A stretch of 64,000 nt of DNA. It comes from Clostridia bacterium. Its GTDB lineage: Bacteria; Bacillota; Peptococcia; DRI-13; UBA5745. Positions 1 to 64,000 of the stretch are shown one piece after another. The first letter of the stretch is position 1, and each line of letters begins with the position of its first letter. A program made the position numbers and the translations under genes. The stretch is taken from positions 186,001-250,000 of the forward strand of contig JAHDPO010000004.1 of NCBI GenBank assembly GCA_018434325.1, written 5' to 3'. The notes beneath the pieces are model-generated. The model saw only the letters and a list, made by a program, of their open reading frames with translations, was not told the DNA's origin and made no database searches.

Positions 1-2
1 AC

Positions 3-926
3 GTGCTTACGGATATGCTCTTTCATTCCACATTTAAAAAAGAAGCCATGGACAAAGAAAGAGGCGTGATCAAAGAAGAAATCAGCATGTATGAGGATTC
101 TCCCGACGAATTGATCCATGATGTTTTCCTGTCGTCGGCCTGGCCGGACAATCCTTTAGGCAAGCCGATTCTCGGCACGGCCGCTTCTTTGGACAATATC
201 GACAGAGACATGGTTCTGCATTATATCAAAAGGCAATATGTGCCGGAACGGATCGTGATTTCCTGCGCCGGTTGCCTGGAGCATGACCAGGTGCTGGAGC
301 TTTTGACGCCCATATTCAGCCAGATGCAGCCGGCAAAGCAGCCGCCGCTGATTCCGGCTCCTGCCGCTTTATCCGGTAAAACAACCCATTTGAAAAAAGA
401 TACGGGCCAGATGCAGATCTGCCTTGGCACAAGAGGCATCTCTATCGAAGACGAGAGGAACTATCCCCTGTATATCTTAAACAACGTCCTGGGGGGCGGT
501 TTATCCTCCCGCCTGGTTCAGTCGATCCGTGAAGAAAGAGGTATGGCTTATTCCACCTACTCCTTCAACAGCGCTTTTTCTGATGCCGGTATATTTGCCT
601 TATACGCCGGTACATCGCCGCAGACGGCGGAAACGGTCATCAGCCTGCTGCGCCAGGAAATGGAACAGATCATGAAGGATGGGATCACGGCGGAGGAGCT
701 GAACAGAGCCAAAGAACAGGTGCGGGGCAGCTTATTCATGGGTTTGGAAAGCGTCAGCAACCGCATGAACCGCTTAGGCAGAAACCTGCTTTTGCTGGAT
801 AAAATCATTGCGCCGGAAACTACTATGGAAAAAGTGGCGGCGGTAACCTTGGAGGATATCCCTCAACTGGCTCAATATTTGTTTGTGGAGCCCCATGTAT
901 TGGCTACCATAGGACCCGCCGAATAA
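3..926 (+). CDS. M16 family zinc peptidase (insulinase-like), 5'-truncated by window edge
   Basis: This is the C-terminal part, about 308 codons, of a processing-peptidase-like M16 protein. The frame is open to the left edge, so the GTG at base 3 is an internal codon and not a start. Family members are about 410-430 residues, so roughly 110 residues are missing, including the HxxEH zinc motif. What remains keeps the ERGVIKEEI segment, where the third zinc ligand lies, and the Arg/Tyr-containing IREERGMAYS segment typical of the second M16 domain. In Firmicutes such genes often precede ymxH, as here. The physiological substrate is unknown. Confidence 0.9.
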   Translation: MLTDMLFHSTFKKEAMDKERGVIKEEISMYEDSPDELIHDVFLSSAWPDNPLGKPILGTAASLDNIDRDMVLHYIKRQYVPERIVISCAGCLEHDQVLELLTPIFSQMQPAKQPPLIPAPAALSGKTTHLKKDTGQMQICLGTRGISIEDERNYPLYILNNVLGGGLSSRLVQSIREERGMAYSTYSFNSAFSDAGIFALYAGTSPQTAETVISLLRQEMEQIMKDGITAEELNRAKEQVRGSLFMGLESVSNRMNRLGRNLLLLDKIIAPETTMEKVAAVTLEDIPQLAQYLFVEPHVLATIGPAE

Positions 927-1029
927 AAGGCGGGAAGCGGGAAAGCCGGCCGACGAATATGTGTATTTGCCGTCATGAAGGGGCCGGCCGGCGCATATAG
1001 TTTCTTAACTGACAGAGGGAGGGAACTAT

Positions 1030-1371
1030 ATGCTGCCTACACTGCTTTTTTGGCTGTTTATGCTGGCCTGCATTTTCTTATCTTTATGGATTCGCAGCCG
1101 GAAACTAAGGCGTTATTGGCGCTATACCGCAGGGGAAGCGGGGGAACAAATGTTTTCTCCCATTGCCCAAGCCTTGGGCAACTTGCTTTCGGCAGCCGGC
1201 GGCATTTATTTGTCGGGCCAGCTGCTGGTTGAATTCCTCAAGCTGCCGGAAATACCTCAGGTTGTCTGGCAGGGTACTTCCGTGGATATGCTGGCTCTGC
1301 TCTCCCTTTGGGCCGCTATTTTGCAGCCTTTCTTTATGTGGCTGGCCGGCTTGTTCCGGCGCAAGCCCTGA
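1030..1371 (+). CDS. Small membrane protein of unknown function
   Basis: I do not recognise this 113-residue protein. A good ribosome-binding site (GAGGGAGGG) lies about 6 bases before the ATG, which supports a real gene. The N-terminus is strongly hydrophobic (about residues 3-22) and is followed by a basic segment, RSRKLRRYWR. Two further hydrophobic stretches lie at about 45-68 and 84-107, and the C-terminus is basic (FRRKP). This predicts about three membrane spans. It sits between the M16 peptidase and ymxH, 39 bases before the latter, so it is probably co-transcribed with it. Confidence 0.65.
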   Translation: MLPTLLFWLFMLACIFLSLWIRSRKLRRYWRYTAGEAGEQMFSPIAQALGNLLSAAGGIYLSGQLLVEFLKLPEIPQVVWQGTSVDMLALLSLWAAILQPFFMWLAGLFRRKP

Positions 1372-1410
1372 CGACGCCTGATGCAAAGCCTTGAGAGAGG
1401 GAGGATACAG

Positions 1411-1662
1411 ATGAGATTAAGCGAGTTGATCGGCAAAGATATCATTAATTTGCAAAATGGCGGCCGTTTAGGCATGGCGGCGGATTCCGACCTGCTGATC
1501 CAGGAGGAAACGGGAATCATTGAATCGATCATTTTGCCGGGGCGGGGCAGTTTTCTCGGCCTCTGGGAAAAGGACGCCCTGACGGTGCCATGGGGCGCAG
1601 TAAAGAAGATCGGTTCGGAAGTCATCATCATGGATTTGGATGAAACCATCCCGAGACGCTGA
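1411..1662 (+). CDS. ymxH: YlmC/YmxH family PRC-barrel sporulation protein
   Basis: An 83-residue single-domain PRC-barrel protein. It begins MRLSELIGKDIINL, has a GRLG turn, and carries the PWGAVKKIGSEVIIMD stretch typical of the YlmC/YmxH family. An in-frame ATG lies 30 bases upstream, but position 1411 is preferred because AGAGAGGGAGGA sits just before it and the family N-terminus aligns there. In Bacillus the family is tied to sporulation, though its molecular role is unclear. Its place after an M16 peptidase matches a common Firmicute order. Confidence 0.85.
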   Translation: MRLSELIGKDIINLQNGGRLGMAADSDLLIQEETGIIESIILPGRGSFLGLWEKDALTVPWGAVKKIGSEVIIMDLDETIPRR

Positions 1663-1691
1663 TATGGCCTATAAGCTGGGGAAGCCTCTTC

Positions 1692-1720
1692 TTGCTATTT
1701 GCTGGCAAATCGAATATAAT
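1692..1720 (+). promoter_or_regulatory. Candidate sigma-A promoter for rnj
   Basis: TTGCTA (1692-1697, 4 of 6 consensus) is followed after exactly 17 bases by a perfect TATAAT (1715-1720). Transcription would start near 1727 and give an approximately 157-nt leader before RNase J. Confidence 0.6.
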
Positions 1721-1769
1721 AGCAAATGATGAGCGTTGATCGGTTTATTGAATGGTGCAGGACTGTATT

Positions 1770-1796
1770 GGCACTTCGCGAAAAGTGCCTTAATTT
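1770..1796 (+). terminator. Hairpin with T-rich tail in the rnj leader
   Basis: GGCACTT (1770-1776) pairs perfectly with AAGTGCC (1783-1789) around a 6-base loop and is followed by TTAATTTT. A second imperfect hairpin follows (GTTGGCCC 1801-1808 with GGGC and CAAC at 1814-1824). It may be a weak terminator, or a structural element of the leader. Confidence 0.4.
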
Positions 1797-1883
1797 TGTT
1801 GTTGGCCCTTACCGGGCAAACAACAGTATATATCTGTACAAAAAAGCAAAAATTATAACCGGATAGGTTAAGGAGGTTATTTA

Positions 1884-3554
1884 ATGGCAAAAGCACAAAT
1901 CCCCCTACAGATCATCCCTTTGGGAGGTCTGGGGGAAATCGGGAAGAACATGACGGTATTCCGTTACGATGACGAGATGATCGTGGTGGATGCCGGCTTG
2001 ATGTTTCCCGGCGAGGAAATGCTTGGTATCGATATCGTGATACCGGATTTTTCTTATTTATTGGAGAACAAGGATCAGTTGGTAGGTATTTGCCTTACCC
2101 ATGGCCATGAAGATCATATCGGCGCTATGCCTTATGTTATGCGGGAGCTGGACGTGCCTGTTTACGGCAGCAGGCTGACCCTGGGGCTGCTTCAGGAAAA
2201 ACTGAAAGAAAACGGTTTAAACAAGGTAAACCTGAATGCCGTTAAGCCCCGCAGCGTAATCAAGCTGGGCAATCACTTCCAGATAGAGTTTTTCCGGGTC
2301 ACCCACAGTATACCCGGTTGTTTTGGCATGGCCATTACCACGCCGGTGGGCACCGTCGTCCATACGGGGGATTTCAAGATGGATCAGACGCCGGTAGACG
2401 GCGAGGCCATGGATTTCGGCCGCCTGGCGGAGCTGGGCAAACGGGGCGTGCTGGTGATGATGTCAGACAGCACCAACGTGGAAAAAGCCGGCTTCACCCG
2501 TTCCGAAAAAGAAGTGGGCGGCGTTTTAAAAGAAGTATTCGGCCGCAGCGACGGCAGGATTATTTTAGCTACCTTCGCTTCCAATATCCACCGCATTCAG
2601 CAGGTGGTAGACGCGGCGGTACTGTACAACCGAAAGGTGGCCATTGTCGGCCGCAGCATGATCAATGTGGTGGGTATTGCGCAAGAGCTCCAGTATTTGA
2701 AGATACCGGAAGATACTATCATCGACATCGACGAGATCGGCCGCTATCCCAAAAACCGGGTGGCGGTGATCTGTACCGGCAGCCAGGGAGAGCCCATGTC
2801 GGCTTTAACCCGCATGGCCAACGACGACCATCGCAAGGTGGAAATCATGCCCGGCGATACGGTGGTTATTTCCGCCACACCCATTCCCGGCAACGAAAAG
2901 CTGGTAGGCAAAACCGTTAATCAGCTCTACCGCCTGGGGGCCGAAGTCGTTCACGAATCTGCCGCCGGCGTCCATACTTCCGGCCACGGCAGCCAGGAAG
3001 AGCTGAAGATGATGTTAAATCTGGTGAAGCCCAAGTTTTTTGTACCCGTCCACGGCGAATACCGCCATTTGGTGAAGCATGCTCAGCTGGCCACCCGTCT
3101 GGGCATTCCCAGCAAAAATATTTTTGTAGGAGAAAACGGCCAGATCATCGAATTCACTAAGGACAAGGGCGCCTTGTCCAAGAAGGTTACCGCCGGCCAG
3201 ATTCTGGTGGACGGCCTTGGCGTAGGCGATGTGGGCAATGTGGTGCTGCGGGACAGAAAACAGCTGTCGGAAGACGGCATTCTCATCGTTGTCATGGGTA
3301 TCGACAAGAGATCCCACAGCGTTACCGCCGGGCCGGATATTGTGTCCCGGGGATTTGTCTACGTGAAAGAAGCCGATCATCTCATGGAAGAGGTCAGGGA
3401 AAAGGTAGTAACCATCCTGGATAAGTGCGGCGAGAAAAACATCAACGACTGGGCAGGCATTAAATCCCAGATCAGAGATGGTTTAAGCAAATATGTTTAT
3501 GATAAGACCCGCCGCCGTCCTATGATCTTACCCATTATTATGGAAGTTGATTAA
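1884..3554 (+). CDS. rnj: Ribonuclease J
   Basis: A 556-residue metallo-beta-lactamase/beta-CASP ribonuclease of the RNase J family (5'-to-3' exonuclease and endonuclease) acting in mRNA decay and rRNA maturation. HGHEDH at residues 73-78 and HTGDFK near 160-165 are metal-binding motifs. DSTN near 195 and PVHGE near 390 are further hallmarks. The length fits the family. AAGGAGGT lies about 7 bases before the ATG. The stop codon overlaps an ATG in the ftsK frame. The sequence does not distinguish the J1 from the J2 paralogue, so no letter is assigned. Confidence 0.95.
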   Translation: MAKAQIPLQIIPLGGLGEIGKNMTVFRYDDEMIVVDAGLMFPGEEMLGIDIVIPDFSYLLENKDQLVGICLTHGHEDHIGAMPYVMRELDVPVYGSRLTLGLLQEKLKENGLNKVNLNAVKPRSVIKLGNHFQIEFFRVTHSIPGCFGMAITTPVGTVVHTGDFKMDQTPVDGEAMDFGRLAELGKRGVLVMMSDSTNVEKAGFTRSEKEVGGVLKEVFGRSDGRIILATFASNIHRIQQVVDAAVLYNRKVAIVGRSMINVVGIAQELQYLKIPEDTIIDIDEIGRYPKNRVAVICTGSQGEPMSALTRMANDDHRKVEIMPGDTVVISATPIPGNEKLVGKTVNQLYRLGAEVVHESAAGVHTSGHGSQEELKMMLNLVKPKFFVPVHGEYRHLVKHAQLATRLGIPSKNIFVGENGQIIEFTKDKGALSKKVTAGQILVDGLGVGDVGNVVLRDRKQLSEDGILIVVMGIDKRSHSVTAGPDIVSRGFVYVKEADHLMEEVREKVVTILDKCGEKNINDWAGIKSQIRDGLSKYVYDKTRRRPMILPIIMEVD

Positions 3555-3574
3555 TGAGGAGAAAGGGGACAGCT

Positions 3575-6064
3575 ATGGCCCGGCCACGAAAGAAAAGTAC
3601 GGCGAAGAAACAACAGGCGATGCGTTCCGAACTGAAGCAAGACTTAGTTGCTATTGCTTTGTTCGCCATAGGTATTTTTGTGGCCTTCTGTCTCTGGCAG
3701 GTGCCGTCAAGCGGTGAAAAAAATCTCCTGGGGGCCTTAGGTCACGGCGTATATGGCGTCAGTCAGCTTTTATTTGGCCAGGGCAAATGGTTTTTGGCTT
3801 TAGCCTTGATTTTTTTAGGGGCCAGCCAATGGCTGAAGGCCACGGAGCCCGGCAAGGCCCTATATCTGGCTTACGGAGTCGTCACGGCCGCCAGCTGCGC
3901 TATTGCCCATTTGCGGCTGCCGGCAGAACGGCAGCTGTTGGAGGCGGGCCTTGACGGCTTAGGCGGCGGCATTATCGGCGGCGCTTTGGTGCAAGCCAGC
4001 AATCTGCTGATCGGTGTTACCGGCAGCTGGATTTTCTATGTGACTCTGGTCATTGCTTCCCTCTTGGTAATTACCGGCAAGACCTTGCGGGAAGTGGTCC
4101 TGGATGCCGGCAGCAAAGCTAAAGGCATCGCCCAGTCCGCCCAGAGCGGTCTGACGGTTTTGACCAGCCGCAGGGAAGAGGATGATTATCGGGATCGGGA
4201 GAAAACCATTCTGAAAAGTTTAAATCTGCCCATCGATACCGAGTTAAGAAGAGATAAAAAAGGCGGCGGATTAAAAAGAGGACAGGCTTGCCCACAGAGG
4301 GACGAGCAGCCGGTTCAGAGCGCCCCGGATCAATCCGCTTCTATAGATGAGTTAAGCCAGCGGGGCATTACCCTGCATCTGTATAATGAGCATACAGGGG
4401 ACAAGGGAGCGGAGGCGGCTCCAAAGCCAGAAGACAGGAGTCCTGCCGCTCAGGCTCAAACTCCCGGCCAAGGTCATCCGGCTGCGGCCAGGCCTTTTGC
4501 CGCAGGTCAAAATGACCGGGCTAAGACTGCCGGGGATAAAGAGGCAAAAAAAGACGAGGACTTTAAACCTCAGGCTCAGGTGATCAGTTCTGGCGGCGCC
4601 GGCAATTTCCCGGAAATTCATCGCATATACCGGCTGCCCAGCCTGAACTTACTGCAATCGGCGCCCCGGGTCAAAAGCCAGCGGCTCAACAAAGACATTA
4701 CGGATAACGTGCGTATTTTAGAGGAGACTCTGGCCAGCTTCGGCGTAAAAGCCGTGGTAACCCAGGTCAACCGGGGACCCAGTATCACCCGCTTTGAGCT
4801 GCAGCCTGCCGCCGGCGTAAAAGTAAGCAAGATTGTTAATTTATCTGACGATATTGCTTTAGCTTTGGCAGCGGCTCACATCCGTATAGAAGCGCCCATT
4901 CCCGGCAAAGCTGCTATTGGAATCGAAGTTCCCAATGCCGAGCGGGCTTTGGTCAGTTTGCGGGAGATTTTGGAAGATCAGGTCTTTGCTCAGTCGAAAT
5001 CCAAATTAACCTTTGCTTTAGGGCGGGATATTGCCGGCGCACCCATTGTGGCCGATTTAGCCAGAATGCCCCATTTGCTGATTGCCGGCTCCACCGGTTC
5101 CGGCAAAAGCGTTTGCATGAACGCCCTGATTGCCAGCATCTTGTTTTCCTCTACTCCTGATGAAGTAAAACTGATGATGGTCGATCCCAAGATGGTGGAG
5201 CTGTCCAATTATAACGGCATTCCCCATTTGATCCATCCTGTGGTTACCGACGCCAAAAAGGCGGCCAAGGCTTTGCGCTGGGCCGTCCATGAGATGGAAA
5301 AACGCTACGATACCTTTGCCAAAGCGGGAGTGAAGGATATTGCCCGTTATAATGCCTGGCTGGCCGAGCAGGAGATGGAGGACAAACCTTCTCCCATGCC
5401 CCAATTTGTGATTTTGATCGACGAGCTGGCCGATTTGATGCTGGTGGCGCCGGCGGATGTGGAAGACGCTATCTGCCGCCTGGCCCAAATGGCCCGGGCT
5501 GCCGGCATGCATCTGGTGGTTGCCACCCAGCGGCCCAGCGTGGATGTGATCACCGGCATCATCAAAGCCAATATTCCCTGCCGCATTGCCTTTGCCGTAT
5601 CTTCCCAAACGGACTCCCGGGTTATTCTGGACATGGCCGGCGCCGAAAAGCTTTTAGGCCGGGGGGATATGCTGTATTCCACTTTAGAGAATCCCAAGCC
5701 CGTCCGGGTCCAGGGCGTTTACGTTTCCGACAAGGAGATCGAAAGCCTCACGGAATACATCAAGGCTGCCAACATCCAGCCGGAATACCGGGAAGATGTG
5801 GTCAGCGGCGAGGAGGAAAGCCGGGAGGAAGAAAACGAGGAACTGGACAGCTTGCTGCCGGAAGCCGCCCGGATTTTTATCGAAAGCGGTCAGGCTTCCA
5901 TATCCCTTTTGCAGCGGCGCTTGCGGATCGGTTATACCCGGGCCGCCAGGATTATTGACCAGATGGAGGAGCAGGGTATTGTGGGCGGTTATGAGGGCAG
6001 TAAGGCCCGGGCCATCCGCATGACCATGGCCCAATATGAGGAGCGATTCGGCAAAAAAGAGTAA
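3575..6064 (+). CDS. FtsK/SpoIIIE family DNA translocase
   Basis: An 829-residue membrane-anchored DNA pump that moves chromosomal DNA through the division or sporulation septum. The first ~180 residues are basic and then hydrophobic, consistent with the four-helix FtsK_4TM anchor. A charged, low-complexity linker runs to about residue 330. The motor has Walker A GSTGSGKSV near 503-511 and Walker B VILIDELADLM near 613-623. The last ~65 residues form the winged-helix gamma domain that reads orienting sequences (LLQRRLRIGYTRAARIIDQM). An ATG at 3554 overlaps the rnj stop, but the ATG at 3575 has a better placed AGGAGAAAGGGG. It could serve as FtsK, SpoIIIE or both. Confidence 0.93.
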   Translation: MARPRKKSTAKKQQAMRSELKQDLVAIALFAIGIFVAFCLWQVPSSGEKNLLGALGHGVYGVSQLLFGQGKWFLALALIFLGASQWLKATEPGKALYLAYGVVTAASCAIAHLRLPAERQLLEAGLDGLGGGIIGGALVQASNLLIGVTGSWIFYVTLVIASLLVITGKTLREVVLDAGSKAKGIAQSAQSGLTVLTSRREEDDYRDREKTILKSLNLPIDTELRRDKKGGGLKRGQACPQRDEQPVQSAPDQSASIDELSQRGITLHLYNEHTGDKGAEAAPKPEDRSPAAQAQTPGQGHPAAARPFAAGQNDRAKTAGDKEAKKDEDFKPQAQVISSGGAGNFPEIHRIYRLPSLNLLQSAPRVKSQRLNKDITDNVRILEETLASFGVKAVVTQVNRGPSITRFELQPAAGVKVSKIVNLSDDIALALAAAHIRIEAPIPGKAAIGIEVPNAERALVSLREILEDQVFAQSKSKLTFALGRDIAGAPIVADLARMPHLLIAGSTGSGKSVCMNALIASILFSSTPDEVKLMMVDPKMVELSNYNGIPHLIHPVVTDAKKAAKALRWAVHEMEKRYDTFAKAGVKDIARYNAWLAEQEMEDKPSPMPQFVILIDELADLMLVAPADVEDAICRLAQMARAAGMHLVVATQRPSVDVITGIIKANIPCRIAFAVSSQTDSRVILDMAGAEKLLGRGDMLYSTLENPKPVRVQGVYVSDKEIESLTEYIKAANIQPEYREDVVSGEEESREEENEELDSLLPEAARIFIESGQASISLLQRRLRIGYTRAARIIDQMEEQGIVGGYEGSKARAIRMTMAQYEERFGKKE

Positions 6065-6073
6065 TATTCCCCA

Positions 6074-6102
6074 TAGGCAATTGGATAAAAATTTGATATA
6101 AT
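6074..6102 (+). promoter_or_regulatory. Candidate sigma-A promoter for rodZ-like gene
   Basis: TAGGCA (6074-6079, 4 of 6) and a perfect TATAAT (6097-6102) are separated by 17 bases, with a predicted start near 6109 and a 32-nt leader. Confidence 0.5.
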
Positions 6103-6140
6103 AAATTAATAGGCAATAATATGAGCCGGAGGATCGATAA

Positions 6141-6938
6141 ATGGAAGGTATCGGGGGGATCCTGCGGGAGGCTCGGCAAAAAAAAGGAGCCACCTTAGAC
6201 CAGATTGAAGAAACCACAAAGATCAAAAAGCGCTATTTATTAGCATTGGAGCATGAGGAATGGGATCGCATGCCGGGTAAGGTATATGCTAAAGGCTTTT
6301 TGCGCACTTATGCCCGATACCTAGGCTTGGATGAGCAGGCTTTAGGCGATATGTTTGAACTATCCGTCAGAGAAATCGTTAAAGCTCAGTCAAATGCTGC
6401 CGCTGCTTCAGCTGCCGCCTCCCCGGAGGCGCCCAAAAGGCGCCGGGAGGTAGATTTGCAAAACAAGCCGAAGCGCCAGCTGGTTTTGATCCTTTGCGTG
6501 GTTTCTGCCGTCGTCCTGTATTTTGCTCAATGGGCGTACAAAACCTATTATTTAGCTGATCATGGCGATAACGAGCCCAATCCCCCGGCCATTATCCTGC
6601 CCCAGCCCGAGCCTTTGCCCACTGAGACTGTCGTAGAGACGGAGCCTGTTATTCTTACTTCATTTACGCTCAAGATGGCTGCCGCAGAAAATTGCTGGTT
6701 CCGGCTTAAAGACCAGGGCCAGCAGATTTATGAAGGCACTATCCGGGCCGGCGAAACTCTGGAGTTTCCCGAGCTCCAAAAAATTGAGCTTAGGATGGGC
6801 AATGCCGGCGGCGTCACTATCAGCCTGAACGACTTGGAATTGCCGTCTTTAGGCAGATCCGGTCAGACCATGACGAAGCTTTATTCGATTGCAGACGGTA
6901 TCATGTATGACGATGAAACCGGTGAAGCTATTTCCTAA
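6141..6938 (+). CDS. RodZ-like helix-turn-helix membrane protein
   Basis: A 265-residue bitopic protein. Residues 1-75 form an HTH_25-type domain (GGILREARQKKGATLDQIEE, then KVYAKGFLRTYARYLGLD). One transmembrane span lies at about 113-132, followed by a Pro-rich linker and a C-terminal DUF4115-like domain (about 170-260). This is the RodZ architecture, which links MreB filaments to elongation-phase wall synthesis. GCCGGAGGA sits before the ATG. Neighbouring ftsK and pgsA also act in envelope or division processes. Confidence 0.85.
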   Translation: MEGIGGILREARQKKGATLDQIEETTKIKKRYLLALEHEEWDRMPGKVYAKGFLRTYARYLGLDEQALGDMFELSVREIVKAQSNAAAASAAASPEAPKRRREVDLQNKPKRQLVLILCVVSAVVLYFAQWAYKTYYLADHGDNEPNPPAIILPQPEPLPTETVVETEPVILTSFTLKMAAAENCWFRLKDQGQQIYEGTIRAGETLEFPELQKIELRMGNAGGVTISLNDLELPSLGRSGQTMTKLYSIADGIMYDDETGEAIS

Positions 6939-6988
6939 AGAGACGCCGGATAATAAAACGAGTCCTTAATTACAAAAAGGAGGGTCCT

Positions 6989-7002
6989 GCCGGCCTGCCG
7001 GC
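6989..7002 (+). other. Hairpin between Shine-Dalgarno and start codon of rimO
   Basis: GCCGG (6989-6993) pairs with CCGGC (6998-7002) around a CCTG loop. It lies between AAAGGAGGG (6976-6984) and the ATG at 7012. The linear spacing of about 27 bases is too long for normal initiation, but folding would shorten it to about 13. Confidence 0.4.
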
Positions 7003-7011
7003 TTATTTACG

Positions 7012-8382
7012 ATGAAAAAAACCTTACTTCATTTAATGACCTTGGGCTGCCCCAAAAACCAGGTCGATAGCCGTCAAATCCAAGGTATGTTGCTTGAAAA
7101 GGGATATGTTTTCACCAACTCGCCGCAGGAAGCGGAGATCATTCTCCTTAATACCTGCGGCTTTGTTGATGATGCAAAAGAAGAATCCATACAGGCTATA
7201 CTGGATTTATCCCGCTGGAAAAAGAAAGGCCGCTGCCGCTTTTTAATCGTTCTAGGCTGTCTGGTACAAAAATACGGCGACGAACTGGCGGAGGCTTTGC
7301 CGGAAGTCGATCTTTTTTTAGGGGTTACGGACTGGGTGCAGCTGCAAGCTCATTTAGATACTTTATCCTCTTCCATAAGCGGGAAGCAGAAGCGGCAAAG
7401 ATTACAAATTGGCAGCCCCGATCAGCATCTGTTTTCAAATACCTGGGCCATGCAGTCGGCTGAAGATCCCTGCGGCTACGTTAAAATTGCCGAAGGCTGC
7501 GATCACCACTGCACATTTTGTGTGATCCCCCAGATCAGAGGCGGCTACCGCAGCCGGTCTTTGGATTCCATAAAGGAAGAAGTGGCCGCCCGGGTGGCCA
7601 GGGGCTTGCGGGAAGCGGTGCTGGTAGCCCAGGACACCGGCGCCTATGGCAAGGACCTGACGCCGAAGTCCAGTCTGGCTGAGCTTTTGCGGGAGCTTTG
7701 CGCCATCGAGGGCTTGGAGCGGGTGCGCATTATGTATTGCTACCCCGAAGGGGTGGATGAGGCTCTGCTTAAGGCCATGCAGCACCCCAAGGTTTGCCCT
7801 TATCTGGATATGCCCATCCAGCATGTGGACGATGTTGTGCTGCGGACTATGGCCAGGCCCATCAGCAGCAACAGGCTAAAAAGCGTTATCACCGGGCTGC
7901 GCAAGCATATTCCCGATATTGTTATCCGCACTACCTTGATGGTGGGTTTTCCCGGGGAGACGGAGGAGGCTTTCCAGGCATTGCTGGAGTTTTTAGAAGA
8001 ATTCCATTTGGAAAGAGTAGGTTTCTTTGCTTTTTCACCTCAGCCCGGCACGCCGGCCGAAAAGCTGCCCGATCAAATACCGGATGCAGAAAAAGAACGG
8101 CGCTTGGAGCTGGCTCAGCAAAAGCAAAGTCAGGTTTTAGATCAATGGCATGATTCTCTGGTAGGAAAGGTTTTATCTGTTTTTATTGACGAAAGCAGCC
8201 GGGAAAAAACCGGTTTGTATCACTACGAAGGTCGTACCTGCTGGGATGCCCCGGAAATCGACGGTTTGGTCACCTTCAGCAGTCAAGAACGGTTCAGCCC
8301 CGGTCAGTTGATCGACGTCAGAATCACCCATAGCAGGGATTATATATTATCGGGAGAGATAGCCAATGAACCTAGCCAATAA
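7012..8382 (+). CDS. rimO: Ribosomal protein uS12 methylthiotransferase RimO
   Basis: A 456-residue radical-SAM methylthiotransferase that modifies an Asp of ribosomal protein S12. The N-terminal UPF0004 domain begins TLGCPKNQVDSR and carries conserved cysteines in LLNTCGFVDDAKEES. The radical-SAM CxxxCxxC is CDHHCTFC near residues 163-170, followed by PQIRGGYRSRS, and a C-terminal TRAM domain fits the last ~65 residues. SPQPGTPA is typical of RimO. There is no in-frame alternative start between the SD and this ATG. The 3' end overlaps pgsA by 17 bases. Confidence 0.95.
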   Translation: MKKTLLHLMTLGCPKNQVDSRQIQGMLLEKGYVFTNSPQEAEIILLNTCGFVDDAKEESIQAILDLSRWKKKGRCRFLIVLGCLVQKYGDELAEALPEVDLFLGVTDWVQLQAHLDTLSSSISGKQKRQRLQIGSPDQHLFSNTWAMQSAEDPCGYVKIAEGCDHHCTFCVIPQIRGGYRSRSLDSIKEEVAARVARGLREAVLVAQDTGAYGKDLTPKSSLAELLRELCAIEGLERVRIMYCYPEGVDEALLKAMQHPKVCPYLDMPIQHVDDVVLRTMARPISSNRLKSVITGLRKHIPDIVIRTTLMVGFPGETEEAFQALLEFLEEFHLERVGFFAFSPQPGTPAEKLPDQIPDAEKERRLELAQQKQSQVLDQWHDSLVGKVLSVFIDESSREKTGLYHYEGRTCWDAPEIDGLVTFSSQERFSPGQLIDVRITHSRDYILSGEIANEPSQ

Positions 8383-8905
8383 ACTAACATTGCTGCGGAT
8401 TATCCTGATCCCTTTATTTATGGTTTTTGCCCTTTGGGATTTGCCTCACGGCGATTTATGGGCGGCCTTGCTTTTTATTTTGGCGGCCAGCACCGATGGC
8501 CTTGACGGTTATATTGCCAGAAAACGCAAGGAAATAACGAATTTAGGCAAGCTTCTGGATCCCCTGGCCGATAAAATGCTGGTTACCGCCGCCTTGATCA
8601 CTTTGGTGGAAATCGGCAGAATCCCTTCCTGGATATCCATCATTATTATTGGACGGGAATTTTTAGTCACAGGTTTAAGAGGCGTATCGGCGGCGGAGGG
8701 AATTGTTATAGCTGCCAGCAAATTGGGCAAACTAAAGACGGTCACCCAAATCGTAGCTCTTTCCGCCCTTTTGCTGGAAAACTATCTGACGCCCTACATC
8801 GGTTTTCCGCTGGGTACCTGGCTGCTTTATCTGGCTCTGATTTTTACCCTTTATTCCGGCTACGATTATGTGGTGAAAACTTTCCAGGAAATCAAGATGA
8901 CCTAA
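8366..8905 (+). CDS. pgsA: CDP-diacylglycerol-glycerol-3-phosphate 3-phosphatidyltransferase
   Basis: A 179-residue integral membrane enzyme making phosphatidylglycerophosphate, the committed step to phosphatidylglycerol. The CDP-alcohol phosphotransferase signature is complete near residues 43-72: a DGLDGYIAR block is followed by GKLLDPLADK. Several hydrophobic spans follow. The start lies inside rimO (17-base overlap) with GGGAGAGA upstream, so translation is probably coupled. The rimO-pgsA-pncC order is common in Firmicutes. Confidence 0.95.
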   Translation: MNLANKLTLLRIILIPLFMVFALWDLPHGDLWAALLFILAASTDGLDGYIARKRKEITNLGKLLDPLADKMLVTAALITLVEIGRIPSWISIIIIGREFLVTGLRGVSAAEGIVIAASKLGKLKTVTQIVALSALLLENYLTPYIGFPLGTWLLYLALIFTLYSGYDYVVKTFQEIKMT

Positions 8906-8917
8906 GGAGCCTGACTC

Positions 8918-9433
8918 ATGGATCAGCAATGCTCTGCTCAATCTTGTCAGTTGGACCGGCAACTTGAGGATTTGGCAGCTTTAGCCGTCGCCAAGGGCCT
9001 GTCTATCGTCACTGCCGAATCTTGTACCGGCGGTTTGATCGGCGGCTGGATCACCAGTTTGCCGGGTTCTTCCGTCTATTATAAAGGCGGTATCATCTCT
9101 TATTCCAACGACATTAAGGAAAAGCTGCTGGGTGTGGACGCCGAAGTCCTTGCCGCAGCAGGCGCCGTAAGCCCCCAGGTGGCCGCTGCCATGGCCGGCG
9201 GCGCTGCCCGCGTTCTGGAAGGAGATCTGGCGATTGCCGTTACCGGCATAGCCGGCCCTCAGGCCGACGGTACAGAAAAGCCCGTGGGCTTAGTATATAT
9301 CGGTATTTTTTATCAAGGGAGAGAAAAGGTTTTTCCCTTTCAGTTTTTCGGCAGCCGGCAAGCTATCCGGCAGCAGACTGCAGAGGCGGCAATCGCTTTG
9401 GCCCTTGAAGCATTAAAAGGAAATTGGCATTAA
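8918..9433 (+). CDS. pncC: Nicotinamide-nucleotide amidohydrolase, CinA C-terminal domain only
   Basis: A 171-residue protein matching only the amidohydrolase half of CinA, which deamidates nicotinamide mononucleotide in the pyridine nucleotide cycle. Conserved stretches are TAESCTGGLIGGWIT, GGIISYSNDIK and AVTGIAGPQADG. The N-terminal MoCF-like half found in full-length CinA (about 410 residues) is absent, and no remnant is seen in the 12 bases before the gene. AAGGAGCC precedes the ATG. Confidence 0.92.
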   Translation: MDQQCSAQSCQLDRQLEDLAALAVAKGLSIVTAESCTGGLIGGWITSLPGSSVYYKGGIISYSNDIKEKLLGVDAEVLAAAGAVSPQVAAAMAGGAARVLEGDLAIAVTGIAGPQADGTEKPVGLVYIGIFYQGREKVFPFQFFGSRQAIRQQTAEAAIALALEALKGNWH

Positions 9434-9448
9434 AGAAAGGAGTATATT

Positions 9449-11038
9449 TTGGTTAATTCATTTTTCGGCGAACTTCAAATAGATCGCAAAATTGTCAACG
9501 CTCTGGAGGAAATGGGCTTTGAAGAGCCTACGCCTATTCAGGCTCAGGCAGTACCCTTAGTTACCCAGGGCCATGATTTGATTGGACAGGCTCAAACCGG
9601 CACAGGCAAAACGGCAGCCTTCGGGATTCCCATTGTGGAAAAGGTGGAAGCCTCCGTAAACAAGATCCAGGCTTTTATCCTGACCCCCACCAGGGAGCTG
9701 GCTATCCAGGTGGCCGGCGAGATCGCCAAGATCAGCAAATTCAAGCATATCCGGGTGCTGCCGGTTTACGGCGGCCAGCCCATCGATCGGCAAATTCGCT
9801 CCCTGCGCAGCGGCGTCCATATCGTCATCGGCACGCCGGGCCGTATTTTGGATCATTTGGATCGCAAGACCCTGCGCCTTGACCACGTGAAGGTCATGGT
9901 CATCGACGAGGCCGATGAGATGCTGGATATGGGCTTTGTCGAGGATATCGAAGCAATTATGGATCAGGCGCCGGAAAGCCGGCAGACCCTGCTTTTTTCG
10001 GCCACCATGCCGGATCCCATACGGCGTCTGGCCAATAAATATTTAAAAGAACCCAAGTTTGTCAGCGTTAACAAAGAAACCGTTACCGTACCGCAAATCC
10101 AGCAGCGCTATTATGAGGTCAATCCTTCCAATAAGATCGAGACCCTCTGCCGCATACTGGATTGCGAGAACTACGACGGCGTCATTGTTTTTTGCCGCAC
10201 AAAAAGAGGCGTGGATGATCTGTCGGCAGCCCTGCAATCCCGGGGTTATGAAGCCGAGGGTCTCCATGGCGACTTGACTCAGGCCCAGCGGGACAAAACC
10301 ATGAAGGGCGTCCGCAGCGGCGACACGGATATTCTGATTGCCACCGACGTGGCAGCCCGGGGTATCGATATCGACCGGATCAGCCACGTCATCAACTACG
10401 ATATACCTTTGGATCCCGAATCTTACGTTCACCGCATCGGCAGAACCGGCCGGGCCGGCCGGGAAGGTGTGGCGATTACTCTTATCGTACCTCAGGAATA
10501 CCGGCATTTGCGGCTGATCGAGAAGCTGATCCGCAGCCGGATCACCCGTTCTTTGCCGCCTACATTTAAGGAAATGCTGGATCTACAAAAACGGACAGTC
10601 CGGGAAAACGTAGAAAATATTTTACAGGAAGAAAACCTGGAGCCTTACCGGGAAATTGCGGCAGAGCTTACCGAGTACTTCGATAAAGAGGATGCTCTGG
10701 CGGCCTTGGTTCGCTATACCTTTAACCTGAAGGGTATCGACCTGATGGATAAGGAAGAAAAACAACGGGCGGATTTCGGTAATACAGGGGCTAAAAACGG
10801 CATGGTCAGACTTTTTATGACCATCGGACGCCAGCAAAACATCAAGCCTGGCGACCTGGCCAAGCTGATCAGCCAGGAAGTGGATATGCCGGCTCATTTA
10901 GTAAAAGGCATCAATATTTATGACAAATTTACTTTTGTGGAAGTGCCGGAAGAGTTTGCCCACCGGGTGATTCACATCATGGATCGCATGCATATCAACG
11001 GTTGGCGGGTTGCGGTTCAGACAGCCAGGGCCCGTTAA
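9449..11038 (+). CDS. DEAD-box RNA helicase with DbpA-type RNA-binding domain
   Basis: A 529-residue ATP-dependent RNA helicase. It has a Q motif (EEPTPIQAQAV), Walker A AQTGTGKT near 47-54, DEAD near 153-156, SAT in LLFSATMP, and HRIGRTGRAGR of motif VI. The final ~85 residues (from about RLFMTIGRQQNIKPGDL) match the DbpA RNA-binding fold, which suggests rRNA or ribosome assembly substrates. The start is TTG, 6 bases after AAAGGAGT, with no nearby ATG. The gene lies between pncC and recA, which are often adjacent elsewhere. Confidence 0.94.
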   Translation: MVNSFFGELQIDRKIVNALEEMGFEEPTPIQAQAVPLVTQGHDLIGQAQTGTGKTAAFGIPIVEKVEASVNKIQAFILTPTRELAIQVAGEIAKISKFKHIRVLPVYGGQPIDRQIRSLRSGVHIVIGTPGRILDHLDRKTLRLDHVKVMVIDEADEMLDMGFVEDIEAIMDQAPESRQTLLFSATMPDPIRRLANKYLKEPKFVSVNKETVTVPQIQQRYYEVNPSNKIETLCRILDCENYDGVIVFCRTKRGVDDLSAALQSRGYEAEGLHGDLTQAQRDKTMKGVRSGDTDILIATDVAARGIDIDRISHVINYDIPLDPESYVHRIGRTGRAGREGVAITLIVPQEYRHLRLIEKLIRSRITRSLPPTFKEMLDLQKRTVRENVENILQEENLEPYREIAAELTEYFDKEDALAALVRYTFNLKGIDLMDKEEKQRADFGNTGAKNGMVRLFMTIGRQQNIKPGDLAKLISQEVDMPAHLVKGINIYDKFTFVEVPEEFAHRVIHIMDRMHINGWRVAVQTARAR

Positions 11039-11043
11039 GGGCC

Positions 11044-11073
11044 TTGACAGATATTGTAAGAATATGGTATTTT
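11044..11073 (+). promoter_or_regulatory. Candidate recA promoter
   Basis: A perfect TTGACA (11044-11049) and TATTTT (11068-11073, 4 of 6) are 18 bases apart, just after the helicase stop. No GAAC-N4-GTTC type SOS box was found between the helicase stop and recA. Confidence 0.5.
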
Positions 11074-11104
11074 ATTGGTGAGTAAACCGGAAGGATGAGA
11101 TAGG

Positions 11105-12136
11105 ATGGACGAGAAGAAAAGCAAAGCGCTGGAGGCTGCCTTGGCCGGTATTGAACGCCAGTTCGGCAAAGGTTCCATCATGCGCATGGGTGAAGCCAGG
11201 GCTAAGATGCAGGTGGAAACTGTTCCCTCCGGTATTTTAAGCCTGGATTTGGCTTTAGGCGTGGGCGGTGTGCCCAGAGGCAGAATCGTCGAAATCTTCG
11301 GGCCGGAGTCCGGCGGCAAGACGACGGTGGCTTTGCATATTGTGGCGGAAGTCCAGAAGCTGGGCGGTATCGCCGCTTTTATTGATGCGGAGCACGCCCT
11401 TGATCCGGCATACGCCGGCAAGCTGGGGGTAAATATAGACGATATGCTGATCTCTCAGCCGGATACCGGGGAGCAGGCCTTAGAGATTTGTGAAGCCCTG
11501 GTTCGCAGCGGCGCCGTCGAGATCATCGTCATCGACTCCGTGGCGGCTTTGGTGCCCAGGCAGGAGATCGAAGGCGATATGGGCGATACTCATGTGGGCC
11601 TTCAGGCCCGGCTGATGTCCCAAGCCTTGCGCAAGCTGACGGCTGCCGTAGGCAAATCCAATACCATCTGTGTTTTCATCAATCAGATCCGGGAAAAAGT
11701 CGGCGTGGTTTATGGCAATCCTGAGACCACCAGCGGCGGCCGGGCCTTGAAGTTCTATTCTTCCGTGCGTCTGGAAGTCCGCAAAGGCGAGGCCATCAAG
11801 CAAGGCTCCGACGTAGTGGGCAATAAGACGAAGATCAAAGTCGTCAAAAACAAAGTAGCTCCGCCTTTCAAAGTGGCGGAATTTGATATCATGTACGGTG
11901 AAGGCGTTTCCCGGGAAGGCAATATTTTAGATATGGCCACGGAGCTGGAGATCATTCGTCGAAGCGGTACCTGGTATTCCTATGAGGAAAACAGAATCGG
12001 CCAGGGCCGGGAAAATGCCAAGCAATATTTGAAGGATAATCCGGCAATCCTTAAAGAAATCGAGATCCGGGTCAAAGCTCAGTTTCAGCCCGGTGAAGCC
12101 AGAGGCGAGGATTTCGGCGAAGGTGAAGAAGAATAA
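11105..12136 (+). CDS. recA: Recombinase RecA
   Basis: A 343-residue RecA, the strand-exchange protein of homologous recombination and co-protease of the SOS response. Walker [10 protein letters not shown] is near 66-74. The L2 loop [20 protein letters not shown] is intact, and the C-terminus is acidic ([10 protein letters not shown]). There is no intein and the length is normal. GGAAGGATGAGATAGG precedes the ATG. It has its own promoter candidate and is followed by a 354-base non-coding region. Confidence 0.98.
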
Positions 12137-12188
12137 ATAATTATACAAATTAATGTTAAAGCTCCCGGCGCCGCAAAAGCCCTCCTAC

Positions 12189-12217
12189 TTGACAGACAAA
12201 CAGTTTAAGCGTAAAAT
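12189..12217 (+). promoter_or_regulatory. Strong sigma-A promoter upstream of the rny leader
   Basis: A perfect TTGACA (12189-12194), a 17-base spacer and TAAAAT (12212-12217, 5 of 6) predict a start near 12224, about 267 bases before the RNase Y start codon. Confidence 0.75.
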
Positions 12218-12223
12218 AATCTT

Positions 12224-12434
12224 GGTAGATAAGCTTATTTCTGTTTTGCAAATGATAGATTGGATAGGCCGCAGGCACCTATATATATCTTGGTTTGGGG
12301 GCTTCCCATGTCCGGGTTGAAAATATAAATTATGGTGAATGAGAACTTTTATCGAAAAGTTTTTGCTTATGCGGGAGTCGTCTAACTATGTTTCGGGCAG
12401 AAATCAGGCCGGTTTTTAACCAGCCTGTTTTTTT
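12224..12434 (+). ncRNA. Candidate structured leader RNA or small RNA between recA and rny
   Basis: The 354 bases between recA and rny have no convincing gene but form a unit: a strong promoter, about 210 nt of transcript and a terminator. Internal pairings include AGAT..ATAGG with CCTAT..ATCT (about 12257-12290), and AACTTTT-ATCG-AAAAGTT (about 12344-12361). A long-range match of TAGAT near the 5' end with GTCTA at 12380-12384, plus ATAAGC (12229-12234) with GCTTAT (12365-12370), would give a closed rod. I could not match it to a riboswitch class, SRP RNA or tmRNA. A 6S-like RNA is possible by length and layout only. Confidence 0.45.
12405..12434 (+). terminator. Rho-independent terminator in front of rny
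   Basis: CAGGCCGGTT (12405-12414) pairs with AACCAGCCTG (12418-12427), with one C-A mismatch, and is followed by seven T. It lies 56 bases before the rny start, and no promoter is visible between, so rny seems to depend on read-through. Confidence 0.75.
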
Positions 12435-12490
12435 ATGCAATGATGCAATTTTTTTTGGAAAGAAAATTTTTAAGGAAAGGAGGAGAAAAG

Positions 12491-14038
12491 TTGCCTTATA
12501 CATCAATATTATTAGCTGTAGCCGTAGCGGCTGCTTTGGCTATCGGTACTTTGGCAGGCTATATTTTGCGGAAGAATATTGCCGAAGGGAAAATGGCTGC
12601 CGCCGAGGTCCAAGCTGAAAAATTATTGGACGAAGCCCGCAGAGCTGCCGAAGGTGTTAAGAAAGAAACCCTGGTTGAAGCAAAAGAAGAGGCTTATAAA
12701 TTAAAAAATGATATGGAGCAGGAAATTCGCGAGAGGCGAAACGAAGCTCAGCGCCAGGAACGCCGCTTAGTCCAAAAGGAAGAGACCTTGGACCGCAAAG
12801 CGGATCAGATGGAAAAGAAAGAGGAAGTCCTTCAGAAGGTAGAGCAGGAGCTGTCCAAGCAGAAAAAGAGCTTGACGGAGCTGATGCAAAAACAACTGCA
12901 GGAGCTGGAGAGAATTTCCGGTCTTTCCTTCGACCAGGCCAAGGATTTGCTGCTTTCCCGGGTGGAATCGGAAATCAAGCACGAAACAGCCATGATCATT
13001 AAGGAAAACGAAGCTCAAGTAAGAGAAGAGAGCGACCGTCGGGCAAGGAATATTATTTCATTAGCTATTCAGCGTTGCGCTGCCGATCATGTGGCCGAGA
13101 CTACCGTTTCGGTGGTAGCCTTACCCAATGACGAGATGAAGGGCAGGATCATCGGCCGGGAGGGCCGCAATATCCGGACGCTTGAAACGTTGACCGGTAT
13201 TGATCTGATCATCGATGATACGCCGGAAGCAGTGATCTTGTCAGGCTTTGACCCGGTTCGCCGGGAAGTGGCCAGAATCGCTTTAGAAAAACTGATTTTG
13301 GATGGACGTATCCATCCCGGCCGTATTGAAGAAATGGTTGAAAAGGCCAAGAAAGAAGTAGAGCAAAGCATTCGGGAGGAAGGCGAGCAAGCCACCTTCG
13401 AGACGGGAGTCAATGGTCTGCATCCTGAACTGATCCGGCTTTTGGGCCGTTTGCGCTATCGTACCAGTTATGGCCAGAATGTATTGAAGCATTCTATTGA
13501 AGTGGCTCATTTGGCCGGTATGATGGCGGCGGAAATTGGCGCCGATGTGGCCTTGGCCAAGCGTTCCGGTTTATTGCACGATATCGGCAAGGCCATCGAT
13601 CATGAGATTGAAGGTTCCCATACGGTAATCGGTGCAGATTTGGCTAAAAAGTACAGGGAATCCGAGGAAGTCATTCACGGCATTGCCGCCCATCACGGTG
13701 ACGAGCCTTTCCGTTCTGTGGAAGCCGTCCTGGTGGCAGCTGCCGATGCCATATCGGCTGCCCGGCCCGGCGCCAGGCGGGAAACTCTGGAAGCTTACAT
13801 TAAGCGTCTGGAGAAGCTTGAGGAAATCGCCAATGCCTTTGAAGGCGTGGACAAATCTTATGCCATTCAGGCCGGACGGGAGATCCGCATTATCGTTAAA
13901 CCTGATAAAGTAGACGATGCCGGCTCCGCCCTGATGGCCAGGGAAATCGTTAAGCAGATCGAGGGCAATATGGAATATCCGGGTCAGATCCGGGTAGTAG
14001 TGATCCGGGAAACCCGAGCTGTGGATCACGCCAAATAA
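12491..14038 (+). CDS. rny: Ribonuclease Y
   Basis: A 515-residue membrane-anchored endoribonuclease that starts decay of many mRNAs. It has an N-terminal span (about 4-25), a long charged coiled coil (30-165), a KH domain with [16 protein letters not shown] near 216-232, and an HD domain with [12 protein letters not shown] near 360-371. TTG at 12491 is chosen because AAAGGAGGAG ends about 6 bases upstream and the resulting N-terminus ([11 protein letters not shown]) fits the family. An ATG 51 bases earlier would add an atypical charged extension. With RNase J and a DEAD-box helicase, this window carries much of the RNA decay machinery. Confidence 0.95.
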
Positions 14039-14101
14039 AGCCGGTCATACTAATCTGCCTGCAACTTTAGCCAGTGGCAATCCTATACGGCAGAATTCCA
14101 G

Positions 14102-14153
14102 GTCCCCTGTTCAGCAGGCTATAGATTGCAGCGCTGACAGGGGACTGTTTTTT
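14102..14153 (+). terminator. Rho-independent terminator after rny
   Basis: GTCCCCTGTTCAGC (14102-14115) pairs with GCTGACAGGGGAC (14133-14145), with one bulged base, and is followed by TGTTTTTT. It ends the rny transcript. The ymdB start lies 32 bases beyond with no clear promoter. Confidence 0.75.
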
Positions 14154-14184
14154 AGGCAATTTTAGGGGGAAGGAAGCTTTAACC

Positions 14185-14985
14185 ATGTTAACGATCATGA
14201 TGATTGGCGATATCGTCGGCAGGCCGGGCCGGGAAATTCTGAGAGCAAAACTGCCGGCAATGATCAAAAGCCACAAACCGGATATGGTCATTGCCAATGG
14301 CGAAAATGCTGCCGGCGGTAAAGGCATCACGGAAGAAGTGGCTAAAGAAATCTACGACCTGGGCGTGGATGTCATCACTATGGGCAATCACACCTGGGAT
14401 AACCGGGATATTTTTAATTTTATTGACCATACACCCAGTCTGATCCGCCCGGCTAATTATCCCCAGGGAACGCCCGGCCAGGGTTGGACAATCCACGAGA
14501 TCAGGCCCGGTCTGCGGCCGGTGGCGGTAGTTAATCTGATGGGCCGCTCTTTTATGACGGCCATCGATTGTCCTTTTCAGGCTGCCGATGCTTTGCTGGC
14601 GGAGATCAAAGGGAAGTCGCCTCAGGAAAAGGCTCCCCTGGTCATCGTGGATTTTCATGCCGAAGCCACATCGGAAAAAGAAACCATGGGCTTTTATCTG
14701 GACGGCCGGGCGGCGGCGGTGGTGGGAACCCATACTCATGTGCAAACCGCCGATGAACGGGTGTTGCCGGGGGGCACAGCCTACATTACTGACATGGGCA
14801 TGACGGGGCCCCGGGACTCTGTGCTGGGCGTAAAACCGGAGATCATGATTCAGCGCTTCCTTACCCAAATGCCGGTGCGCCATGAGTTGGCAGAAGGCAC
14901 GGCTATTTTGTCGGGGGTGCTGATCCGCATCGACGAAGTGAGCGGTGCGGCCACGGAGATTTTGCGGTTGAAGGAAATCCGGTAA
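14185..14985 (+). CDS. ymdB: YmdB family metallophosphoesterase
   Basis: A 266-residue calcineurin-like phosphoesterase of the TIGR00282/YmdB family, known as a 2',3'-cyclic nucleotide phosphodiesterase affecting biofilm and motility decisions in Bacillus. Metal-binding motifs are GDIVGRPGR near the N-terminus, ANGENAAGGKGIT, GNHTWDNRD, DFHAEATSEK and GTHTHVQTAD. Length and motif order are normal. The rny-ymdB adjacency is conserved in Firmicutes. SpoVS, which often follows, is not present here, and cobU follows instead. Confidence 0.93.
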   Translation: MLTIMMIGDIVGRPGREILRAKLPAMIKSHKPDMVIANGENAAGGKGITEEVAKEIYDLGVDVITMGNHTWDNRDIFNFIDHTPSLIRPANYPQGTPGQGWTIHEIRPGLRPVAVVNLMGRSFMTAIDCPFQAADALLAEIKGKSPQEKAPLVIVDFHAEATSEKETMGFYLDGRAAAVVGTHTHVQTADERVLPGGTAYITDMGMTGPRDSVLGVKPEIMIQRFLTQMPVRHELAEGTAILSGVLIRIDEVSGAATEILRLKEIR

Positions 14986-15010
14986 TAGCATAAATTAGAA
15001 GGGGTTGGAC

Positions 15011-15619
15011 ATGACTTCAAGAATATTATTAGTATCCGGACCTGTGCGCAGCGGTAAAAGCGATTATGCCGAAGAACTGACGAAAGCTGCCAGTGAAGAA
15101 GCGGCGGTAGGCGCTGGGGGAACAAATGTTTCTCCCGAGGGACTGGTGGCTTATCTGGCTACGGCAGAAGCGGGAGACCAGGAAATGGCCGACCGGATTG
15201 CTGCCCATCAGGCCAGAAGGCCCCAGGCCTGGCTGACGAAGGAGGCGCCTTTCCGGCCAGCCGAGGCTATACAGGAGGCTTATGCCGCCGGACGGCGGGT
15301 GATGCTGCTGGATTGCCTGACTATGCTGGTCAGCAATTGGCTTTGCCGCCTGCTTCCCGAAGAAGAGCAAGAACAATTGCTGGAGCAAGACTATTTCAGC
15401 GCCATAGCTCAGCCTGTGGAGGAGATATTCGCTTTAATCAGGAGCTTGCAAGACGTCACCTTGGTTATCGTCACCGATGAGACAGGCTGGGGCCTGGTAC
15501 CGGATAATGCCCTGGGTCGCCTTTACCGGGATTTGGCGGGCCGGATCAATCGGCAGGCGGCGGCGGCGGCGGATCAGGTCTGGCTTGTCGTCATGGGTCT
15601 GCCCCAGCAGTTAAAATAG
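15011..15619 (+). CDS. cobU: Adenosylcobinamide kinase / guanylyltransferase CobU
   Basis: A 202-residue bifunctional enzyme that phosphorylates adenosylcobinamide and transfers GMP to it in late cobalamin assembly. P-loop GPVRSGKS is at residues 10-17. ADRIAAHQARRP and TDETGWGLVPDN are the conserved CobU segments. A short Gly/Ala/Glu-rich insert lies near 28-45. A TTG six bases upstream is possible, but the ATG at 15011 has GAAGGGG well placed. It starts a compact cobU-cobS-cobC group. No cobalamin riboswitch is visible upstream. Confidence 0.92.
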   Translation: MTSRILLVSGPVRSGKSDYAEELTKAASEEAAVGAGGTNVSPEGLVAYLATAEAGDQEMADRIAAHQARRPQAWLTKEAPFRPAEAIQEAYAAGRRVMLLDCLTMLVSNWLCRLLPEEEQEQLLEQDYFSAIAQPVEEIFALIRSLQDVTLVIVTDETGWGLVPDNALGRLYRDLAGRINRQAAAAADQVWLVVMGLPQQLK

Positions 15620-15670
15620 CAATGCCGGCAAGCGGTTTGGCCTGGCGCCAAGAAAGCAGGAGGTTGCCCT

Positions 15671-16423
15671 GTGGATTCTTTGATATTTGCCTTTCATTTT
15701 TTTACGAATTTACCTTTGCCGGGAGAAACGGACTGGAACGAGCAGACAGCGGCGGCTTCCTTAACCTGGCTGCCTCTTACGGGCCTGATTCTGGGCCTGA
15801 TGCTGGCCGCTCTCCGTTTATTCAGCCAAAACATTGGCTTTCCCCAATCTGCTCCTTTAGCTATGCTCCTTTTAATGGCTGCAGAGCTGTGGGTAGGCGG
15901 GGCTCTATTTCTCGACGGTTTCAGCGATAGCTGCGACGGCCTCTTTTCCCGCCGTGAAAGAGAAAAAATGCTGCTGATCATGAAAGACAGCAACTTAGGC
16001 GCCATGGGGGCTTTGGGGCTGATCTTTGCTTTGGCGGCCAAGCTTTTTTTGCTGGCGGAATTATCGGCCCAGGGAGATTTCTTCTATGTCTTAATCTTTT
16101 ATCCTTGCTGGAGCCGTTGGGCCGTCAATTTTGGAGTCTATCACTTTCCCATAGCAAAGAATGAGGGTTTAGCGCTCTTCTTTAAAAGCGCTCAGAAGCC
16201 GGCCTATTTCATTTTGGGCAGCGCCTTCGTGATTATTGTTTTGTTTTTTATGCCCCGCTATTTTCCTCTGGCGGCTTTGGCTTCTTTGCTGGTTCTGATT
16301 TTCTCCGCTTTGCAAATACAAAACCGCCTGGGCGGTCAGACAGGGGATACTTACGGCATGCTCAGCATGACGGCGGAGCTGTCTTTTTTGCTGTTTGCAG
16401 CGGTTATTAATACTTATCTATAA
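15671..16423 (+). CDS. cobS: Adenosylcobinamide-GDP ribazoletransferase (cobalamin synthase)
   Basis: A 250-residue polytopic membrane enzyme joining adenosylcobinamide-GDP and alpha-ribazole to give adenosylcobalamin or its phosphate. The family signature DGFSDSCDGLFSRR begins near residue 82, and six or so hydrophobic segments follow. The start is GTG at 15671, 7 bases after AGGAGGT. It follows cobU by 51 bases and precedes cobC by 12. Confidence 0.92.
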   Translation: MDSLIFAFHFFTNLPLPGETDWNEQTAAASLTWLPLTGLILGLMLAALRLFSQNIGFPQSAPLAMLLLMAAELWVGGALFLDGFSDSCDGLFSRREREKMLLIMKDSNLGAMGALGLIFALAAKLFLLAELSAQGDFFYVLIFYPCWSRWAVNFGVYHFPIAKNEGLALFFKSAQKPAYFILGSAFVIIVLFFMPRYFPLAALASLLVLIFSALQIQNRLGGQTGDTYGMLSMTAELSFLLFAAVINTYL

Positions 16424-16435
16424 GGGAGATTTTAT

Positions 16436-17029
16436 ATGTCACAGACTATCTATATTATCCGACATGGGGAAACGGATTGGAATCGGGCAAAACGCTTCCA
16501 GGGCCAGACTGATATTGCTCTAAACGATGAAGGGCGGCTGCAAGCGGTGCGGTTGGCGATCAAGCTGGCGGAGGTGCTGCCCTTTGACCGGCTGGTGGCC
16601 AGTGATTTAATTCGGGCCCAGGAGACTGCCGAGATACTGAATAGAGGCTACGACACTCCGATTACGGTAGATGAGGGCTTAAGAGAAATGAATTTTGGCC
16701 AGTGGGAGGGTCTGAATATCAATGCTATCCAAGAACGCTGGCCTAATGAGCTGCAGGCCTGGTACGACTCCGGCCAATTGACGGTTCCCGGCGGCGAAAC
16801 CCAGGAGGAGCTGTTTCAGCGGGTTTGGCAGCGTTTTCAATATTGGGCCAATAAAGAGGATTATCAAAAAATGGCCATCGTCTGCCACGGCGCTGTTTGC
16901 GGTGTTTTAATCTGCGGCGTTTTGGGCCGGCCCCACCAGGAAATGCATCAGTACATGCTGGCCAATACCGGCATGTATGTGGTGACGGTAGAGAGTCAGG
17001 GCCGCTATAAGCTGACAACTTTGCCCTGA
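16436..17029 (+). CDS. cobC: Histidine phosphatase, probable alpha-ribazole phosphatase CobC
   Basis: A 197-residue phosphoglycerate-mutase-fold phosphatase. The catalytic RHGE is at residues 9-12 (IIRHGETDWNRAKRFQGQTD), and the second catalytic His is in VCHGAVCGVL near 142-150. Sequence alone fits several histidine phosphatases. Direct linkage to cobU and cobS supports removal of phosphate from alpha-ribazole-5'-phosphate or adenosylcobalamin-5'-phosphate. AAGGGAGA precedes the ATG. Confidence 0.8.
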   Translation: MSQTIYIIRHGETDWNRAKRFQGQTDIALNDEGRLQAVRLAIKLAEVLPFDRLVASDLIRAQETAEILNRGYDTPITVDEGLREMNFGQWEGLNINAIQERWPNELQAWYDSGQLTVPGGETQEELFQRVWQRFQYWANKEDYQKMAIVCHGAVCGVLICGVLGRPHQEMHQYMLANTGMYVVTVESQGRYKLTTLP

Positions 17030-17048
17030 GGGTTTGGCAGCCTAACTT

Positions 17049-17090
17049 GTTCTATTCCTTGGTTTGAAGCATAAATATTAGGGATAGAAC
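17049..17090 (+). repeat. Inverted repeat upstream of the deacetylase gene
   Basis: GTTCTATTCC (17049-17058) pairs with GGGATAGAAC (17081-17090), with one G-T pair and a 22-base loop. No T-run follows, so it is not a simple terminator. It could be an operator or mRNA structure. Confidence 0.4.
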
Positions 17091-17112
17091 CTGGTTTAAA
17101 GGAGGCGTGGCC

Positions 17113-17958
17113 ATGACGCCATTCAAAGAAAACTTCAGAAGGCTTCTGCCTTATCCCGCCAGAGCAATCCGGCGCCGTCATCTCAAAAAGCTGGGGGCTT
17201 TTACGGCCCTGACCTTGCTTTGTTTTTTCAGCTTGCCCTTTTTCTTCACCGCAGGTCAGCCCCAAGCCATTCCCACGCTGACGGCTGGCGCGGTGGCTGC
17301 CGAGGGGCGTTTGATCCCCATCTATTCCGTAGATACAAAGGGGGAAAAGCTTTGTTCCCTGACCTTTGACGCGGCTTGGGGGGCCACCAGGACTTTATCT
17401 ATTCTTGACATCCTGGATGAAAAAGAAATTAAGGCCACCTTCTTTTTGACGAATATCTGGATGAAGGAATATCCCGATATGGTTAAAGAAATCGCGGCCC
17501 GGGGCCACGAGGTAGGCTTACATAGCGACAGCCACCCCAATTTAACTACCATCAACAACGCTCAATTGCAGCAGGAGATCGATAACAACCGTAATTTGTT
17601 GAAGGAGCTGACGGGAGTGGAAGCCAAAGTTTTCCGGCCGCCCTTTGGCGCCTACGATAACCGGGTGGTGCAAAAGCTGATGGACGAAGGGCTGGCTCCG
17701 ATTCAATGGTCTGCCGACAGCCTGGATTGGAAGGAACTTACGGCAGCGGAAATGCTGGTGAAATTAAAGAAGGACATCAGCCCAGGCGGTATCGTGCTTT
17801 TTCATAACGACGGCCTGCACACGCCGGAGGTTTTGCCGCCCCTCATCGATTATTTGGTGGAGCAGGGATATTCCTTTAAGACGGTATCGGATTTGATTTT
17901 GCCCTCGCCCTGGACCGTCAATAACCAAGGGGTGCAAAAGCCGGTACTTTCTCCTTGA
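17113..17958 (+). CDS. PdaB-like polysaccharide deacetylase
   Basis: A 281-residue NodB-domain protein with a basic N-terminus and one hydrophobic segment (about 29-46), so it is secreted or membrane-anchored. Motif 1 is TFDAAWG (Asp86): the usual TFDDGP is changed in the way seen in sporulation deacetylases of the PdaB group. Motif 2 is HSDSH (His137, His141) and RPPFGAYDN follows near 177. It probably acts on spore cortex or wall glycan. GTG at 17107 is too close to the SD (AAAGGAGG), so ATG 17113 is used. Confidence 0.85.
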   Translation: MTPFKENFRRLLPYPARAIRRRHLKKLGAFTALTLLCFFSLPFFFTAGQPQAIPTLTAGAVAAEGRLIPIYSVDTKGEKLCSLTFDAAWGATRTLSILDILDEKEIKATFFLTNIWMKEYPDMVKEIAARGHEVGLHSDSHPNLTTINNAQLQQEIDNNRNLLKELTGVEAKVFRPPFGAYDNRVVQKLMDEGLAPIQWSADSLDWKELTAAEMLVKLKKDISPGGIVLFHNDGLHTPEVLPPLIDYLVEQGYSFKTVSDLILPSPWTVNNQGVQKPVLSP

Positions 17959-17984
17959 CCGAAGTAGAAAATATCAGGTATAAT
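17955..17984 (+). promoter_or_regulatory. Sigma-A promoter overlapping the deacetylase stop codon
   Basis: TTGACC (17955-17960, 5 of 6) and a perfect TATAAT (17979-17984) are separated by 18 bases. The -35 contains the TGA stop of the preceding gene. The transcript would start near 17991 and lead to alaS. Confidence 0.7.
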
Positions 17985-18001
17985 TTGAAGATGGAATTAT
18001 G

Positions 18002-18039
18002 ACGTCCCGGCATGACGCAGAATGTCCGGGGCGTTTTTT
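18002..18039 (+). terminator. Terminator/attenuator in the alaS leader
   Basis: ACGTCCCGG (18002-18010) pairs with CCGGGGCGT (18026-18034), with one G-T pair, followed by six T. It lies about 11 nt after the predicted start point of the alaS promoter, so it can act as the deacetylase terminator and as an early attenuator. No T-box elements are seen. Confidence 0.65.
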
Positions 18040-18100
18040 GTAATGAGACGGAGAAAACTTACCGGCTCGTTATAAAACGCAAGAGAGGATGACAACTTCT

Positions 18101-20737
18101 ATGTTGACAGGCAACGAGATCAGAGAACGTTTTTTAAGTTATTTTGAGAGCAAAGGCCATACGCGGGTGGCCAGCTCCTCATTAGTCCCCTTCAAGGATC
18201 CCACACTTCTATTTACCAACGCCGGCATGAACCAGTTCAAGGACGTGTTTCTGGGTTTGGAGAAGCGGCCTTACAGCCGGGCCACCACCGCCCAAAAGTG
18301 CGTGAGGGCCGGCGGCAAGCATAACGACCTGGATACCGTGGGCCGCACAGCCCGCCACCATACCTTCTTTGAAATGCTGGGCAATTTCTCCTTCGGCGAT
18401 TATTTCAAAGAAGACGCCATCCGCTATGCCTGGGAGTTTTTGACGGTGGAGATGGGCCTGCCTCAGGACAAGCTCTATATCACCATTTATACCGATGATG
18501 ATGAGGCTGAGGCCTTATGGCTTAAGCAGACGCCGGTTCCCCAGGAGAGAATCATTCGCTTGGGTGAGAAAGACAACTTCTGGGCTATGGGCGATACCGG
18601 CCCCTGCGGCCCTTGCAGCGAAATTCACATCGACCGGGGTGAGAAGTACGCCTGCGGCCCTGACTGCGGTATCGGCAAATGCGATTGCGACCGTTTTCTG
18701 GAGATCTGGAATCTGGTCTTCATGCAGTATAACCGGGACACCGAAGGCAAGATGACGCCGCTGCCCAGACCCAGCATCGATACGGGCATGGGCCTGGAGC
18801 GCATCACCGCCGTAGTCCAGGATGCGGAATCCAATTACGATACGGACATCATGGCGGAAATCGTCAAAGCTGTAGAAGCTGTCTGCGGCCGGCCTTATTA
18901 TAAAGACATGCGCGGCTTCCCCTTCCGGGTAATTGCCGACCATATCCGTTCCTGCTCGTTCCTGATCAGCGACGGTGTTTTGCCCAGCAATGAAGGACGG
19001 GGCTACGTGCTGCGCCGGATTTTGCGGCGGGCCATCCGCTTCGGCAAGGTTTTGGGCATTGAAGGCCCATTTATGTACGATCTGGTGAATGTGGTCGTTA
19101 AGCAGATGGGTCAAGCCTATCCTGAGCTTATCGAAAACCAGGAGGCCGTCAAAACGGTAATCAAACGGGAAGAGGATCGTTTCCACGAAACCCTGGATGC
19201 CGGCATCAAGCTGGCCCAGGAAATTGTAGCGAAAACCAAGGAGCAGGGAGAGCAGGTGCTTGCCGGTCAGCAGGTATTCAAGCTTTACGATACTTACGGC
19301 TTCCCCTTTGATTTATCTCAGGATATTGCGGAGGAGGCGGGCCTGGCTATTGATAAGGAAGGCTTTGACGAAGCCATGGACCGTCAGCGCCGGCAGTCGA
19401 AGGAAGCCAGAAAAGAAGAGGGCGCCTGGGATGTGGCTTTGCTGATGAACCGGCTGAGCCAGGGAGCCGCCACGGAATTTTTGGGCTATGATACCTTGAC
19501 GGCCACCAGTGCGGCCACCATGATCGTCAGAGAAGAAGAGCAAGTAGATACCGCTAATGAAGGGGAAACGGTTCTGATGATTTTCCCCCGCACGCCTTTT
19601 TATGCGGAAAGCGGCGGCCAGGTTTCCGACCAGGGCCGGATCAGCGGCAAAGACGGCTTTGTGGAGGTGACCGGTGTTGCGAAATTGCCTGACGGCAGAA
19701 TCGTTCACCAGGGTCTGGTCTCCGGCCAGATCAGAAAGAATGAAGAATTCGCCTTGCAGGTAAGCCCCGAAAGCCGCCGGCAAATTCAGACGAACCACAC
19801 CGTTACCCACCTCCTGCATAAAGCCTTGCAGGAAGTATTGGGCAGCCATGTTACTCAGGCCGGCTCCGTGGTGGAAGCCTCCCGTCTGCGTTTTGACTTT
19901 GTTCATCATGGCGCCATGACTCCGGAAGAAATCCGGCAAGTGGAGTCTAAGGTTAACCAGGCTATTGCGGCTGCCTATCCCGTAAAGACGGAAGTCATGG
20001 AGCTGGAGGAGGCCAAAAAGGCCGGCGCTACCGCCTTGTTTGGCGAGAAGTACAGCGATGTGGTGCGGGTTGTTTCCATGGGCGATTACAGCAAAGAGCT
20101 TTGCGGCGGCGTTCATTTGCCCAACACCGCCTTTGCCGGCAGCTTCAAGATCATCAGCGAAGGGGCCGTCAGCGCCGGTATCCGCAGAATCGAGGCTACC
20201 AGCGGCGCCGGGGTGTTGGCTCTATTGGAAGAGAAGGAAGGCGCTATTAAATCCATTGCCGCTATCCTGAAAGCTCCTGCCGCCGCCCTGGAAAAAAAGG
20301 TGCAGAATCTGGTGGACAGCAATAAAACACTGGAGAAAGCGCTGGAAAAAGCGGAAAGCAAGGTAGCTGCCCTGCAAAGCGGCAAGCTGATGGATAAAGT
20401 GCAAATGATTGGCGAAACCCCGGTTTTGATTTCCCGGGTGGAAGCCAGGGATAAAGAAAGCTTCCTGGGCCTTTCCGATACGTTCAAAGAAAAGCTGGGC
20501 AGCGGCATTGTGGTTTTAGGCGCGGTGATGGAGGATAAGGTCAGCTTTATCGTTACCGTCTCTAAGGATTTGGTGGACAAGGGTTACCATGCCGGCAATC
20601 TGGTCCGGGAAATTGCCAAGGTGGCGGGAGGCAGCGGCGGCGGCCGGCCGGATATGGCCCAGGCCGGCGGCAAAGATCCGGCCATGCTGGACAAAGCCCT
20701 GGAAGAAGCGGCAAAAATTATCCAAAGCGTTAAATAA
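18101..20737 (+). CDS. alaS: Alanyl-tRNA synthetase
   Basis: An 878-residue class II synthetase that charges tRNA-Ala and edits mischarged Ser/Gly. It opens LTGNEIRERFLSYFESKGH. The editing-site zinc ligands are in NHTVTHLLHK and CGGVH, and the C-terminal DHHA1/C-Ala domain has GGGRPDMAQAGG. ATG 18089 is an alternative start, but AAGAGAGG abuts it, and 18101 fits the family N-terminus with a 12-base spacing. The alaS-ireB-ruvX-yrzB-mltG order is widespread in Firmicutes. Confidence 0.97.
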   Translation: MLTGNEIRERFLSYFESKGHTRVASSSLVPFKDPTLLFTNAGMNQFKDVFLGLEKRPYSRATTAQKCVRAGGKHNDLDTVGRTARHHTFFEMLGNFSFGDYFKEDAIRYAWEFLTVEMGLPQDKLYITIYTDDDEAEALWLKQTPVPQERIIRLGEKDNFWAMGDTGPCGPCSEIHIDRGEKYACGPDCGIGKCDCDRFLEIWNLVFMQYNRDTEGKMTPLPRPSIDTGMGLERITAVVQDAESNYDTDIMAEIVKAVEAVCGRPYYKDMRGFPFRVIADHIRSCSFLISDGVLPSNEGRGYVLRRILRRAIRFGKVLGIEGPFMYDLVNVVVKQMGQAYPELIENQEAVKTVIKREEDRFHETLDAGIKLAQEIVAKTKEQGEQVLAGQQVFKLYDTYGFPFDLSQDIAEEAGLAIDKEGFDEAMDRQRRQSKEARKEEGAWDVALLMNRLSQGAATEFLGYDTLTATSAATMIVREEEQVDTANEGETVLMIFPRTPFYAESGGQVSDQGRISGKDGFVEVTGVAKLPDGRIVHQGLVSGQIRKNEEFALQVSPESRRQIQTNHTVTHLLHKALQEVLGSHVTQAGSVVEASRLRFDFVHHGAMTPEEIRQVESKVNQAIAAAYPVKTEVMELEEAKKAGATALFGEKYSDVVRVVSMGDYSKELCGGVHLPNTAFAGSFKIISEGAVSAGIRRIEATSGAGVLALLEEKEGAIKSIAAILKAPAAALEKKVQNLVDSNKTLEKALEKAESKVAALQSGKLMDKVQMIGETPVLISRVEARDKESFLGLSDTFKEKLGSGIVVLGAVMEDKVSFIVTVSKDLVDKGYHAGNLVREIAKVAGGSGGGRPDMAQAGGKDPAMLDKALEEAAKIIQSVK

Positions 20738-20830
20738 TCTTCATTTGTGTGCGGCCTGCAAGTGTGATAAGATAATGGTACAATCCGTTATCGATGAGCG
20801 TAGGCGGTCTGTCCGGAAGGAGGGGTTACC

Positions 20831-21118
20831 ATGGACAAAAAAGAACAGCAGCGGAATATAGGCAATCAGAATATGGATCATACGGTGATGTTCAAGATAA
20901 AGAACGAGGCGGAAATCAGCACCAGGGAGCTTTTGCAGCATGTGTACAAAGCCCTGGAGGAAAAAGGCTATTCGCCGGTTAATCAAATTGTCGGCTATCT
21001 GTTGTCCGGCGACCCGGCTTACATCACCAGCCACCAGAATGCCCGCAACATGATCCGCCGTTTAGATCGGGACGAGCTTTTAGAAGAGCTGGTTACCGAG
21101 TATCTTAAGGCAAAGTAA
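20831..21118 (+). CDS. ireB: IreB family regulatory phosphoprotein (UPF0297)
   Basis: A 95-residue UPF0297 protein. In Enterococcus IreB is a substrate of the Ser/Thr kinase IreK and affects cephalosporin resistance. Conserved text includes [28 protein letters not shown] and [29 protein letters not shown] precedes the ATG. Its stop is directly followed by the ruvX ATG with no intervening base. Confidence 0.93.
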
Positions 21119-21553
21119 ATGATCGGATTAGACGTAGGAGATCGCAGGATCGGTATTGCCGCCGCCGACGGCTTGGGCATTACCGCTCAAGGGCTGCCGA
21201 CTTTGGAGCGGCGCAAGCCGGCAGAGGATTTAGATGCCTTAATTCGTGTCCTCAATGAGCGGAAGGCCTCCAAGCTGGTGGTGGGTCTGCCCAAAAACAT
21301 GGACGGCAGCATCGGTTTTCAAGGGGAGAAGGTTCGGGAATTTATTCAGGCCCTGCTGGAGAGAATCGCAGAAGCCGGCCTGGCTTTGCCGGAAGTGATT
21401 TACTGGGATGAGCGGCTGACTACGGTGGCGGCTCACCGTACGTTACTGGAGGCCGATGTTTCCCGCAAAAAACGTAAGGGTGTGGTGGATAAGCTGTCGG
21501 CCGTATTTATCCTCCAAGGCTATTTGGATCGGGAAGCTCAAAAACGGTGCTAA
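21119..21553 (+). CDS. ruvX: Putative Holliday junction resolvase RuvX (YqgF)
   Basis: A 144-residue RNase-H-fold nuclease implicated in pre-16S rRNA 5' maturation and perhaps junction resolution. Catalytic acidic motifs are LDVGDRRIG (residues 4-12), the conserved VVGLPKNMDGS, and WDERLTTVAA near 101-110. The start codon abuts the ireB stop, so translation is coupled. The stop codon lies in the first copy of a 15-base near-perfect direct repeat. Confidence 0.93.
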   Translation: MIGLDVGDRRIGIAAADGLGITAQGLPTLERRKPAEDLDALIRVLNERKASKLVVGLPKNMDGSIGFQGEKVREFIQALLERIAEAGLALPEVIYWDERLTTVAAHRTLLEADVSRKKRKGVVDKLSAVFILQGYLDREAQKRC

Positions 21554-21570
21554 CCCAAAAACGGTACTAA
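21539..21570 (+). repeat. 17-base-period direct repeat over the ruvX stop
   Basis: CAAAAACGGTGCTAA (21539-21553) and CAAAAACGGTACTAA (21556-21570) differ at one base. The first copy supplies the last codons and TAA of ruvX. Confidence 0.7.
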
Positions 21571-21596
21571 ATTGTGCCGAAAATAGCGCCTATCTA

Positions 21597-21625
21597 TTGA
21601 CAACCGTACATAATGAAAGTACAAT
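21597..21625 (+). promoter_or_regulatory. Sigma-A promoter for yrzB
   Basis: A perfect TTGACA (21597-21602), a 17-base spacer and TACAAT (21620-21625, 5 of 6) predict a start near 21632 and a leader of about 54 nt. Confidence 0.75.
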
Positions 21626-21685
21626 TACCGGGAATAGAACGTTAGTGAAGTGGGAAATGTATGAAAAAAGCGAGGTGTAATCAAT

Positions 21686-21982
21686 ATGGCAGAAGATAAG
21701 GATATCCTGGAAAACGAAAATGTAGTGTTAGTTGATGAGGATGGCGTAGAGCATACTTTTGTATTGCTGGATGTCATCGAAGTAGAAGGTAGCGAATACG
21801 CTATACTTCAGCCTATAGATGAAGATTTGACCGATGACGAAGAACCGGAAGCCGTGATTTTAAAGATCGCCACCGATGAGAATGGCGAAGAAATCCTTGC
21901 CGACATTGAAGACGACGAGGAATGGGAGAAAGTCGCAGATTTCTGGCAGGATGCCATGGAAGCTGAAGGCGAAGACGAGTAA
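21686..21982 (+). CDS. yrzB: DUF1292 (YrzB-like) acidic protein
   Basis: A 98-residue, highly acidic protein of the DUF1292/UPF0473 family, whose function is unknown. The conserved core is VVLVDEDGVEHTFVLLD, followed by SEYAILQP and a C-terminal acidic helix ending AEGEDE. GCGAGGTGT lies upstream. It is the usual neighbour of ireB and ruvX but here has its own strong promoter. Confidence 0.88.
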   Translation: MAEDKDILENENVVLVDEDGVEHTFVLLDVIEVEGSEYAILQPIDEDLTDDEEPEAVILKIATDENGEEILADIEDDEEWEKVADFWQDAMEAEGEDE

Positions 21983-22017
21983 ACTCCCTAAATAAAATAG
22001 ATATGATTTTATAGGCG

Positions 22018-22053
22018 GAGGTGCAGCGGAAATGCTACGCCTCTGTTGCATTT
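22018..22053 (+). terminator. Weak terminator-like hairpin after yrzB
   Basis: GAGGTGCAGC (22018-22027) pairs with GCTACGCCTC (22034-22043), with one mismatch and one G-T pair. Only TGTTGCATTT follows, so termination would be partial at best. Confidence 0.3.
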
Positions 22054-22105
22054 ATCCTACTTTTTTTGATAGAATATCCTATAGTGTTTTAAAAGGAAGT
22101 GGAAT

Positions 22106-23257
22106 ATGGCGAATCAAGAATATCAAAAAGATTCTTCCGCTAATACGGATGTATCCGTTGAGGAGATAAAAAACCAGCCCGCTGTCCTTAGGACCCGCAA
22201 AAAAAAGCAGGGCAAAGGCGGCCTGGCTTTTCTGGTTTTGATTATTCTGGCAGCAGCCTTGGCTGTCGGAATTGTTGGCGGCAGGTATATCCAATCCCTG
22301 GATGACCGCTGGCTGGAGGATCTGGAGCCTGTCATGACTTCAGGAGCCCAGGAGTTCATCTTCACGGTAGAAAGAGGCTGGACCTTATCCCGGACGGCTC
22401 AGGCCCTGGCCGAAAACCAATTGATCCGCAGCGCTGAAAGCTTTGTGCGCTTAGGCAAGCAGGAGGGTCAGGCAGAGGCGTTAAAGGCCGGACGTTATTT
22501 GCTTTCGCCTGCCATGAGCAGCCCGGAGATTCTGGAAGAGCTGGTCAAGGGCAATCTGCTGACGGCCAAGTTTACCATACCGGAGGGCTATACCCTGCGG
22601 CAGATCGCCAAGGTGTTTGCAGAAAAAGGCATTGCTGCCGAGGAGGATTTCTGGCAGTGCGTGAAAGAAGGCCAGTTTGACTACAGCTTCTTAGAAGGCC
22701 TGCCGGCGGACGAACACCGGCTGGAGGGTTATCTTTTTCCGGATACGTATGTTATTGAGATCGATGAATCGCTGGAATCCGTCATCAACCGTATGCTGAA
22801 GCGCTACCAGGAAATTTGGCAGGGCCTGCCCTCGAAGCATAGCAAGCTTAGCGACCGGGAGATACTGATCCTTGCGTCGATCGTTCAAAACGAAGTGAAG
22901 CTGGATGAGGAGCGGCCTGTTGCCGCCGGCGTTTTTTATAACCGGCTGGCCAAAAACATGCTGCTGCAATCCTGCTCCACGGTGCAGTATTATTTTGAAG
23001 AGCCAAAATTCCCCTTGCTGACGTCGGATACCAAGATTGATTTTCCGTATAATACCTATATCTATACGGGTTTGCCTCCGGGTCCCGTCGGCTCTCCCGG
23101 CAAAGTTTCCCTGGAGGCGGCCATGGCCCCGGCGGATACGGATTATCTTTATTTTGTGGCCAGGGAAGACGGCAGCGGCGGTCATTATTTCTCGAAGACC
23201 TTAAACGAGCATAATCGGGCCGTGAACCAGGCCAGAGCCAACCGCAATAAACAATAA
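22106..23257 (+). CDS. mltG: Endolytic transglycosylase MltG
   Basis: A 383-residue YceG-family membrane protein that cuts nascent peptidoglycan strands and sets glycan length. A cytoplasmic basic stretch (RKKKQGKGG) precedes one transmembrane span near 40-62. The extracellular YceG domain contains the conserved LASIVQNEV region (about 257-265) with the expected Glu, then AAGVFYNRL and GLPPGPVGSPG. AAAAGGAAGTG precedes the ATG. It closes the alaS-mltG neighbourhood. Confidence 0.93.
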   Translation: MANQEYQKDSSANTDVSVEEIKNQPAVLRTRKKKQGKGGLAFLVLIILAAALAVGIVGGRYIQSLDDRWLEDLEPVMTSGAQEFIFTVERGWTLSRTAQALAENQLIRSAESFVRLGKQEGQAEALKAGRYLLSPAMSSPEILEELVKGNLLTAKFTIPEGYTLRQIAKVFAEKGIAAEEDFWQCVKEGQFDYSFLEGLPADEHRLEGYLFPDTYVIEIDESLESVINRMLKRYQEIWQGLPSKHSKLSDREILILASIVQNEVKLDEERPVAAGVFYNRLAKNMLLQSCSTVQYYFEEPKFPLLTSDTKIDFPYNTYIYTGLPPGPVGSPGKVSLEAAMAPADTDYLYFVAREDGSGGHYFSKTLNEHNRAVNQARANRNKQ

Positions 23258-23290
23258 ATTTAAAATCCTCATCAGCAAAAAGGAGTTTCC

Positions 23291-24508
23291 ATGGAATTAT
23301 TAGCTCCTGCCGGCAGCTTGGAAAAGCTGAAAGCGGCAGTTCTTTTTGGCGCCGACGCCGTTTATTTGGCTGGCAAAACTTATGGTCTGCGGGCCTTTTC
23401 CGACAACTTCGATCTGGAAGAAATGAAAGAGGGGATTGCCTTTGCCCACGGTCATGGCGCCAAGGCCTATGTGACCGTCAATATCTATGCCCGCAATCAG
23501 GATCTGGCAGGGCTGCCGGACTATCTCAAAGAGCTTGCGGAGGTTCAGGCCGATTCCGTAGTGGTTTCCGATCCCGGCGTCTTTCGTCTGGTCCGCCAGA
23601 CTATCCCCGGGATGCCGGTGCATATCAGCACCCAGGCCAATACCACCAACTGGCAGGCAGCTGCCTTCTGGCAGGAGCTGGGCGCTTCCCGGGTTGTGCT
23701 GGCCCGAGAGCTGGCTGCCGGCGATATCCTGACCATTCATCAGCAGCTGCCGCAATTAGAACTGGAGGTTTTCGTTCATGGGGCTATGTGCATGTCCTAT
23801 TCGGGGCGCTGCCTGATCAGCAATTATCTGACAGGCCGGGACGCCAATCAGGGCGCCTGCGCCCAGCCCTGCCGCTGGAATTACCGGCTGGTGGAAGAAA
23901 AACGGCCGGGCGAGTATTATCCTCTTTTGGAAGATGAGCGGGGCAGCTATATTTTTAATTCCAAAGATCTCTGCCTTTTGGAACAGATTCCGCTGCTGCA
24001 TCAGGCCGGCGTTTGCAGCCTGAAAGTGGAGGGCCGGATGAAAAGCGTTCATTATGTGGCTTCCGTGATCAAAATTTACCGGGAAGCCCTTGATGCTTAT
24101 GCCGCCGACCCCGAGAATTGGCAGATTCGCCGGGAATGGCTCCAGGAGCTTGACCGGATCAGCCATCGGGAATACACCACAGGCTTTTTTTTAGGCGATG
24201 ATCCAGGCAGCCAGGACGCCAAAATCAATTTGGGGGACAATACCTCCGGCAAAAACCACGATTTTCTGGGCTTGGTTCTTGATTATGACTGGGAGCAAAA
24301 GCGGGTGCTGCTGGAACAGCGCAACCGTTTTCAGGAAGGGGATCTGCTGGAGTTTGTGCCGCCTCAGGGTCCCAGCTTCACGGTCAATGTTGCAGGCATG
24401 ACCGATGAAGAAGGCAATCCGGTGACGGCGGCGCCGCATCCTCAGCAGCGGCTTTACCTGCCTTTTTCCTCGGCGGTGGCGCCCTGGACGATGATCAGAA
24501 GGGGTTAA
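23291..24508 (+). CDS. Peptidase U32 family protein, probable tRNA hydroxylation factor
   Basis: A 405-residue U32 protein. It begins ELLAPAGSLEKLKAAVLFGADAVYLAG, with HISTQANTTN and the Cys-bearing signature spanning VHGAMCMSYSGRC and ACAQPCRWNY, plus the SLKVEGRMKS stretch. Relatives next to mltG in Firmicutes (YrrN/YrrO, TrhP) take part in tRNA 5-hydroxyuridine formation, so that is the favoured role rather than proteolysis. AAAAAGGAG precedes the ATG. Confidence 0.88.
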   Translation: MELLAPAGSLEKLKAAVLFGADAVYLAGKTYGLRAFSDNFDLEEMKEGIAFAHGHGAKAYVTVNIYARNQDLAGLPDYLKELAEVQADSVVVSDPGVFRLVRQTIPGMPVHISTQANTTNWQAAAFWQELGASRVVLARELAAGDILTIHQQLPQLELEVFVHGAMCMSYSGRCLISNYLTGRDANQGACAQPCRWNYRLVEEKRPGEYYPLLEDERGSYIFNSKDLCLLEQIPLLHQAGVCSLKVEGRMKSVHYVASVIKIYREALDAYAADPENWQIRREWLQELDRISHREYTTGFFLGDDPGSQDAKINLGDNTSGKNHDFLGLVLDYDWEQKRVLLEQRNRFQEGDLLEFVPPQGPSFTVNVAGMTDEEGNPVTAAPHPQQRLYLPFSSAVAPWTMIRRG

Positions 24509-24520
24509 GGGCAGCCAAAA

Positions 24521-24736
24521 ATGAAAAATGACTCAAATGATTCAATAGAATTTTTCGTTAAGGCAGCCAGGGACAGGATTGCTTATGTGACAAAAACCGT
24601 TGAAGCCATGGGCCATCTGGCCATTATTTCGACGATCGACAGGCAGGAAGGCACATTGAGGGTGATTTGCGATCCCCAAGCATCAGGCCAGGTTCAAGAA
24701 CTGCTGCTATCTTTGGGATGCCAACCCCTTGCCTGA
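24521..24736 (+). CDS. DUF4911 domain protein
   Basis: A 71-residue protein resembling DUF4911 (IEFFVKAARDRIAYVTKTVE, then LRVICDPQASGQVQELL), with a predicted alpha/beta ferredoxin-like fold and no known function. It follows the U32 gene by 12 bases, as is common in clostridia, and GGGTTAAGGG supplies a modest ribosome site. A strong terminator follows. Confidence 0.7.
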   Translation: MKNDSNDSIEFFVKAARDRIAYVTKTVEAMGHLAIISTIDRQEGTLRVICDPQASGQVQELLLSLGCQPLA

Positions 24737-24786
24737 AACGGATACCTATTGTAATTGCAGATTAGTATTGCGTTTGAAAAATCTCA

Positions 24787-24819
24787 ACCCCGGCAAGACT
24801 ATTGCCGGGGTGATTTTTT
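24787..24819 (+). terminator. Terminator whose 3' arm carries the PBP Shine-Dalgarno
   Basis: ACCCCGGCAA (24787-24796) pairs perfectly with TTGCCGGGGT (24802-24811), with a 5-base loop, then GATTTTTT. GGGGTGA (24807-24813) is the only ribosome site for the ATG at 24823. Confidence 0.85.
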
Positions 24820-24822
24820 ATC

Positions 24823-26472
24823 ATGGAAAGAAAAAAAAGGATTTACGGCTTTGCTGTCTTATTCAGCATGGTCTTTTTATCCCTGCTGGGGCGTCTTGCT
24901 TATATTCAGCTTTTTACCGGCGCCCATAGCGGCGATTCCCTGGCTTTATACGCCGCTCAGCGCTCCGACGGCAGCTTTGCGGCCGAGGAATATTTGCGGG
25001 GAGATATTTTGGATCGCTGGGGCAACAGCCTGACCGCTTCGGCTATGGCCAGCCGTCTGGTGGTTTTTCCGCAAAATCTGAATCTGGATTTATTGCAATC
25101 CTCTCAGCTTTTAGCTCAGCGCCTACAGGAAGCCTTAAATTTATCGGATCTGGCAGAATTGAAAGCTATTTCCGGGCGGCAAAAAATATATTTCCATCTT
25201 GATGATCAGGAGCTGTTAAGGGAAATAGAGGAAGCGGCTCTGCCCGGATTATCGGTGCTGCCTATGAAATTCCGTTATGGCAAAGGCTCGCTGGCCCGGC
25301 ATTTCGTGGGCTACCTGTATGAGAAAGACGGCAGAGGAGCTTTTGGCCTGGAAAAAGAATACGATCAGCTGCTGCAAGGAAACAAGCCGGAGTATGCTAT
25401 CGACGGGGTAAAGGATGTAACGGGCTTTCTGCTGCCGGGATACATTAAAACCGGCGAAAACCGGCCGGATCAGCAGCGCCATGACCTGATTACCACCATT
25501 GACAGGGATCTCCAAAGAAAAGCGGAAGAAATCGCTGCCAGAACCATGAAAAAAGGAGCTTTGGTTATCATGAGCGTGGAAGGCAGCGAGATTTTAGCCG
25601 CCGTAAGTCGGCCGGATTTTGAGCAAAACCGGATTAAGGATTATTTGGATGGCGGCGACCAGCTCATCGACAGAGTCAGCCGCAAGGCTTTTTATCCCGG
25701 CTCCGTTTTTAAATTAGTCACCGCCGCCGCAGCCTTAGAGTATGCCGGCGAACAAGGCGTCGATCTGCGAAGCGTGCAATACGAATGCAAGGGCAGCTAC
25801 GCCTTTGACAACGGTGTAACTATCGGCTGTCTCGGCAGACATGGCCGCCTCGATCTCCGCCAGGCTTTTGAAGTCTCCTGCAACGGCTATTTCATTAATC
25901 TGATACGTCAATGGGGCGGAGCGCCGGCTTTAAAAAAAATCTGTGATCGTTTTGAACTGGATACGTATTTTGATGATAATGCCGGACCGATACTATTGGC
26001 AAATACGGCCATCGGCCAGCAGGGGATTATGGTGAGCCCTCTGCAAATGGCCAGAATATACGCCTGCATTGCCCGGGGCGGCTTGGATCAGCAGCCCGCT
26101 AAGGTTCTCTATGCCGTAGACCGTAACGGCCTTCGGGAGCCTTTAGAGAAGGGACGGCGTTTGACCAGGGTATTCAGCACTAAAACTGCCGCAATTCTTC
26201 AGGATTGTTTGCGTTTCACGGCTTTGGAGGGAACGGCGAAAAGCGGCAATGGCCAGCTTTATCGGGTAGGAGGCAAAACGGGTACGGCCGAAGCGGGTAA
26301 GGATAACCGGGTATTGGCCTGGTATTGCGGTTATTTGCCGGTGGAGGCGCCGGCTTACGCCATTGCCGTTATGGTGGAAGAAAATATTGAAGGCAGCAAT
26401 CAGGGCTTGCGAGGCGGCCGGGACGCCGCCGCTATTTTTAAAGAAGTGGGCCAAGTCCTGGCGGTCAGATGA
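24823..26472 (+). CDS. Class B penicillin-binding protein (transpeptidase)
   Basis: A 549-residue PBP with a short basic N-terminus (MERKKR), one membrane span (about 7-29), a dimerisation domain and a transpeptidase domain. Active-site motifs are intact: SVFK at 294-297, SCN at 352-354 and KTG at 485-487. There is no C-terminal PASTA domain. This fits an FtsI/PBP2-type enzyme that cross-links peptidoglycan in division, elongation or sporulation. It is not adjacent to mre or mra genes, so the exact role is open. The ATG comes just after a terminator. Confidence 0.88.
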   Translation: MERKKRIYGFAVLFSMVFLSLLGRLAYIQLFTGAHSGDSLALYAAQRSDGSFAAEEYLRGDILDRWGNSLTASAMASRLVVFPQNLNLDLLQSSQLLAQRLQEALNLSDLAELKAISGRQKIYFHLDDQELLREIEEAALPGLSVLPMKFRYGKGSLARHFVGYLYEKDGRGAFGLEKEYDQLLQGNKPEYAIDGVKDVTGFLLPGYIKTGENRPDQQRHDLITTIDRDLQRKAEEIAARTMKKGALVIMSVEGSEILAAVSRPDFEQNRIKDYLDGGDQLIDRVSRKAFYPGSVFKLVTAAAALEYAGEQGVDLRSVQYECKGSYAFDNGVTIGCLGRHGRLDLRQAFEVSCNGYFINLIRQWGGAPALKKICDRFELDTYFDDNAGPILLANTAIGQQGIMVSPLQMARIYACIARGGLDQQPAKVLYAVDRNGLREPLEKGRRLTRVFSTKTAAILQDCLRFTALEGTAKSGNGQLYRVGGKTGTAEAGKDNRVLAWYCGYLPVEAPAYAIAVMVEENIEGSNQGLRGGRDAAAIFKEVGQVLAVR

Positions 26473-26501
26473 GAACCCATGGGCTAATACTGGTAAGCTG
26501 C

Positions 26502-26530
26502 TTGACAGCCGGGATCGGCCCCATTATAAT
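26502..26530 (+). promoter_or_regulatory. Fully consensus sigma-A promoter
   Basis: TTGACA (26502-26507) and TATAAT (26525-26530) are both perfect, with an ideal 17-base spacer. The start would be near 26537, giving a leader of about 53 nt before the zinc-ribbon gene. Confidence 0.85.
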
Positions 26531-26589
26531 TATTTTCGGTTTTAAAAATTTTATATTATTTTTAGGGATCAGGAAAGAAGGAGAACAGA

Positions 26590-26805
26590 ATGCAATACAG
26601 CTATCGTTGCCCAAAATGCGGCGTTTTTACTATGGAGCAGTCCATTAAGGATGAACCGGCAAGTCATTGCCCCACCTGCCAGGAGCCCGTTAAACGCATT
26701 ATCGGTAAAAATGTCAATGTTATTTACCGTACTACCGGTTTTTATTGTACAGATTCCAGCTCTAATGCCGGCGGCGGCTGTCAGGGCTGCGACCGTTGCG
26801 ATTGA
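26590..26805 (+). CDS. FmdB-type zinc-ribbon protein
   Basis: A 71-residue protein with an FmdB-like zinc ribbon: CPKC near residues 8-11 and CPTC near 27-30, preceded by YSYRC. The C-terminus adds a Gly/Cys-rich tail (GGGCQGCDRCD). Such proteins are often called regulatory, but no activity is established. AAGAAGGAG precedes the ATG. It is served by the strongest promoter in the window, unexpected for a minor protein. Confidence 0.75.
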   Translation: MQYSYRCPKCGVFTMEQSIKDEPASHCPTCQEPVKRIIGKNVNVIYRTTGFYCTDSSSNAGGGCQGCDRCD

Positions 26806-26850
26806 TAAAATACCAAAGCATATTTTTACATTAATGCCAAAAGCTTTATG

Positions 26851-26879
26851 GCATATTGTATGGGTTTTGGCAGATGCTA
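26851..26879 (+). promoter_or_regulatory. Candidate sigma-G promoter for the SASP gene
   Basis: GCATA (26851-26855) matches the -35 GHATR and GATGCTA (26873-26879) matches -10 CATnnTA at all but the first base, with a 17-base spacer. It is 43 bases before the SASP ATG, where forespore control is expected. Confidence 0.4.
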
Positions 26880-26922
26880 TGGGTGTAACAAAAACACTCA
26901 TCTATCTAAGGAGGCAACACTC

Positions 26923-27129
26923 ATGCAAACCAATTCTATGAACACCAAAATGCCCAAAGCTTCCGCTTCTGAACTTCTGAAGAACATGAAGAACGAAACA
27001 GCTACCGAACTGGGCCTGTCCAACTACAGTACTGCTGACAAAGGCAACCTGACTTCCCGTCAGAACGGTTATGTCGGCGGCTACATGACCAAGAAAATGG
27101 TTAAATACGCTGAAGAGAACATGAAGTAA
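26923..27129 (+). CDS. Alpha/beta-type small acid-soluble spore protein
   Basis: A 68-residue SASP that coats and protects spore DNA. The family core is clear: NETATELGLSNY near the GPR cleavage region, then GNLTSRQNGYVGGYMTKKMV. ATG 26923 follows AAGGAGG by 8 bases. An in-frame ATG at 26848 would add an atypical Cys-rich extension and is rejected. A strong terminator follows the gene. Confidence 0.9.
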   Translation: MQTNSMNTKMPKASASELLKNMKNETATELGLSNYSTADKGNLTSRQNGYVGGYMTKKMVKYAEENMK

Positions 27130-27140
27130 ATTTTTCTAGT

Positions 27141-27180
27141 AAAAAGCGCCTTTGCGGCTATGGCTGCAAAGGCGCTTTTT
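27141..27180. terminator. Bidirectional terminator between SASP and sigK
   Basis: AAAAAGCGCCTTTGC (27141-27155) and GCAAAGGCGCTTTTT (27166-27180) are perfect complements around a 10-base loop. A- and T-runs on both sides let it end SASP on + and sigK on -. Confidence 0.9.
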
Positions 27181-27198
27181 ATGATATCTTTCGTTTGC

Positions 27199-27894
27199 TC
27201 ACTGACGAATCCATTTGATCAATTTTTTGACTGCTTTTTTCTCAATCCGGGAAACATAGGATCGGGAAATACCTAATTCTTCCGCCACTTCCTTTTGGGT
27301 GCGCCTTAAACCGTCTTCCAGTCCGAAGCGCCAGCTGATCACCTGTTTTTCCCGCTTCGTCAAATGCTTCAACTGCTCCAGAAGATTCTGGAACTCCAGG
27401 CGGTTTTCCACCTCGTCAACGACAATATCAACTTCCGTACCCAAAACCTCCAACAGGGTTATTGAATTACCTTCCCTATCGGTACCTACGGAATCGTAAA
27501 GGGAGATGTCATTGCGGTTTCGCCTGTTGGCCCGGAAAAACATCAGAATTTCATTTTCAATGCAGCGGGAAGCGTAAGTGCTCAGCTTAATACCTTTGCT
27601 TTCATTAAATGTCTGCACGGCTTTAATCAAACCGATGGTGCCGATGGAGATGAGGTCGTCTCTGTCTTCGCTTTTGCCTTCAAACTTTTTGGCAATGTGG
27701 GCCACCAAACGAAGATTGTGCTCAATCAAGACGTCTCTGGCCTCCGGGTCCCCGTTTTCCATGGCTTTTATCCACAGCTGCTCTTCAACCTCCGATAAGG
27801 GCTGGGGAAAGCTATTACTGTTGATATAGTAGGCGGCCAGGAGCATGCCGTTGACGATAGCGGCACAGCCGATGATAATTGCGCCCAATGCCAT
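27199..27894 (-). CDS. sigK: Pro-sigma-K, late mother-cell sporulation sigma factor
   Basis: A 231-residue sigma factor. The hydrophobic N-terminus (ALGAIIIGCAAIVNGMLLAA), then INSNSFPQPLSEVEE, matches the membrane-bound pro-sequence and processing region of pro-sigma-K. Region 2 has LIEHNLRLVAHIAKKFEG and DLISIGTIGLIKAVQTF. Region 4 ends LGISRSYVSRIEKKAVKK, closer to sigma-K than sigma-E. The frame is continuous, so no skin-type element interrupts it. A strong GGAGGTGGAAT precedes the start. It is the only minus-strand gene in the window. Processing would need SpoIVFB, triggered by SpoIVB, which is encoded at 51-52 kb. Confidence 0.93.
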   Translation of the reverse strand: MALGAIIIGCAAIVNGMLLAAYYINSNSFPQPLSEVEEQLWIKAMENGDPEARDVLIEHNLRLVAHIAKKFEGKSEDRDDLISIGTIGLIKAVQTFNESKGIKLSTYASRCIENEILMFFRANRRNRNDISLYDSVGTDREGNSITLLEVLGTEVDIVVDEVENRLEFQNLLEQLKHLTKREKQVISWRFGLEDGLRRTQKEVAEELGISRSYVSRIEKKAVKKLIKWIRQ

Positions 27895-28026
27895 TTATTC
27901 CACCTCCGATTGGATTTGTGAGCTTGTTATAAAGCATATGAAAAAATAAGCAGAAATTGCCTGGCCTAATATTCTTTTTTCGTGTATACTAAGAAAATAT
28001 GATTGGACGGCAAAGGAAGGGAAATC

Positions 28027-28527
28027 ATGAAGCTCCTTCAACCGGATTTAACTGTTGACTGCTTAAGTGATTTGGATCTCGCCGATTGGTATGGGCGAGG
28101 CATCCGGGCTATTTTTATCGATTTGGACAATACCATATCGCCCTGGCGCCAAAACAGCGTTACCGGCGAGGCCCGGCAGCTGATCGATAAAGCCCGGCAG
28201 GCGGGCATTACGGTGGTTCTGTTTACGAATGCCGGAGAAATCCGGGCCCGGGAGGTAGCCTGGTCTTTGGGGATCAGCTACTACGCCGCCGCCAAAAAGC
28301 CCTTTGCCGCTATGTATCGCAAGGCCATGGGAGAGCTGGCTCTGGCCGGTTCGGAAGTACTGGCTATCGGCGATCAGGTTTTTACCGATGTTTTAGGAGG
28401 CAACCGGGCAGGCTGCATTACGGTATTGACGTCGCCTCTAAGTGAGGAAGAGTATGCCGGCACCAAGTTTTTACGGTTTTTAGAAAGGCTGGCCGGCAGG
28501 AAAGCGGTTTTTCACCGCAGAGACTAA
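28027..28527 (+). CDS. yqeG: YqeG family HAD-IIIA phosphatase
   Basis: A 166-residue HAD-superfamily hydrolase. The nucleophile motif is IDLDNT (Asp32, Asp34); motif II is LFTNAG, and motif IV is AIGDQVFTDVLGGN. The family is widespread in Firmicutes but its substrate is unsettled. ATG 28027 is used because AAGGAAGGG lies just before it. It is divergent from sigK across a 132-base gap that must hold both promoters; TATACT at 27985-27990 may be its -10. Confidence 0.85.
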   Translation: MKLLQPDLTVDCLSDLDLADWYGRGIRAIFIDLDNTISPWRQNSVTGEARQLIDKARQAGITVVLFTNAGEIRAREVAWSLGISYYAAAKKPFAAMYRKAMGELALAGSEVLAIGDQVFTDVLGGNRAGCITVLTSPLSEEEYAGTKFLRFLERLAGRKAVFHRRD

Positions 28528-28551
28528 AGGGCCGCAGACAAGGATGGTTTT

Positions 28552-29649
28552 ATGGAACCTTTATACCAGGACAGACTCAGCCGTTTCCGCCAGGAGTTAA
28601 AAAAACAGGGCCGGGAGGCTTTTTTAATCAGCAAACCGGAGAACCTGCAGTACTTGTCAGGTTTTCGGGGCGATTCCACCTGGCTGTTGGTTACGGATAC
28701 CCATAAATTGCTGTTGACGGATTTTCGTTATGTGGAGCAAGCCAGACAGCAATGTCCCGGCTGGCAGCTGGTAGAAAACAAAACCGGTCTGCCCTCTGCT
28801 TTAAAGGATCAAATAACCAGGCTGGGACTCAAGGATCTGGCCTTTGATGCCAGTTATGTGACGATGGAAGCTTACCAGCGGCTGGAGCTGGCTTTTGGCA
28901 AGACCGTAGATTTATTTCCGCAGTCGGATCCCTGTGTGCTGCTGCGGCAGATTAAGGATCCCTGGGAGCTGCTGCAAATGGAGAAAGCTGCCGCCATCGC
29001 TGATGAAGCTCTGGCTCTGCTGCTGCCCGGCATCAGGCCGGGTGTAAGCGAAAAAGAGCTGGCTATAGAGCTGAATTATCAGATGAGTCGGCTGGGCAGC
29101 GAAGGGCCGTCCTTTGATACCATTGTAGCCGCCGGACCCCAGGGGGCTTTGCCCCATGCCAAACCCTCAGATTACCGGCTTAAAGAAGGAGATATGGTTA
29201 CCCTGGACTTTGGGGCCATTGTCAACGGCTATCATTCGGATATGACGAGAACCTTCATTTTAGGCAAGGGCCACCGGCTGGCGGAAGAACGCTACCTGCT
29301 GGTTTTGGCTGCCCAGGAGAAGGCGCTGGCAGCTATCCGTCCCGGCGCCGCCGTGTGCAGCATCGACGGCTTAGCCCGGCAGCACTTGGCTGAGGCAGGT
29401 TACGGCGATTATTTCGGCCACGGCCTGGGTCACAGCGTTGGCCTGGAAATCCACGAGGATCCCCGCTTCAGCCCTTCGGCCGAGGATATCTCTTTAGAGC
29501 CGGGGATGGTGATGACGGTGGAACCGGGCCTCTATTTGCCGGGCTGGGGAGGCCTGCGCATTGAGGACAGCATTGTGGTAACAGTTAATTCCATAAATTT
29601 TTTAACGAAATTCCCGAAAACACTGGAAGAAATAACAATCATTTGGTAA
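28552..29649 (+). CDS. Xaa-Pro peptidase, M24 family
   Basis: A 365-residue creatinase/aminopeptidase-P type metallopeptidase that removes residues before proline or cleaves Xaa-Pro dipeptides. The N-terminal domain (1-130) is followed by the pita-bread fold. Ligands lie in TLDFGAIVNGYHSDMTRTF, HGLGHSVGLEIHE, TVEPGLYLPG and RIEDSIVV. The length is that of the YqhT group. It lies 45 bases before efp, a common clostridial pairing, since EF-P and Pro peptidases both deal with proline. Confidence 0.9.
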   Translation: MEPLYQDRLSRFRQELKKQGREAFLISKPENLQYLSGFRGDSTWLLVTDTHKLLLTDFRYVEQARQQCPGWQLVENKTGLPSALKDQITRLGLKDLAFDASYVTMEAYQRLELAFGKTVDLFPQSDPCVLLRQIKDPWELLQMEKAAAIADEALALLLPGIRPGVSEKELAIELNYQMSRLGSEGPSFDTIVAAGPQGALPHAKPSDYRLKEGDMVTLDFGAIVNGYHSDMTRTFILGKGHRLAEERYLLVLAAQEKALAAIRPGAAVCSIDGLARQHLAEAGYGDYFGHGLGHSVGLEIHEDPRFSPSAEDISLEPGMVMTVEPGLYLPGWGGLRIEDSIVVTVNSINFLTKFPKTLEEITIIW

Positions 29650-29694
29650 ACTATAAGGTGACAAGCTTAAGGGAAATACAGAAGGAGGATATCC

Positions 29695-30252
29695 ATGATA
29701 TCAACGTCAGATTTTCGTACCGGCCTGACCTTCGAATACGAAGGCGATGTAGTTACTTTAGTGGAATTTCAGCACGTCAAGCCCGGCAAAGGCGCCGCTT
29801 TTGTCCGCTGCAAATTGCGCAACCTGAAAACCGGTTCCACCGTAGAAAAAACCTTCAGGCCAGGAGAGAAATTCCAAAAGGCCCATGTGGAACGCAAGGA
29901 AATGCAATATTTATATAAAGAAGATGACAATTGGATGTTCATGGATACGGAAACCTATGACCAGGTTGCCCTCATGGAAAGCCTTCTGGAAGACGCCCCC
30001 AAGTATTTGAAAGAAAACATGACTACCGGTATTCTCTTTTATCAGGGTCAAGTCATCGGGATGTCCTTACCCCAGCAGGTGGAGTTAAAGGTAGTAGCCA
30101 CTGAGCCGGGCATCAAAGGCGATACGGCCTCCGGCGGCAGCAAGCCTGCTACTTTGGAGACGGGCTTGACCGTACAGGTTCCCTTTTTTGTCAACGAAGA
30201 TGATGTGCTGATCATCGATACCCGCACAGGCAGTTACGTCAGCAGGGCATAA
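29695..30252 (+). CDS. efp: Elongation factor P
   Basis: A 185-residue EF-P that relieves ribosome stalling at polyproline. All three beta-barrel domains are present. The loop that may be modified is VKPGKGAAF with Lys32 at the tip, and the C-terminal domain has the signature [15 protein letters not shown]. No epmA- or ymfI-like modification gene is seen nearby. GAAGGAGGAT precedes the ATG. Confidence 0.97.
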
Positions 30253-30307
30253 AGGCAAGTTTAAGATAAGCAAGCAACTATCTATTTATAAGAGAAAGGG
30301 GTGTTTT

Positions 30308-30769
30308 ATGAGCATCAAGGAAAAGGTAGCATATTTATCCGGTTTAATGGATGGCCTGGGTTTTGACAAGGATTCAAAAGAAGGCAAGATGTTCGACGGT
30401 ATTCTCGGTATTTTGGAAGAGATTATAGACGAGATGGAGGACATGGAAGAAGATCTGGATGAATTGGAAGAATTCGTCGAGGCATTGGACGAAGATCTGG
30501 ATGAATTAGAAGACATCCTGGGCTTTGAAGATGACGACGATGAGGACGAGGACGACGAAGATGAGGATGACGAAGACGAATTTGTCAGCATCAAATGTCC
30601 TTCCTGCGGCAAGGTCAATTTGTTTGATCCCGAGGTTCTTTGGGAGTCCGATGATGAAGTGGAAGTCCTGTGTTCCGCTTGTGACGCTGTGATTTTTTCC
30701 AGCAGCGAGTGCGGCGAAGACTGTGATTGCGGCTGCGGCGGCGACAAAGACGACGAGGACGAGGAATAA
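30308..30769 (+). CDS. Acidic Cys-rich protein, CD1247 N-terminal-domain-like
   Basis: A 153-residue protein in three parts. An N-terminal helix (1-28) resembles the CD1247 domain of clostridia. Residues 36-92 are almost continuous Asp/Glu/Leu, ending in an unbroken acidic run (about 74-91). The C-terminal zinc-ribbon-like region has CPSC (97-100) and CSAC (122-125), then a Cys cluster at 135, 139, 141 and 143. It could bind metal or a basic partner. The function is unknown. AGAAAGGGGTG precedes the ATG, and a terminator follows. Confidence 0.7.
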   Translation: MSIKEKVAYLSGLMDGLGFDKDSKEGKMFDGILGILEEIIDEMEDMEEDLDELEEFVEALDEDLDELEDILGFEDDDDEDEDDEDEDDEDEFVSIKCPSCGKVNLFDPEVLWESDDEVEVLCSACDAVIFSSSECGEDCDCGCGGDKDDEDEE

Positions 30770-30819
30770 AGACTTAGAATAAGGTAAATAAGATCCACTA
30801 AATAAAAAGGGCTCTTTTT

Positions 30820-30851
30820 ACAGTGTCTGCTGCGGCAGGCACTGTTTTTTT
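30820..30851 (+). terminator. Terminator before the spoIIIA operon
   Basis: ACAGTGTCTGC (30820-30830) pairs with GCAGGCACTGT (30835-30845), with one G-T pair and a TGCG loop, followed by T7. It separates the housekeeping transcript from spoIIIAA. Confidence 0.9.
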
Positions 30852-30900
30852 GTGTCTATCGCCAAAGGATCTACGATTGCAAGCAATCATGGATTGCTTG

Positions 30901-30928
30901 GCATATTTAAGAGGACAGGGCATATATT
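30901..30928 (+). promoter_or_regulatory. Candidate sigma-E promoter of the spoIIIA operon
   Basis: GCATATT (30901-30907) fits the -35 consensus KMATATT perfectly. CATATATT (30921-30928) matches -10 CATACAnT at 6 of the 7 defined positions. The spacer is 13 bases, one shorter than usual. Confidence 0.55.
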
Positions 30929-30974
30929 TGTTTTAAACACGGACAACCAAGACGAGAAAAAAAGGAGTTTTGTC

Positions 30975-31871
30975 ATGACTGGCTGGTCAGCTCATTTTCC
31001 AAAAGATCTGGCAGATATTTTATTGATGGGCCATCAGTTTTTACAGGAAAAAACCATGGAAATACGGTTTCGCTCCGGCCGGCCGATCATGATCAGCGAC
31101 GGTCAGCGAATGCTGGCCTGGGATGGCTCTGCCTGGCAAAAGGAGCTGCCTGAGGGCAAGAAAGGAGCTTTTGGCGAAGCCGACCTGCGGAAGCTTTTTG
31201 AGCAGTTGACGGGCGGCTCCCTTTACCGGCTGGAAGAGGAATTGCAAAACGGCTATCTTACTTTACCAGGCGGCCACCGGTTAGGCTTTTGCGGCCGGGC
31301 GGTGCTGGAAAAAGGCAAAATCAAAACCATGCGTGAGATATCCTTCATGAATTTTCGGCTGGCCCGGGAGGTGCCGGGATGTCTGGAACCCTGGCTGGAG
31401 CTGCTGGTTAAGGATAAGCGCTGGCTGTCAACCTTGATTATTGCTCCGCCATTGGGCGGTAAAACCACCCTGCTGCGGGAAATGATCCGCCTGGCTTCCG
31501 GCGGCGCTAAAGTCAAAGGCGTTACCATACCCGGCTATAATGTCAGCGTAGTGGACGAGCGGTCGGAATTGGCCGGTTCCTGGCGAGGCATCCCCCAATT
31601 TGATTTAGGCCCCCGCAGCGACGTATTGGACGGCTGTCCGAAGGCCCAGGGCATGATGCTGATGATCCGTTCCATGGGTCCTCAAATATTGGCGGTGGAT
31701 GAAATCGGCAAAAAGGAAGATATCGAGGCTTTAAGAGAAGCTATTGCTTGCGGCATAACGGTCTTTGCCACGGTTCACGGCCGCAGCCGGGAAGAGGTGG
31801 AAGCCAGGCCCGGTATGCAGGCGCTGTTGGACAACAGTATTTTTGAGCGGATTTTGCTTCTCGGGGGGTGA
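30975..31871 (+). CDS. spoIIIAA: Stage III sporulation protein AA (ATPase)
   Basis: A 298-residue ATPase resembling type II/IV secretion ATPases. It is made in the mother cell and powers or builds the SpoIIIA-SpoIIQ feeding channel. Walker A is APPLGGKTT (157-165) and a Walker-B-like LAVDEIGKKED lies near 241. The upstream frame is open but ATG 30975, with AAAAAGGAG, fits the family. It is the first gene of the eight-gene spoIIIA operon. Confidence 0.95.
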   Translation: MTGWSAHFPKDLADILLMGHQFLQEKTMEIRFRSGRPIMISDGQRMLAWDGSAWQKELPEGKKGAFGEADLRKLFEQLTGGSLYRLEEELQNGYLTLPGGHRLGFCGRAVLEKGKIKTMREISFMNFRLAREVPGCLEPWLELLVKDKRWLSTLIIAPPLGGKTTLLREMIRLASGGAKVKGVTIPGYNVSVVDERSELAGSWRGIPQFDLGPRSDVLDGCPKAQGMMLMIRSMGPQILAVDEIGKKEDIEALREAIACGITVFATVHGRSREEVEARPGMQALLDNSIFERILLLGG

Positions 31872-31876
31872 GAGAT

Positions 31877-32395
31877 GTGCTGAAATACATCGGTATCGCT
31901 ATGATTATCACAGCAGGCGGCCTGTTGGGTTTTTTGAAAAGCCGTCTGTACAGCAATTACGTAGCTTTATTGCAGGCTTTGGCCTTGGCCACCGATCTGC
32001 TGGAAACAGAGGTTCGCTACAAGCAAAATCCTTTGGCGAGAGCTTTTGAAGAAACAGGCAGCAACATTAATCACCCTGAGCTGGCCGGGCTTTTCTTGAC
32101 GGCGGCTTATGGCGAAGCCTCCCAATGGGGACTGCCTGACGAAGCCTGGAAAAAAGGCGTGGCTTCAATAGCAAAAAGTATCCCTCAAGGCGAACCGCTG
32201 GCCGGCTATCTTTTGGATTTTGGGCAGGCTCTGGGCCGCACGGATCTGCAGACTCAACAAAGCTTATTTGCTTTGTTCCGGCGGCAGCTGGCTCAATGCC
32301 TGGAACGGGCCATCGCCAGAGAGACAAAGGAAGGCCGCTTGTGGCAATACCTGGGGTTATCCGGGGCGGTGGTCCTAGTTATTCTCCTAATCTAA
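31877..32395 (+). CDS. spoIIIAB: Stage III sporulation protein AB
   Basis: A 172-residue protein of the mother-cell membrane. It has an N-terminal span (LKYIGIAMIITAGGLLGFLK) and a C-terminal one (LSGAVVLVILLI), with a helical T2SF-like middle containing LLETEVRYKQNPL. The start is GTG 31877, after GGGGGGTGAGA; another GTG at 31868 overlaps the spoIIIAA stop but is too close to the SD. It belongs to the SpoIIIA transenvelope complex. Confidence 0.92.
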   Translation: MLKYIGIAMIITAGGLLGFLKSRLYSNYVALLQALALATDLLETEVRYKQNPLARAFEETGSNINHPELAGLFLTAAYGEASQWGLPDEAWKKGVASIAKSIPQGEPLAGYLLDFGQALGRTDLQTQQSLFALFRRQLAQCLERAIARETKEGRLWQYLGLSGAVVLVILLI

Positions 32396-32419
32396 TCAAC
32401 AGGGAAAGGGTATAAGCAT

Positions 32420-32617
32420 ATGAATATTGAGCTGATCTTTCAAATTGCCGGTATTGGTATTTTGACCTCCATCCTTCATGCGCTGCTGAAACAAGCCGGG
32501 AAGGAAGAATATGCTTTTATTGTTACTTTGGCGGGAGTGGCTATCGCTTTCATTATGGTTATCCAGGTGCTGTCCCAGCTTTTCAATCAGGTGAAAAGCG
32601 TCTTTTCTTTAGGGTGA
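32420..32617 (+). CDS. spoIIIAC: Stage III sporulation protein AC
   Basis: A 65-residue protein with two transmembrane helices: IELIFQIAGIGILTSILHAL, then FIVTLAGVAIAFIMVIQVLS. It has the length and pattern of SpoIIIAC, a small membrane subunit of the feeding channel. AGGGAAAGGG precedes the ATG. Confidence 0.92.
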   Translation: MNIELIFQIAGIGILTSILHALLKQAGKEEYAFIVTLAGVAIAFIMVIQVLSQLFNQVKSVFSLG

Positions 32618-32633
32618 TAAGGAGGGGATAAGG

Positions 32634-33020
32634 ATGGAAGCATTGCAATTGGTCATGCTTGGCATAACGGCCACAATGCTGGCCTTATTCGTCCGGGAAA
32701 GAAATAAAGAATTTGGCCTTTTAGTAAGCCTGGCCGGCGGTATTTTACTGATCACCTTAATTCTTGAGCCTTTAGGCACGGTGATCATGGGCTTGCGGGG
32801 CTTGGCCCTAAGGGGGCAAGTCAGTCTGGCCTATATCGATATCGTACTTAAAGCCACGGCTATCGCTTTTTTAACGGAATTTGCCGCGCAGATTTGCCAG
32901 GATGCCGGCGAAGGAGCTTTGGCCAAGAAGGTGGAGGCAGGAGGCAAAGTACTGATTCTCTTAATCGCGCTGCCGATCTTTTCATCGGTGCTGGACGGGC
33001 TGCTGGCCTTATTGCCGTAA
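32634..33020 (+). CDS. spoIIIAD: Stage III sporulation protein AD
   Basis: A 128-residue polytopic protein with four or so hydrophobic helices, including a stretch near 28-48 and FLTEFAAQICQDAGEGALAK near 83-102, which is typical of SpoIIIAD. AAGGAGGGG precedes the ATG. It sits 16 bases after spoIIIAC. Confidence 0.93.
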   Translation: MEALQLVMLGITATMLALFVRERNKEFGLLVSLAGGILLITLILEPLGTVIMGLRGLALRGQVSLAYIDIVLKATAIAFLTEFAAQICQDAGEGALAKKVEAGGKVLILLIALPIFSSVLDGLLALLP

Positions 33021-33067
33021 TGCTGAGGGAGTGCAATCCGGCCTCAGCACAGTACTGGAGGAAATAA

Positions 33068-34297
33068 ATGAAAACCTCTGTCATAACGCCTATAAAGCTG
33101 CTTTTGCTGGTGATGTTTCTGTTGTTGCTTCAGTCTCTGTCTCCGGCAGGGGCCAAAGCTGCGGCAGTCAGTCCCGAAACTTTGCCGGGGGAGACCGCGC
33201 CGGAATCTTTATCCGAATATTCGGCAGAGATGTTTATACCGGATATCGGCGGTTTTACGGAAGCCCTGGAGCAGATTGACGATTACTTAGCCCAGCAAGG
33301 CGCCGGCCCTTTCCTAAACCGATGGTTTCAAGAGCTCAAGAGCGGCCAGCGGGGATTAAATTGGCAATCCTTAAAAGATCTGGGACAAGGCTTGTTTTTA
33401 CAGCAGATCAAAGCTCAGGGCAGCTGGCTGGGCCAGCTATTGATTTTATCGGCCATCTGCGTGCTGTTGGAACAGCTAAACCGTTCTGTAACCGGGCCGG
33501 GGCCGGCTAAAGCCGGCCAGCTGGTGAGCCTGCTGCTGATCATGACCATGGTGCTCCATTCCGCCGGTCTGGCAGTAAAAGGAGCTACGGGGGCCATTGA
33601 GGGCATGGCCGGCTTTATGGAGGTATTAGTGCCCCTGTTGATGGCGGCCATGATGAGCCTGGGCCAAGTCAGCACCGTTATGGTTATGCAGCCTCTGGTA
33701 TTGGGATCCATGTCTTTTATTACAAGCCAAATCCATTATTTGCTGTTTCCCCTGATTATGATTTATCTGGCTCTGGTTTTGGCCAACTCTTTATCGGAAG
33801 GCTTATCGGTGGCTAAGCTGGCCAAATTTGTCAAGCAAACGGTGCAGTGGGGCCTGGGTATGGCTATGACCATATTTACGGCGGTGCTGGCCGTGTCCGG
33901 CGGCTTTGCGGCCGTTGCCGACGGCATCAGCCTGCGCACGGCTAAATATGTGGCCGGCAACCTGATTCCCGTAGCCGGCAAGCTCTTTGCCGATGTGCTT
34001 GACACTGCCGCCGGCGCCGCCCTGATCCTCAAAAACAGCATCGGCCTCATCGGCATGATCGCCATCGTAGCCATTTTGATCATTCCTTTGATCGGCATCT
34101 TCCTGCAGGCTATGCTGCTAAAGCTGGTGGGAGCTGTGGTAGAGCCTTTGGGAGACAGCCGCACCTCCGGCATATTGGATGAGCTGGGTAATGTGATGAT
34201 GCTGATTTTTACGGTTTTAGGGGCTATCGGCATCATGGTGATCCTGACGCTGTCGGCCATTTTGCTGGCAGGCAATGCAGCCGTCATGATGCGGTGA
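33068..34297 (+). CDS. spoIIIAE: Stage III sporulation protein AE
   Basis: A 409-residue membrane protein with a signal-like N-terminus (about 9-30, ending PAGAKA), an external helical region to about 115 and then seven or more hydrophobic spans. VLVPLLMAAMMSLGQVS and the VVEPLGDSRTSGILDELGN stretch are typical of SpoIIIAE, the largest membrane subunit of the complex. CTGGAGGAAATA precedes the ATG. Confidence 0.94.
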   Translation: MKTSVITPIKLLLLVMFLLLLQSLSPAGAKAAAVSPETLPGETAPESLSEYSAEMFIPDIGGFTEALEQIDDYLAQQGAGPFLNRWFQELKSGQRGLNWQSLKDLGQGLFLQQIKAQGSWLGQLLILSAICVLLEQLNRSVTGPGPAKAGQLVSLLLIMTMVLHSAGLAVKGATGAIEGMAGFMEVLVPLLMAAMMSLGQVSTVMVMQPLVLGSMSFITSQIHYLLFPLIMIYLALVLANSLSEGLSVAKLAKFVKQTVQWGLGMAMTIFTAVLAVSGGFAAVADGISLRTAKYVAGNLIPVAGKLFADVLDTAAGAALILKNSIGLIGMIAIVAILIIPLIGIFLQAMLLKLVGAVVEPLGDSRTSGILDELGNVMMLIFTVLGAIGIMVILTLSAILLAGNAAVMMR

Positions 34298-34340
34298 AAA
34301 ACGCAAAATTGAATGCAAAGTTAATGGAGGCGAGAAATCT

Positions 34341-34514
34341 ATGGCTTATTTAAGCGCTTTGGCGGCAAGGATCATCGGTGTGATTTGCGTCAGCTCGGTA
34401 TTGGAGCTTTTGATCCCGCCGGATAAAAATATTCACCTATATTTTCGGATGTTTGCCGGCCTTTACATTTTGTCGATTTTACTGACTCCCCTGGGACAAT
34501 TCTTTATTACATAA
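34341..34514 (+). CDS. spoIIIAF: Minimal stage III sporulation protein AF (57 residues)
   Basis: A 57-codon gene in the exact spoIIIAF slot, with TGGAGGCGAG 8 bases before the ATG. It has two hydrophobic helices separated by IPPDKNIHLYFRMFAG, which fits the N-terminal membrane part of SpoIIIAF. The Bacillus protein is about 206 residues, so its soluble ring-forming domain is absent here. The 54 bases to spoIIIAG contain no coding remnant in any frame that I could see, so this looks like a stable short form or an old deletion, not a fresh frameshift. Confidence 0.75.
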   Translation: MAYLSALAARIIGVICVSSVLELLIPPDKNIHLYFRMFAGLYILSILLTPLGQFFIT

Positions 34515-34568
34515 TACTTATATATAAATTGGGAATGCAACGAATTTCAAAGGGAAGGATTGGTCAAG

Positions 34569-35036
34569 GTGCGGTTAAAAGAAGGATTAGAGAAACTGAA
34601 GCTAAACCAGTACGCCATCTGGGCTATGCTGGGTTTAGGCATCCTGCTGATGTTGACCCCTGCGCTTTTATCCAATGGTAATAGGAATGGAGCGGCGGCT
34701 CTGGGCGCCTCCTCCGGTCAAAGCTTCAGCGGTACGGTAAATAGCGAAGGAACCCTGTTGGCGGAGCAGGCGGCCGCCGTCCTTGCCACCATCAAAGACG
34801 CCGGAGAGGTTAAGGTGGTTCTTCTTCTGAAAAAAAGCAGCGGTCAAGAGGAAACTCAAGCTTTTGGCAGCAGCGCTTCCCGGCAGCTCTTAGGCCCGGA
34901 AATCCGAGGCGTGCTGATTACTGCCGGCGGCGCCGGCAACCCTGAAGTACGCTGGCAGATATATCAGGCCGCCGCCGCCCTGTTCGACGTTCCCGCTAAA
35001 ATGATTTATGTGGCCGAAGGGGGAGAGAAGCAATGA
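34569..35036 (+). CDS. spoIIIAG: Stage III sporulation protein AG
   Basis: A 155-residue protein with one span near 14-36 (AIWAMLGLGILLMLTPALL) and an external domain with the family segments EVKVVLLLKKSSG, EIRGVLITAGGAG and KMIYVAEGG. In Bacillus it forms a large channel ring and is about 229 residues, so this copy is short, mainly in the linker. GTG 34569 is preferred. TTG 34560 abuts the AAAGGGAAGG site. It overlaps spoIIIAH by 4 bases. Confidence 0.88.
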   Translation: MRLKEGLEKLKLNQYAIWAMLGLGILLMLTPALLSNGNRNGAAALGASSGQSFSGTVNSEGTLLAEQAAAVLATIKDAGEVKVVLLLKKSSGQEETQAFGSSASRQLLGPEIRGVLITAGGAGNPEVRWQIYQAAAALFDVPAKMIYVAEGGEKQ

Positions 35037-35683
35037 ATTTATTTATCCGTTTTGGAACATTAAAACTGGTGGCAGGCTTCGGCGCTATCTGCATCATGTT
35101 TGCCGCCGGGTTATCGCTAAGCAATCTGGTGAATCCCCGGCAGGCGGAATTATCGGCCATGAGGCGGGCAGCTGCTCAAGAGGATTCCCCGGCTATAGGC
35201 GCCAGTCAGACTCCGGCTGTCAGTACGGCTCCCTCCCCGGCTGCCCCGGCGGCGGTTCCCCTTGAACCGGAACCAGCAGATGAACCCATGACTGAGGCCA
35301 AGCTGGTATTTAATGAAACTCCGCTGGCAGAGGACAGTTTGACTGCTTACCGCATCGACCGCTGGCGCGCCAGAAGCCAAAGGACAACCTTCCTGGAGGC
35401 CGTTGCCCAAGACAGCAGCATTGCCGAAGCCGAAAGAACCAGAGCCAGGCAATCTTTATGGGAAGAATACAGCCGCCAGGAAAAAGAGCTGGCCTGCGAA
35501 GAAGCTATGCTATCCAAAGGTTTTGGACCGGTACTGGTGACTATTGACGAAAGCAACCGCCTTACGGCTTTAGTGCCCACCGCTATGTTTAGCGACACAG
35601 AACTGGTGCAAATCAGCGACATCCTCTGCCGTTTGGGAGGCTGCCGTGAGGAAGATATCATCTTAATCCCTTTGTCGAATTAA
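35033..35683 (+). CDS. spoIIIAH: Stage III sporulation protein AH
   Basis: A 216-residue bitopic protein with a span near 12-32, a Pro/Ala-rich linker (about 50-90) and a YscJ-like ring-building domain from about 105. The charged helix YRIDRWRARSQRTTFLEAV and the KGFGPVLVTID strand are typical. SpoIIIAH binds SpoIIQ across the intermembrane space, joining mother cell and forespore. The ATGA overlap with spoIIIAG implies coupled translation. It is the last spoIIIA gene. Confidence 0.93.
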   Translation: MNLFIRFGTLKLVAGFGAICIMFAAGLSLSNLVNPRQAELSAMRRAAAQEDSPAIGASQTPAVSTAPSPAAPAAVPLEPEPADEPMTEAKLVFNETPLAEDSLTAYRIDRWRARSQRTTFLEAVAQDSSIAEAERTRARQSLWEEYSRQEKELACEEAMLSKGFGPVLVTIDESNRLTALVPTAMFSDTELVQISDILCRLGGCREEDIILIPLSN

Positions 35684-35802
35684 CCCTTTGCAATATATTG
35701 GCTGTCAATTTTACAAATAAAAAGCAGGAGTTTCAGGATATTTATAGAATCTTAACAAACTAAGACAACGAAATGTAGGTTACAGGAAAGGAGCCAGTCT
35801 CT

Positions 35803-36165
35803 TTGGTCGGCAGTATAAGCGAATTGAAGCGCAACCTGCTAAAATCTTTTGACAGTATCTATCTGGATATATTTCAATTTGGCGTAAAGCGTTTAAGTAT
35901 TGATATTGTGGGCAATCGGATCCTGATCGTCGGCGAGCACGCCAGGCTGCCGGGTCTGCAAGCCCTGGATCATTCTCAGCGCTTTGTGACCAGACTGACG
36001 GATGTAGCCTTATTGGATGAGTGCAAGGTCAGGCTCAGGCAGGCTATTGAGGAAAAGATGCCCGACGTCAAGGTGCTGACGGTTTTAAATGATTACGATC
36101 CCCATACGGAGATTGCCGCTACCGTCATTGTCACCGAGGGAGAGCTTTTAAGCCCCCGCAATTAA
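35803..36165 (+). CDS. DUF2294/MpsC-like small protein
   Basis: A 120-residue soluble alpha/beta protein. The pattern of a helix, RLSIDIVGNRILIVGE, a helix, KVRLRQAIEEKMPDVKVLTVLND and a final strand resembles DUF2294, also named MpsC-like for a link to sodium-bicarbonate transport in Staphylococcus. The match is by eye and moderate. The start is TTG 35803, 9 bases after GGAAAGGAG. It begins an insert between spoIIIAH and asp23, where accBC stand in Bacillus. Confidence 0.5.
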   Translation: MVGSISELKRNLLKSFDSIYLDIFQFGVKRLSIDIVGNRILIVGEHARLPGLQALDHSQRFVTRLTDVALLDECKVRLRQAIEEKMPDVKVLTVLNDYDPHTEIAATVIVTEGELLSPRN

Positions 36166-36261
36166 TGAACAGAGATATCAGGGTAGGGCCTTCGCTTGCG
36201 TCGGCAATGCCTCTGCAGCAAAAAACTGATGGTGAGTAGCTCCTTATCGGGAGTTGGATAG

Positions 36262-36336
36262 CCGCCGGTTTAAGGTAAATTACGTCTGATCTTTAAAAAG
36301 ATCCGGCGAATTTCTTTATGCCGGCGGTTTTGTTTT
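36262..36336 (+). promoter_or_regulatory. Candidate attenuator with competing stems in the transporter leader
   Basis: CCGCCGG (36262-36268) can pair with CCGGCGG (36321-36327), which abuts TTTTGTTTT. The overlapping CGCCGG (36263-36268) can instead pair with CCGGCG (36303-36308). A GATCTT-AAGATC hairpin (36288-36303) lies between. The two states look like terminator and antiterminator. Confidence 0.45.
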
Positions 36337-36371
36337 GCCGTCCGTGAATAGTACCGTAAGGGGGGTGATCC

Positions 36372-36404
36372 ATGGTCAGAATCTGTGTTTTAGTAAATTT
36401 ATAA
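36372..36404 (+). CDS. Candidate 10-residue leader peptide (uORF)
   Basis: ATG GTC AGA ATC TGT GTT TTA GTA AAT TTA TAA encodes MVRICVLVNL. It is preceded by AAGGGGGGTGATCC (36358-36371), an extended near-match to the 16S 3' end, stronger than most genuine sites here. It ends 46 bases before the transporter ATG. No protein evidence is possible from sequence. Confidence 0.35.
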   Translation: MVRICVLVNL

Positions 36405-36450
36405 GATCAATGTTCTGCATCGTAGTAATTCAATAAGGAGGTCTTTTATT

Positions 36451-37524
36451 ATGATAACGCCGAAAAAAACGAATAAGGCCATGCCGAAAATGACCATTGT
36501 GGGCTTGGTGGTTCTTGCTTTATGTTTACTGGGTCTCTTTTTTAAGCCTAACAGCCTTAATGAGGGCTTTAACGCCATGGTCTCCAATGCTCATCCCATC
36601 GTCATCAATGTGGGTCTGCTCAGCACTATGTCCACATCGATCATCATCAGCGTCATCATGGGACGTTTCCTGGAACGCCTGGGCTTTACCGACGCTATGA
36701 TGCGGCTGTTTCTGCCCGTGGGCAAGCTGCTGAACGTCAACTGCGCAATTTTAATTCCGGCTATCTACAACATCCTGGGCGATATCAATGCGGCAGGCCG
36801 CATCTCCGGCCCCATTCTGGTTAAAACCGGCGCCACCAAGGATGAGAAGAAACTGGCGATTTTCACCATGGTTCAATCCCAGCAGTCTTTTTCTACTTTT
36901 ATGCTGGGTCTGGGCTGTTTGACTCTCTGCGGCGCCAGAGTTTTTGCCGTAGTGGCCATCGCTATTTTTGCTCCCCTGGTAATTTGCCCGGCCATCGGCC
37001 GATTGTTCTGGCGGGATTGTAAAGCTGTGGAGATCGAGGATCTGCCAAATTTCACGCCGGATACCCCTATCCTTAACGGCCTCTTTGCTTCCGGCCAGGA
37101 GGGTATCAATGTCTTATTACACTTGGTACTGCCTGCTTTTGCCGTTGTTTTCGGCATCATCGGACTTTTGGATTTTATCGGCATTTGGCAGTATGTCAAC
37201 AACTTCCTGATCTCGGCAATGACTGCGTTAAATATTGATCCGGAAACGGGAATTCTCAGCATCATGGCGTCGCCGACCCTGGCGATGAGCAATCTTCAGG
37301 CTACCGCCGCCACCATCAATCCCAAATGGGTCATCGGCTCTTTTGTCATGGGCGCATCCGGCTTCCCGCTGTCCGTTATTTTCGGCCAAATTCCCATGAT
37401 CTGGGCCCAGTCCTGCGAAATGGAGCCCAGTGAAGCCTTAAAACCTGCTTTGATCGGCATCGTTGTTCGGGTGCTGACCGCCGGCTTTATCGCCACGGTC
37501 TTGGGCGGCCTGCTGCTAAACTAG
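36451..37524 (+). CDS. Gate-domain-like membrane protein, putative transporter
   Basis: A 357-residue polytopic protein with about nine hydrophobic segments after a basic N-terminus (TPKKTNKAMPK). It resembles the clostridial CD0519/CD1768 membrane family and has features of nucleoside-recognition (Gate) proteins, such as NILGDINAAGRISGP and the Gln/Ser-rich TMVQSQQSFSTFMLG. The substrate is unknown. AAGGAGGTC lies 8 bases before the ATG. It is followed 28 bases later by an amidohydrolase, suggesting uptake and then hydrolysis of one compound. Confidence 0.65.
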   Translation: MITPKKTNKAMPKMTIVGLVVLALCLLGLFFKPNSLNEGFNAMVSNAHPIVINVGLLSTMSTSIIISVIMGRFLERLGFTDAMMRLFLPVGKLLNVNCAILIPAIYNILGDINAAGRISGPILVKTGATKDEKKLAIFTMVQSQQSFSTFMLGLGCLTLCGARVFAVVAIAIFAPLVICPAIGRLFWRDCKAVEIEDLPNFTPDTPILNGLFASGQEGINVLLHLVLPAFAVVFGIIGLLDFIGIWQYVNNFLISAMTALNIDPETGILSIMASPTLAMSNLQATAATINPKWVIGSFVMGASGFPLSVIFGQIPMIWAQSCEMEPSEALKPALIGIVVRVLTAGFIATVLGGLLLN

Positions 37525-37552
37525 ATCCAGGGGCCCACCCAAGGAGGAACTT

Positions 37553-38767
37553 ATGGAAGATCTGCTGATTCAAAATGTGGAGATCTGGACGCTGGAGGAT
37601 TCCCGGGTGATCGGCCGGGGCTGGCTCACTGCCCGGAAGGGCAAAATTACCAGCCTGGGCCAGGGCGCCCCGCCGCCGGATCTTGAGGCTAAAACCACAA
37701 TTGACGGACAAGGAAGGCTTTTGCTGCCCGGCCTGGTGGATTGCCATACCCATTTGATGGAATATGCCACCGCAGAAATCAATCATACCCAGGGAAAAGC
37801 CCAGGGGATGGCTGCCGCATCCAACCTGCTGCTGGCTTTGCAGTCGGGTATTGTCGCTACCGGCGAGCATCATTTGGGTCATCCGGTTCTGGACATGCCT
37901 ATGGAAAAATACAAGGAAATCCTGAAAGCCACGCCACTGGCCTCCGCCATAGCTTACGGCTGCTGCTGGCTGGGCTTTGAGCCCAAGATTTTGACCAGCG
38001 CCACCAGGCCGGGAGCCTCCTTTACAGAGGATGTATTGACGGATGAAGATTATCTGCTGATGGCGGAGGCTTCGGAGTTTCCCGGAGAAAATTTGTTTTT
38101 AAATTACACCTGTGCCAATGCTCCTTTGACTGCGGCCCCCCATGCCGGGGACGTCACCTATGACGGCGAGAAGCTGCGCCATATTATTGAGCTGTTCCAC
38201 AGCCGGGGCAAGGCTGTAGGCGCTCACATCGAGGGGGATGCCTCGGCCCGGTTATTCATCGAAGCCGGCGGCGATGTGATCCACCACGGCCATAATTTAT
38301 CGCCGGAAATGGGTGTGCTAATGGCTGAAAAGGGCGTTTCTTTGGTATTGACCCCTGTGGCCGGCACCAGCAAACGGCCTACAAGCCCCGAGGAAACTCT
38401 GGCTTTCTACCGCCAGGGCGTATTTTTGGCTCTGGCCAGCGACGCCTACATCTATCCTCATCCCGAGGCCGATTGGATATCTCTGCCGGCAAACCGACTG
38501 GCCGGCCCGGCGGAATACCTGCAAATCGTCGGTTCCACTCTCCGTTATTTTGTGGAAAAGGGAGTAGAAAAAAGTGAAGCGCTGAAGCTGGTCACTGTAA
38601 ATCCCCGCCGGCTTTTGCGGCCTGGGGAGGAGGAGGCTGTGCTGAAGCCCGGGCGGCCGGCGGACATGATTTTATGCGACAAGCTGCCGGCATTGGCCAC
38701 GGAAGATCCGGCGGACATTGTGCTGGTAATTACCCAAGGCCGTGTCCAGGTTGATAAAAGAGTTTAA
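37553..38767 (+). CDS. Amidohydrolase family protein (imidazolonepropionase/prolidase-like)
   Basis: A 404-residue metal-dependent hydrolase. Metal ligands are visible: DCHTHLME near 63-70 (HxH), GAHIEGD near 224, HHGHN near 244 and the catalytic Asp in ASDAYIYPHPE near 300. The ends form the usual beta-sandwich (LLIQNVEIWTLED; RPADMILCD). These features fit the HutI/aryldialkylphosphatase-like subgroup. The substrate cannot be told from the motifs. AAGGAGGAA precedes the ATG. A very strong terminator closes the unit. Confidence 0.8.
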   Translation: MEDLLIQNVEIWTLEDSRVIGRGWLTARKGKITSLGQGAPPPDLEAKTTIDGQGRLLLPGLVDCHTHLMEYATAEINHTQGKAQGMAAASNLLLALQSGIVATGEHHLGHPVLDMPMEKYKEILKATPLASAIAYGCCWLGFEPKILTSATRPGASFTEDVLTDEDYLLMAEASEFPGENLFLNYTCANAPLTAAPHAGDVTYDGEKLRHIIELFHSRGKAVGAHIEGDASARLFIEAGGDVIHHGHNLSPEMGVLMAEKGVSLVLTPVAGTSKRPTSPEETLAFYRQGVFLALASDAYIYPHPEADWISLPANRLAGPAEYLQIVGSTLRYFVEKGVEKSEALKLVTVNPRRLLRPGEEEAVLKPGRPADMILCDKLPALATEDPADIVLVITQGRVQVDKRV

Positions 38768-38817
38768 GCGCCGCGTTTCTGGGGACAAGCCGCAGCCAGG
38801 AAAGGGAGGAAGACCAG

Positions 38818-38865
38818 GGGCCGCTCAAATTGGTTTTTGAAAACCAATTTGAGCGGCCCTTTTTT
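38818..38865 (+). terminator. Very strong rho-independent terminator
   Basis: A perfect inverted repeat with arms of about 20 bases (38818-38837 and 38840-38859), starting GGGCCGCTC and ending GAGCGGCCC, is followed by six T. It closes the transporter-amidohydrolase transcript. Confidence 0.95.
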
Positions 38866-39038
38866 GCATCATTGCTAAAGATAATTAGCAGGTCTTTTCG
38901 TGGGTGCGCTATACTTTGGCGCTGCCGTTCTCTGGGTCTGTTGCACCTTTTCTTCAAATTAAGGACATAACTCCTTTTTTCCGTAGCCGTAGTAAAAAAC
39001 CCGGAAAAATGGTATAGTAATAGCAATGAGGTGATGGT

Positions 39039-39470
39039 ATGACAGGCGGCGAAAAAATCGAAGGCAAGGATATTGCCAAAGAGGAAGATCAGCAAAAAAT
39101 CAAAGCAGAGATCATCGGCGGCAGAATCGGCGTTCTGGTTTTGCAGGCCGCCGGTGTAGAGAAGCTTTCCGGCAGCGCCATAGCCGGCCTGGGCGAAAAA
39201 GTAGGCGTGAAAAAGCCGGCCAAGGGAGTCCGGGTGGTGCTGAAGGAAGACGCCGCTCTGGTGGATATTCATATTGTGACGACTTTCGGCAAACCGATTC
39301 CGGAGATTGCCCGTTATATTCAAAAAGAAATCAAAAACCTGTTTAACGAAGAATTTTCTTCCTATCATTTAACGGCGGTAAACGTATGGGTCGACAGCGT
39401 TAATTTTAGCGAAGAAGCAATAAAATACCGGGATCAGGCGATAGCGTTGCTAAAACAGGAGGAAGAATAA
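39039..39470 (+). CDS. Asp23/Gls24 family protein (YqhY-like)
   Basis: A 143-residue Asp23-family protein. Conserved parts are IGGRIGVLVLQAAGVEKLSG, KGVRVVLKEDAALVDIHIV and IARYIQKEIKNLF. In Bacillus yqhY lies beside accBC and nusB and affects lipid homeostasis. Here accBC are missing but nusB still follows. GAGGTGAT lies 5 bases before the ATG. A weak TATAGT at 39013-39018 may be its -10. Confidence 0.85.
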   Translation: MTGGEKIEGKDIAKEEDQQKIKAEIIGGRIGVLVLQAAGVEKLSGSAIAGLGEKVGVKKPAKGVRVVLKEDAALVDIHIVTTFGKPIPEIARYIQKEIKNLFNEEFSSYHLTAVNVWVDSVNFSEEAIKYRDQAIALLKQEEE

Positions 39471-39545
39471 AAAAAATGCTCTGGCCGGCGGCTTTCTTAG
39501 CGATAATTCTGCCTATTTGAGTTGGAAAATTACCGGGATTTTCCC

Positions 39546-39574
39546 TTGCGTTTATGAAGCGAAGGGTTTATATT
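39546..39574 (+). promoter_or_regulatory. Possible nusB promoter
   Basis: TTGCGT (39546-39551, 3 of 6) and TATATT (39569-39574, 5 of 6) are separated by 17 bases in an AT-rich stretch before nusB. Confidence 0.4.
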
Positions 39575-39650
39575 ATTAACATTATATCGCATCCGCAATG
39601 AAAAATAGTGATGTTTGAAAATGGCGTATTATAGGAGGACCGGTTTGAAT

Positions 39651-40100
39651 ATGAAACGGCGCAATACCCGGGAACTGGTAATTAAGGCATTGTTTGCTTA
39701 TGAAATTGAGAAGGGAGACCCTTTCCGGCAATTGGATTATATTGCCGGTGACTGGGAGATGGCCGGTTTTGACGAAGGCAAGCTGGAAACCTTTTTAGCC
39801 GGAATCGAAGATGAATATGCCCGGCGGCTTACTTCCGGCATCCTGGAAAACAAGGAAGAGCTGGACAAAATCATCGGGGATTTCGCCGTGGATTGGGAGA
39901 TCGGACGTCTGGGCGGGGCTGAACGCAATATTTTGCGGATGGGCCTTTATGAGATGCTCTATGATGAAAAGCTGCCCCCGGCCATCGCTATCAATGAGGC
40001 CGTGGATTTAATCAAAAAATACGGCAGTCAGGAATCCGCCAAATTCGTTAACGGCATACTGGGCAAAAAAGCCGAAGAGCTGAAAGCGGCGACTCCCTGA
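39651..40100 (+). CDS. nusB: Transcription antitermination factor NusB
   Basis: A 149-residue all-helical protein that binds boxA RNA with NusE in rRNA antitermination. MKRRNTRELVIKALFAYE, the central WEIGRLGGAERNILRMGLYEM and AINEAVDLIKKYGSQESAKF are family hallmarks. AGGAGG ends 6 bases before a TTG at 39645 and 12 before this ATG, so initiation two codons earlier is equally likely. It overlaps the next gene by one base. Confidence 0.95.
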   Translation: MKRRNTRELVIKALFAYEIEKGDPFRQLDYIAGDWEMAGFDEGKLETFLAGIEDEYARRLTSGILENKEELDKIIGDFAVDWEIGRLGGAERNILRMGLYEMLYDEKLPPAIAINEAVDLIKKYGSQESAKFVNGILGKKAEELKAATP

Positions 40101-41161
40101 TGGACAAGGTGTTTTTAGGGCTGGATACCAGCTGTTATACCACTTCACTGGCTTTGACGGATGAAGCAGGCCGGCTGCTGTATCAGAAGCGCCGTCTTTT
40201 GCCGGTGAAGCAGGGAGAAAAGGGCTTGCGGCAGTCGGAAGCCTTTTATCAGCACATGGTTCATCTTCCGGAGCTTTTTAAAGAAATGGAAGCAGCTCTG
40301 ACTTATCCCTTGACTGATCGCTTAACGGCTGTGGCCGTCAGCGCCAGACCTTGCCGCCGCCAGGATTCTTATATGCCGGTGTTTCGGGCCGGCCAGGCTG
40401 TTGCCCAGGCTTTAGCCGCCGCCGCCGCCGTTCCTCTGATTGAGACAACCCACCAGGAGGGCCATTTGATGGCGGCCCTTTGGTCGGCAGATTTAAAGGC
40501 CCTCTTTGATTGCCAAGCGGAGGCTTTTTGCCTTACGCAAGGCAGGGCTTTGGATTGGCAGAAGCTTTGCCCGTTTTTAGCTTATCATCTATCCGGCGGT
40601 ACTACCGAATTGATCTTGGTTCATCAGGTGGTCCAGGATCAATTCTTTTGTTTTGACTATTCTGTGGTTTCCGGTACTTCGGATATTCCTGCCGGCCAGT
40701 TGGTCGACCGGACAGGCCAGATACTGGGCTTGCCCTTTCCCGCCGGTCCTCATTTGGAAAAGCTGGCCTTGGTTAAAGGCGCCGCCGCACAGCCTCTAGA
40801 GAGTATCCCCACCCATTGCCGCCAGGGTTTTATCAGCTTCAGCGGCGGTGAGGCCTGGGCCAAGCGTGCTTTGGCCGGCGGCAAGGAACCGGCGGAGATT
40901 GCCAGAACCATTGAGCATTATATAGCCGGCAGCCTGGTCAAATCCGCAAAGGCTTATTTGGATCAAGAACCGGCAAAACGGCCTAAGTTTATTATTTTTA
41001 TGGGCGGAGTGGCCTCCAACGCCTATATCCGCCAGTTTCTGCAAACCCGCCTGGAGAGAAAAATCCCCTGTGTTTTTGCCCTTCCGGAATACAGCACCGA
41101 CAACGCTTTAGGGACGGCATTGATCGGAGCTGCATCAATAAATAAAGGGAGCAGCCATTAA
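40100..41161 (+). CDS. Kae1/TsaD-like ASKHA protein
   Basis: A 353-residue paralogue of TsaD, the tRNA N6-threonylcarbamoyladenosine synthase, often annotated O-sialoglycoprotein endopeptidase. It keeps the nucleotide-binding LGLDTSCYTTS, the metal site HQEGH (His118, His122), YHLSGGTTELILV and a C-terminal GGVASNAYIR with Asp in STDNALGTA. It differs from true TsaD, whose first motif is usually ETSCDET, and its place between nusB and xseA marks a separate clostridial group. The ATG overlaps the nusB stop. The role is unknown. Confidence 0.8.
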   Translation: MDKVFLGLDTSCYTTSLALTDEAGRLLYQKRRLLPVKQGEKGLRQSEAFYQHMVHLPELFKEMEAALTYPLTDRLTAVAVSARPCRRQDSYMPVFRAGQAVAQALAAAAAVPLIETTHQEGHLMAALWSADLKALFDCQAEAFCLTQGRALDWQKLCPFLAYHLSGGTTELILVHQVVQDQFFCFDYSVVSGTSDIPAGQLVDRTGQILGLPFPAGPHLEKLALVKGAAAQPLESIPTHCRQGFISFSGGEAWAKRALAGGKEPAEIARTIEHYIAGSLVKSAKAYLDQEPAKRPKFIIFMGGVASNAYIRQFLQTRLERKIPCVFALPEYSTDNALGTALIGAASINKGSSH

Positions 41162-41181
41162 ATTATTAAGGAGGGATGTAA

Positions 41182-42036
41182 TTGTTCAAGATCATTTCAA
41201 AAGAAGATCTGGGCAATAAAGTCTATGGTTTCGTTGTCGAGGCCCCCAGAATCGCCGCCAAGGCGCAGCCGGGACAGTTTTTTATTGTCAGGCAGGGAGA
41301 GGGCTACGAGCGTATACCTTTGACGATTGCCGATTTTGACCGGGAAAAACAGACAATTACCATGGTGTTTCAGGCGGTGGGCGCTTCCACCCTGGCTTTG
41401 GCAAAACTGGAACCCGGCGATGAAGTAACCGATATGGTAGGTCCTTTGGGACAGCCTTCGGAAATTGAGAACTTAGGCAAAGTAGTCGTTGTAGGCGGCG
41501 GCGTGGGTGTTGCGCCTATTTATCCGATTGCCAGAGCTTTAAAGGCAGCCGGCAATGAAGTGATTTCCATTATCGGCGCCCGCAGCAAGGATTTGCTTTT
41601 CTGGGAAGACAGAATGCGGGAAGCCAGCAGCCGCCTCCTGGTTGCCACCGACGACGGCTCTTACGGCCAAAAAGGTTTCGTTACCACTTTGCTGGAGGAT
41701 TTGCTCAAAACCGAAGATATCGCCAGGATCTGGGCTATCGGCCCCATGGTCATGATGCGGGCGGTGACCAATCTGACCCGGCCTTATGGCACGAAGACCA
41801 TTGTCAGCATGAACCCCATCATGGTTGACGGCACCGGCATGTGCGGCGCCTGCCGGGTGGCGGTAGACGGCCAGACCAAGTTTGCCTGCGTAGACGGTCC
41901 GGAGTTTGACGGCCATGCCATCGACTTTGATCTGGCCATGAAAAGAGCGGCTATGTTCAAAGATAAAGAGAAAGAAGCTATGGAGGCTTTGGAAGCAAAA
42001 CTGAACGGAGGTGGCTGCCAGTGTCAAAACAAGTAA
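41182..42036 (+). CDS. nfnA: NfnA-like FAD/[2Fe-2S] subunit (PyrK/SudB family)
   Basis: A 284-residue ferredoxin-NADP reductase-fold protein. FAD-binding PGQFFIVRQGEGYERIPLTI is followed by NAD-binding VVVGGGVGVAPIYPIARAL, and C-terminal cysteines MCGACRVAVDG plus FACVDGPEFDG hold a [2Fe-2S] cluster. It pairs with the next gene as the small subunit of NADH-dependent reduced ferredoxin:NADP+ oxidoreductase, an electron-bifurcating enzyme of anaerobes. A dihydroorotate or sulfide dehydrogenase role is less likely because no pyr gene is near. The start is TTG, 6 bases after AAGGAGGG. Confidence 0.85.
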   Translation: MFKIISKEDLGNKVYGFVVEAPRIAAKAQPGQFFIVRQGEGYERIPLTIADFDREKQTITMVFQAVGASTLALAKLEPGDEVTDMVGPLGQPSEIENLGKVVVVGGGVGVAPIYPIARALKAAGNEVISIIGARSKDLLFWEDRMREASSRLLVATDDGSYGQKGFVTTLLEDLLKTEDIARIWAIGPMVMMRAVTNLTRPYGTKTIVSMNPIMVDGTGMCGACRVAVDGQTKFACVDGPEFDGHAIDFDLAMKRAAMFKDKEKEAMEALEAKLNGGGCQCQNK

Positions 42037-43406
42037 ACCGGGTAGCTATGCCCGCCCAAGACCCCCAGGTCCGCAACTGCAATTTCAGTGAGGTAGCTTT
42101 GGGCTACACAGAGGATATGGCTTTGGAAGAAGCCAGCCGCTGCCTGCTTTGCGCCAAGCCCCAGTGTGTCAAAGGCTGCCCCGTGGAAGTCGATATCCCC
42201 GGCTTCATCGGCAAAATCCAACAGCAGGATATGGCCGGCGCCGCCGCTAATCTCAAGAATAAAAACAGCCTGCCGGCTATCTGCGGCCGGGTCTGCCCCC
42301 AGGAATCCCAATGCGAAGCCAAATGCATCAGGGGCATCAAGGGTGAGCCCGTAGCCGTCGGACGCCTGGAGCGCTACGTTGCCGATTGGGAGATGGCCCA
42401 AGGCGTCAAGGCTCCCGAAAAAGCAGCGCCCAAAGGCAAAAAGGTAGCCGTCATTGGCGCCGGTCCCGCCGGGCTCACCGTAGCCGGCGACCTGGCCAAG
42501 ATGGGCTATGAAGTAAAGATTTTCGAAAGCCTTCATGTGGCCGGCGGCGTGCTGATGTACGGTATTCCCGAGTTTCGTCTGCCCAAAGCCATCGTCCAGA
42601 AGGAAATCGATTATATTAAGGCTCTGGGCGTGGAAATCGAAACCAATGTGGTCGGCGGCAAAACCCTTTTGGTTGACGATATGTTCGACATGGGCTACGA
42701 TGCGGTGTTTATCGGCACCGGCGCCGGCCTGCCTTACTTCATGGATATTCCGGGCGAGAATTTGACCGGCGTATATTCCGCCAACGAATTCCTGACCCGC
42801 AGCAACCTGATGAAGGCCTACAGCTTCCCTGACACCATGACCCCCACCAAGATTGGCAAAAAAGTAGCCGTTATCGGCGGCGGCAACGTGGCCATGGATG
42901 CGGCCAGAACGGCTTTGCGCCTGGGCGCGGAAGAGAGCTGGATCGTCTACCGGCGTACAGCGGCAGAGATGCCGGCCCGCCATGAGGAAGTGGAGCATGC
43001 GGAAGAAGAAGGGGTCAAGTTCATGATGCTGACCAGCCCCATTGAGCTTCTCGGCGATGAAAACATGAACCTCGTCGCCATGCGCTGCCAGAAATACGAA
43101 TTGGGCGAGGCCGACGATTCCGGCCGCCGCAAGCCGGTGGCTATCCCCGGAGCCATCGAAGAAATTCCCATCGACACCGTAGTCATGGCTATCGGCCAAG
43201 GTCCCAATCCCTTGATTACCAGCACCACTCCCGGTCTTTTATTGACGAAAAAAGGCAATATCCAGGCTAATGAGGAGACCGGTGAAACCTCAAGGGCAGG
43301 CGTCTATGCCGGCGGCGACATTGTTACCGGTGCGGCTACCGTCATTCTGGCCATGGGCGCCGGCAAACTGGCTGCCCGAGCCATCGATGAATATTTATCC
43401 AAATAA
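42021..43406 (+). CDS. nfnB: NfnB/GltA-type FAD and [4Fe-4S] oxidoreductase subunit
   Basis: A 461-residue homologue of the small glutamate synthase subunit. An N-terminal Fer4_20 domain has CLLCAKPQCVKGC and CGRVCPQESQCEAKC. Two nucleotide-binding folds follow: VAVIGAGPAGLTVAGDLA (FAD) and VAVIGGGNVAMDAARTAL (NADPH). No large glutamate synthase subunit is nearby, and the partner is NfnA-like, so the bifurcating transhydrogenase is favoured. GTG 42021 lies inside nfnA (16-base overlap) after GGAGGTGG. Confidence 0.88.
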   Translation: MSKQVNRVAMPAQDPQVRNCNFSEVALGYTEDMALEEASRCLLCAKPQCVKGCPVEVDIPGFIGKIQQQDMAGAAANLKNKNSLPAICGRVCPQESQCEAKCIRGIKGEPVAVGRLERYVADWEMAQGVKAPEKAAPKGKKVAVIGAGPAGLTVAGDLAKMGYEVKIFESLHVAGGVLMYGIPEFRLPKAIVQKEIDYIKALGVEIETNVVGGKTLLVDDMFDMGYDAVFIGTGAGLPYFMDIPGENLTGVYSANEFLTRSNLMKAYSFPDTMTPTKIGKKVAVIGGGNVAMDAARTALRLGAEESWIVYRRTAAEMPARHEEVEHAEEEGVKFMMLTSPIELLGDENMNLVAMRCQKYELGEADDSGRRKPVAIPGAIEEIPIDTVVMAIGQGPNPLITSTTPGLLLTKKGNIQANEETGETSRAGVYAGGDIVTGAATVILAMGAGKLAARAIDEYLSK

Positions 43407-43419
43407 TTATAAAAAACAT

Positions 43420-43449
43420 GAGACATTCCCGGCAAAGTTTTGGTATAAT
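43420..43449 (+). promoter_or_regulatory. Extended -10 promoter for xseA
   Basis: GAGACA (43420-43425, 4 of 6), an 18-base spacer and TGG-TATAAT (43441-43449) form an extended -10 promoter. The start near 43456 falls inside the stem of the nfnB terminator. Confidence 0.6.
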
Positions 43450-43483
43450 GGGGCTGTCGCAAATATGCGACAGCCCCTTTTCT
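43450..43483 (+). terminator. Terminator after nfnB
   Basis: GGGGCTGTCGCA (43450-43461) pairs perfectly with TGCGACAGCCCC (43466-43477), with a 4-base loop, then TTTTCTT. It directly follows the xseA -10 box. Confidence 0.85.
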
Positions 43484-43563
43484 TCGTCTGCGGAATCAAT
43501 GCACAACCTTGATTTTTGCACAGACAGTAGCGGCTAACGATATTCACTGAGGAATTGACAACC

Positions 43564-44763
43564 ATGATAAGAGAAAATTTTCTGACGGTAACGCAGCTTT
43601 CCGGACTGATCCAAAATACGCTAAATAAAGAGCCTTTGCTTAAAGGTCTTTGGGTACGGGGCGAGATTACGAATTTCAAACGCCACAGCTCTGGTCATCT
43701 TTATTTTTCTTTAAAAGATAAAGATACGGTTATCCGGGCGGTAATGTTCCGGGGCCAGGCCGATAAGTTAAAATTCCGGCCGGCAGACGGACAGGATTGT
43801 TTTTTTCGAGGCTATGTGGCTTTATATAACAGAGAAACCCAATTGCAGTTTTATGTGGAAGAAATGGAACCCGTAGGTGTCGGCAGCCAGGCCCTGGCTT
43901 TGGAAGAGCTAAAAAAGAAGCTGGCGGCTCAAGGCTATTTTGACTCTGCCGCCAAAAAACGGCTGCCTTCTTTGCCAAAGGCTGTCGGCGTCATCTCCTC
44001 GCCAACGGGCGCCGTCATCCAGGACATCAAAAAGGTGTTGTGGCGCCGTTATCCCGGTATGCCTATCCTGCTTTATCCGTCGGCGGTTCAGGGCAAGGAG
44101 GCTGTGGATTCGGTAGTGCGGGGCCTGCGGGTCATGGATAAAGCCGCCGTCGATGTAGTAATCCTGGCCAGAGGCGGCGGCTCCGCCGAGGACTTGGCCG
44201 CCTTTAACCGGGAGGAGATCGTGGAGGCTATCCATCGCTTTGGCAAGCCGCTGATCTCAGCCGTCGGCCATGAGACCGACGTTACCCTGGCGGATTTGAC
44301 GGCAGATGTAAGGGCGGCCACGCCTTCCATGGCGGCGGAATTGGCCGTGCCCATTAAGGAAGAGCTTGTGAGGCTATTGAGCCAGCAGAAGGAGCGCCTC
44401 AGCGGCGGCCTTGTCCGCCATGTAGCTCTGCGGCAGGAGAAACTGACCCGGCTGAAAAACAGCTACGTCTTTACCCAGCCCTCCCGTCTCCTGGATCCCC
44501 ACCGGGAGAGACTGGCCCGCTGTCAGGACAAAATGCGGGAGCGCATGGACAGGATCCTCATGGAGAGGCAAAACCGTTTTAAGCATGAAGTTGTGCGCCT
44601 GGAGGCTTTGTCTCCTTTGGCCACTTTAGCCAGAGGCTACGCCATTTGCCGGGATCAGGAAGGCCATGTTATTTACGATTCCGGCCAGGTCATCGAAAAA
44701 CAAGAGGTTCAGGTTACGCTGTCCCGGGGCCGGCTGGCCTGCCGTGTGGAAGCAAGGCATTAG
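43564..44763 (+). CDS. xseA: Exodeoxyribonuclease VII large subunit
   Basis: A 399-residue subunit of the single-strand-specific exonuclease VII. The N-terminal OB fold has VTQLSGLIQNTLNKEPLLKG, and the core has VISSPTGAVIQDI, DVVILARGGGSAEDLAAFN and SAVGHETDVTLADLTAD. The C-terminal half is a coiled coil. A TTG 9 bases earlier is too near TGAGGA, so ATG 43564 is chosen. xseB follows. Confidence 0.95.
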   Translation: MIRENFLTVTQLSGLIQNTLNKEPLLKGLWVRGEITNFKRHSSGHLYFSLKDKDTVIRAVMFRGQADKLKFRPADGQDCFFRGYVALYNRETQLQFYVEEMEPVGVGSQALALEELKKKLAAQGYFDSAAKKRLPSLPKAVGVISSPTGAVIQDIKKVLWRRYPGMPILLYPSAVQGKEAVDSVVRGLRVMDKAAVDVVILARGGGSAEDLAAFNREEIVEAIHRFGKPLISAVGHETDVTLADLTADVRAATPSMAAELAVPIKEELVRLLSQQKERLSGGLVRHVALRQEKLTRLKNSYVFTQPSRLLDPHRERLARCQDKMRERMDRILMERQNRFKHEVVRLEALSPLATLARGYAICRDQEGHVIYDSGQVIEKQEVQVTLSRGRLACRVEARH

Positions 44764-44822
44764 GTCAAAAAGGCCGATTGCCAAGCAACTGGTGTATTAT
44801 TAAGGAAGGTATGGAATACAAT

Positions 44823-45050
44823 ATGCATAACCAAGATGAAGTCTTATTAAGCAATGGTAAATCCTTTGAAGAAAATATCAATAGACTGGAAACCCTGGTC
44901 CGTCAGCTGGAGCGGGGAGAATTAAGCCTGGAGGACGCTTTAGTCTGCTACCAGGAGGGCGTAGCTTTGGTTCGCTTTTGCCAGCAGAGCCTGGAGCGCA
45001 CCGCCAAAGAAGTGGAGATTTTGACAGAAGCTATGGCAAAAGAAGCATAA
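44823..45050 (+). CDS. xseB: Exodeoxyribonuclease VII small subunit
   Basis: A 75-residue helical protein with the XseB core FEENINRLETLVRQLERGEL followed by SLEDALVCYQEG. AAGGAAGG lies 13 bases upstream of this ATG and only one base before an in-frame ATG at 44811. Family length fits either. It is between xseA and dxs, a standard clostridial order. Confidence 0.92.
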   Translation: MHNQDEVLLSNGKSFEENINRLETLVRQLERGELSLEDALVCYQEGVALVRFCQQSLERTAKEVEILTEAMAKEA

Positions 45051-45066
45051 GGAGCGGACAGTATTA

Positions 45067-46944
45067 ATGGGCGAGACTTATCTGGAGCGTATTAACGACC
45101 TCCATGATATAAAAAAACTGAGCATTCCTGAGCTGAAAATATTAAGCCAGGAACTGCGGGAGTACATATTATCCGTGGTGAGCCAAAACGGCGGCCACCT
45201 GTCTTCCAATCTGGGTGTTATAGAGCTTACGGTGGCCCTGGAATACGTTTTTCAGACGGATGTGGATCGTTTGGTTTGGGATGTGGGCCACCAGTCCTAT
45301 GCTCACAAGATTCTTACCGGTCGCCGGGAGGCTTTCAAAACCCTGCGGCAGCTGGGGGGCCTTTCCGGCTTTCCCAAACGGGAGGAAAGCCCTTGCGACA
45401 CGTATGATACGGGTCATAGCAGCACTTCCATTGCCGCCGCCCTGGGCTTTGCCAAGGCCAGGGATTTAAAAAACGGGGATCATAAGGTTATCGCCGTCAT
45501 CGGCGACGGTTCCATGACAGGGGGGCAGGCCTTTGAAGCCTTGAATCTGGCAGGCGCCCTGAATACCGACGTGCTGGTCATCTTAAATGATAACAGCATG
45601 TCCATTGCCCCCAACATCGGCGGTATTTCCAACTACTTAAACCGCCTTCGGTCTTCGGCAGCTTATACGGCCAGCAAACAGGCTGTCCGCCGGGCCTTAT
45701 CCCGGGTGCCTCTTTTGGGCAAGGGCATGATCAAGGCTATTGAGACAATGAAGGAAAGCCTGCGCTATATCATGGTTAACGGCATTGTCTTCAGCGAGCT
45801 GGGCTTTCAATATTACGGTCCGGTGGATGGCCATGATTTGCACAGCCTTATTGAGATGCTGCAGCATGTCAGTGAAATAAAAGGGCCTGTCTTGCTTCAT
45901 GTCGTTACGGAAAAAGGCAGAGGCTATAAGCCGGCCGTCGAAAATGCCGCAGCCTTTCACGGCATTGCCCCTTTCGATTTGGAAACCGGCAAGACAAACG
46001 GCGGCGGCGGCAGCCAGGCTCCCACTTATACCTCCGTGTTTTCCAAAACGCTGCTGGAGCTGGCCGGCCTTGATCCTAAAATCATTGCGATAACGGCGGC
46101 CATGGCTGACGGCACCGGGCTGGAGGAGTTTCGCAAGCACTATCCTGAGCGTTTTTTTGATGTGGGTATAGCGGAACAAACGGCGGTAAGCTTCGGCACC
46201 GCTTTGGCTCTTTCCGGTTACCGGCCGGTGGTGGCCGTTTACTCCAGCTTCTTGCAGCGGGGCTATGATCAATTGCTTCAGGATGCCGCTTTGCAAAAAG
46301 CGCCATTGATCCTGGCTTTGGACCGCAGCGGCCTTGTGGGCGAAGACGGCCCCACCCATCATGGCGTTTTTGATTTGTCTTATTTAAGCCATATCCCTAA
46401 TATGACGGTGATGATACCCAGAGACGAAGCCATGCTCAGTCAGATGCTGGAGCTGGCCTTCCAATACACCGCCGGCCCCGTAGCTCTCCGCTATCCCCGC
46501 GGCAGGGGCAAAGGGGAAGAGATTGTCAGAGGCCCGCAGCCGGCGTGGGGCTCCGCTCAGCTTTTGCGGCCCGGCTATCAGGCTTTGATTGTGGCGGCAG
46601 GTCCCCTGGTATACGAAGGGCTGGCGGCGGCCCGGGCCCTTGAAGCAGAGGGCTATTCCGTAGCCGTATTAGACCCTTGCTTCCTGAAGCCTCTTGACAG
46701 AGAAACCATCTGGTCGGCAGCCAAGTGGTGCAATCTGGTGGTCACGGCAGAAGAAAACGTAGCCGGCGGCGGCCTGGGCTGGGCCGTCACCCGGCTTTTG
46801 TCGGAGGCCGGCTACCACGGAAGAGTCCGCTGTCTCAGCATACCCGATGACTTTATCACCCAGGGCAGCCAGGCAGAGCTGAGGAAGCTGCTTCATTTGG
46901 ACGCCGAAGGGCTGGCTGCGGCAGTAAGGGAAGGATTAAACTGA
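45067..46944 (+). CDS. dxs: 1-deoxy-D-xylulose-5-phosphate synthase
   Basis: A 625-residue thiamine-diphosphate enzyme condensing pyruvate and glyceraldehyde-3-phosphate, the first step of the MEP isoprenoid pathway. GGHLSSNLGVIELTVAL, WDVGHQSYAHKILTGR and the ThDP motif GDGSMTGGQAFEALN are in the N-terminal half. DRSGLVGEDGPTHHGVFD lies in the transketolase-like middle. AAGGAGCGG precedes the ATG. The MEP pathway indicates non-mevalonate isoprenoid synthesis. Confidence 0.97.
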   Translation: MGETYLERINDLHDIKKLSIPELKILSQELREYILSVVSQNGGHLSSNLGVIELTVALEYVFQTDVDRLVWDVGHQSYAHKILTGRREAFKTLRQLGGLSGFPKREESPCDTYDTGHSSTSIAAALGFAKARDLKNGDHKVIAVIGDGSMTGGQAFEALNLAGALNTDVLVILNDNSMSIAPNIGGISNYLNRLRSSAAYTASKQAVRRALSRVPLLGKGMIKAIETMKESLRYIMVNGIVFSELGFQYYGPVDGHDLHSLIEMLQHVSEIKGPVLLHVVTEKGRGYKPAVENAAAFHGIAPFDLETGKTNGGGGSQAPTYTSVFSKTLLELAGLDPKIIAITAAMADGTGLEEFRKHYPERFFDVGIAEQTAVSFGTALALSGYRPVVAVYSSFLQRGYDQLLQDAALQKAPLILALDRSGLVGEDGPTHHGVFDLSYLSHIPNMTVMIPRDEAMLSQMLELAFQYTAGPVALRYPRGRGKGEEIVRGPQPAWGSAQLLRPGYQALIVAAGPLVYEGLAAARALEAEGYSVAVLDPCFLKPLDRETIWSAAKWCNLVVTAEENVAGGGLGWAVTRLLSEAGYHGRVRCLSIPDDFITQGSQAELRKLLHLDAEGLAAAVREGLN

Positions 46945-46949
46945 ATACC

Positions 46950-47819
46950 ATGGAAAGTAAAACAAAAGAGCGCGCGGACTTGCTGCTGGTGGAGCAGGGG
47001 CTGGCCCCCAGCCGGGAAAAGGCCAGAGCCATGATCATGGCCGGCCAGGTTTATGACGGCACCAAACGTATCGACAAAGCCGGGGAAAAAGTCGGCACAA
47101 ACTGCCTTCTCCAGGTCAAAGGCCAATCCCTGCCTTACGTCAGCCGGGGCGGCTATAAGCTGGCCAAAGCCCTCGAGGTTTTCCCCCTTGATTTAAAGGC
47201 AAAAACCATGCTGGATATCGGTGCTTCCACAGGCGGCTTTACCGACTGTGCTTTACAAAATGGCGCGGCCAAGGTTTATGCCATAGATGTGGGCTACGGC
47301 CAGCTGGATTGGAAGCTGCGGCAGGACCCCAGAGTTATCGTCAAAGAAAAAACCAATGCCCGCTATTTGACGTCGGAAGAGTTAGGGGAAAGCGTCGATT
47401 TTGTAACCATCGATGTTTCGTTTATCTCCCTAGATAAAATCTTGCCGGTTTTGCCGGGGTTGCTGACGGCGGCAGGGGAAGGAATTGCTCTTATTAAACC
47501 TCAGTTTGAGGCAGGCCGGGAGCAAGTGGGCAAGAAAGGCGTCGTCCGTGATCCCGCCGCCCATGAAAATGTCCTGGAAAAAGTGCTGCGGGAATTGCAG
47601 TCACAAGGTCTTAAGGCTTATGGCTTAACTTATTCTCCTATTAAGGGGCCTGAGGGCAACATCGAGTATTTATTATGGTTTGGCCGCAAGGAAGCGGCGG
47701 AAAGCCGGCAGCAGGAAGATGCCGGCCCAACTGCCCTTTTTCAAATCAAGGATTTGGTAAAGGAGGCTTTTACCGCTTTGGCCGGTGAAAGCAGGGGAAA
47801 GGATAATCATTATGCGTAG
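46950..47819 (+). CDS. tlyA: TlyA family rRNA methyltransferase/hemolysin-like protein
   Basis: A 289-residue protein with an N-terminal S4 RNA-binding domain (RADLLLVEQGLAPSREKARA) and an FtsJ-type methyltransferase domain (TMLDIGASTGGFTDCAL; IDVSFISLDKILP). The family methylates ribosomal RNA 2'-hydroxyls. The start is 5 bases after the dxs stop with AAGGGAAGGA further upstream. It overlaps nadK by 8 bases, as in many clostridia. Confidence 0.92.
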   Translation: MESKTKERADLLLVEQGLAPSREKARAMIMAGQVYDGTKRIDKAGEKVGTNCLLQVKGQSLPYVSRGGYKLAKALEVFPLDLKAKTMLDIGASTGGFTDCALQNGAAKVYAIDVGYGQLDWKLRQDPRVIVKEKTNARYLTSEELGESVDFVTIDVSFISLDKILPVLPGLLTAAGEGIALIKPQFEAGREQVGKKGVVRDPAAHENVLEKVLRELQSQGLKAYGLTYSPIKGPEGNIEYLLWFGRKEAAESRQQEDAGPTALFQIKDLVKEAFTALAGESRGKDNHYA

Positions 47820-48678
47820 GATCGGTTTGGTGACTAACCATCGTTTAAAAAAATCCCTGGAGCTCACGGCCCAGCTGGCGACATGGCTGCAAAAGCTTAA
47901 TTATGAAGTCTATTCCGTAGCCAATCAAAGCTGCGATTCTCTGGAATTGGCTTTGCCGGCGGTGGATTTGGACAAACTTAAGCCCGACATGGTCATTGCT
48001 ATGGGAGGAGACGGCACCCTGCTCAGCGCCGCCAGAGTCACGGCTCCTTACGGTATTCCTATCCTGGGCGTCAATATGGGCAATTTAGGCTTTTTAACGG
48101 AAGTGGAAACCGATAACCTTTACCGTGATCTGGAACAGGTATTAAAAGGCAACTTTACCACCGATGAGCGAATGATGTTGCAGGCCGAGGTTTTGCGGGG
48201 GGGCAGGGTCATTCGGGAAACCAGCGGTTTAAATGACGTGGTGGTTCATAAAGGCTCTTTATCCCGATTGCTGGAAATTAATCTTTGGGTGGAAAAGGAC
48301 TTTGCCGGCAGCTATAAAGGCGACGGCATCATCCTGGCCTCCCCCACAGGCTCCACGGCCTATTCCCTTTCTGCCGGCGGCCCGGTGGTTCATCCTTCTC
48401 TGGAGGTCATGGTGCAGACCTGGATCTGTCCCCATACCATCACGGCCCGGCCTACAATCATTCCGCCGGACAAGCATTGCACCATCGAATTGCAGGACGC
48501 CAGCAGCGAAGTGATGCTTACCGTAGACGGCCAAACCAGCCAGCCTCTGCTTAAAAAAGATCAGGTATTGGTAAAGGCCGCTCCTTATAAAGCCATATTT
48601 ATCCGTTTGACTCCTCTGAAGTTTTTTTCACTCCTCAAGACGAAGCTGGGCAGTGAAACGGTAGTTCGCTATGAATAA
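47812..48678 (+). CDS. nadK: NAD kinase
   Basis: A 288-residue ATP-NAD kinase that makes NADP. GGDGTLL is at 65-71; NMGNLGFLTEVE and the C-terminal GDGIILASPTGSTAYSLSAG are diagnostic. ATG 47812 overlaps tlyA by 8 bases and has GGGGAAAGG about 10 bases upstream; a GTG at 47785 is less likely. NADP made here is a substrate of the Nfn enzyme encoded upstream. Confidence 0.95.
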   Translation: MRRIGLVTNHRLKKSLELTAQLATWLQKLNYEVYSVANQSCDSLELALPAVDLDKLKPDMVIAMGGDGTLLSAARVTAPYGIPILGVNMGNLGFLTEVETDNLYRDLEQVLKGNFTTDERMMLQAEVLRGGRVIRETSGLNDVVVHKGSLSRLLEINLWVEKDFAGSYKGDGIILASPTGSTAYSLSAGGPVVHPSLEVMVQTWICPHTITARPTIIPPDKHCTIELQDASSEVMLTVDGQTSQPLLKKDQVLVKAAPYKAIFIRLTPLKFFSLLKTKLGSETVVRYE

Positions 48679-48705
48679 TTTAAGGAATAGTCGGGAGGTA
48701 TCGGA

Positions 48706-49158
48706 ATGAAAGGTAAACGCCAAAAAAGGATTGTGGAGATCATCAGCAAAGAGCCAATACGGACTCAGGATGAATTGGCGGCCGTCCTGCAAAATGAAGG
48801 ATACAACGTTACCCAGGCCACCGTATCCCGGGATATCAAAGAACTGCGTCTGGTCAAAGTGGCCAGGGGAGACGGCTATGCCTACAGTATGCCGAAAGGC
48901 CAGCTGCCCATGCAGGACGGCAATCGGCTGCGCCGGATTTTTCGCGATGCCGTCTTAAATATCGCCTGCAGCGAAAATATCCTGGTTATTCATACCCTGC
49001 CGGGCAATGCCAACAGCGTTTGCTCCCTGCTGGACGCGGCGGAATGGGAGGAGTTTTTGGGAGCTGTGGCCGGAGACGATACGATTTTAGTCGTGGCCAA
49101 GACGAAGGATCATGTGGAAAGCTTGATGCAAAAAATGCAGAACCTGATGGAACACTAA
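48706..49158 (+). CDS. argR: Arginine repressor ArgR/AhrC
   Basis: A 150-residue winged-helix repressor. N-terminal DNA-binding domain: RQKRIVEIISKEPIRTQDEL, then YNVTQATVSRDIKEL. The C-terminal hexamerisation and arginine-binding domain has HTLPGNANSVCSLLD and VAGDDTILVVAK. It normally represses arginine synthesis and activates catabolism. The argR-recN adjacency is conserved in Firmicutes. CGGGAGGT precedes the ATG. Confidence 0.95.
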   Translation: MKGKRQKRIVEIISKEPIRTQDELAAVLQNEGYNVTQATVSRDIKELRLVKVARGDGYAYSMPKGQLPMQDGNRLRRIFRDAVLNIACSENILVIHTLPGNANSVCSLLDAAEWEEFLGAVAGDDTILVVAKTKDHVESLMQKMQNLMEH

Positions 49159-49199
49159 TATTTATCATACCATGGCCGGTGGGAGAATCGGAGGGTGGA

Positions 49200-50870
49200 A
49201 TGTTAGAACGTTTACTGATTAAACAATTCGCTATTATTGATCAATTGGAAATAGACTTCCAAACACCTTTTACCGTATTAACCGGTGAGACCGGGGCTGG
49301 TAAATCTATTTTGATCGACGCCGTTGCTATATTGCTGGGAGGCCGCAGCTCCAGCGAGATGATTCGTCACGGCTCGGAGAAGGCGTATATTGAAGGAGTT
49401 TTCTCCTTCACCGCCGATCATCCCGTATATCAGCTTTTGGCTGAAGGCGGTTGGGCCGAAGCAAGGGAGGAAGCCTTTACGCTCAGCCGGGAATTGAATA
49501 CCGGCGGTAAAAACCCCTGCCGCATTAACGGCTGCACCGTAAGCTTAAATACGTACCGGCAATTGGCGGCGGGGCTTTTGGATATTCATGGCCAGCATGA
49601 ATACCAGCAATTAATGCAAAGCCAAAAGCAAATGGATATTTTGGATGCTTACGGGGCGGCTCCTTTGGCCGATCTCAAAAATCAGGTAAAAGAAGCTTAC
49701 CGCAGCTGGCAGGGCTTAGAGGAAAAGCTGGCCAGCGCCCGGGAAAATCAGCAGGCCTTCGCTGCCAAAAAAGATTTTCTGCAATATCAGATTAAAGAGA
49801 TTGACGAGGCCAAGTTGGCGCCGAAAGAAGAGGAAGAACTGGCCATCGAAATCCAGCGCCTTTCTCATAGTCAAAAAATATTGAAGCATTTGGACAAAGC
49901 TTATTCTCTGCTTTTTGATCTTAAAGAAGGCGAAGCGGCTTACGATTTGCTGGCCAAGGCTTTGCAGCAGCTGCGGGACTTAGGCAAATACGACCCGGAG
50001 CTTACCGGCATTTATGACCGGCTGGAACCGGCGTCTTATCTATTGGATGAGATATCCAGGGAGATCCATCGTTACAAGGATCAGATGGATTTATCGCCCA
50101 CCCGTTTGGAGGAGGCAGAAAATCGCCTCTATAAAATTAAAGCTTTAGGGAAAAAATATGGCGAAGGTACGGAAGCTATCTTGAAGCACCGCCAGAAGGC
50201 GGCAGCGGAGCTGGCGTCTATGGAAGACTTTTTGACGAAAGAAGAAGAGTGGCAGGAAGAGGCCGCAAAAGCGCAGGAATTTTATTTAAAATTGGCCGGG
50301 GAACTCAGCAGTCAAAGAAAAGAGATCACAAAGCATCTGGAAGAGCAGATCGATAGTGAATTTCTGGATTTGGCCATGAAATCCGCTCATTTTAAAGTGG
50401 ATATCCAAGAGCAGACGCCGGGGCCGAAAGGTCTTGATGCCATTGAATTCCTCATTTCCACCAATTCCGGCGAACCTTATTTGCCTTTGGCGAAAATTGC
50501 CTCCGGCGGTGAGCTTTCCCGCATTACTTTAGCGATGAAAGGAATTTTAGCCGCCACTGACGCTTGTGAAACCCTGATCTTTGATGAGATCGATTCCGGT
50601 GTGGGCGGCGCCACCGTCCAAGCTGTTGCCGATAAACTGCTTTCCATCAGCGCCAGCCAGCAGGTGATCTGTGTAACTCACTCACCGATCATTGCCGCCA
50701 AAGCCGGCCAGCATTTCTTTTTGGCAAAGGAGGAAAAGGCAGGCAGAACCAGAACCGGCATCAAAGAGCTGGCAGGCGAGGAGCGGGTTGAGGAACTGAT
50801 GCGAATGCTGGGCGGCGACAGCACCTCCGACGATTTAAAACGCCATGCGGCAGCTATGTTAAAAAGGTAA
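49200..50870 (+). CDS. recN: DNA repair protein RecN
   Basis: A 556-residue SMC-like ATPase acting early at double-strand breaks. Walker A GETGAGKS is at 29-36, long coiled coils fill the middle, and the C-terminal half has the ABC signature region (ASGGELSRITLAMKG), Walker B (TLIFDEIDSGVGG) and VTHSPIIAAKAG. The open frame extends upstream into argR, but ATG 49200 with GGAGGGTGG gives the family N-terminus. Confidence 0.95.
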   Translation: MLERLLIKQFAIIDQLEIDFQTPFTVLTGETGAGKSILIDAVAILLGGRSSSEMIRHGSEKAYIEGVFSFTADHPVYQLLAEGGWAEAREEAFTLSRELNTGGKNPCRINGCTVSLNTYRQLAAGLLDIHGQHEYQQLMQSQKQMDILDAYGAAPLADLKNQVKEAYRSWQGLEEKLASARENQQAFAAKKDFLQYQIKEIDEAKLAPKEEEELAIEIQRLSHSQKILKHLDKAYSLLFDLKEGEAAYDLLAKALQQLRDLGKYDPELTGIYDRLEPASYLLDEISREIHRYKDQMDLSPTRLEEAENRLYKIKALGKKYGEGTEAILKHRQKAAAELASMEDFLTKEEEWQEEAAKAQEFYLKLAGELSSQRKEITKHLEEQIDSEFLDLAMKSAHFKVDIQEQTPGPKGLDAIEFLISTNSGEPYLPLAKIASGGELSRITLAMKGILAATDACETLIFDEIDSGVGGATVQAVADKLLSISASQQVICVTHSPIIAAKAGQHFFLAKEEKAGRTRTGIKELAGEERVEELMRMLGGDSTSDDLKRHAAAMLKR

Positions 50871-50931
50871 ATCTAGAAAAAATAAGCAATATAATTATGG
50901 GCTCTCCTGGTTAGCTTAAGAAGGTAAACAC

Positions 50932-50947
50932 CCCAAAAAATTTTGGG
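50932..50947 (+). repeat. Small inverted repeat before spoIVB
   Basis: CCCAAAA (50932-50938) and TTTTGGG (50941-50947) flank AA. It lies just ahead of the spoIVB ribosome site. It may be a weak recN terminator or chance. Confidence 0.25.
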
Positions 50948-50973
50948 AAGGTATGCCGGACCGGGAGGTTCTC

Positions 50974-52203
50974 TTGCAAAAACCAAAGCAGTTGGCAGTA
51001 TTTGTTTCCCTTCTATTTCTTCTGTTGTTTTCCGCCGGTAACGCTCAGCAGGCAGGAAAGCTGATCTCTCCCAATGCCGCCGGCCAAGAGCTGGTGAGCA
51101 GCGGCAGGGTGGAGTTTGACGGCTTCGGTTTATTCCCGCTGAAAAATGTGGCCGTTAAGCCTAAGGAAACCATTTATTTGGTGCCCGGCGGCCATTCTAT
51201 CGGTGTTCTGGTAAGATCCGAAGGCGTTATGGTAGTCGGCTTCTCACCGATTATTATTGCCGCCGACCAAGTGGTCTATCCCGCCAAGGAAGCAGGCTTC
51301 AAAGCCGGCGATATGATCTTGGCTATAGACGGCGCTAAGGCGGAAAGTGATGATCAGGTCAGAGAATTGATTGCCAAGTCCAGCCGGGATAAGGACGAAG
51401 TCCTTTTTCAGGTGAACCGCGGCGGCAAAACAATAGAAATAAAAGTGAAGCCGGAGTATTGTACAGAGACGAAAAGCCGCCGGATCGGCTTGTTTGTCAG
51501 GGACAATACCGGAGGCGTAGGCACATTGACGTATTTCCATCCGGAAACCAGCGTTTATGGCGCTTTAGGCCATGTAATTACCAACGGTAAATCTGCAGAG
51601 CCTATCAGTATTTCTCAAGGACGAATCCTTACTGCGCAAATTGATGAAATTCATGCCGGCACTGCCGGTACGCCAGGCGAGAAAGTGGGATCCTTCATTG
51701 AAGACACTGATTTCGGCAGCGTAGAAATCAACAATACCTGCGGTATTTACGGCAAACTGTCGGCCCCTTTGGAAAATCCTCTTTTTCCTGTTCCTCTGGC
51801 GGCAGCCTATTCCCATCAAATCTCAGTAGGACCTGCCAAAATCCTGACGGTTGTGGCAGGCCAAGAAATCCAGGCCTATGATATTGCCATACTAAGGCTT
51901 TTGCCGGGCCGCAGCGACGGTAAGAACATGATCATTGAGATCACCGACAAAAGCCTGCTGGCAAAGACGGGGGGCATCATACAAGGGATGAGCGGCAGTC
52001 CGATCATCCAGAACAACCGGATCATCGGAGCAGTCACTCACGTCTTTGTAAATGACCCCAGCCGTGGTTACGGGGTGTTTATCGAAAATATGCTGAAGGA
52101 GTCCGGCATCCTTCCTGAAGCTACAGAAACCCTGGGGAATTTACCCCAGGGTTTCTCTTTTGCAAATTTTATTGCAAATTTTCCCTTCAATGGTGGTTTA
52201 TAG
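50974..52203 (+). CDS. spoIVB: SpoIVB peptidase (S55) with an atypical C-terminal tail
   Basis: A 409-residue secreted serine peptidase made in the forespore. It signals across the intermembrane space to trigger pro-sigma-K processing. An N-terminal membrane segment (about 8-26) is followed by a PDZ domain (about 85-160; AGFKAGDMILAIDG) and the S55 domain, with His in YGALGHVITNG and the nucleophile Ser in GMSGSPI. TTG 50974 follows GGGAGGT by 4 bases; ATG 50953 abuts GGAAGG. After GYGVFIENMLKESG, where relatives end, 29 extra residues are partly encoded by a terminator-like hairpin. Confidence 0.92.
   Translation: MQKPKQLAVFVSLLFLLLFSAGNAQQAGKLISPNAAGQELVSSGRVEFDGFGLFPLKNVAVKPKETIYLVPGGHSIGVLVRSEGVMVVGFSPIIIAADQVVYPAKEAGFKAGDMILAIDGAKAESDDQVRELIAKSSRDKDEVLFQVNRGGKTIEIKVKPEYCTETKSRRIGLFVRDNTGGVGTLTYFHPETSVYGALGHVITNGKSAEPISISQGRILTAQIDEIHAGTAGTPGEKVGSFIEDTDFGSVEINNTCGIYGKLSAPLENPLFPVPLAAAYSHQISVGPAKILTVVAGQEIQAYDIAILRLLPGRSDGKNMIIEITDKSLLAKTGGIIQGMSGSPIIQNNRIIGAVTHVFVNDPSRGYGVFIENMLKESGILPEATETLGNLPQGFSFANFIANFPFNGGL
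52125..52161 (+). terminator. Terminator-like hairpin inside the 3' end of spoIVB
   Basis: AGAAACCCTGGGG (52125-52137) pairs perfectly with CCCCAGGGTTTCT (52144-52156), with a 6-base loop, followed by CTTTT. It ends 42 bases before the spoIVB stop, so it is translated. Confidence 0.65.
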
Positions 52204-52230
52204 GCAGGAAAATTTTCCCTTTTGTCGAAT
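52204..52230 (+). promoter_or_regulatory. Consensus sigma-H promoter of spo0A
   Basis: GCAGGAAAA (52204-52212) matches -35 RnAGGAwWW and GTCGAAT (52224-52230) matches -10 RnnGAAT at every defined position, with an 11-base spacer. Predicted start near 52237. spo0A in Bacillus also has a sigma-H promoter. Confidence 0.8.
52222..52229 (+). promoter_or_regulatory. 0A box (Spo0A-binding site)
   Basis: TTGTCGAA contains TGTCGAA, the full 0A-box core (TGNCGAA). It overlaps the -10 of the sigma-H promoter, so Spo0A~P bound here would be expected to affect its own transcription directly. Confidence 0.7.
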
Positions 52231-52264
52231 ATAGATTACATAAAATACCAGAGGAGGAAAAATC

Positions 52265-53062
52265 ATGGGCAATGACAAACTTAGAGTCTTAATCGTAGAC
52301 GACAGCAGGGATTTCGTAGAAATGGTAAGCACTTATCTCAGCGGTTCCGATTATGCCGAAGTAGTAGGAGTGGCTTATAATGGCAGGGAGGGTTTACAGC
52401 AGATTAACGCCCTGGCTCCCGACGCCGTGATCCTGGATATCGTTATGCCGCATCTTGACGGCATAGGCGTCCTGGAAGCTTTAAACCAAAAAAACCTTGA
52501 GGAAAAACCAGCCATTATCGTCGTTACCGGCTACAGCAATGATGCCATGAACCAGCGGGTGCTGGATCTGGGGATAAATTATCTGATGCTTAAGCCCTTT
52601 GAATTGGACTCCTTGGGCAGCAGGCTGCGGCAGCTTAAAAGCAGCCCCTCATCCTCCCGGCAGCCAATGGCGGCTTCACCGTCGATGCCGGCGATGGCGC
52701 CGGCCAGACGCAGTATGGACTATGAGGTCACCAATATCATCCACCAAATGGGAGTGCCGGCTCACATTAAGGGTTATCAGTATTTGCGGGATGCTATTTT
52801 ATTGGTAATCAACGAGGTAAATCTTTTGGGAGCAGTGACGAAGGAATTGTACCCGATGATTGCCGAAAAGTATAATACTACGCCCAGCCGGGTGGAACGG
52901 GCTATCCGCCATGCCATCGAGCTGGCTTGGGATAGGGGCAATGTGGAGCTGATGAGCCGTTATTTCGGCTACACCATCAATTTGGAAAAAGGCAAGCCCA
53001 CCAATAGCGAATTCATCGCTATGGTAGCCGACCGGCTGAGGATTGGCTTGATGGCCAGCTGA
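52265..53062 (+). CDS. spo0A: Sporulation master regulator Spo0A
   Basis: A 265-residue response regulator. The receiver domain (1-125) has acidic pocket DD at 12-13, phospho-acceptor Asp58 ([11 protein letters not shown]) and KPF near 115. A Ser/Pro/Ala linker is followed by the Spo0A C-terminal helical DNA-binding domain (about 150-262) with the recognition region [27 protein letters not shown] precedes the ATG. It lies after spoIVB, the usual order. Confidence 0.97.
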
Positions 53063-53148
53063 AAGGCGCCTGAAAAGAAGTCTGAAGAGCTGGAGTAATG
53101 GTTATACATCGCCAGGAAAGCTATATAGTCAAGTCATCTCAGTTCTGG

Positions 53149-53177
53149 TAATATACGTTCTTTTCCCCACATACAAT
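53149..53177 (+). promoter_or_regulatory. Sigma-E promoter of spoIIM
   Basis: TAATATA (53149-53155) matches -35 KMATATT at 6 of 7, and CATACAAT (53170-53177) matches -10 CATACAnT fully, with a 14-base spacer. SpoIIM is a known sigma-E target. Confidence 0.8.
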
Positions 53178-53201
53178 ATGGTATGAGCGGGAGGAGAACG
53201 T

Positions 53202-53816
53202 ATGTTTTTATTGGGGCGTTTATTTGACGGCAAATATATCAGCCGGCCCTGGCTGCTGCTTTTGGCCTGTCTTTGCCTGATCACCGGTTTGTTCATGGGC
53301 TTTTTGGGGGCAGGAAAGCTTAATGGCAGTGAACTTGCCGGCCTAGACAGTATATTGAAAGGCTATATGCAATACCTGGGAGGAGAAGGCAGCGGCCATC
53401 TTTTTTGGCAGAGTCTGACGAAGCAGGGCACTCTGGTTTTGCAGCTGCTGCTTTTCGGAACCTCTATTATCGGTCTGCCCTTGATTATGGCCACATTGTT
53501 TGTCCGGGGCTTTGGTCTGGGCTATACCTGCAGCATCATCCTGCAAACCAGTCTGGGGGGCGGCTGGCCCATGCTGCTCCTGGGGATATTGCCTCATACC
53601 TTGCTGGCCATACCTTTGTGTTTGATCGCAGCTATTTGGTGCGGCGACTGGTCCCTGGATCTTTTGATGGGTGCAGGCGAAGCTTTTCGGCAAACAGAAA
53701 AGCATAAAGGTCTCAGCTATCGCCTGCCGATGATTCTTTTCTTTTTTCTCTTTGCTTTGATCACCTCTTTGGTGGAAGGATATTTAAGTCCTTTCCTGCT
53801 GAGTTTGCTGGCTTAA
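53202..53816 (+). CDS. spoIIM: Stage II sporulation protein M
   Basis: A 204-residue polytopic membrane protein of the SpoIID-SpoIIP-SpoIIM machine that drives septal wall thinning and engulfment. Five or so hydrophobic spans include WLLLLACLCLITGLFMGFLG and a C-terminal FFFLFALITSLVEGYLSPF; GILPHTLLAIPLCLIAA is conserved. GGGAGGAG precedes the ATG. spoIID and spoIIP are not in this window. Confidence 0.92.
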   Translation: MFLLGRLFDGKYISRPWLLLLACLCLITGLFMGFLGAGKLNGSELAGLDSILKGYMQYLGGEGSGHLFWQSLTKQGTLVLQLLLFGTSIIGLPLIMATLFVRGFGLGYTCSIILQTSLGGGWPMLLLGILPHTLLAIPLCLIAAIWCGDWSLDLLMGAGEAFRQTEKHKGLSYRLPMILFFFLFALITSLVEGYLSPFLLSLLA

Positions 53817-53846
53817 AGACAAAATTGATGAAGGGAGGGACTACAA

Positions 53847-54071
53847 TTGAAGATCTATGTCGTTCAAGATTGGCGAAAGAAGCTGAAAATCGGCCTGGTC
53901 ATCCTTGCTGCTGTCATTTTATTAACCACTATCCTGGGGATCTTCTGGGGCGGCACTGCCAAGCAAACCATTACCGATCCCGATACCCAGCAGTTGCAGC
54001 AGGATGTATTGACTCAGCCTCTCAGGGTTCAGGCGGCGCCCGATACGGCAAAAGGAGAAATTCCATCATGA
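53847..54071 (+). CDS. Small bitopic membrane protein, unknown
   Basis: A 74-residue protein I do not recognise by sequence. A short basic N-terminus (YVVQDWRKKLK) leads into one transmembrane helix (about 15-34, GLVILAAVILLTTILGIFWG), then a Gln/Asp/Thr-rich external tail. The start is TTG, 7 bases after AAGGGAGGG, a strong ribosome site. Bacillus has the small membrane protein YqzK (DUF4227) directly before xerD, so this may be a positional counterpart, but similarity is not clear. Confidence 0.6.
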   Translation: MKIYVVQDWRKKLKIGLVILAAVILLTTILGIFWGGTAKQTITDPDTQQLQQDVLTQPLRVQAAPDTAKGEIPS

Positions 54072-54078
54072 AAAAAGG

Positions 54079-54122
54079 AAAACTTCCAACTGCGTGGAAT
54101 TAATGCATTTGGAGGTTTTTTT
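54079..54122 (+). terminator. Terminator whose 3' arm carries the xerD Shine-Dalgarno
   Basis: AAAACTTCCAA (54079-54089) pairs with TTGGAGGTTTT (54109-54119), with one G-T pair and a 19-base loop, and runs into T7 (54116-54122). GGAGG (54111-54115) is the only ribosome site for xerD. Confidence 0.75.
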
Positions 54123-54126
54123 ATGT

Positions 54127-55023
54127 ATGGATATGGAGCAAACTATTGAAGAATTTATTCAATATTTAACCGTAGAGATGGGTTTGGCAGATAGTACGGC
54201 CAAGGGCTACCGGGGTGATCTGCAAAACCTTTTGATTTTTATGGAGCAAAAGGAGCTCACCTGTTGGTCGATGGCTGACCTACCCTTATTGACGGGTTAC
54301 TTTCACCAACTGCGCAGCAGGGGAATAAGTCCGGCTACTCTGGCCAGAAAGCTGGCAGCTATCCGCGGTTTTCTGCGCTATTTAAAAAGGGAAAAGCGCA
54401 TAGACGCCGATCCCGGGGTATTTTTGGACAATCCCCGCAAGGACGTTATCTTGCCTAAGGCCTTATCCAATGAAGAAATCGAGTCTATTCTCAATATCTT
54501 AGATCCCCCCAAAGACTTGGCGGACATGCGGGATCTGGCTGTGCTGGAACTGCTTTATGCCAGCGGGCTGCGCATATCGGAGCTGGTTAATCTGCAATTG
54601 AAGGATATCGACCTGGAACTGGGCTATCTGCGCTGCCTGGGCAAAGGCAATAAAGAGCGGGTGGTGCCTGTGGGAGAAAAGGCCATCCTGGCGGTGAGAA
54701 ATTATCTTACGGCAGCCAGACCTCAATTGGCAGTGATTCCTTCCGAGCGCACCCTGTTTCTCAATCGCCGGGGCAAAGGCCTCAGCCGCCAATGGTTTTG
54801 GGCGATGATCAAGGAAAGGACCCGGCAGGCCGGCATCAAAAAATCAGTGAGCCCTCATACCTTTCGCCATTCCTTTGCCACCAGCCTTTTGATCGGCGGC
54901 GCCGATCTCCGCTCTGTCCAGGAGCTTTTAGGCCATGCCGACGTATCTACTACTCAGGTCTATACTCATTTATCGGACCAGCGTTTAAAAGAAGCTTATA
55001 AAAAAAGCCATCCCCGGGCTTAA
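54127..55023 (+). CDS. xerD: Tyrosine recombinase XerD
   Basis: A 298-residue site-specific recombinase that resolves chromosome dimers at dif, together with FtsK. The N-terminal SAM-like domain covers about 1-90. Catalytic residues are visible: Arg in ASGLRISELV, Lys in LGKGNKERVVP, HTFRHSFAT (HxxR), the second His in LLGHADVSTTQ and Tyr in VYTHLSDQ. ATG 54127 is 11 bases after GGAGG. The xerD-deoB order matches Bacillus. Confidence 0.92.
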   Translation: MDMEQTIEEFIQYLTVEMGLADSTAKGYRGDLQNLLIFMEQKELTCWSMADLPLLTGYFHQLRSRGISPATLARKLAAIRGFLRYLKREKRIDADPGVFLDNPRKDVILPKALSNEEIESILNILDPPKDLADMRDLAVLELLYASGLRISELVNLQLKDIDLELGYLRCLGKGNKERVVPVGEKAILAVRNYLTAARPQLAVIPSERTLFLNRRGKGLSRQWFWAMIKERTRQAGIKKSVSPHTFRHSFATSLLIGGADLRSVQELLGHADVSTTQVYTHLSDQRLKEAYKKSHPRA

Positions 55024-55044
55024 TAGCGAATAGGAGGACATACC

Positions 55045-56220
55045 ATGAAAACCATTTTAATTGTTTTAGACAGCGTCGGCGTCGGCGCCTTGCCTGACGC
55101 CAGGGAATACGATCCGGAGCCCGGCAATACCTTAGGCAATATTGCCGGGGCTGTAGGCGGCTTAACCATGCCATTTATGGAAGGCCTGGGCTTGGGCAAG
55201 GTCACTGAGGTCAAAGGGCTGCGGCAGAACCTGCCAGCCTTGGGAGCCTATGGTAAAATGGCCTCCCGTACCAAAGGCAAGGACACCACAGCCGGTCACT
55301 GGGAAATCGCCGGCTTGCTGCTGGACAGGCCCCTGCCTACGTTTCCCCAGGGTTTTCCCGATGATTTCATCCTGGATTATCAGGAGGCTATCGGCCGTTT
55401 GACTTTAGGCAACGTAGTGGCCTCCGGTACGGAAATCATCCAGCGCCTGGGCGCTGCCCATATGGAAACGGGCTATCCCATCGTCTACACGTCGGCGGAC
55501 AGCGTTTTTCAGCTGGCTGCCCATGAGGAAGTGATTCCTTTGCACCAGCTCTACCAATTTTGTGAAACCGCCAGAAGAATGCTGACGGATGACTTGGGTG
55601 TGGGCCGGGTGATTGCCCGCCCCTTTGTGGGTGCGCCGGGCAATTTCAGCCGCACCGCCAACCGCCACGATTATTCTCTGAGGCCCATAGGCCCGACTAT
55701 TTTGGAGGGCTTGGCGGCGGCAGGCAAACAGGTATTGGCTGTAGGCAAGATCAAGGATATCTATGCCGGTTACGGTATCACCGGCCATCGTCCCACGACC
55801 TCCAATGCTGAAGGTATTGCCGTTACCCTGGAAATGCTGGATCAGCTGGAGGACGGCCTGATCTTCACCAATCTGGTTGACTTTGATATGCTCTACGGTC
55901 ACCGCAACAACCCCCAGGGCTATGCCGAGGCTCTCGAAGAGGCGGACCGCCTTTTGGCCCCTTTAGCCAAACGCTGTGAGGCAGAGGGGATCCTGCTGAT
56001 GATCACGGCCGACCATGGCAACGATCCCACCACCGCCGATACGGATCACAACCGGGAATACGTGCCGGTTTTGGCTTGCGGCGGGGGAATTAAAAAGGGC
56101 GTTGATCTGGGAATCCGGGAAACCTTTGCCGATATTGCCGCTACCTTGGCGGAGCGTCATCAGATACCCTGGACCGGGCCCGGCAAGAGCTTTTATCCTT
56201 TAATCAAAGACCAATCATAG
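55045..56220 (+). CDS. deoB: Phosphopentomutase
   Basis: A 391-residue alkaline-phosphatase-fold mutase interconverting (deoxy)ribose-1- and -5-phosphate in nucleoside salvage. Metal-site motifs are VLDSVGVGALPDA, TTAGHWEIAG, FTNLVDFDMLYGHRN and ITADHGNDPTTADTDH. AGGAGGACAT precedes the ATG. The purine nucleoside phosphorylase gene that often follows is absent. Confidence 0.97.
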   Translation: MKTILIVLDSVGVGALPDAREYDPEPGNTLGNIAGAVGGLTMPFMEGLGLGKVTEVKGLRQNLPALGAYGKMASRTKGKDTTAGHWEIAGLLLDRPLPTFPQGFPDDFILDYQEAIGRLTLGNVVASGTEIIQRLGAAHMETGYPIVYTSADSVFQLAAHEEVIPLHQLYQFCETARRMLTDDLGVGRVIARPFVGAPGNFSRTANRHDYSLRPIGPTILEGLAAAGKQVLAVGKIKDIYAGYGITGHRPTTSNAEGIAVTLEMLDQLEDGLIFTNLVDFDMLYGHRNNPQGYAEALEEADRLLAPLAKRCEAEGILLMITADHGNDPTTADTDHNREYVPVLACGGGIKKGVDLGIRETFADIAATLAERHQIPWTGPGKSFYPLIKDQS

Positions 56221-56325
56221 AGAAAGAGCAAGCGGCGTCTAAATTTAATGCTTTATAAACGCAGGTTTTTATAGTAAAATTGAAAAAAATGTTATTGTCA
56301 GAAATAACGGAGCGGAGGAAGGCCT

Positions 56326-56685
56326 ATGCAAGGATACCTGGTTTTAACCTTAATCTTTGCCATTATAGTTGCATTGTTTGCCATTCAAAATACCACGGTG
56401 GTGGTCATAAAGTTTCTGGTATGGGAGGCCAATATTTCTCTGGTGCTGGTGATCCTGGGAGCTGTGGCTGCCGGCGCCATCATGCTTTTCCTGATCAATC
56501 TGGTCAAGCAGATCGGCATCAACAGAGAACGCAAGGAACTGACCCGGCAAAACACCAGACTGATGAAAGAAAAAGAAGAATTAGAAAAGCTTTTATCCGA
56601 TAAGGACAGCATTATCGAAGAAAAGGAGAAAGCTTTGCAGGAGCAAATTAAGCAGCCGGCAGAGACCACCAATGACCCAGCATAG
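56326..56685 (+). CDS. LapA-domain (DUF1049) membrane protein
   Basis: A 119-residue protein with two spans (YLVLTLIFAIIVALFAIQN; SLVLVILGAVAAGAIMLFLI) followed by a charged coiled coil (about 65-112). This is the LipoA/LapA-like architecture seen in small envelope-assembly proteins. CGGAGCGGAGGAAGG precedes the ATG. It overlaps the RecJ fusion by 14 bases. Confidence 0.8.
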   Translation: MQGYLVLTLIFAIIVALFAIQNTTVVVIKFLVWEANISLVLVILGAVAAGAIMLFLINLVKQIGINRERKELTRQNTRLMKEKEELEKLLSDKDSIIEEKEKALQEQIKQPAETTNDPA

Positions 56686-59600
56686 AAAATGGCAGATCAG
56701 GGGAGATATTTCCGGACTGGGCGTGACGCCTACAGGACCCTTGGGGCTGATGCCTCTGACGGCGGAACTGCTGGCACTGCGGGGTTATCAAGGGGAAGCG
56801 GCACAGACAGAATTTTTAAATCTTAAAGGCCTGCAAAATTTATCAGATTTCTGGCGGCTGCCGGATATGGCTTTAGCCGTGGATATCATCAGGAACGCCA
56901 TTATAAAAGAAAAGAAAATCTGCATATTCGGCGATTACGATGCGGATGGAATGACAGCTACCGCCTTGTTGATCAAAGCTTTAGCGTCTTTGGGCAGCGA
57001 GGCGGATTATTATATTCCTCATCGCCTGGATGAAGGCTACGGCTTAAATAAAGAGGCTCTGCGCAGCGTCAAAGAGCGGGGGGCAGAGCTTTTGATTACC
57101 GTAGACTGCGGCATATCTGCCGTAGAAGAAGCCGAATATGCCCAGAGCCTGGGTCTGGAATTAATTATTACCGATCATCACCGGCCGCCTCAGGTTTTGC
57201 CTCAGGCCGCCGCTTTAATCAATCCGGAGCTGATGGCGGAACCGGGAAGAAGCCGGGGACTGGCCGGCGCCGGCGTAGCCTTTGCCTTGGCGGCTTGCCT
57301 GTATCAAAGCCAGGCTGATCAGGAGAAATTGCCGGAACTGTGCCAATTGGCGGCCATCGGCACACTGGCCGACGGTATGCCTTTGACAGGCGACAATCGA
57401 ATCCTGGTAGCTGAAGGGCTGGCCCGCATCAATAAAAATCCTCTGCCGGGGATCAAAGCTCTGTTGAAAACCAGCGGTCTGGAGGAAAAGACCATCAGCG
57501 GCGGCCACGTTACCTATACCCTGGCCCCAAGGCTCAATGCCGCCGGCCGTATGGGGGATCCCGCCCTGGGAGTAAAGCTGCTTATGGCTCAGGATACCAT
57601 GATGGCAGAGCCTTACGCCCGGGAGTTGGAGGCTGCCAATAAACAGCGGCAAGAGATGGAAGGCAAGATCCTGGAAGAAATCCTCGGCCGCTTGGATCAA
57701 GAGCCGGCTTTAGCTGCCAAGCCCATTCTCGTATTGGCCGGCGAAGGCTGGCATATGGGCGTTATCGGCATCACCGCCGCCCGTTTGATGGAACGCTTTG
57801 GCCGCCCAGTGATTCTCATCTCTTTTGAACAGGGCACAGGCCGGGGCAGCGGCCGCAGTCTGCCGGGCTGCAACCTTCACGAGGCTTTAACGGAACTGGC
57901 CGATATGCTGCTGGCCTTCGGGGGCCATGAGCTGGCCTGCGGCTTTCAGCTGGCCCGGGAAAGCTTTGAGCTTTTCCGGGAGAAGCTGGAGAATTATAGC
58001 GCCAGCCGCTGGGTCTGTGAGGAAGGACGGGGCGGCAAGGCCCAAACGGCAGATTTAACCGTATCGGCGGATCAATTGACTTTGGCCGCTATTGAGGAAC
58101 TGGAGCTTTTGGCGCCCTTTGGCGCCGAGAATCCTCAGCCCTTGTTGGTATTGCCGGCCATGGAGCTTGTCGAGCTGAAGGCCCTGGGACAAGAGAAGCG
58201 CCATTATAAGTTATTTTTCCGTCCGGCCGCCCTGGCCGCCGGGAAAAGATCTAGCCGCAAAAAATCCCAGGACTTGGTGGCCATCGCTTTTTCCATGGAG
58301 GAAAATATCTTTTATCCCCAGCCGGGCCAAATCTACGACTTGTTATTTCAGCCGGAGATCAATCAATGGCAGGGCCGGCGGACAGTGCAAATCCTGCTGA
58401 GAGATTTTCGCCTTTCCCTCAGGGAAAATCAGCCGTCTCAGCAAGACGGGGCTCAAGACGAAGCTATGGATTCCCTGCCGGCTGCCGCCCCAGACTGGGC
58501 TTGCTGCCAGGAAAAGATTTTGGGCCAAGGCTCTTACCGGCCCAAGCAGATAGAGGCGTTAGACGCTTTGGCGGCGGGAGAAAACACCCTGCTGGTCATG
58601 GCTACCGGCCGGGGCAAGACTGCCGTTTTTCAGACGGCGGCCGCAAACCTCAGCCCGGGCTCACTGGGCATCTTAATCTATCCTTTGCGCTCCTTGGCCA
58701 GAGATCAAAAACGCCGCATGGCCCAAACCCTGGAGCCTCTGGGTATCCATACGGCTTTAGCCTGGGGCGGCCTCGATCATTGGCAGAAAAAAGACTTCTT
58801 TAAAAATCTTTATCAAGGCAATATTCAGTTGGTTATTACCACTGCTGAATTTTTACAGGCTCATTTGGATAAATTTAAACCTATAGCGGACCGGATCGGC
58901 TTGTTTGTGGCAGACGAGGCCCACCACCTGGGAATGAGCCACCGCCAGGCTTATAAGGATCTGGCGGACACATGGAGGCATCTGGGTTCCCCCTTATTTC
59001 TGGCTACCACGGCTACTGCCGGCGAGGCCTGCGCCGCTAAAATCATCCGGGATTTTAAGGTGGGGCGCTTGATTACCGAGGAGCATTGCCGGGAAAATCT
59101 GGCTCTGGCCGACGCCAGGGACAGCGGCGATAAGCTGGCTTATTTGCTGCAAATCATCAAGCCGGCAGACAAAACGATCATCTACGTCAACAGCCGCCGT
59201 TTGGCGGAAGAATTGGCCGGCCTCTTGCAGGATAACCTGCCCGCACTAAAAAACAAGATAGGCTATTACCATGGCGGCCTTTTGCCGGAGACCCGCCAGA
59301 CGATTGAAGGAGCCTTTCTGGCCGGCGACATTACGGTGCTGGTCAGCACCAGCGCCTTTGGAGAAGGCGCCGATATTCCCGACATCCGCCATGTGGTGCT
59401 TTACCACCTTTGCTTTTCCCGGGCTGAGTACAACCAGCTTTCCGGCAGGGCGGGGAGGGACGGCAAGCCGGCTAAAATCCACTTGCTTTATCAGCGGCAA
59501 GATCAGGAGTTAAACCGGCTTTTGCTGAAAGAAGAGGCGCCGGACCGGGGGGCTTTGGGCAATTTTTATCTTTACCTCAGAGAGCAGGCCGCCCTGGCTA

Positions 59601-59953
59601 ATCCCTTGCTTTTATCCGACGAAGAGCTGGCCCGGGCTATGATCCAGCGCCAGGAACCGGGCTTCACGGCCAAAACTGCCGCTTACTGCTTGGGCATCCT
59701 GGAGGAAATCGCTCTTTTGCTGCGGGAGGAGGAAGCAGGCTACCGTTATATCCACATGGCGCCGCCGCCGCCCACCAAGCTTGATTTGAATCATTCCTCC
59801 CTTTATAAGGAAGGGCAGGAAAGCAGACAATTATTTGAGGAATATGTGCCTTTGGCATTTTCAGCGGATCCGGCTGAATTGCTGGCCGGCATCAACCGTC
59901 CAATATTACCGGAAGGGAGGCGTAATCATGATTCAGGAATCATACATTCATGA
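56672..59953 (+). CDS. recJ: RecJ exonuclease fused to a RecQ-like DEAH helicase
   Basis: One uninterrupted 1093-residue frame. Residues 1-575 form RecJ: FGDYDADG (86-93), DHH (168-170), DHHA1 with FGGHELACGFQ near 417, and an OB-like part (ELLAPFGAENPQPLL). A linker (about 576-600) leads to a superfamily 2 helicase: QIEALDALAAGENTLLVMAT with ATGRGKTA near 643-650, DEAH near 748, SAFGEGADIPD near 897 and QLSGRAGRDGKP near 923. It would unwind DNA and digest the 5' strand in one chain. The start lies inside the previous gene with a weak ribosome site (CAGAG), so it is coupled. relA starts within its last 26 bases. Confidence 0.9.
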   Translation: MTQHRKWQIRGDISGLGVTPTGPLGLMPLTAELLALRGYQGEAAQTEFLNLKGLQNLSDFWRLPDMALAVDIIRNAIIKEKKICIFGDYDADGMTATALLIKALASLGSEADYYIPHRLDEGYGLNKEALRSVKERGAELLITVDCGISAVEEAEYAQSLGLELIITDHHRPPQVLPQAAALINPELMAEPGRSRGLAGAGVAFALAACLYQSQADQEKLPELCQLAAIGTLADGMPLTGDNRILVAEGLARINKNPLPGIKALLKTSGLEEKTISGGHVTYTLAPRLNAAGRMGDPALGVKLLMAQDTMMAEPYARELEAANKQRQEMEGKILEEILGRLDQEPALAAKPILVLAGEGWHMGVIGITAARLMERFGRPVILISFEQGTGRGSGRSLPGCNLHEALTELADMLLAFGGHELACGFQLARESFELFREKLENYSASRWVCEEGRGGKAQTADLTVSADQLTLAAIEELELLAPFGAENPQPLLVLPAMELVELKALGQEKRHYKLFFRPAALAAGKRSSRKKSQDLVAIAFSMEENIFYPQPGQIYDLLFQPEINQWQGRRTVQILLRDFRLSLRENQPSQQDGAQDEAMDSLPAAAPDWACCQEKILGQGSYRPKQIEALDALAAGENTLLVMATGRGKTAVFQTAAANLSPGSLGILIYPLRSLARDQKRRMAQTLEPLGIHTALAWGGLDHWQKKDFFKNLYQGNIQLVITTAEFLQAHLDKFKPIADRIGLFVADEAHHLGMSHRQAYKDLADTWRHLGSPLFLATTATAGEACAAKIIRDFKVGRLITEEHCRENLALADARDSGDKLAYLLQIIKPADKTIIYVNSRRLAEELAGLLQDNLPALKNKIGYYHGGLLPETRQTIEGAFLAGDITVLVSTSAFGEGADIPDIRHVVLYHLCFSRAEYNQLSGRAGRDGKPAKIHLLYQRQDQELNRLLLKEEAPDRGALGNFYLYLREQAALANPLLLSDEELARAMIQRQEPGFTAKTAAYCLGILEEIALLLREEEAGYRYIHMAPPPPTKLDLNHSSLYKEGQESRQLFEEYVPLAFSADPAELLAGINRPILPEGRRNHDSGIIHS

Positions 59954-62156
59954 ACAAAAATCGATGAACTGGCTCAAATCGAAATACCCCCATCCTATGG
60001 AAGCGGAAAAAATTCAAAAGGCCTATGATTATGCCTCGGAAGCCCATAAATATCAGGTCCGTAAATCCGGCGCTCCCTATATCAACCACTGCCTGGCCGT
60101 TGCCTGCATTCTGGCGGACATGGGCATGGACGCAGCTTCCGTCTGCGCCGGCCTTCTGCACGATGTGGTAGAGGATACGGATACCACCGTGGAAGATATC
60201 AGCCGGGAATTCGGCCCCGATATTGCCCTGATGGTGGACGGCGTGACGAAGCTGGGCAAATTGGAATGCCGCTCCAAGGCGGAGCGCCAGGCCGAAAGCT
60301 TCCGTAAAATGTTTTTGGCCATGGCTAAAGATATCCGGGTGATTTTGATCAAGCTGGCCGACCGCCTCCACAACATGAGGACTTTGGACGTGCATAGTCC
60401 GGCCAAGCAGCAGGAGATTGCCAGAGAAACCATGGAAATTTATGCGCCTCTGGCCCATCGTCTGGGTATTTTCAGCTTGAAAAATGAGCTGGAGGATTTA
60501 TGCCTGCGCTACCTGGAACCGGATAAATACTATTACATTTTAGAAAGCCTGGCCAGCCTGCGGGTGGAGCGGGAGGCCTATATCGCCGACGTCATCGCCA
60601 CCATGAAAAAGAAGCTGGATGAAGTGGGCATTGCCGCGGAGATTAAGGGGCGTCCCAAACACTGCTACAGCATTTATAAAAAAATGGAGGCTCAGAACAA
60701 GGACGTAGATGAGATCTACGACCTGATCGCTATCCGCATCATCGTTAAATCCGTTCAGGATTGCTATGCCGCCCTTGGCATCATTCACACCATCTGGAAG
60801 CCGATTCCCGGCCGTTTCAAGGATTTTGTGGCTATGCCCAAGGAAAATATGTATCAATCCATCCATACCACGGTTATGGGGGAAAAAGGCGAGCCCTTTG
60901 AAATCCAGATCCGCACCGAGGAAATGCATCAAGTCGCGGAATACGGCATTGCCGCTCATTGGATTTACAAAGAAGGGGAAGAAAAATCTTACGACCGTTA
61001 CTTCGAATGGCTGCGCCAAAGTCTGGAATGGCAGTCGGAGACGAAGGATACCGAAGAATATTTTGAAATGCTGAAACTGGATATGTTCCAGGATATTGTT
61101 TTCGTTTTCACGCCTAAAGGGGACGTTATCGAGATGCCCGTGGGGGCTACGCCTTTGGATTTCGCTTACCGGGTTCACTCCGATGTGGGCCACCGCTGCA
61201 TCGGCAGCAAGGTTAACGGCAGGATCGTCACCCTTGATTATGAGCTGAAAAACGGCGATATCGTAGAAGTTCTGACTTCAAAGACTTCTAACGGGCCCAA
61301 GCGGGATTGGCTTAATATTGTGCGCACCTCCCAGGCCCGCAGCAAAATCAGAGCCTGGTTCAAGAAGGAAAAACGGGGCGACAACCTGGAAAGAGGCAGG
61401 GAGCTGCTGGAGCAGTCTTTGCTTAAATTCGGGCAGGAAGCCCGGGAGCTTTTGAAGGGCGACGCCCTTATCGAAATAGCCCGGCGCTTTGGCTACAACA
61501 CCATGGATGATTTGTTTGTTGCTTTAGGCGACGGCAGCAACAGTCTGCAGCCGGTTTTCAACCGGATCAGAGAGGAGTTTTTTAAAAACGCCCTGCCGGT
61601 TCTTACGGATGCTGAGCTGGCGGCTAAAGCCAATGAAGAAGGGGCGAAAGCTGCCAAGAAGCAGGAAGAAGCCTTCGGCAAAGCCACCAACGGCGTGGTG
61701 GTCCGGGGCGTGGACAACGTGATGATCCGTTTGTCCCGCTGCTGCAATCCTCTGCCCGGCGATCCAATTGTGGGCTATATCACCCGGGGCCGGGGGGTTT
61801 CCATCCATCGCCTGGATTGCCCCAACGCCAAGCATCACTTAAATGAGGAAGAAGGCCGCATTGTGGAAGTGGCCTGGGATAGCAGCCTGCTGGGCTCTTT
61901 CACTGCCGAGCTGGAGATCGAGGCCCGGGACAGAAACCGCCTCACCAGCGATATTCTCAATGCCGTAGCGGATATCCGGGTGCCTATCCATGCCATCCAT
62001 TCCCGCGGCATGAAAAACGGCATAGCCATGACCAATATGAAAGTAGAAATCAAAAACCTCGACCATCTCCAGTACGTCATCGACCGGATAGCCAAAGTAA
62101 AAGATGTAACGGAGATTCACCGGGTGGTGCCGGGCAAAGAAGGCTTAAGGGAGTAA
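59928..62156 (+). CDS. relA: Bifunctional (p)ppGpp synthetase/hydrolase Rel
   Basis: A 742-residue RelA/SpoT homologue controlling the stringent response. The HD hydrolase domain is intact (LLHDVVEDTDTTVED, KLADRLHNMRTL). The synthetase domain has RPKHCYSIYKKM and GRFKDFVAMPKENMYQSIHT. TGS, a Cys-containing RLSRCCNPLPGDPIVGY and a C-terminal ACT domain follow. Both activities look competent. ATG 59928 has AAGGGAGG 7 bases upstream and lies inside the recJ fusion. dtd follows, the usual Firmicute pair. Confidence 0.96.
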   Translation: MIQESYIHEQKSMNWLKSKYPHPMEAEKIQKAYDYASEAHKYQVRKSGAPYINHCLAVACILADMGMDAASVCAGLLHDVVEDTDTTVEDISREFGPDIALMVDGVTKLGKLECRSKAERQAESFRKMFLAMAKDIRVILIKLADRLHNMRTLDVHSPAKQQEIARETMEIYAPLAHRLGIFSLKNELEDLCLRYLEPDKYYYILESLASLRVEREAYIADVIATMKKKLDEVGIAAEIKGRPKHCYSIYKKMEAQNKDVDEIYDLIAIRIIVKSVQDCYAALGIIHTIWKPIPGRFKDFVAMPKENMYQSIHTTVMGEKGEPFEIQIRTEEMHQVAEYGIAAHWIYKEGEEKSYDRYFEWLRQSLEWQSETKDTEEYFEMLKLDMFQDIVFVFTPKGDVIEMPVGATPLDFAYRVHSDVGHRCIGSKVNGRIVTLDYELKNGDIVEVLTSKTSNGPKRDWLNIVRTSQARSKIRAWFKKEKRGDNLERGRELLEQSLLKFGQEARELLKGDALIEIARRFGYNTMDDLFVALGDGSNSLQPVFNRIREEFFKNALPVLTDAELAAKANEEGAKAAKKQEEAFGKATNGVVVRGVDNVMIRLSRCCNPLPGDPIVGYITRGRGVSIHRLDCPNAKHHLNEEEGRIVEVAWDSSLLGSFTAELEIEARDRNRLTSDILNAVADIRVPIHAIHSRGMKNGIAMTNMKVEIKNLDHLQYVIDRIAKVKDVTEIHRVVPGKEGLRE

Positions 62157-62173
62157 AATGGAGGGATTGAATT

Positions 62174-62620
62174 TTGCGGGCGGTAATCCAAAGAGTAAAG
62201 TCCTCTGCCGTCAAGGTGGAGGGAAAGATAGTGGGCGCCATCGGCCCCGGGCTTTTGGTGCTGCTGGGCGTCGGTGAGGAAGACAACGGCGATGACCTGG
62301 CTTATTTGCTGGAAAAATTACCTTTTCTGCGTATATTTGAGGACGATCAAGGCAAAATGAATTTGTCTCTTCTCGATGTCAAAGGAGAGGTGTTGGCGGT
62401 ATCGCAGTTCACTTTATATGCCGATACCCGCAAGGGCCGCCGGCCTGGCTTCAGCCAGGCAGCGGGGCCGGATAAGGGCAATGCTTATTATGAAGCCTTT
62501 GTGGAAGGCTTGCGCCGGCAAGGAATAACTGTGGCCACAGGGGTTTTTCAGGCCCATATGGAAGTGGAGCTGGTCAATGACGGCCCGGTGACCATCGTCA
62601 TGGATACGAAAAACAGATAG
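62174..62620 (+). CDS. dtd: D-aminoacyl-tRNA deacylase
   Basis: A 148-residue enzyme that removes D-amino acids and glycine from mischarged t[38 protein letters not shown] and C-terminal [11 protein letters not shown] are the two active-site faces. The start is TTG 62174, 8 bases after GGAGGG. It follows relA closely. Confidence 0.95.
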
Positions 62621-62631
62621 GAGGCAATTCC

Positions 62632-63291
62632 ATGGAAATCATCAATCTGATTTTAGGTTCTTATGAAACAAACTGTTATATATTGTACGAGCCCGGCCAG
62701 CCCCAGGGGATCGTCATCGATCCCGGTTTTGAACCGGAGACGATTATCGGCAAACTGAAGGCTATCGGCGTTAAACCGCAATATATCCTGGCCACTCACG
62801 GCCACGGTGATCATATCGGCGCTATTCCGGCTCTGAAAGCGGCTTATCCGGAGGCTCAGGTTCTGGTTCATGCCGCCGACGCTCCTATGCTGGAAGACAG
62901 CAGCCGCAGCTTTTTGAAAGCTATGGGCAGCACCCAGGCGCCCCGGGCCGACGGCCATCTGGAAGAGGGCGATGAAATTGTTTGCGGCGCCATTAAGCTG
63001 CGGGTGATTCATACACCGGGCCACACTGCCGGTGGCGTCAGCTTGCTGGCCGAGGACAGCGGCTGCCTTTTTGCCGGCGATACCTTATTTAACGGTTCCG
63101 TGGGCCGGACAGATCTGCCCGGCGGCAATTTCAATCAGCTGGAGCTGTCCATACAGGGCAAGCTTTATCAGCTGCCGCCTGAATTCACCGTTTATACCGG
63201 CCATGGGCCCGCCACCAGCATCGGCAAGGAAAAACAGTCCAATCCTTTTGTCCGGGCCAATTCCTCCACCAGGGATGATATCCATGGCTGA
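62632..63291 (+). CDS. Metallo-beta-lactamase fold hydrolase (YqgX/GloB-like)
   Basis: A 219-residue hydrolase with a complete metal site: THGHGDHIGA near 55-64, HTPGHTAGG near 128 and FAGDTLFNGSVGRTD near 147; the last His is in YTGHGPAT. Close to YqgX, which resembles glyoxalase II but whose substrate is unproven. ATAGGAGG precedes the ATG. It overlaps hemZ by 8 bases. Confidence 0.88.
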   Translation: MEIINLILGSYETNCYILYEPGQPQGIVIDPGFEPETIIGKLKAIGVKPQYILATHGHGDHIGAIPALKAAYPEAQVLVHAADAPMLEDSSRSFLKAMGSTQAPRADGHLEEGDEIVCGAIKLRVIHTPGHTAGGVSLLAEDSGCLFAGDTLFNGSVGRTDLPGGNFNQLELSIQGKLYQLPPEFTVYTGHGPATSIGKEKQSNPFVRANSSTRDDIHG

Positions 63292-64000
63292 TCTGAAACC
63301 TTTGTCCTTTTTTTCCAATCACGGCGGCGACGGGGCTGTCCTGGCCGACCTTCTGCGTTCTTACGGTTATCTGTTGGAAGAGGAAGAAGCCGCTTTGAAC
63401 TTTGATCAAACGACGGGGCTTGGCAGAGATGCCAAGCCCTGTTTAAGGGCTTTTTGGCAGGGCGATCAAAGCAGCCTGCAAATGGAATGGCTGCAGGGCG
63501 GCAGCAGCTTGATCAGGGTAGAGCCGGTTCTGCCTTTTGCTTTTGAAGAAACGGCGGAAAACCGGCGGCGGCGGGTGCTGCGGCTGGCCTTTCACCGGCT
63601 GCTGGAGCAGGAGCCTTTATTACAGGCAATTGTTGAGGCGCCGCCAAACCCCTGGGGGATTTTGACAGGGGTCAGGCCTGCAAAAATGCTCCAGCGTTTT
63701 CTGGATCAGGGCTTATCGCAAGAGGAGATTTCCCTTATTCTCAGCCGGGACTTCGGAATTACGGCGGAGCGCAGCTCTTTGCTTTGGCAAGTGGGTACCG
63801 CCCAGCGTCCTTTTTTGCCGGCTTTGCATGAAGGCAGAAAAAAGATCAGTCTTTATCTCAGCTATCCTTTTTGTCCCAGCCGCTGCAGCTATTGCTCCTT
63901 CCCCGGCTACGATGTGAAACGCTGGCGCAAATGGCAGCCTGCTTGCCACGAGGCTATGGAACGGGAGATCCGGGCTCTGGGGCAGGCAGCTAAGGATTAC
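63284..64000 (+). CDS. hemZ: Radical SAM protein HemZ (coproporphyrinogen III oxidase-like), 3'-truncated
   Basis: 239 codons are open to the right edge. The N-terminal part resembles HemZ (GVRPAKMLQRFLDQGLS). The radical-SAM CxxxCxxC is CPSRCSYC near residues 200-207, followed by SFPGYDVKRWR. Full-length relatives are about 480-500 residues, so about half is missing. ATG 63284 overlaps the preceding gene by 8 bases, and AGGGATGA is a weak ribosome site. Whether it acts in heme synthesis or another radical reaction cannot be decided. Confidence 0.85.
   Translation, partial: MADLKPLSFFSNHGGDGAVLADLLRSYGYLLEEEEAALNFDQTTGLGRDAKPCLRAFWQGDQSSLQMEWLQGGSSLIRVEPVLPFAFEETAENRRRRVLRLAFHRLLEQEPLLQAIVEAPPNPWGILTGVRPAKMLQRFLDQGLSQEEISLILSRDFGITAERSSLLWQVGTAQRPFLPALHEGRKKISLYLSYPFCPSRCSYCSFPGYDVKRWRKWQPACHEAMEREIRALGQAAKDY

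Follow-up and report, generated by a model that had tools for sequence, protein, structure and literature searches.

A conserved, structured leader RNA ahead of the RNase Y gene in a clostridial order, most probably a transcription attenuator

The DNA analysed here, termed the window, is a stretch of 64,000 nucleotides from a Clostridia bacterium (GenBank assembly GCA_018434325.1, contig JAHDPO010000004.1, positions 186,001 to 250,000 of the forward strand). It carries rny, the gene for ribonuclease Y, with recA upstream and a TIGR00282 phosphoesterase gene downstream. A DEAD-box RNA helicase gene (9449-11038) lies immediately before recA and rny; in NCBIfam it matches the degradosome helicase CshA best, at 610 bits, just under the 646 cut-off. 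RNA-decay genes are therefore found on both sides of recA. Between rny and the TIGR00282 phosphoesterase gene, at 14101-14152, the strong hairpin GGUCCCCUGUUCAGC...GCUGACAGGGGACU is followed by a T-run; this second terminator-like element could uncouple rny from the TIGR00282 gene.

From the letters of the window, the original prediction had placed directly ahead of rny a promoter, a transcript of about 210 nt and a strong terminator separated from the gene by 56 nt, with no second promoter in between. Reading the sequence located each of these elements at the positions proposed, and the parts of the locus are as follows (all on the + strand).

12189 to 12217, +, promoter of the rny leader, TTGACA-17-TAAAAT, read from the sequence (-35 TTGACA at 12189-12194, -10 TAAAAT at 12212-12217, spacer 17 nt); conserved with its 17-nt spacer in 25 of 25 order genomes
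12221 to 12434, +, leader RNA of about 210 nt, conserved and structured, single copy per genome and directly 5' of rny; shows covariation and belongs to no Rfam family
12227 to 12236, +, 5' arm, candidate antiterminator strand in the predicted nascent fold
12237 to 12246, +, 5' strand of the closing helix P1, partner 12395-12404 (AUUUCUG : CAGAAAU plus G-U pairs)
12250 to 12265, +, 5' strand of the second long helix, partner about 12380-12393; double changes in 4 of 13 pairs among the five genus genomes
12344 to 12361, +, central hairpin ACUUU...AAAGU, kept in 5 of 5 genus genomes, with 100% of cells paired and zero double changes
12395 to 12404, +, 3' strand of the closing helix P1, directly adjoining the terminator
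12405 to 12434, +, intrinsic terminator: stem CAGGCCGGTTTTTAACCAGCCTG at 12405-12427 with one C-A mismatch, then T7 at 12428-12434
12476 to 12483, +, Shine-Dalgarno AAAGGAGG of rny, read from the sequence
12491 to 14038, +, rny, ribonuclease Y, the controlled gene (NCBIfam TIGR03319 RNase_Y, 780 bits)

The promoter scores 11 out of 12, making it the best site of the region, and is predicted to start transcription at about 12224. No second sigma-A-like promoter was found between the terminator and rny (12435-12490), and 56 nt separate the end of the T7 run from the TTG start codon at 12491. The terminator segment is nearly invariant within the genus; a simple terminator scan had missed it because of the C-A mismatch in the stem. 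Given its composition, the leader RNA shows no exceptional stability (minimum free energy z = -0.73), and the case for it therefore rests on comparison.

The claim that the leader matches no known riboswitch or other RNA family was borne out by scans with Rfam 15. At gathering score there were zero matches in the whole window, permissive filters returned only chance matches in the leader region, and no Rfam match was obtained at the leader in the rny loci of relatives. No Rfam 15 riboswitch or leader family either reached its gathering score or gave a convincing permissive match, and a known family of either kind was ruled out on this basis. In Peptococcaceae BRH_c4a (L090), matches to TwoAYGGAY RNA (RF01731) flank rny at 124-282 and 5736-5893. 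Neither an attenuator nor a structured RNA class at rny was described in the literature searched, and rny is absent from the main text of two ncRNA-discovery papers. The rny leader is thus a structured-RNA class absent from Rfam 15, a new RNA class of a known kind of regulator. The size of the leader and its long-range pairing between 5' and 3' parts had raised the idea of a 6S-like RNA, that is, a divergent or second 6S RNA. This part of the original prediction did not hold: the single 6S match of the genome (RF00013, 96 bits), a canonical 6S RNA of which most relatives have a homologue, lies elsewhere, at G000:C44:252764-252945, about 2.8 kb past the window's end, and the 6S model gave no match at the leader even with permissive filters, making this explanation highly improbable.

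When 60 relatives were searched by BLAST, the leader segment was matched in each of the four remaining genus genomes, with identities of 91% and 73-74%; the only two further hits, in G014 and G015 (L006 and L007), proved on inspection to be short chance matches at unrelated places and were rejected. In the genus alignment the promoter, the terminator and the blocks GATAGATT, GCCGCAGGC, CTATATA, ATCTTG and TCCGG are conserved, and their surroundings less so. The leader lies directly before rny in all five genus genomes, two of which have a CoA-transferase/hydrolase-like gene upstream in place of recA. Since the leader is kept before rny where the upstream gene differs, the element travels with rny. 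Over these five sequences 92.4% of the cells are paired, and double changes occur in 11 cells as against 4.1 +/- 1.6 after shuffling; the covariation score was reached in 0 of 500 shuffles and collapses when partners are slid by 1-3 columns.

The same region holds a 22-codon frame (ATG at 12252) on which ribosome stalling might decide termination, as in leader-peptide attenuation. This frame has no further support in the window and no Shine-Dalgarno, a stop shortens it in G004, and its ATG is missing in G001 and G003. As the frame is not conserved, the explanation was rejected, and we give it hardly any credence.

Elsewhere in the family, a covariance model (R1) that finds the leaders of the genus also finds a full-length one before rny in a second genus (G005, E = 1.4e-6). 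Another family member, G006 (L048, about 1330-1380), lacks the leader body and presents only the promoter, some 20 nt and the terminator, for a transcript of about 45 nt. This loss could reflect a natural deletion or an assembly error; some of the genomes compared are incomplete metagenome assemblies.

The survey was extended to the order by reading the region upstream of rny in all 25 genomes. A TTGAC-17-TAnnnT promoter precedes rny in every one of them, and a leader of about 190-230 nt ending in an intrinsic terminator in 24; the twenty-fifth, G006, retains the short terminator. The terminator often lies 10-30 nt from the rny ribosome-binding site, and because the T-run abuts that site in many genomes there is no room for another promoter. 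A covariance model built from family f8 alone (R2) was run over whole genomes and, in 16 of 16 order members from families other than the window's, gave exactly one match per genome, at rny, with E 1e-6 to 1e-39; seven of these genomes supplied the f8 sequences from which it was built. Outside the order, R2 had zero matches in 299 phylum genomes. A further model, R3, likewise finds the 16 members, but neither R2 nor R3 recognises the window's RNA or its family, and joining this RNA to the order-wide family by covariance model was abandoned. What links it to the order-wide leaders is position, promoter and architecture: it shares the place before rny, the TTGACA-17-TAnnnT promoter and a closing helix adjoining the terminator.

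An alignment of the R2 matches (A8) comprises 51 pairs with 87.9% of cells paired. Double changes affect 26 of the 51 pairs, compared with 13.0 +/- 2.3 after shuffling, and the covariation score of 0.344 (shuffled, 0.184 +/- 0.012) was attained by none of 500 shuffles. It is to be noted that A8 was fitted to the model and is hence biased towards the structure; a sliding control (0.06-0.10) and helices checked by hand agree with it. In P1, 7 of 8 pairs are changed on both sides in A8, that is, in the rest of the order, and the hand-checked helices are UCUGCCA:UGGCAGA, UCCGCCA:UGGCGGA, UUUCUACCA:UGGUGGAAA and UUCCAUC:GAUGGAA. The covariation on which the original prediction had made a functional leader depend is thus present both within the genus and in the rest of the order.

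The leader body diverges strongly between families and has few invariant unpaired bases. In other orders of the class the P1 sequences are quite different (UAGAAAUUAC:GUAAUUUCUA, UGAAAUUGC:GCAAUUUCA) and the layout is the same; R3 matches one rny leader from these orders, at 5e-4 genome-wide. Among named Firmicutes (L080-L159), a TTGAC-16/18-T....T promoter lies no more than about 400 nt upstream of rny in 79 of 80 cases. A terminator before rny also occurs in several unrelated lineages (Desulforamulus L083, Desulfoscipio L089, Dethiobacter L081, L127, L137), and in these the 5' end of the leader is complementary to the terminator or to the sequence just before it, for example GUGUGGGU...AAAGAG : CUCUUU...ACCCACAC in L081.

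In the window, the predicted pairs 12233-12236/12406-12409 continue P1 (12237-12246/12395-12404), and 12227-12230 would pair with 12412-12415, so that the 5' arm could pair with the left arm and loop of the terminator. For family f8, RNAalifold prefers over the terminator a helix of 13 pairs in which the start of the transcript is bound to the terminator left arm and loop, for example GGAGAAUUACGGUU with AACCGAGUUUUCU. In G019, where the terminator reads AACUGAG, the 5' arm is changed to GGAGAAUUCAG, a compensatory change (CAG of the arm facing CUGAG of the terminator). In all order members tested, blocking the right arm in folding left the left arm with a predicted partner among the first ~25 nt. 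Likewise, when the fold was limited to RNA transcribed ahead of the right arm, nt 1-30 were the sole upstream partner of the left arm in 24 of 24 leaders (mean probability 0.60-1.00).

The specificity of this pairing was examined with three tests, chosen in succession, of which the last two are the stronger; all folding is prediction. A duplex test of the 5' arm against the terminator gave p < 0.05 in only 9 of 24 leaders. In a whole-leader test, about 15 of 24 order leaders had an energy cost of blocking the right arm below that of their shuffled versions (p <= 0.05); 6 of 12 leaders from other orders of the class passed at the same threshold, and 8 of 70 unrelated terminators. With the 17-nt 5' arm alone shuffled, the real arm was better in ensemble energy in 17 of 24 (p <= 0.05). 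In the window itself the pairing is present, but shuffling the arm gives matches just as good (p = 0.57 and 0.32), and folding prefers the terminator state by 6.3 kcal/mol. Judged from these predictions, antiterminator pairing is well supported by comparison for the order at large and only probable in the window's genome.

The original prediction had left two choices: control of rny by read-through of a structured leader, or a separate small RNA made at this place. The comparative evidence supports the former and makes the latter less likely. A trans-acting or structural small RNA, with rny transcribed through leakage of the terminator or from recA, would account for a strong promoter and a strong terminator of its own around some 210 nt, and P1 and the terminator are able to coexist in the window's predicted fold. 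Set against this, the element is single-copy and syntenic with rny in every genome examined, even where the upstream genes change, many genomes have its terminator right up against the rny ribosome-binding site, its 5' arm fits the terminator in the majority of genomes, and G006 has retained promoter and terminator without the body. We consider a separate small RNA quite improbable.

A ligand riboswitch is the other explanation to be weighed: the body would be an aptamer for a small molecule or ion, and binding would stabilise P1 and cause read-through into rny. Transcriptional ON riboswitches such as pbuE use an exchange of strands between P1 and the terminator, which is the layout seen here, and the leader body is folded and covaries. 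Most riboswitch classes, however, control several genes, and in the model searches the leader was never found before any gene other than rny; moreover, as noted, the body differs greatly from family to family, few of its unpaired bases being invariant, and no Rfam class matches. A riboswitch thus appears unlikely. Occurrence once per genome and only at rny is the pattern of autogenous leaders more than that of metabolite riboswitches.

We conclude that rny is preceded by a real, conserved and structured leader, unreported in the literature searched, that is most probably a transcription attenuator. Computation shows the promoter, the terminator, their conservation, the covarying helices, the single copy at rny and the overlap of the two pairings. 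Because the leader is syntenic with rny, its helices covary, its terminator lies near the ribosome-binding site and a 5' strand competes for that terminator, we favour, with reasonable though not high confidence, a cis-acting attenuator with a 5'-terminal antiterminator strand. RNA polymerase would start from the promoter at 12189-12217 and transcribe the leader of about 210 nt, in whose fold the long closing helix P1 would enclose a structured body. The terminator left arm, just 3' of P1, could then pair with the transcript's initial nucleotides and so extend P1. As long as the 5' arm held the left arm, the terminator would stay open, allowing read-through and production of RNase Y; with the 5' arm unavailable, be it that P1 has not formed or that the arm is bound away or cut, the terminator would form and transcription stop before rny.

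We infer that read-through of the leader terminator varies, and likewise what makes it vary. RNase Y itself, already suggested in the original prediction, is a plausible signal and the likeliest one, put forward tentatively because the leader occurs only at rny, an autogenous pattern, and because RNase Y of B. subtilis cuts its own 5' UTR; by cutting or binding the leader, excess enzyme would favour termination. A bolder idea, which we regard as rather doubtful, is that these leaders form a widespread, previously undescribed family in which RNA-decay activity is read as survival of the transcript's 5' end: a cut by RNase Y would remove the 5' arm, the terminator would form and rny would be turned off. 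If true, a transcription attenuator would be acting as a sensor of RNA-decay capacity.

RNase Y is the main RNA-degrading enzyme of these bacteria and initiates most mRNA decay in Firmicutes. Knowledge of its control comes mainly from B. subtilis, in which the stability of the mRNA is the point of control. The leader described here is most likely a switch, not described before, by which the amount of RNase Y is set. A conserved rny attenuator would mean that in clostridial lineages the level of this enzyme is set as early as transcription, and one testable locus would then be available for studying how bacteria measure their RNA-decay capacity.

Among the closest known systems is rny of B. subtilis, which, like the gene in the window, is transcribed from a sigma-A promoter of its own and preceded by a long leader, of 164 nt in B. 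subtilis (PMC10303841). There, too, the product controls its own mRNA: RNase Y lowers it by cutting in the 5' UTR, mainly within the first 50 nt of the leader, where cuts cluster, and in the early ORF (PMC10303841). Control in B. subtilis is exerted on mRNA stability, these cuts being followed by RNase J1, and the paper describes no terminator or antiterminator (PMC10303841), whereas the window's leader ends in an intrinsic terminator. The 5' UTR of E. coli rne (Rfam rne5), through which RNase E is autoregulated, is likewise a structured, conserved leader limited to the gene of the main decay-initiating RNase. Both RNA and enzyme are unrelated to those studied here, and rne control works through mRNA decay without transcription attenuation (PMC10303841, discussion). 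In ON riboswitches, for example the pbuE adenine riboswitch, the 3' strand of P1 competes with the terminator left arm and closure of P1 means read-through, which resembles the rny leader. The latter differs in having no known aptamer and no Rfam match, in being confined to one gene and in using the extreme 5' end of the transcript as the competing strand. Finally, the ribosomal-protein leaders of Firmicutes (L10, L20, S15 and others) are likewise limited to the operon of their own product and combine fast-diverging sequence with conserved architecture; at rny, by contrast, the controlled gene encodes an RNase and any binding protein is putative.
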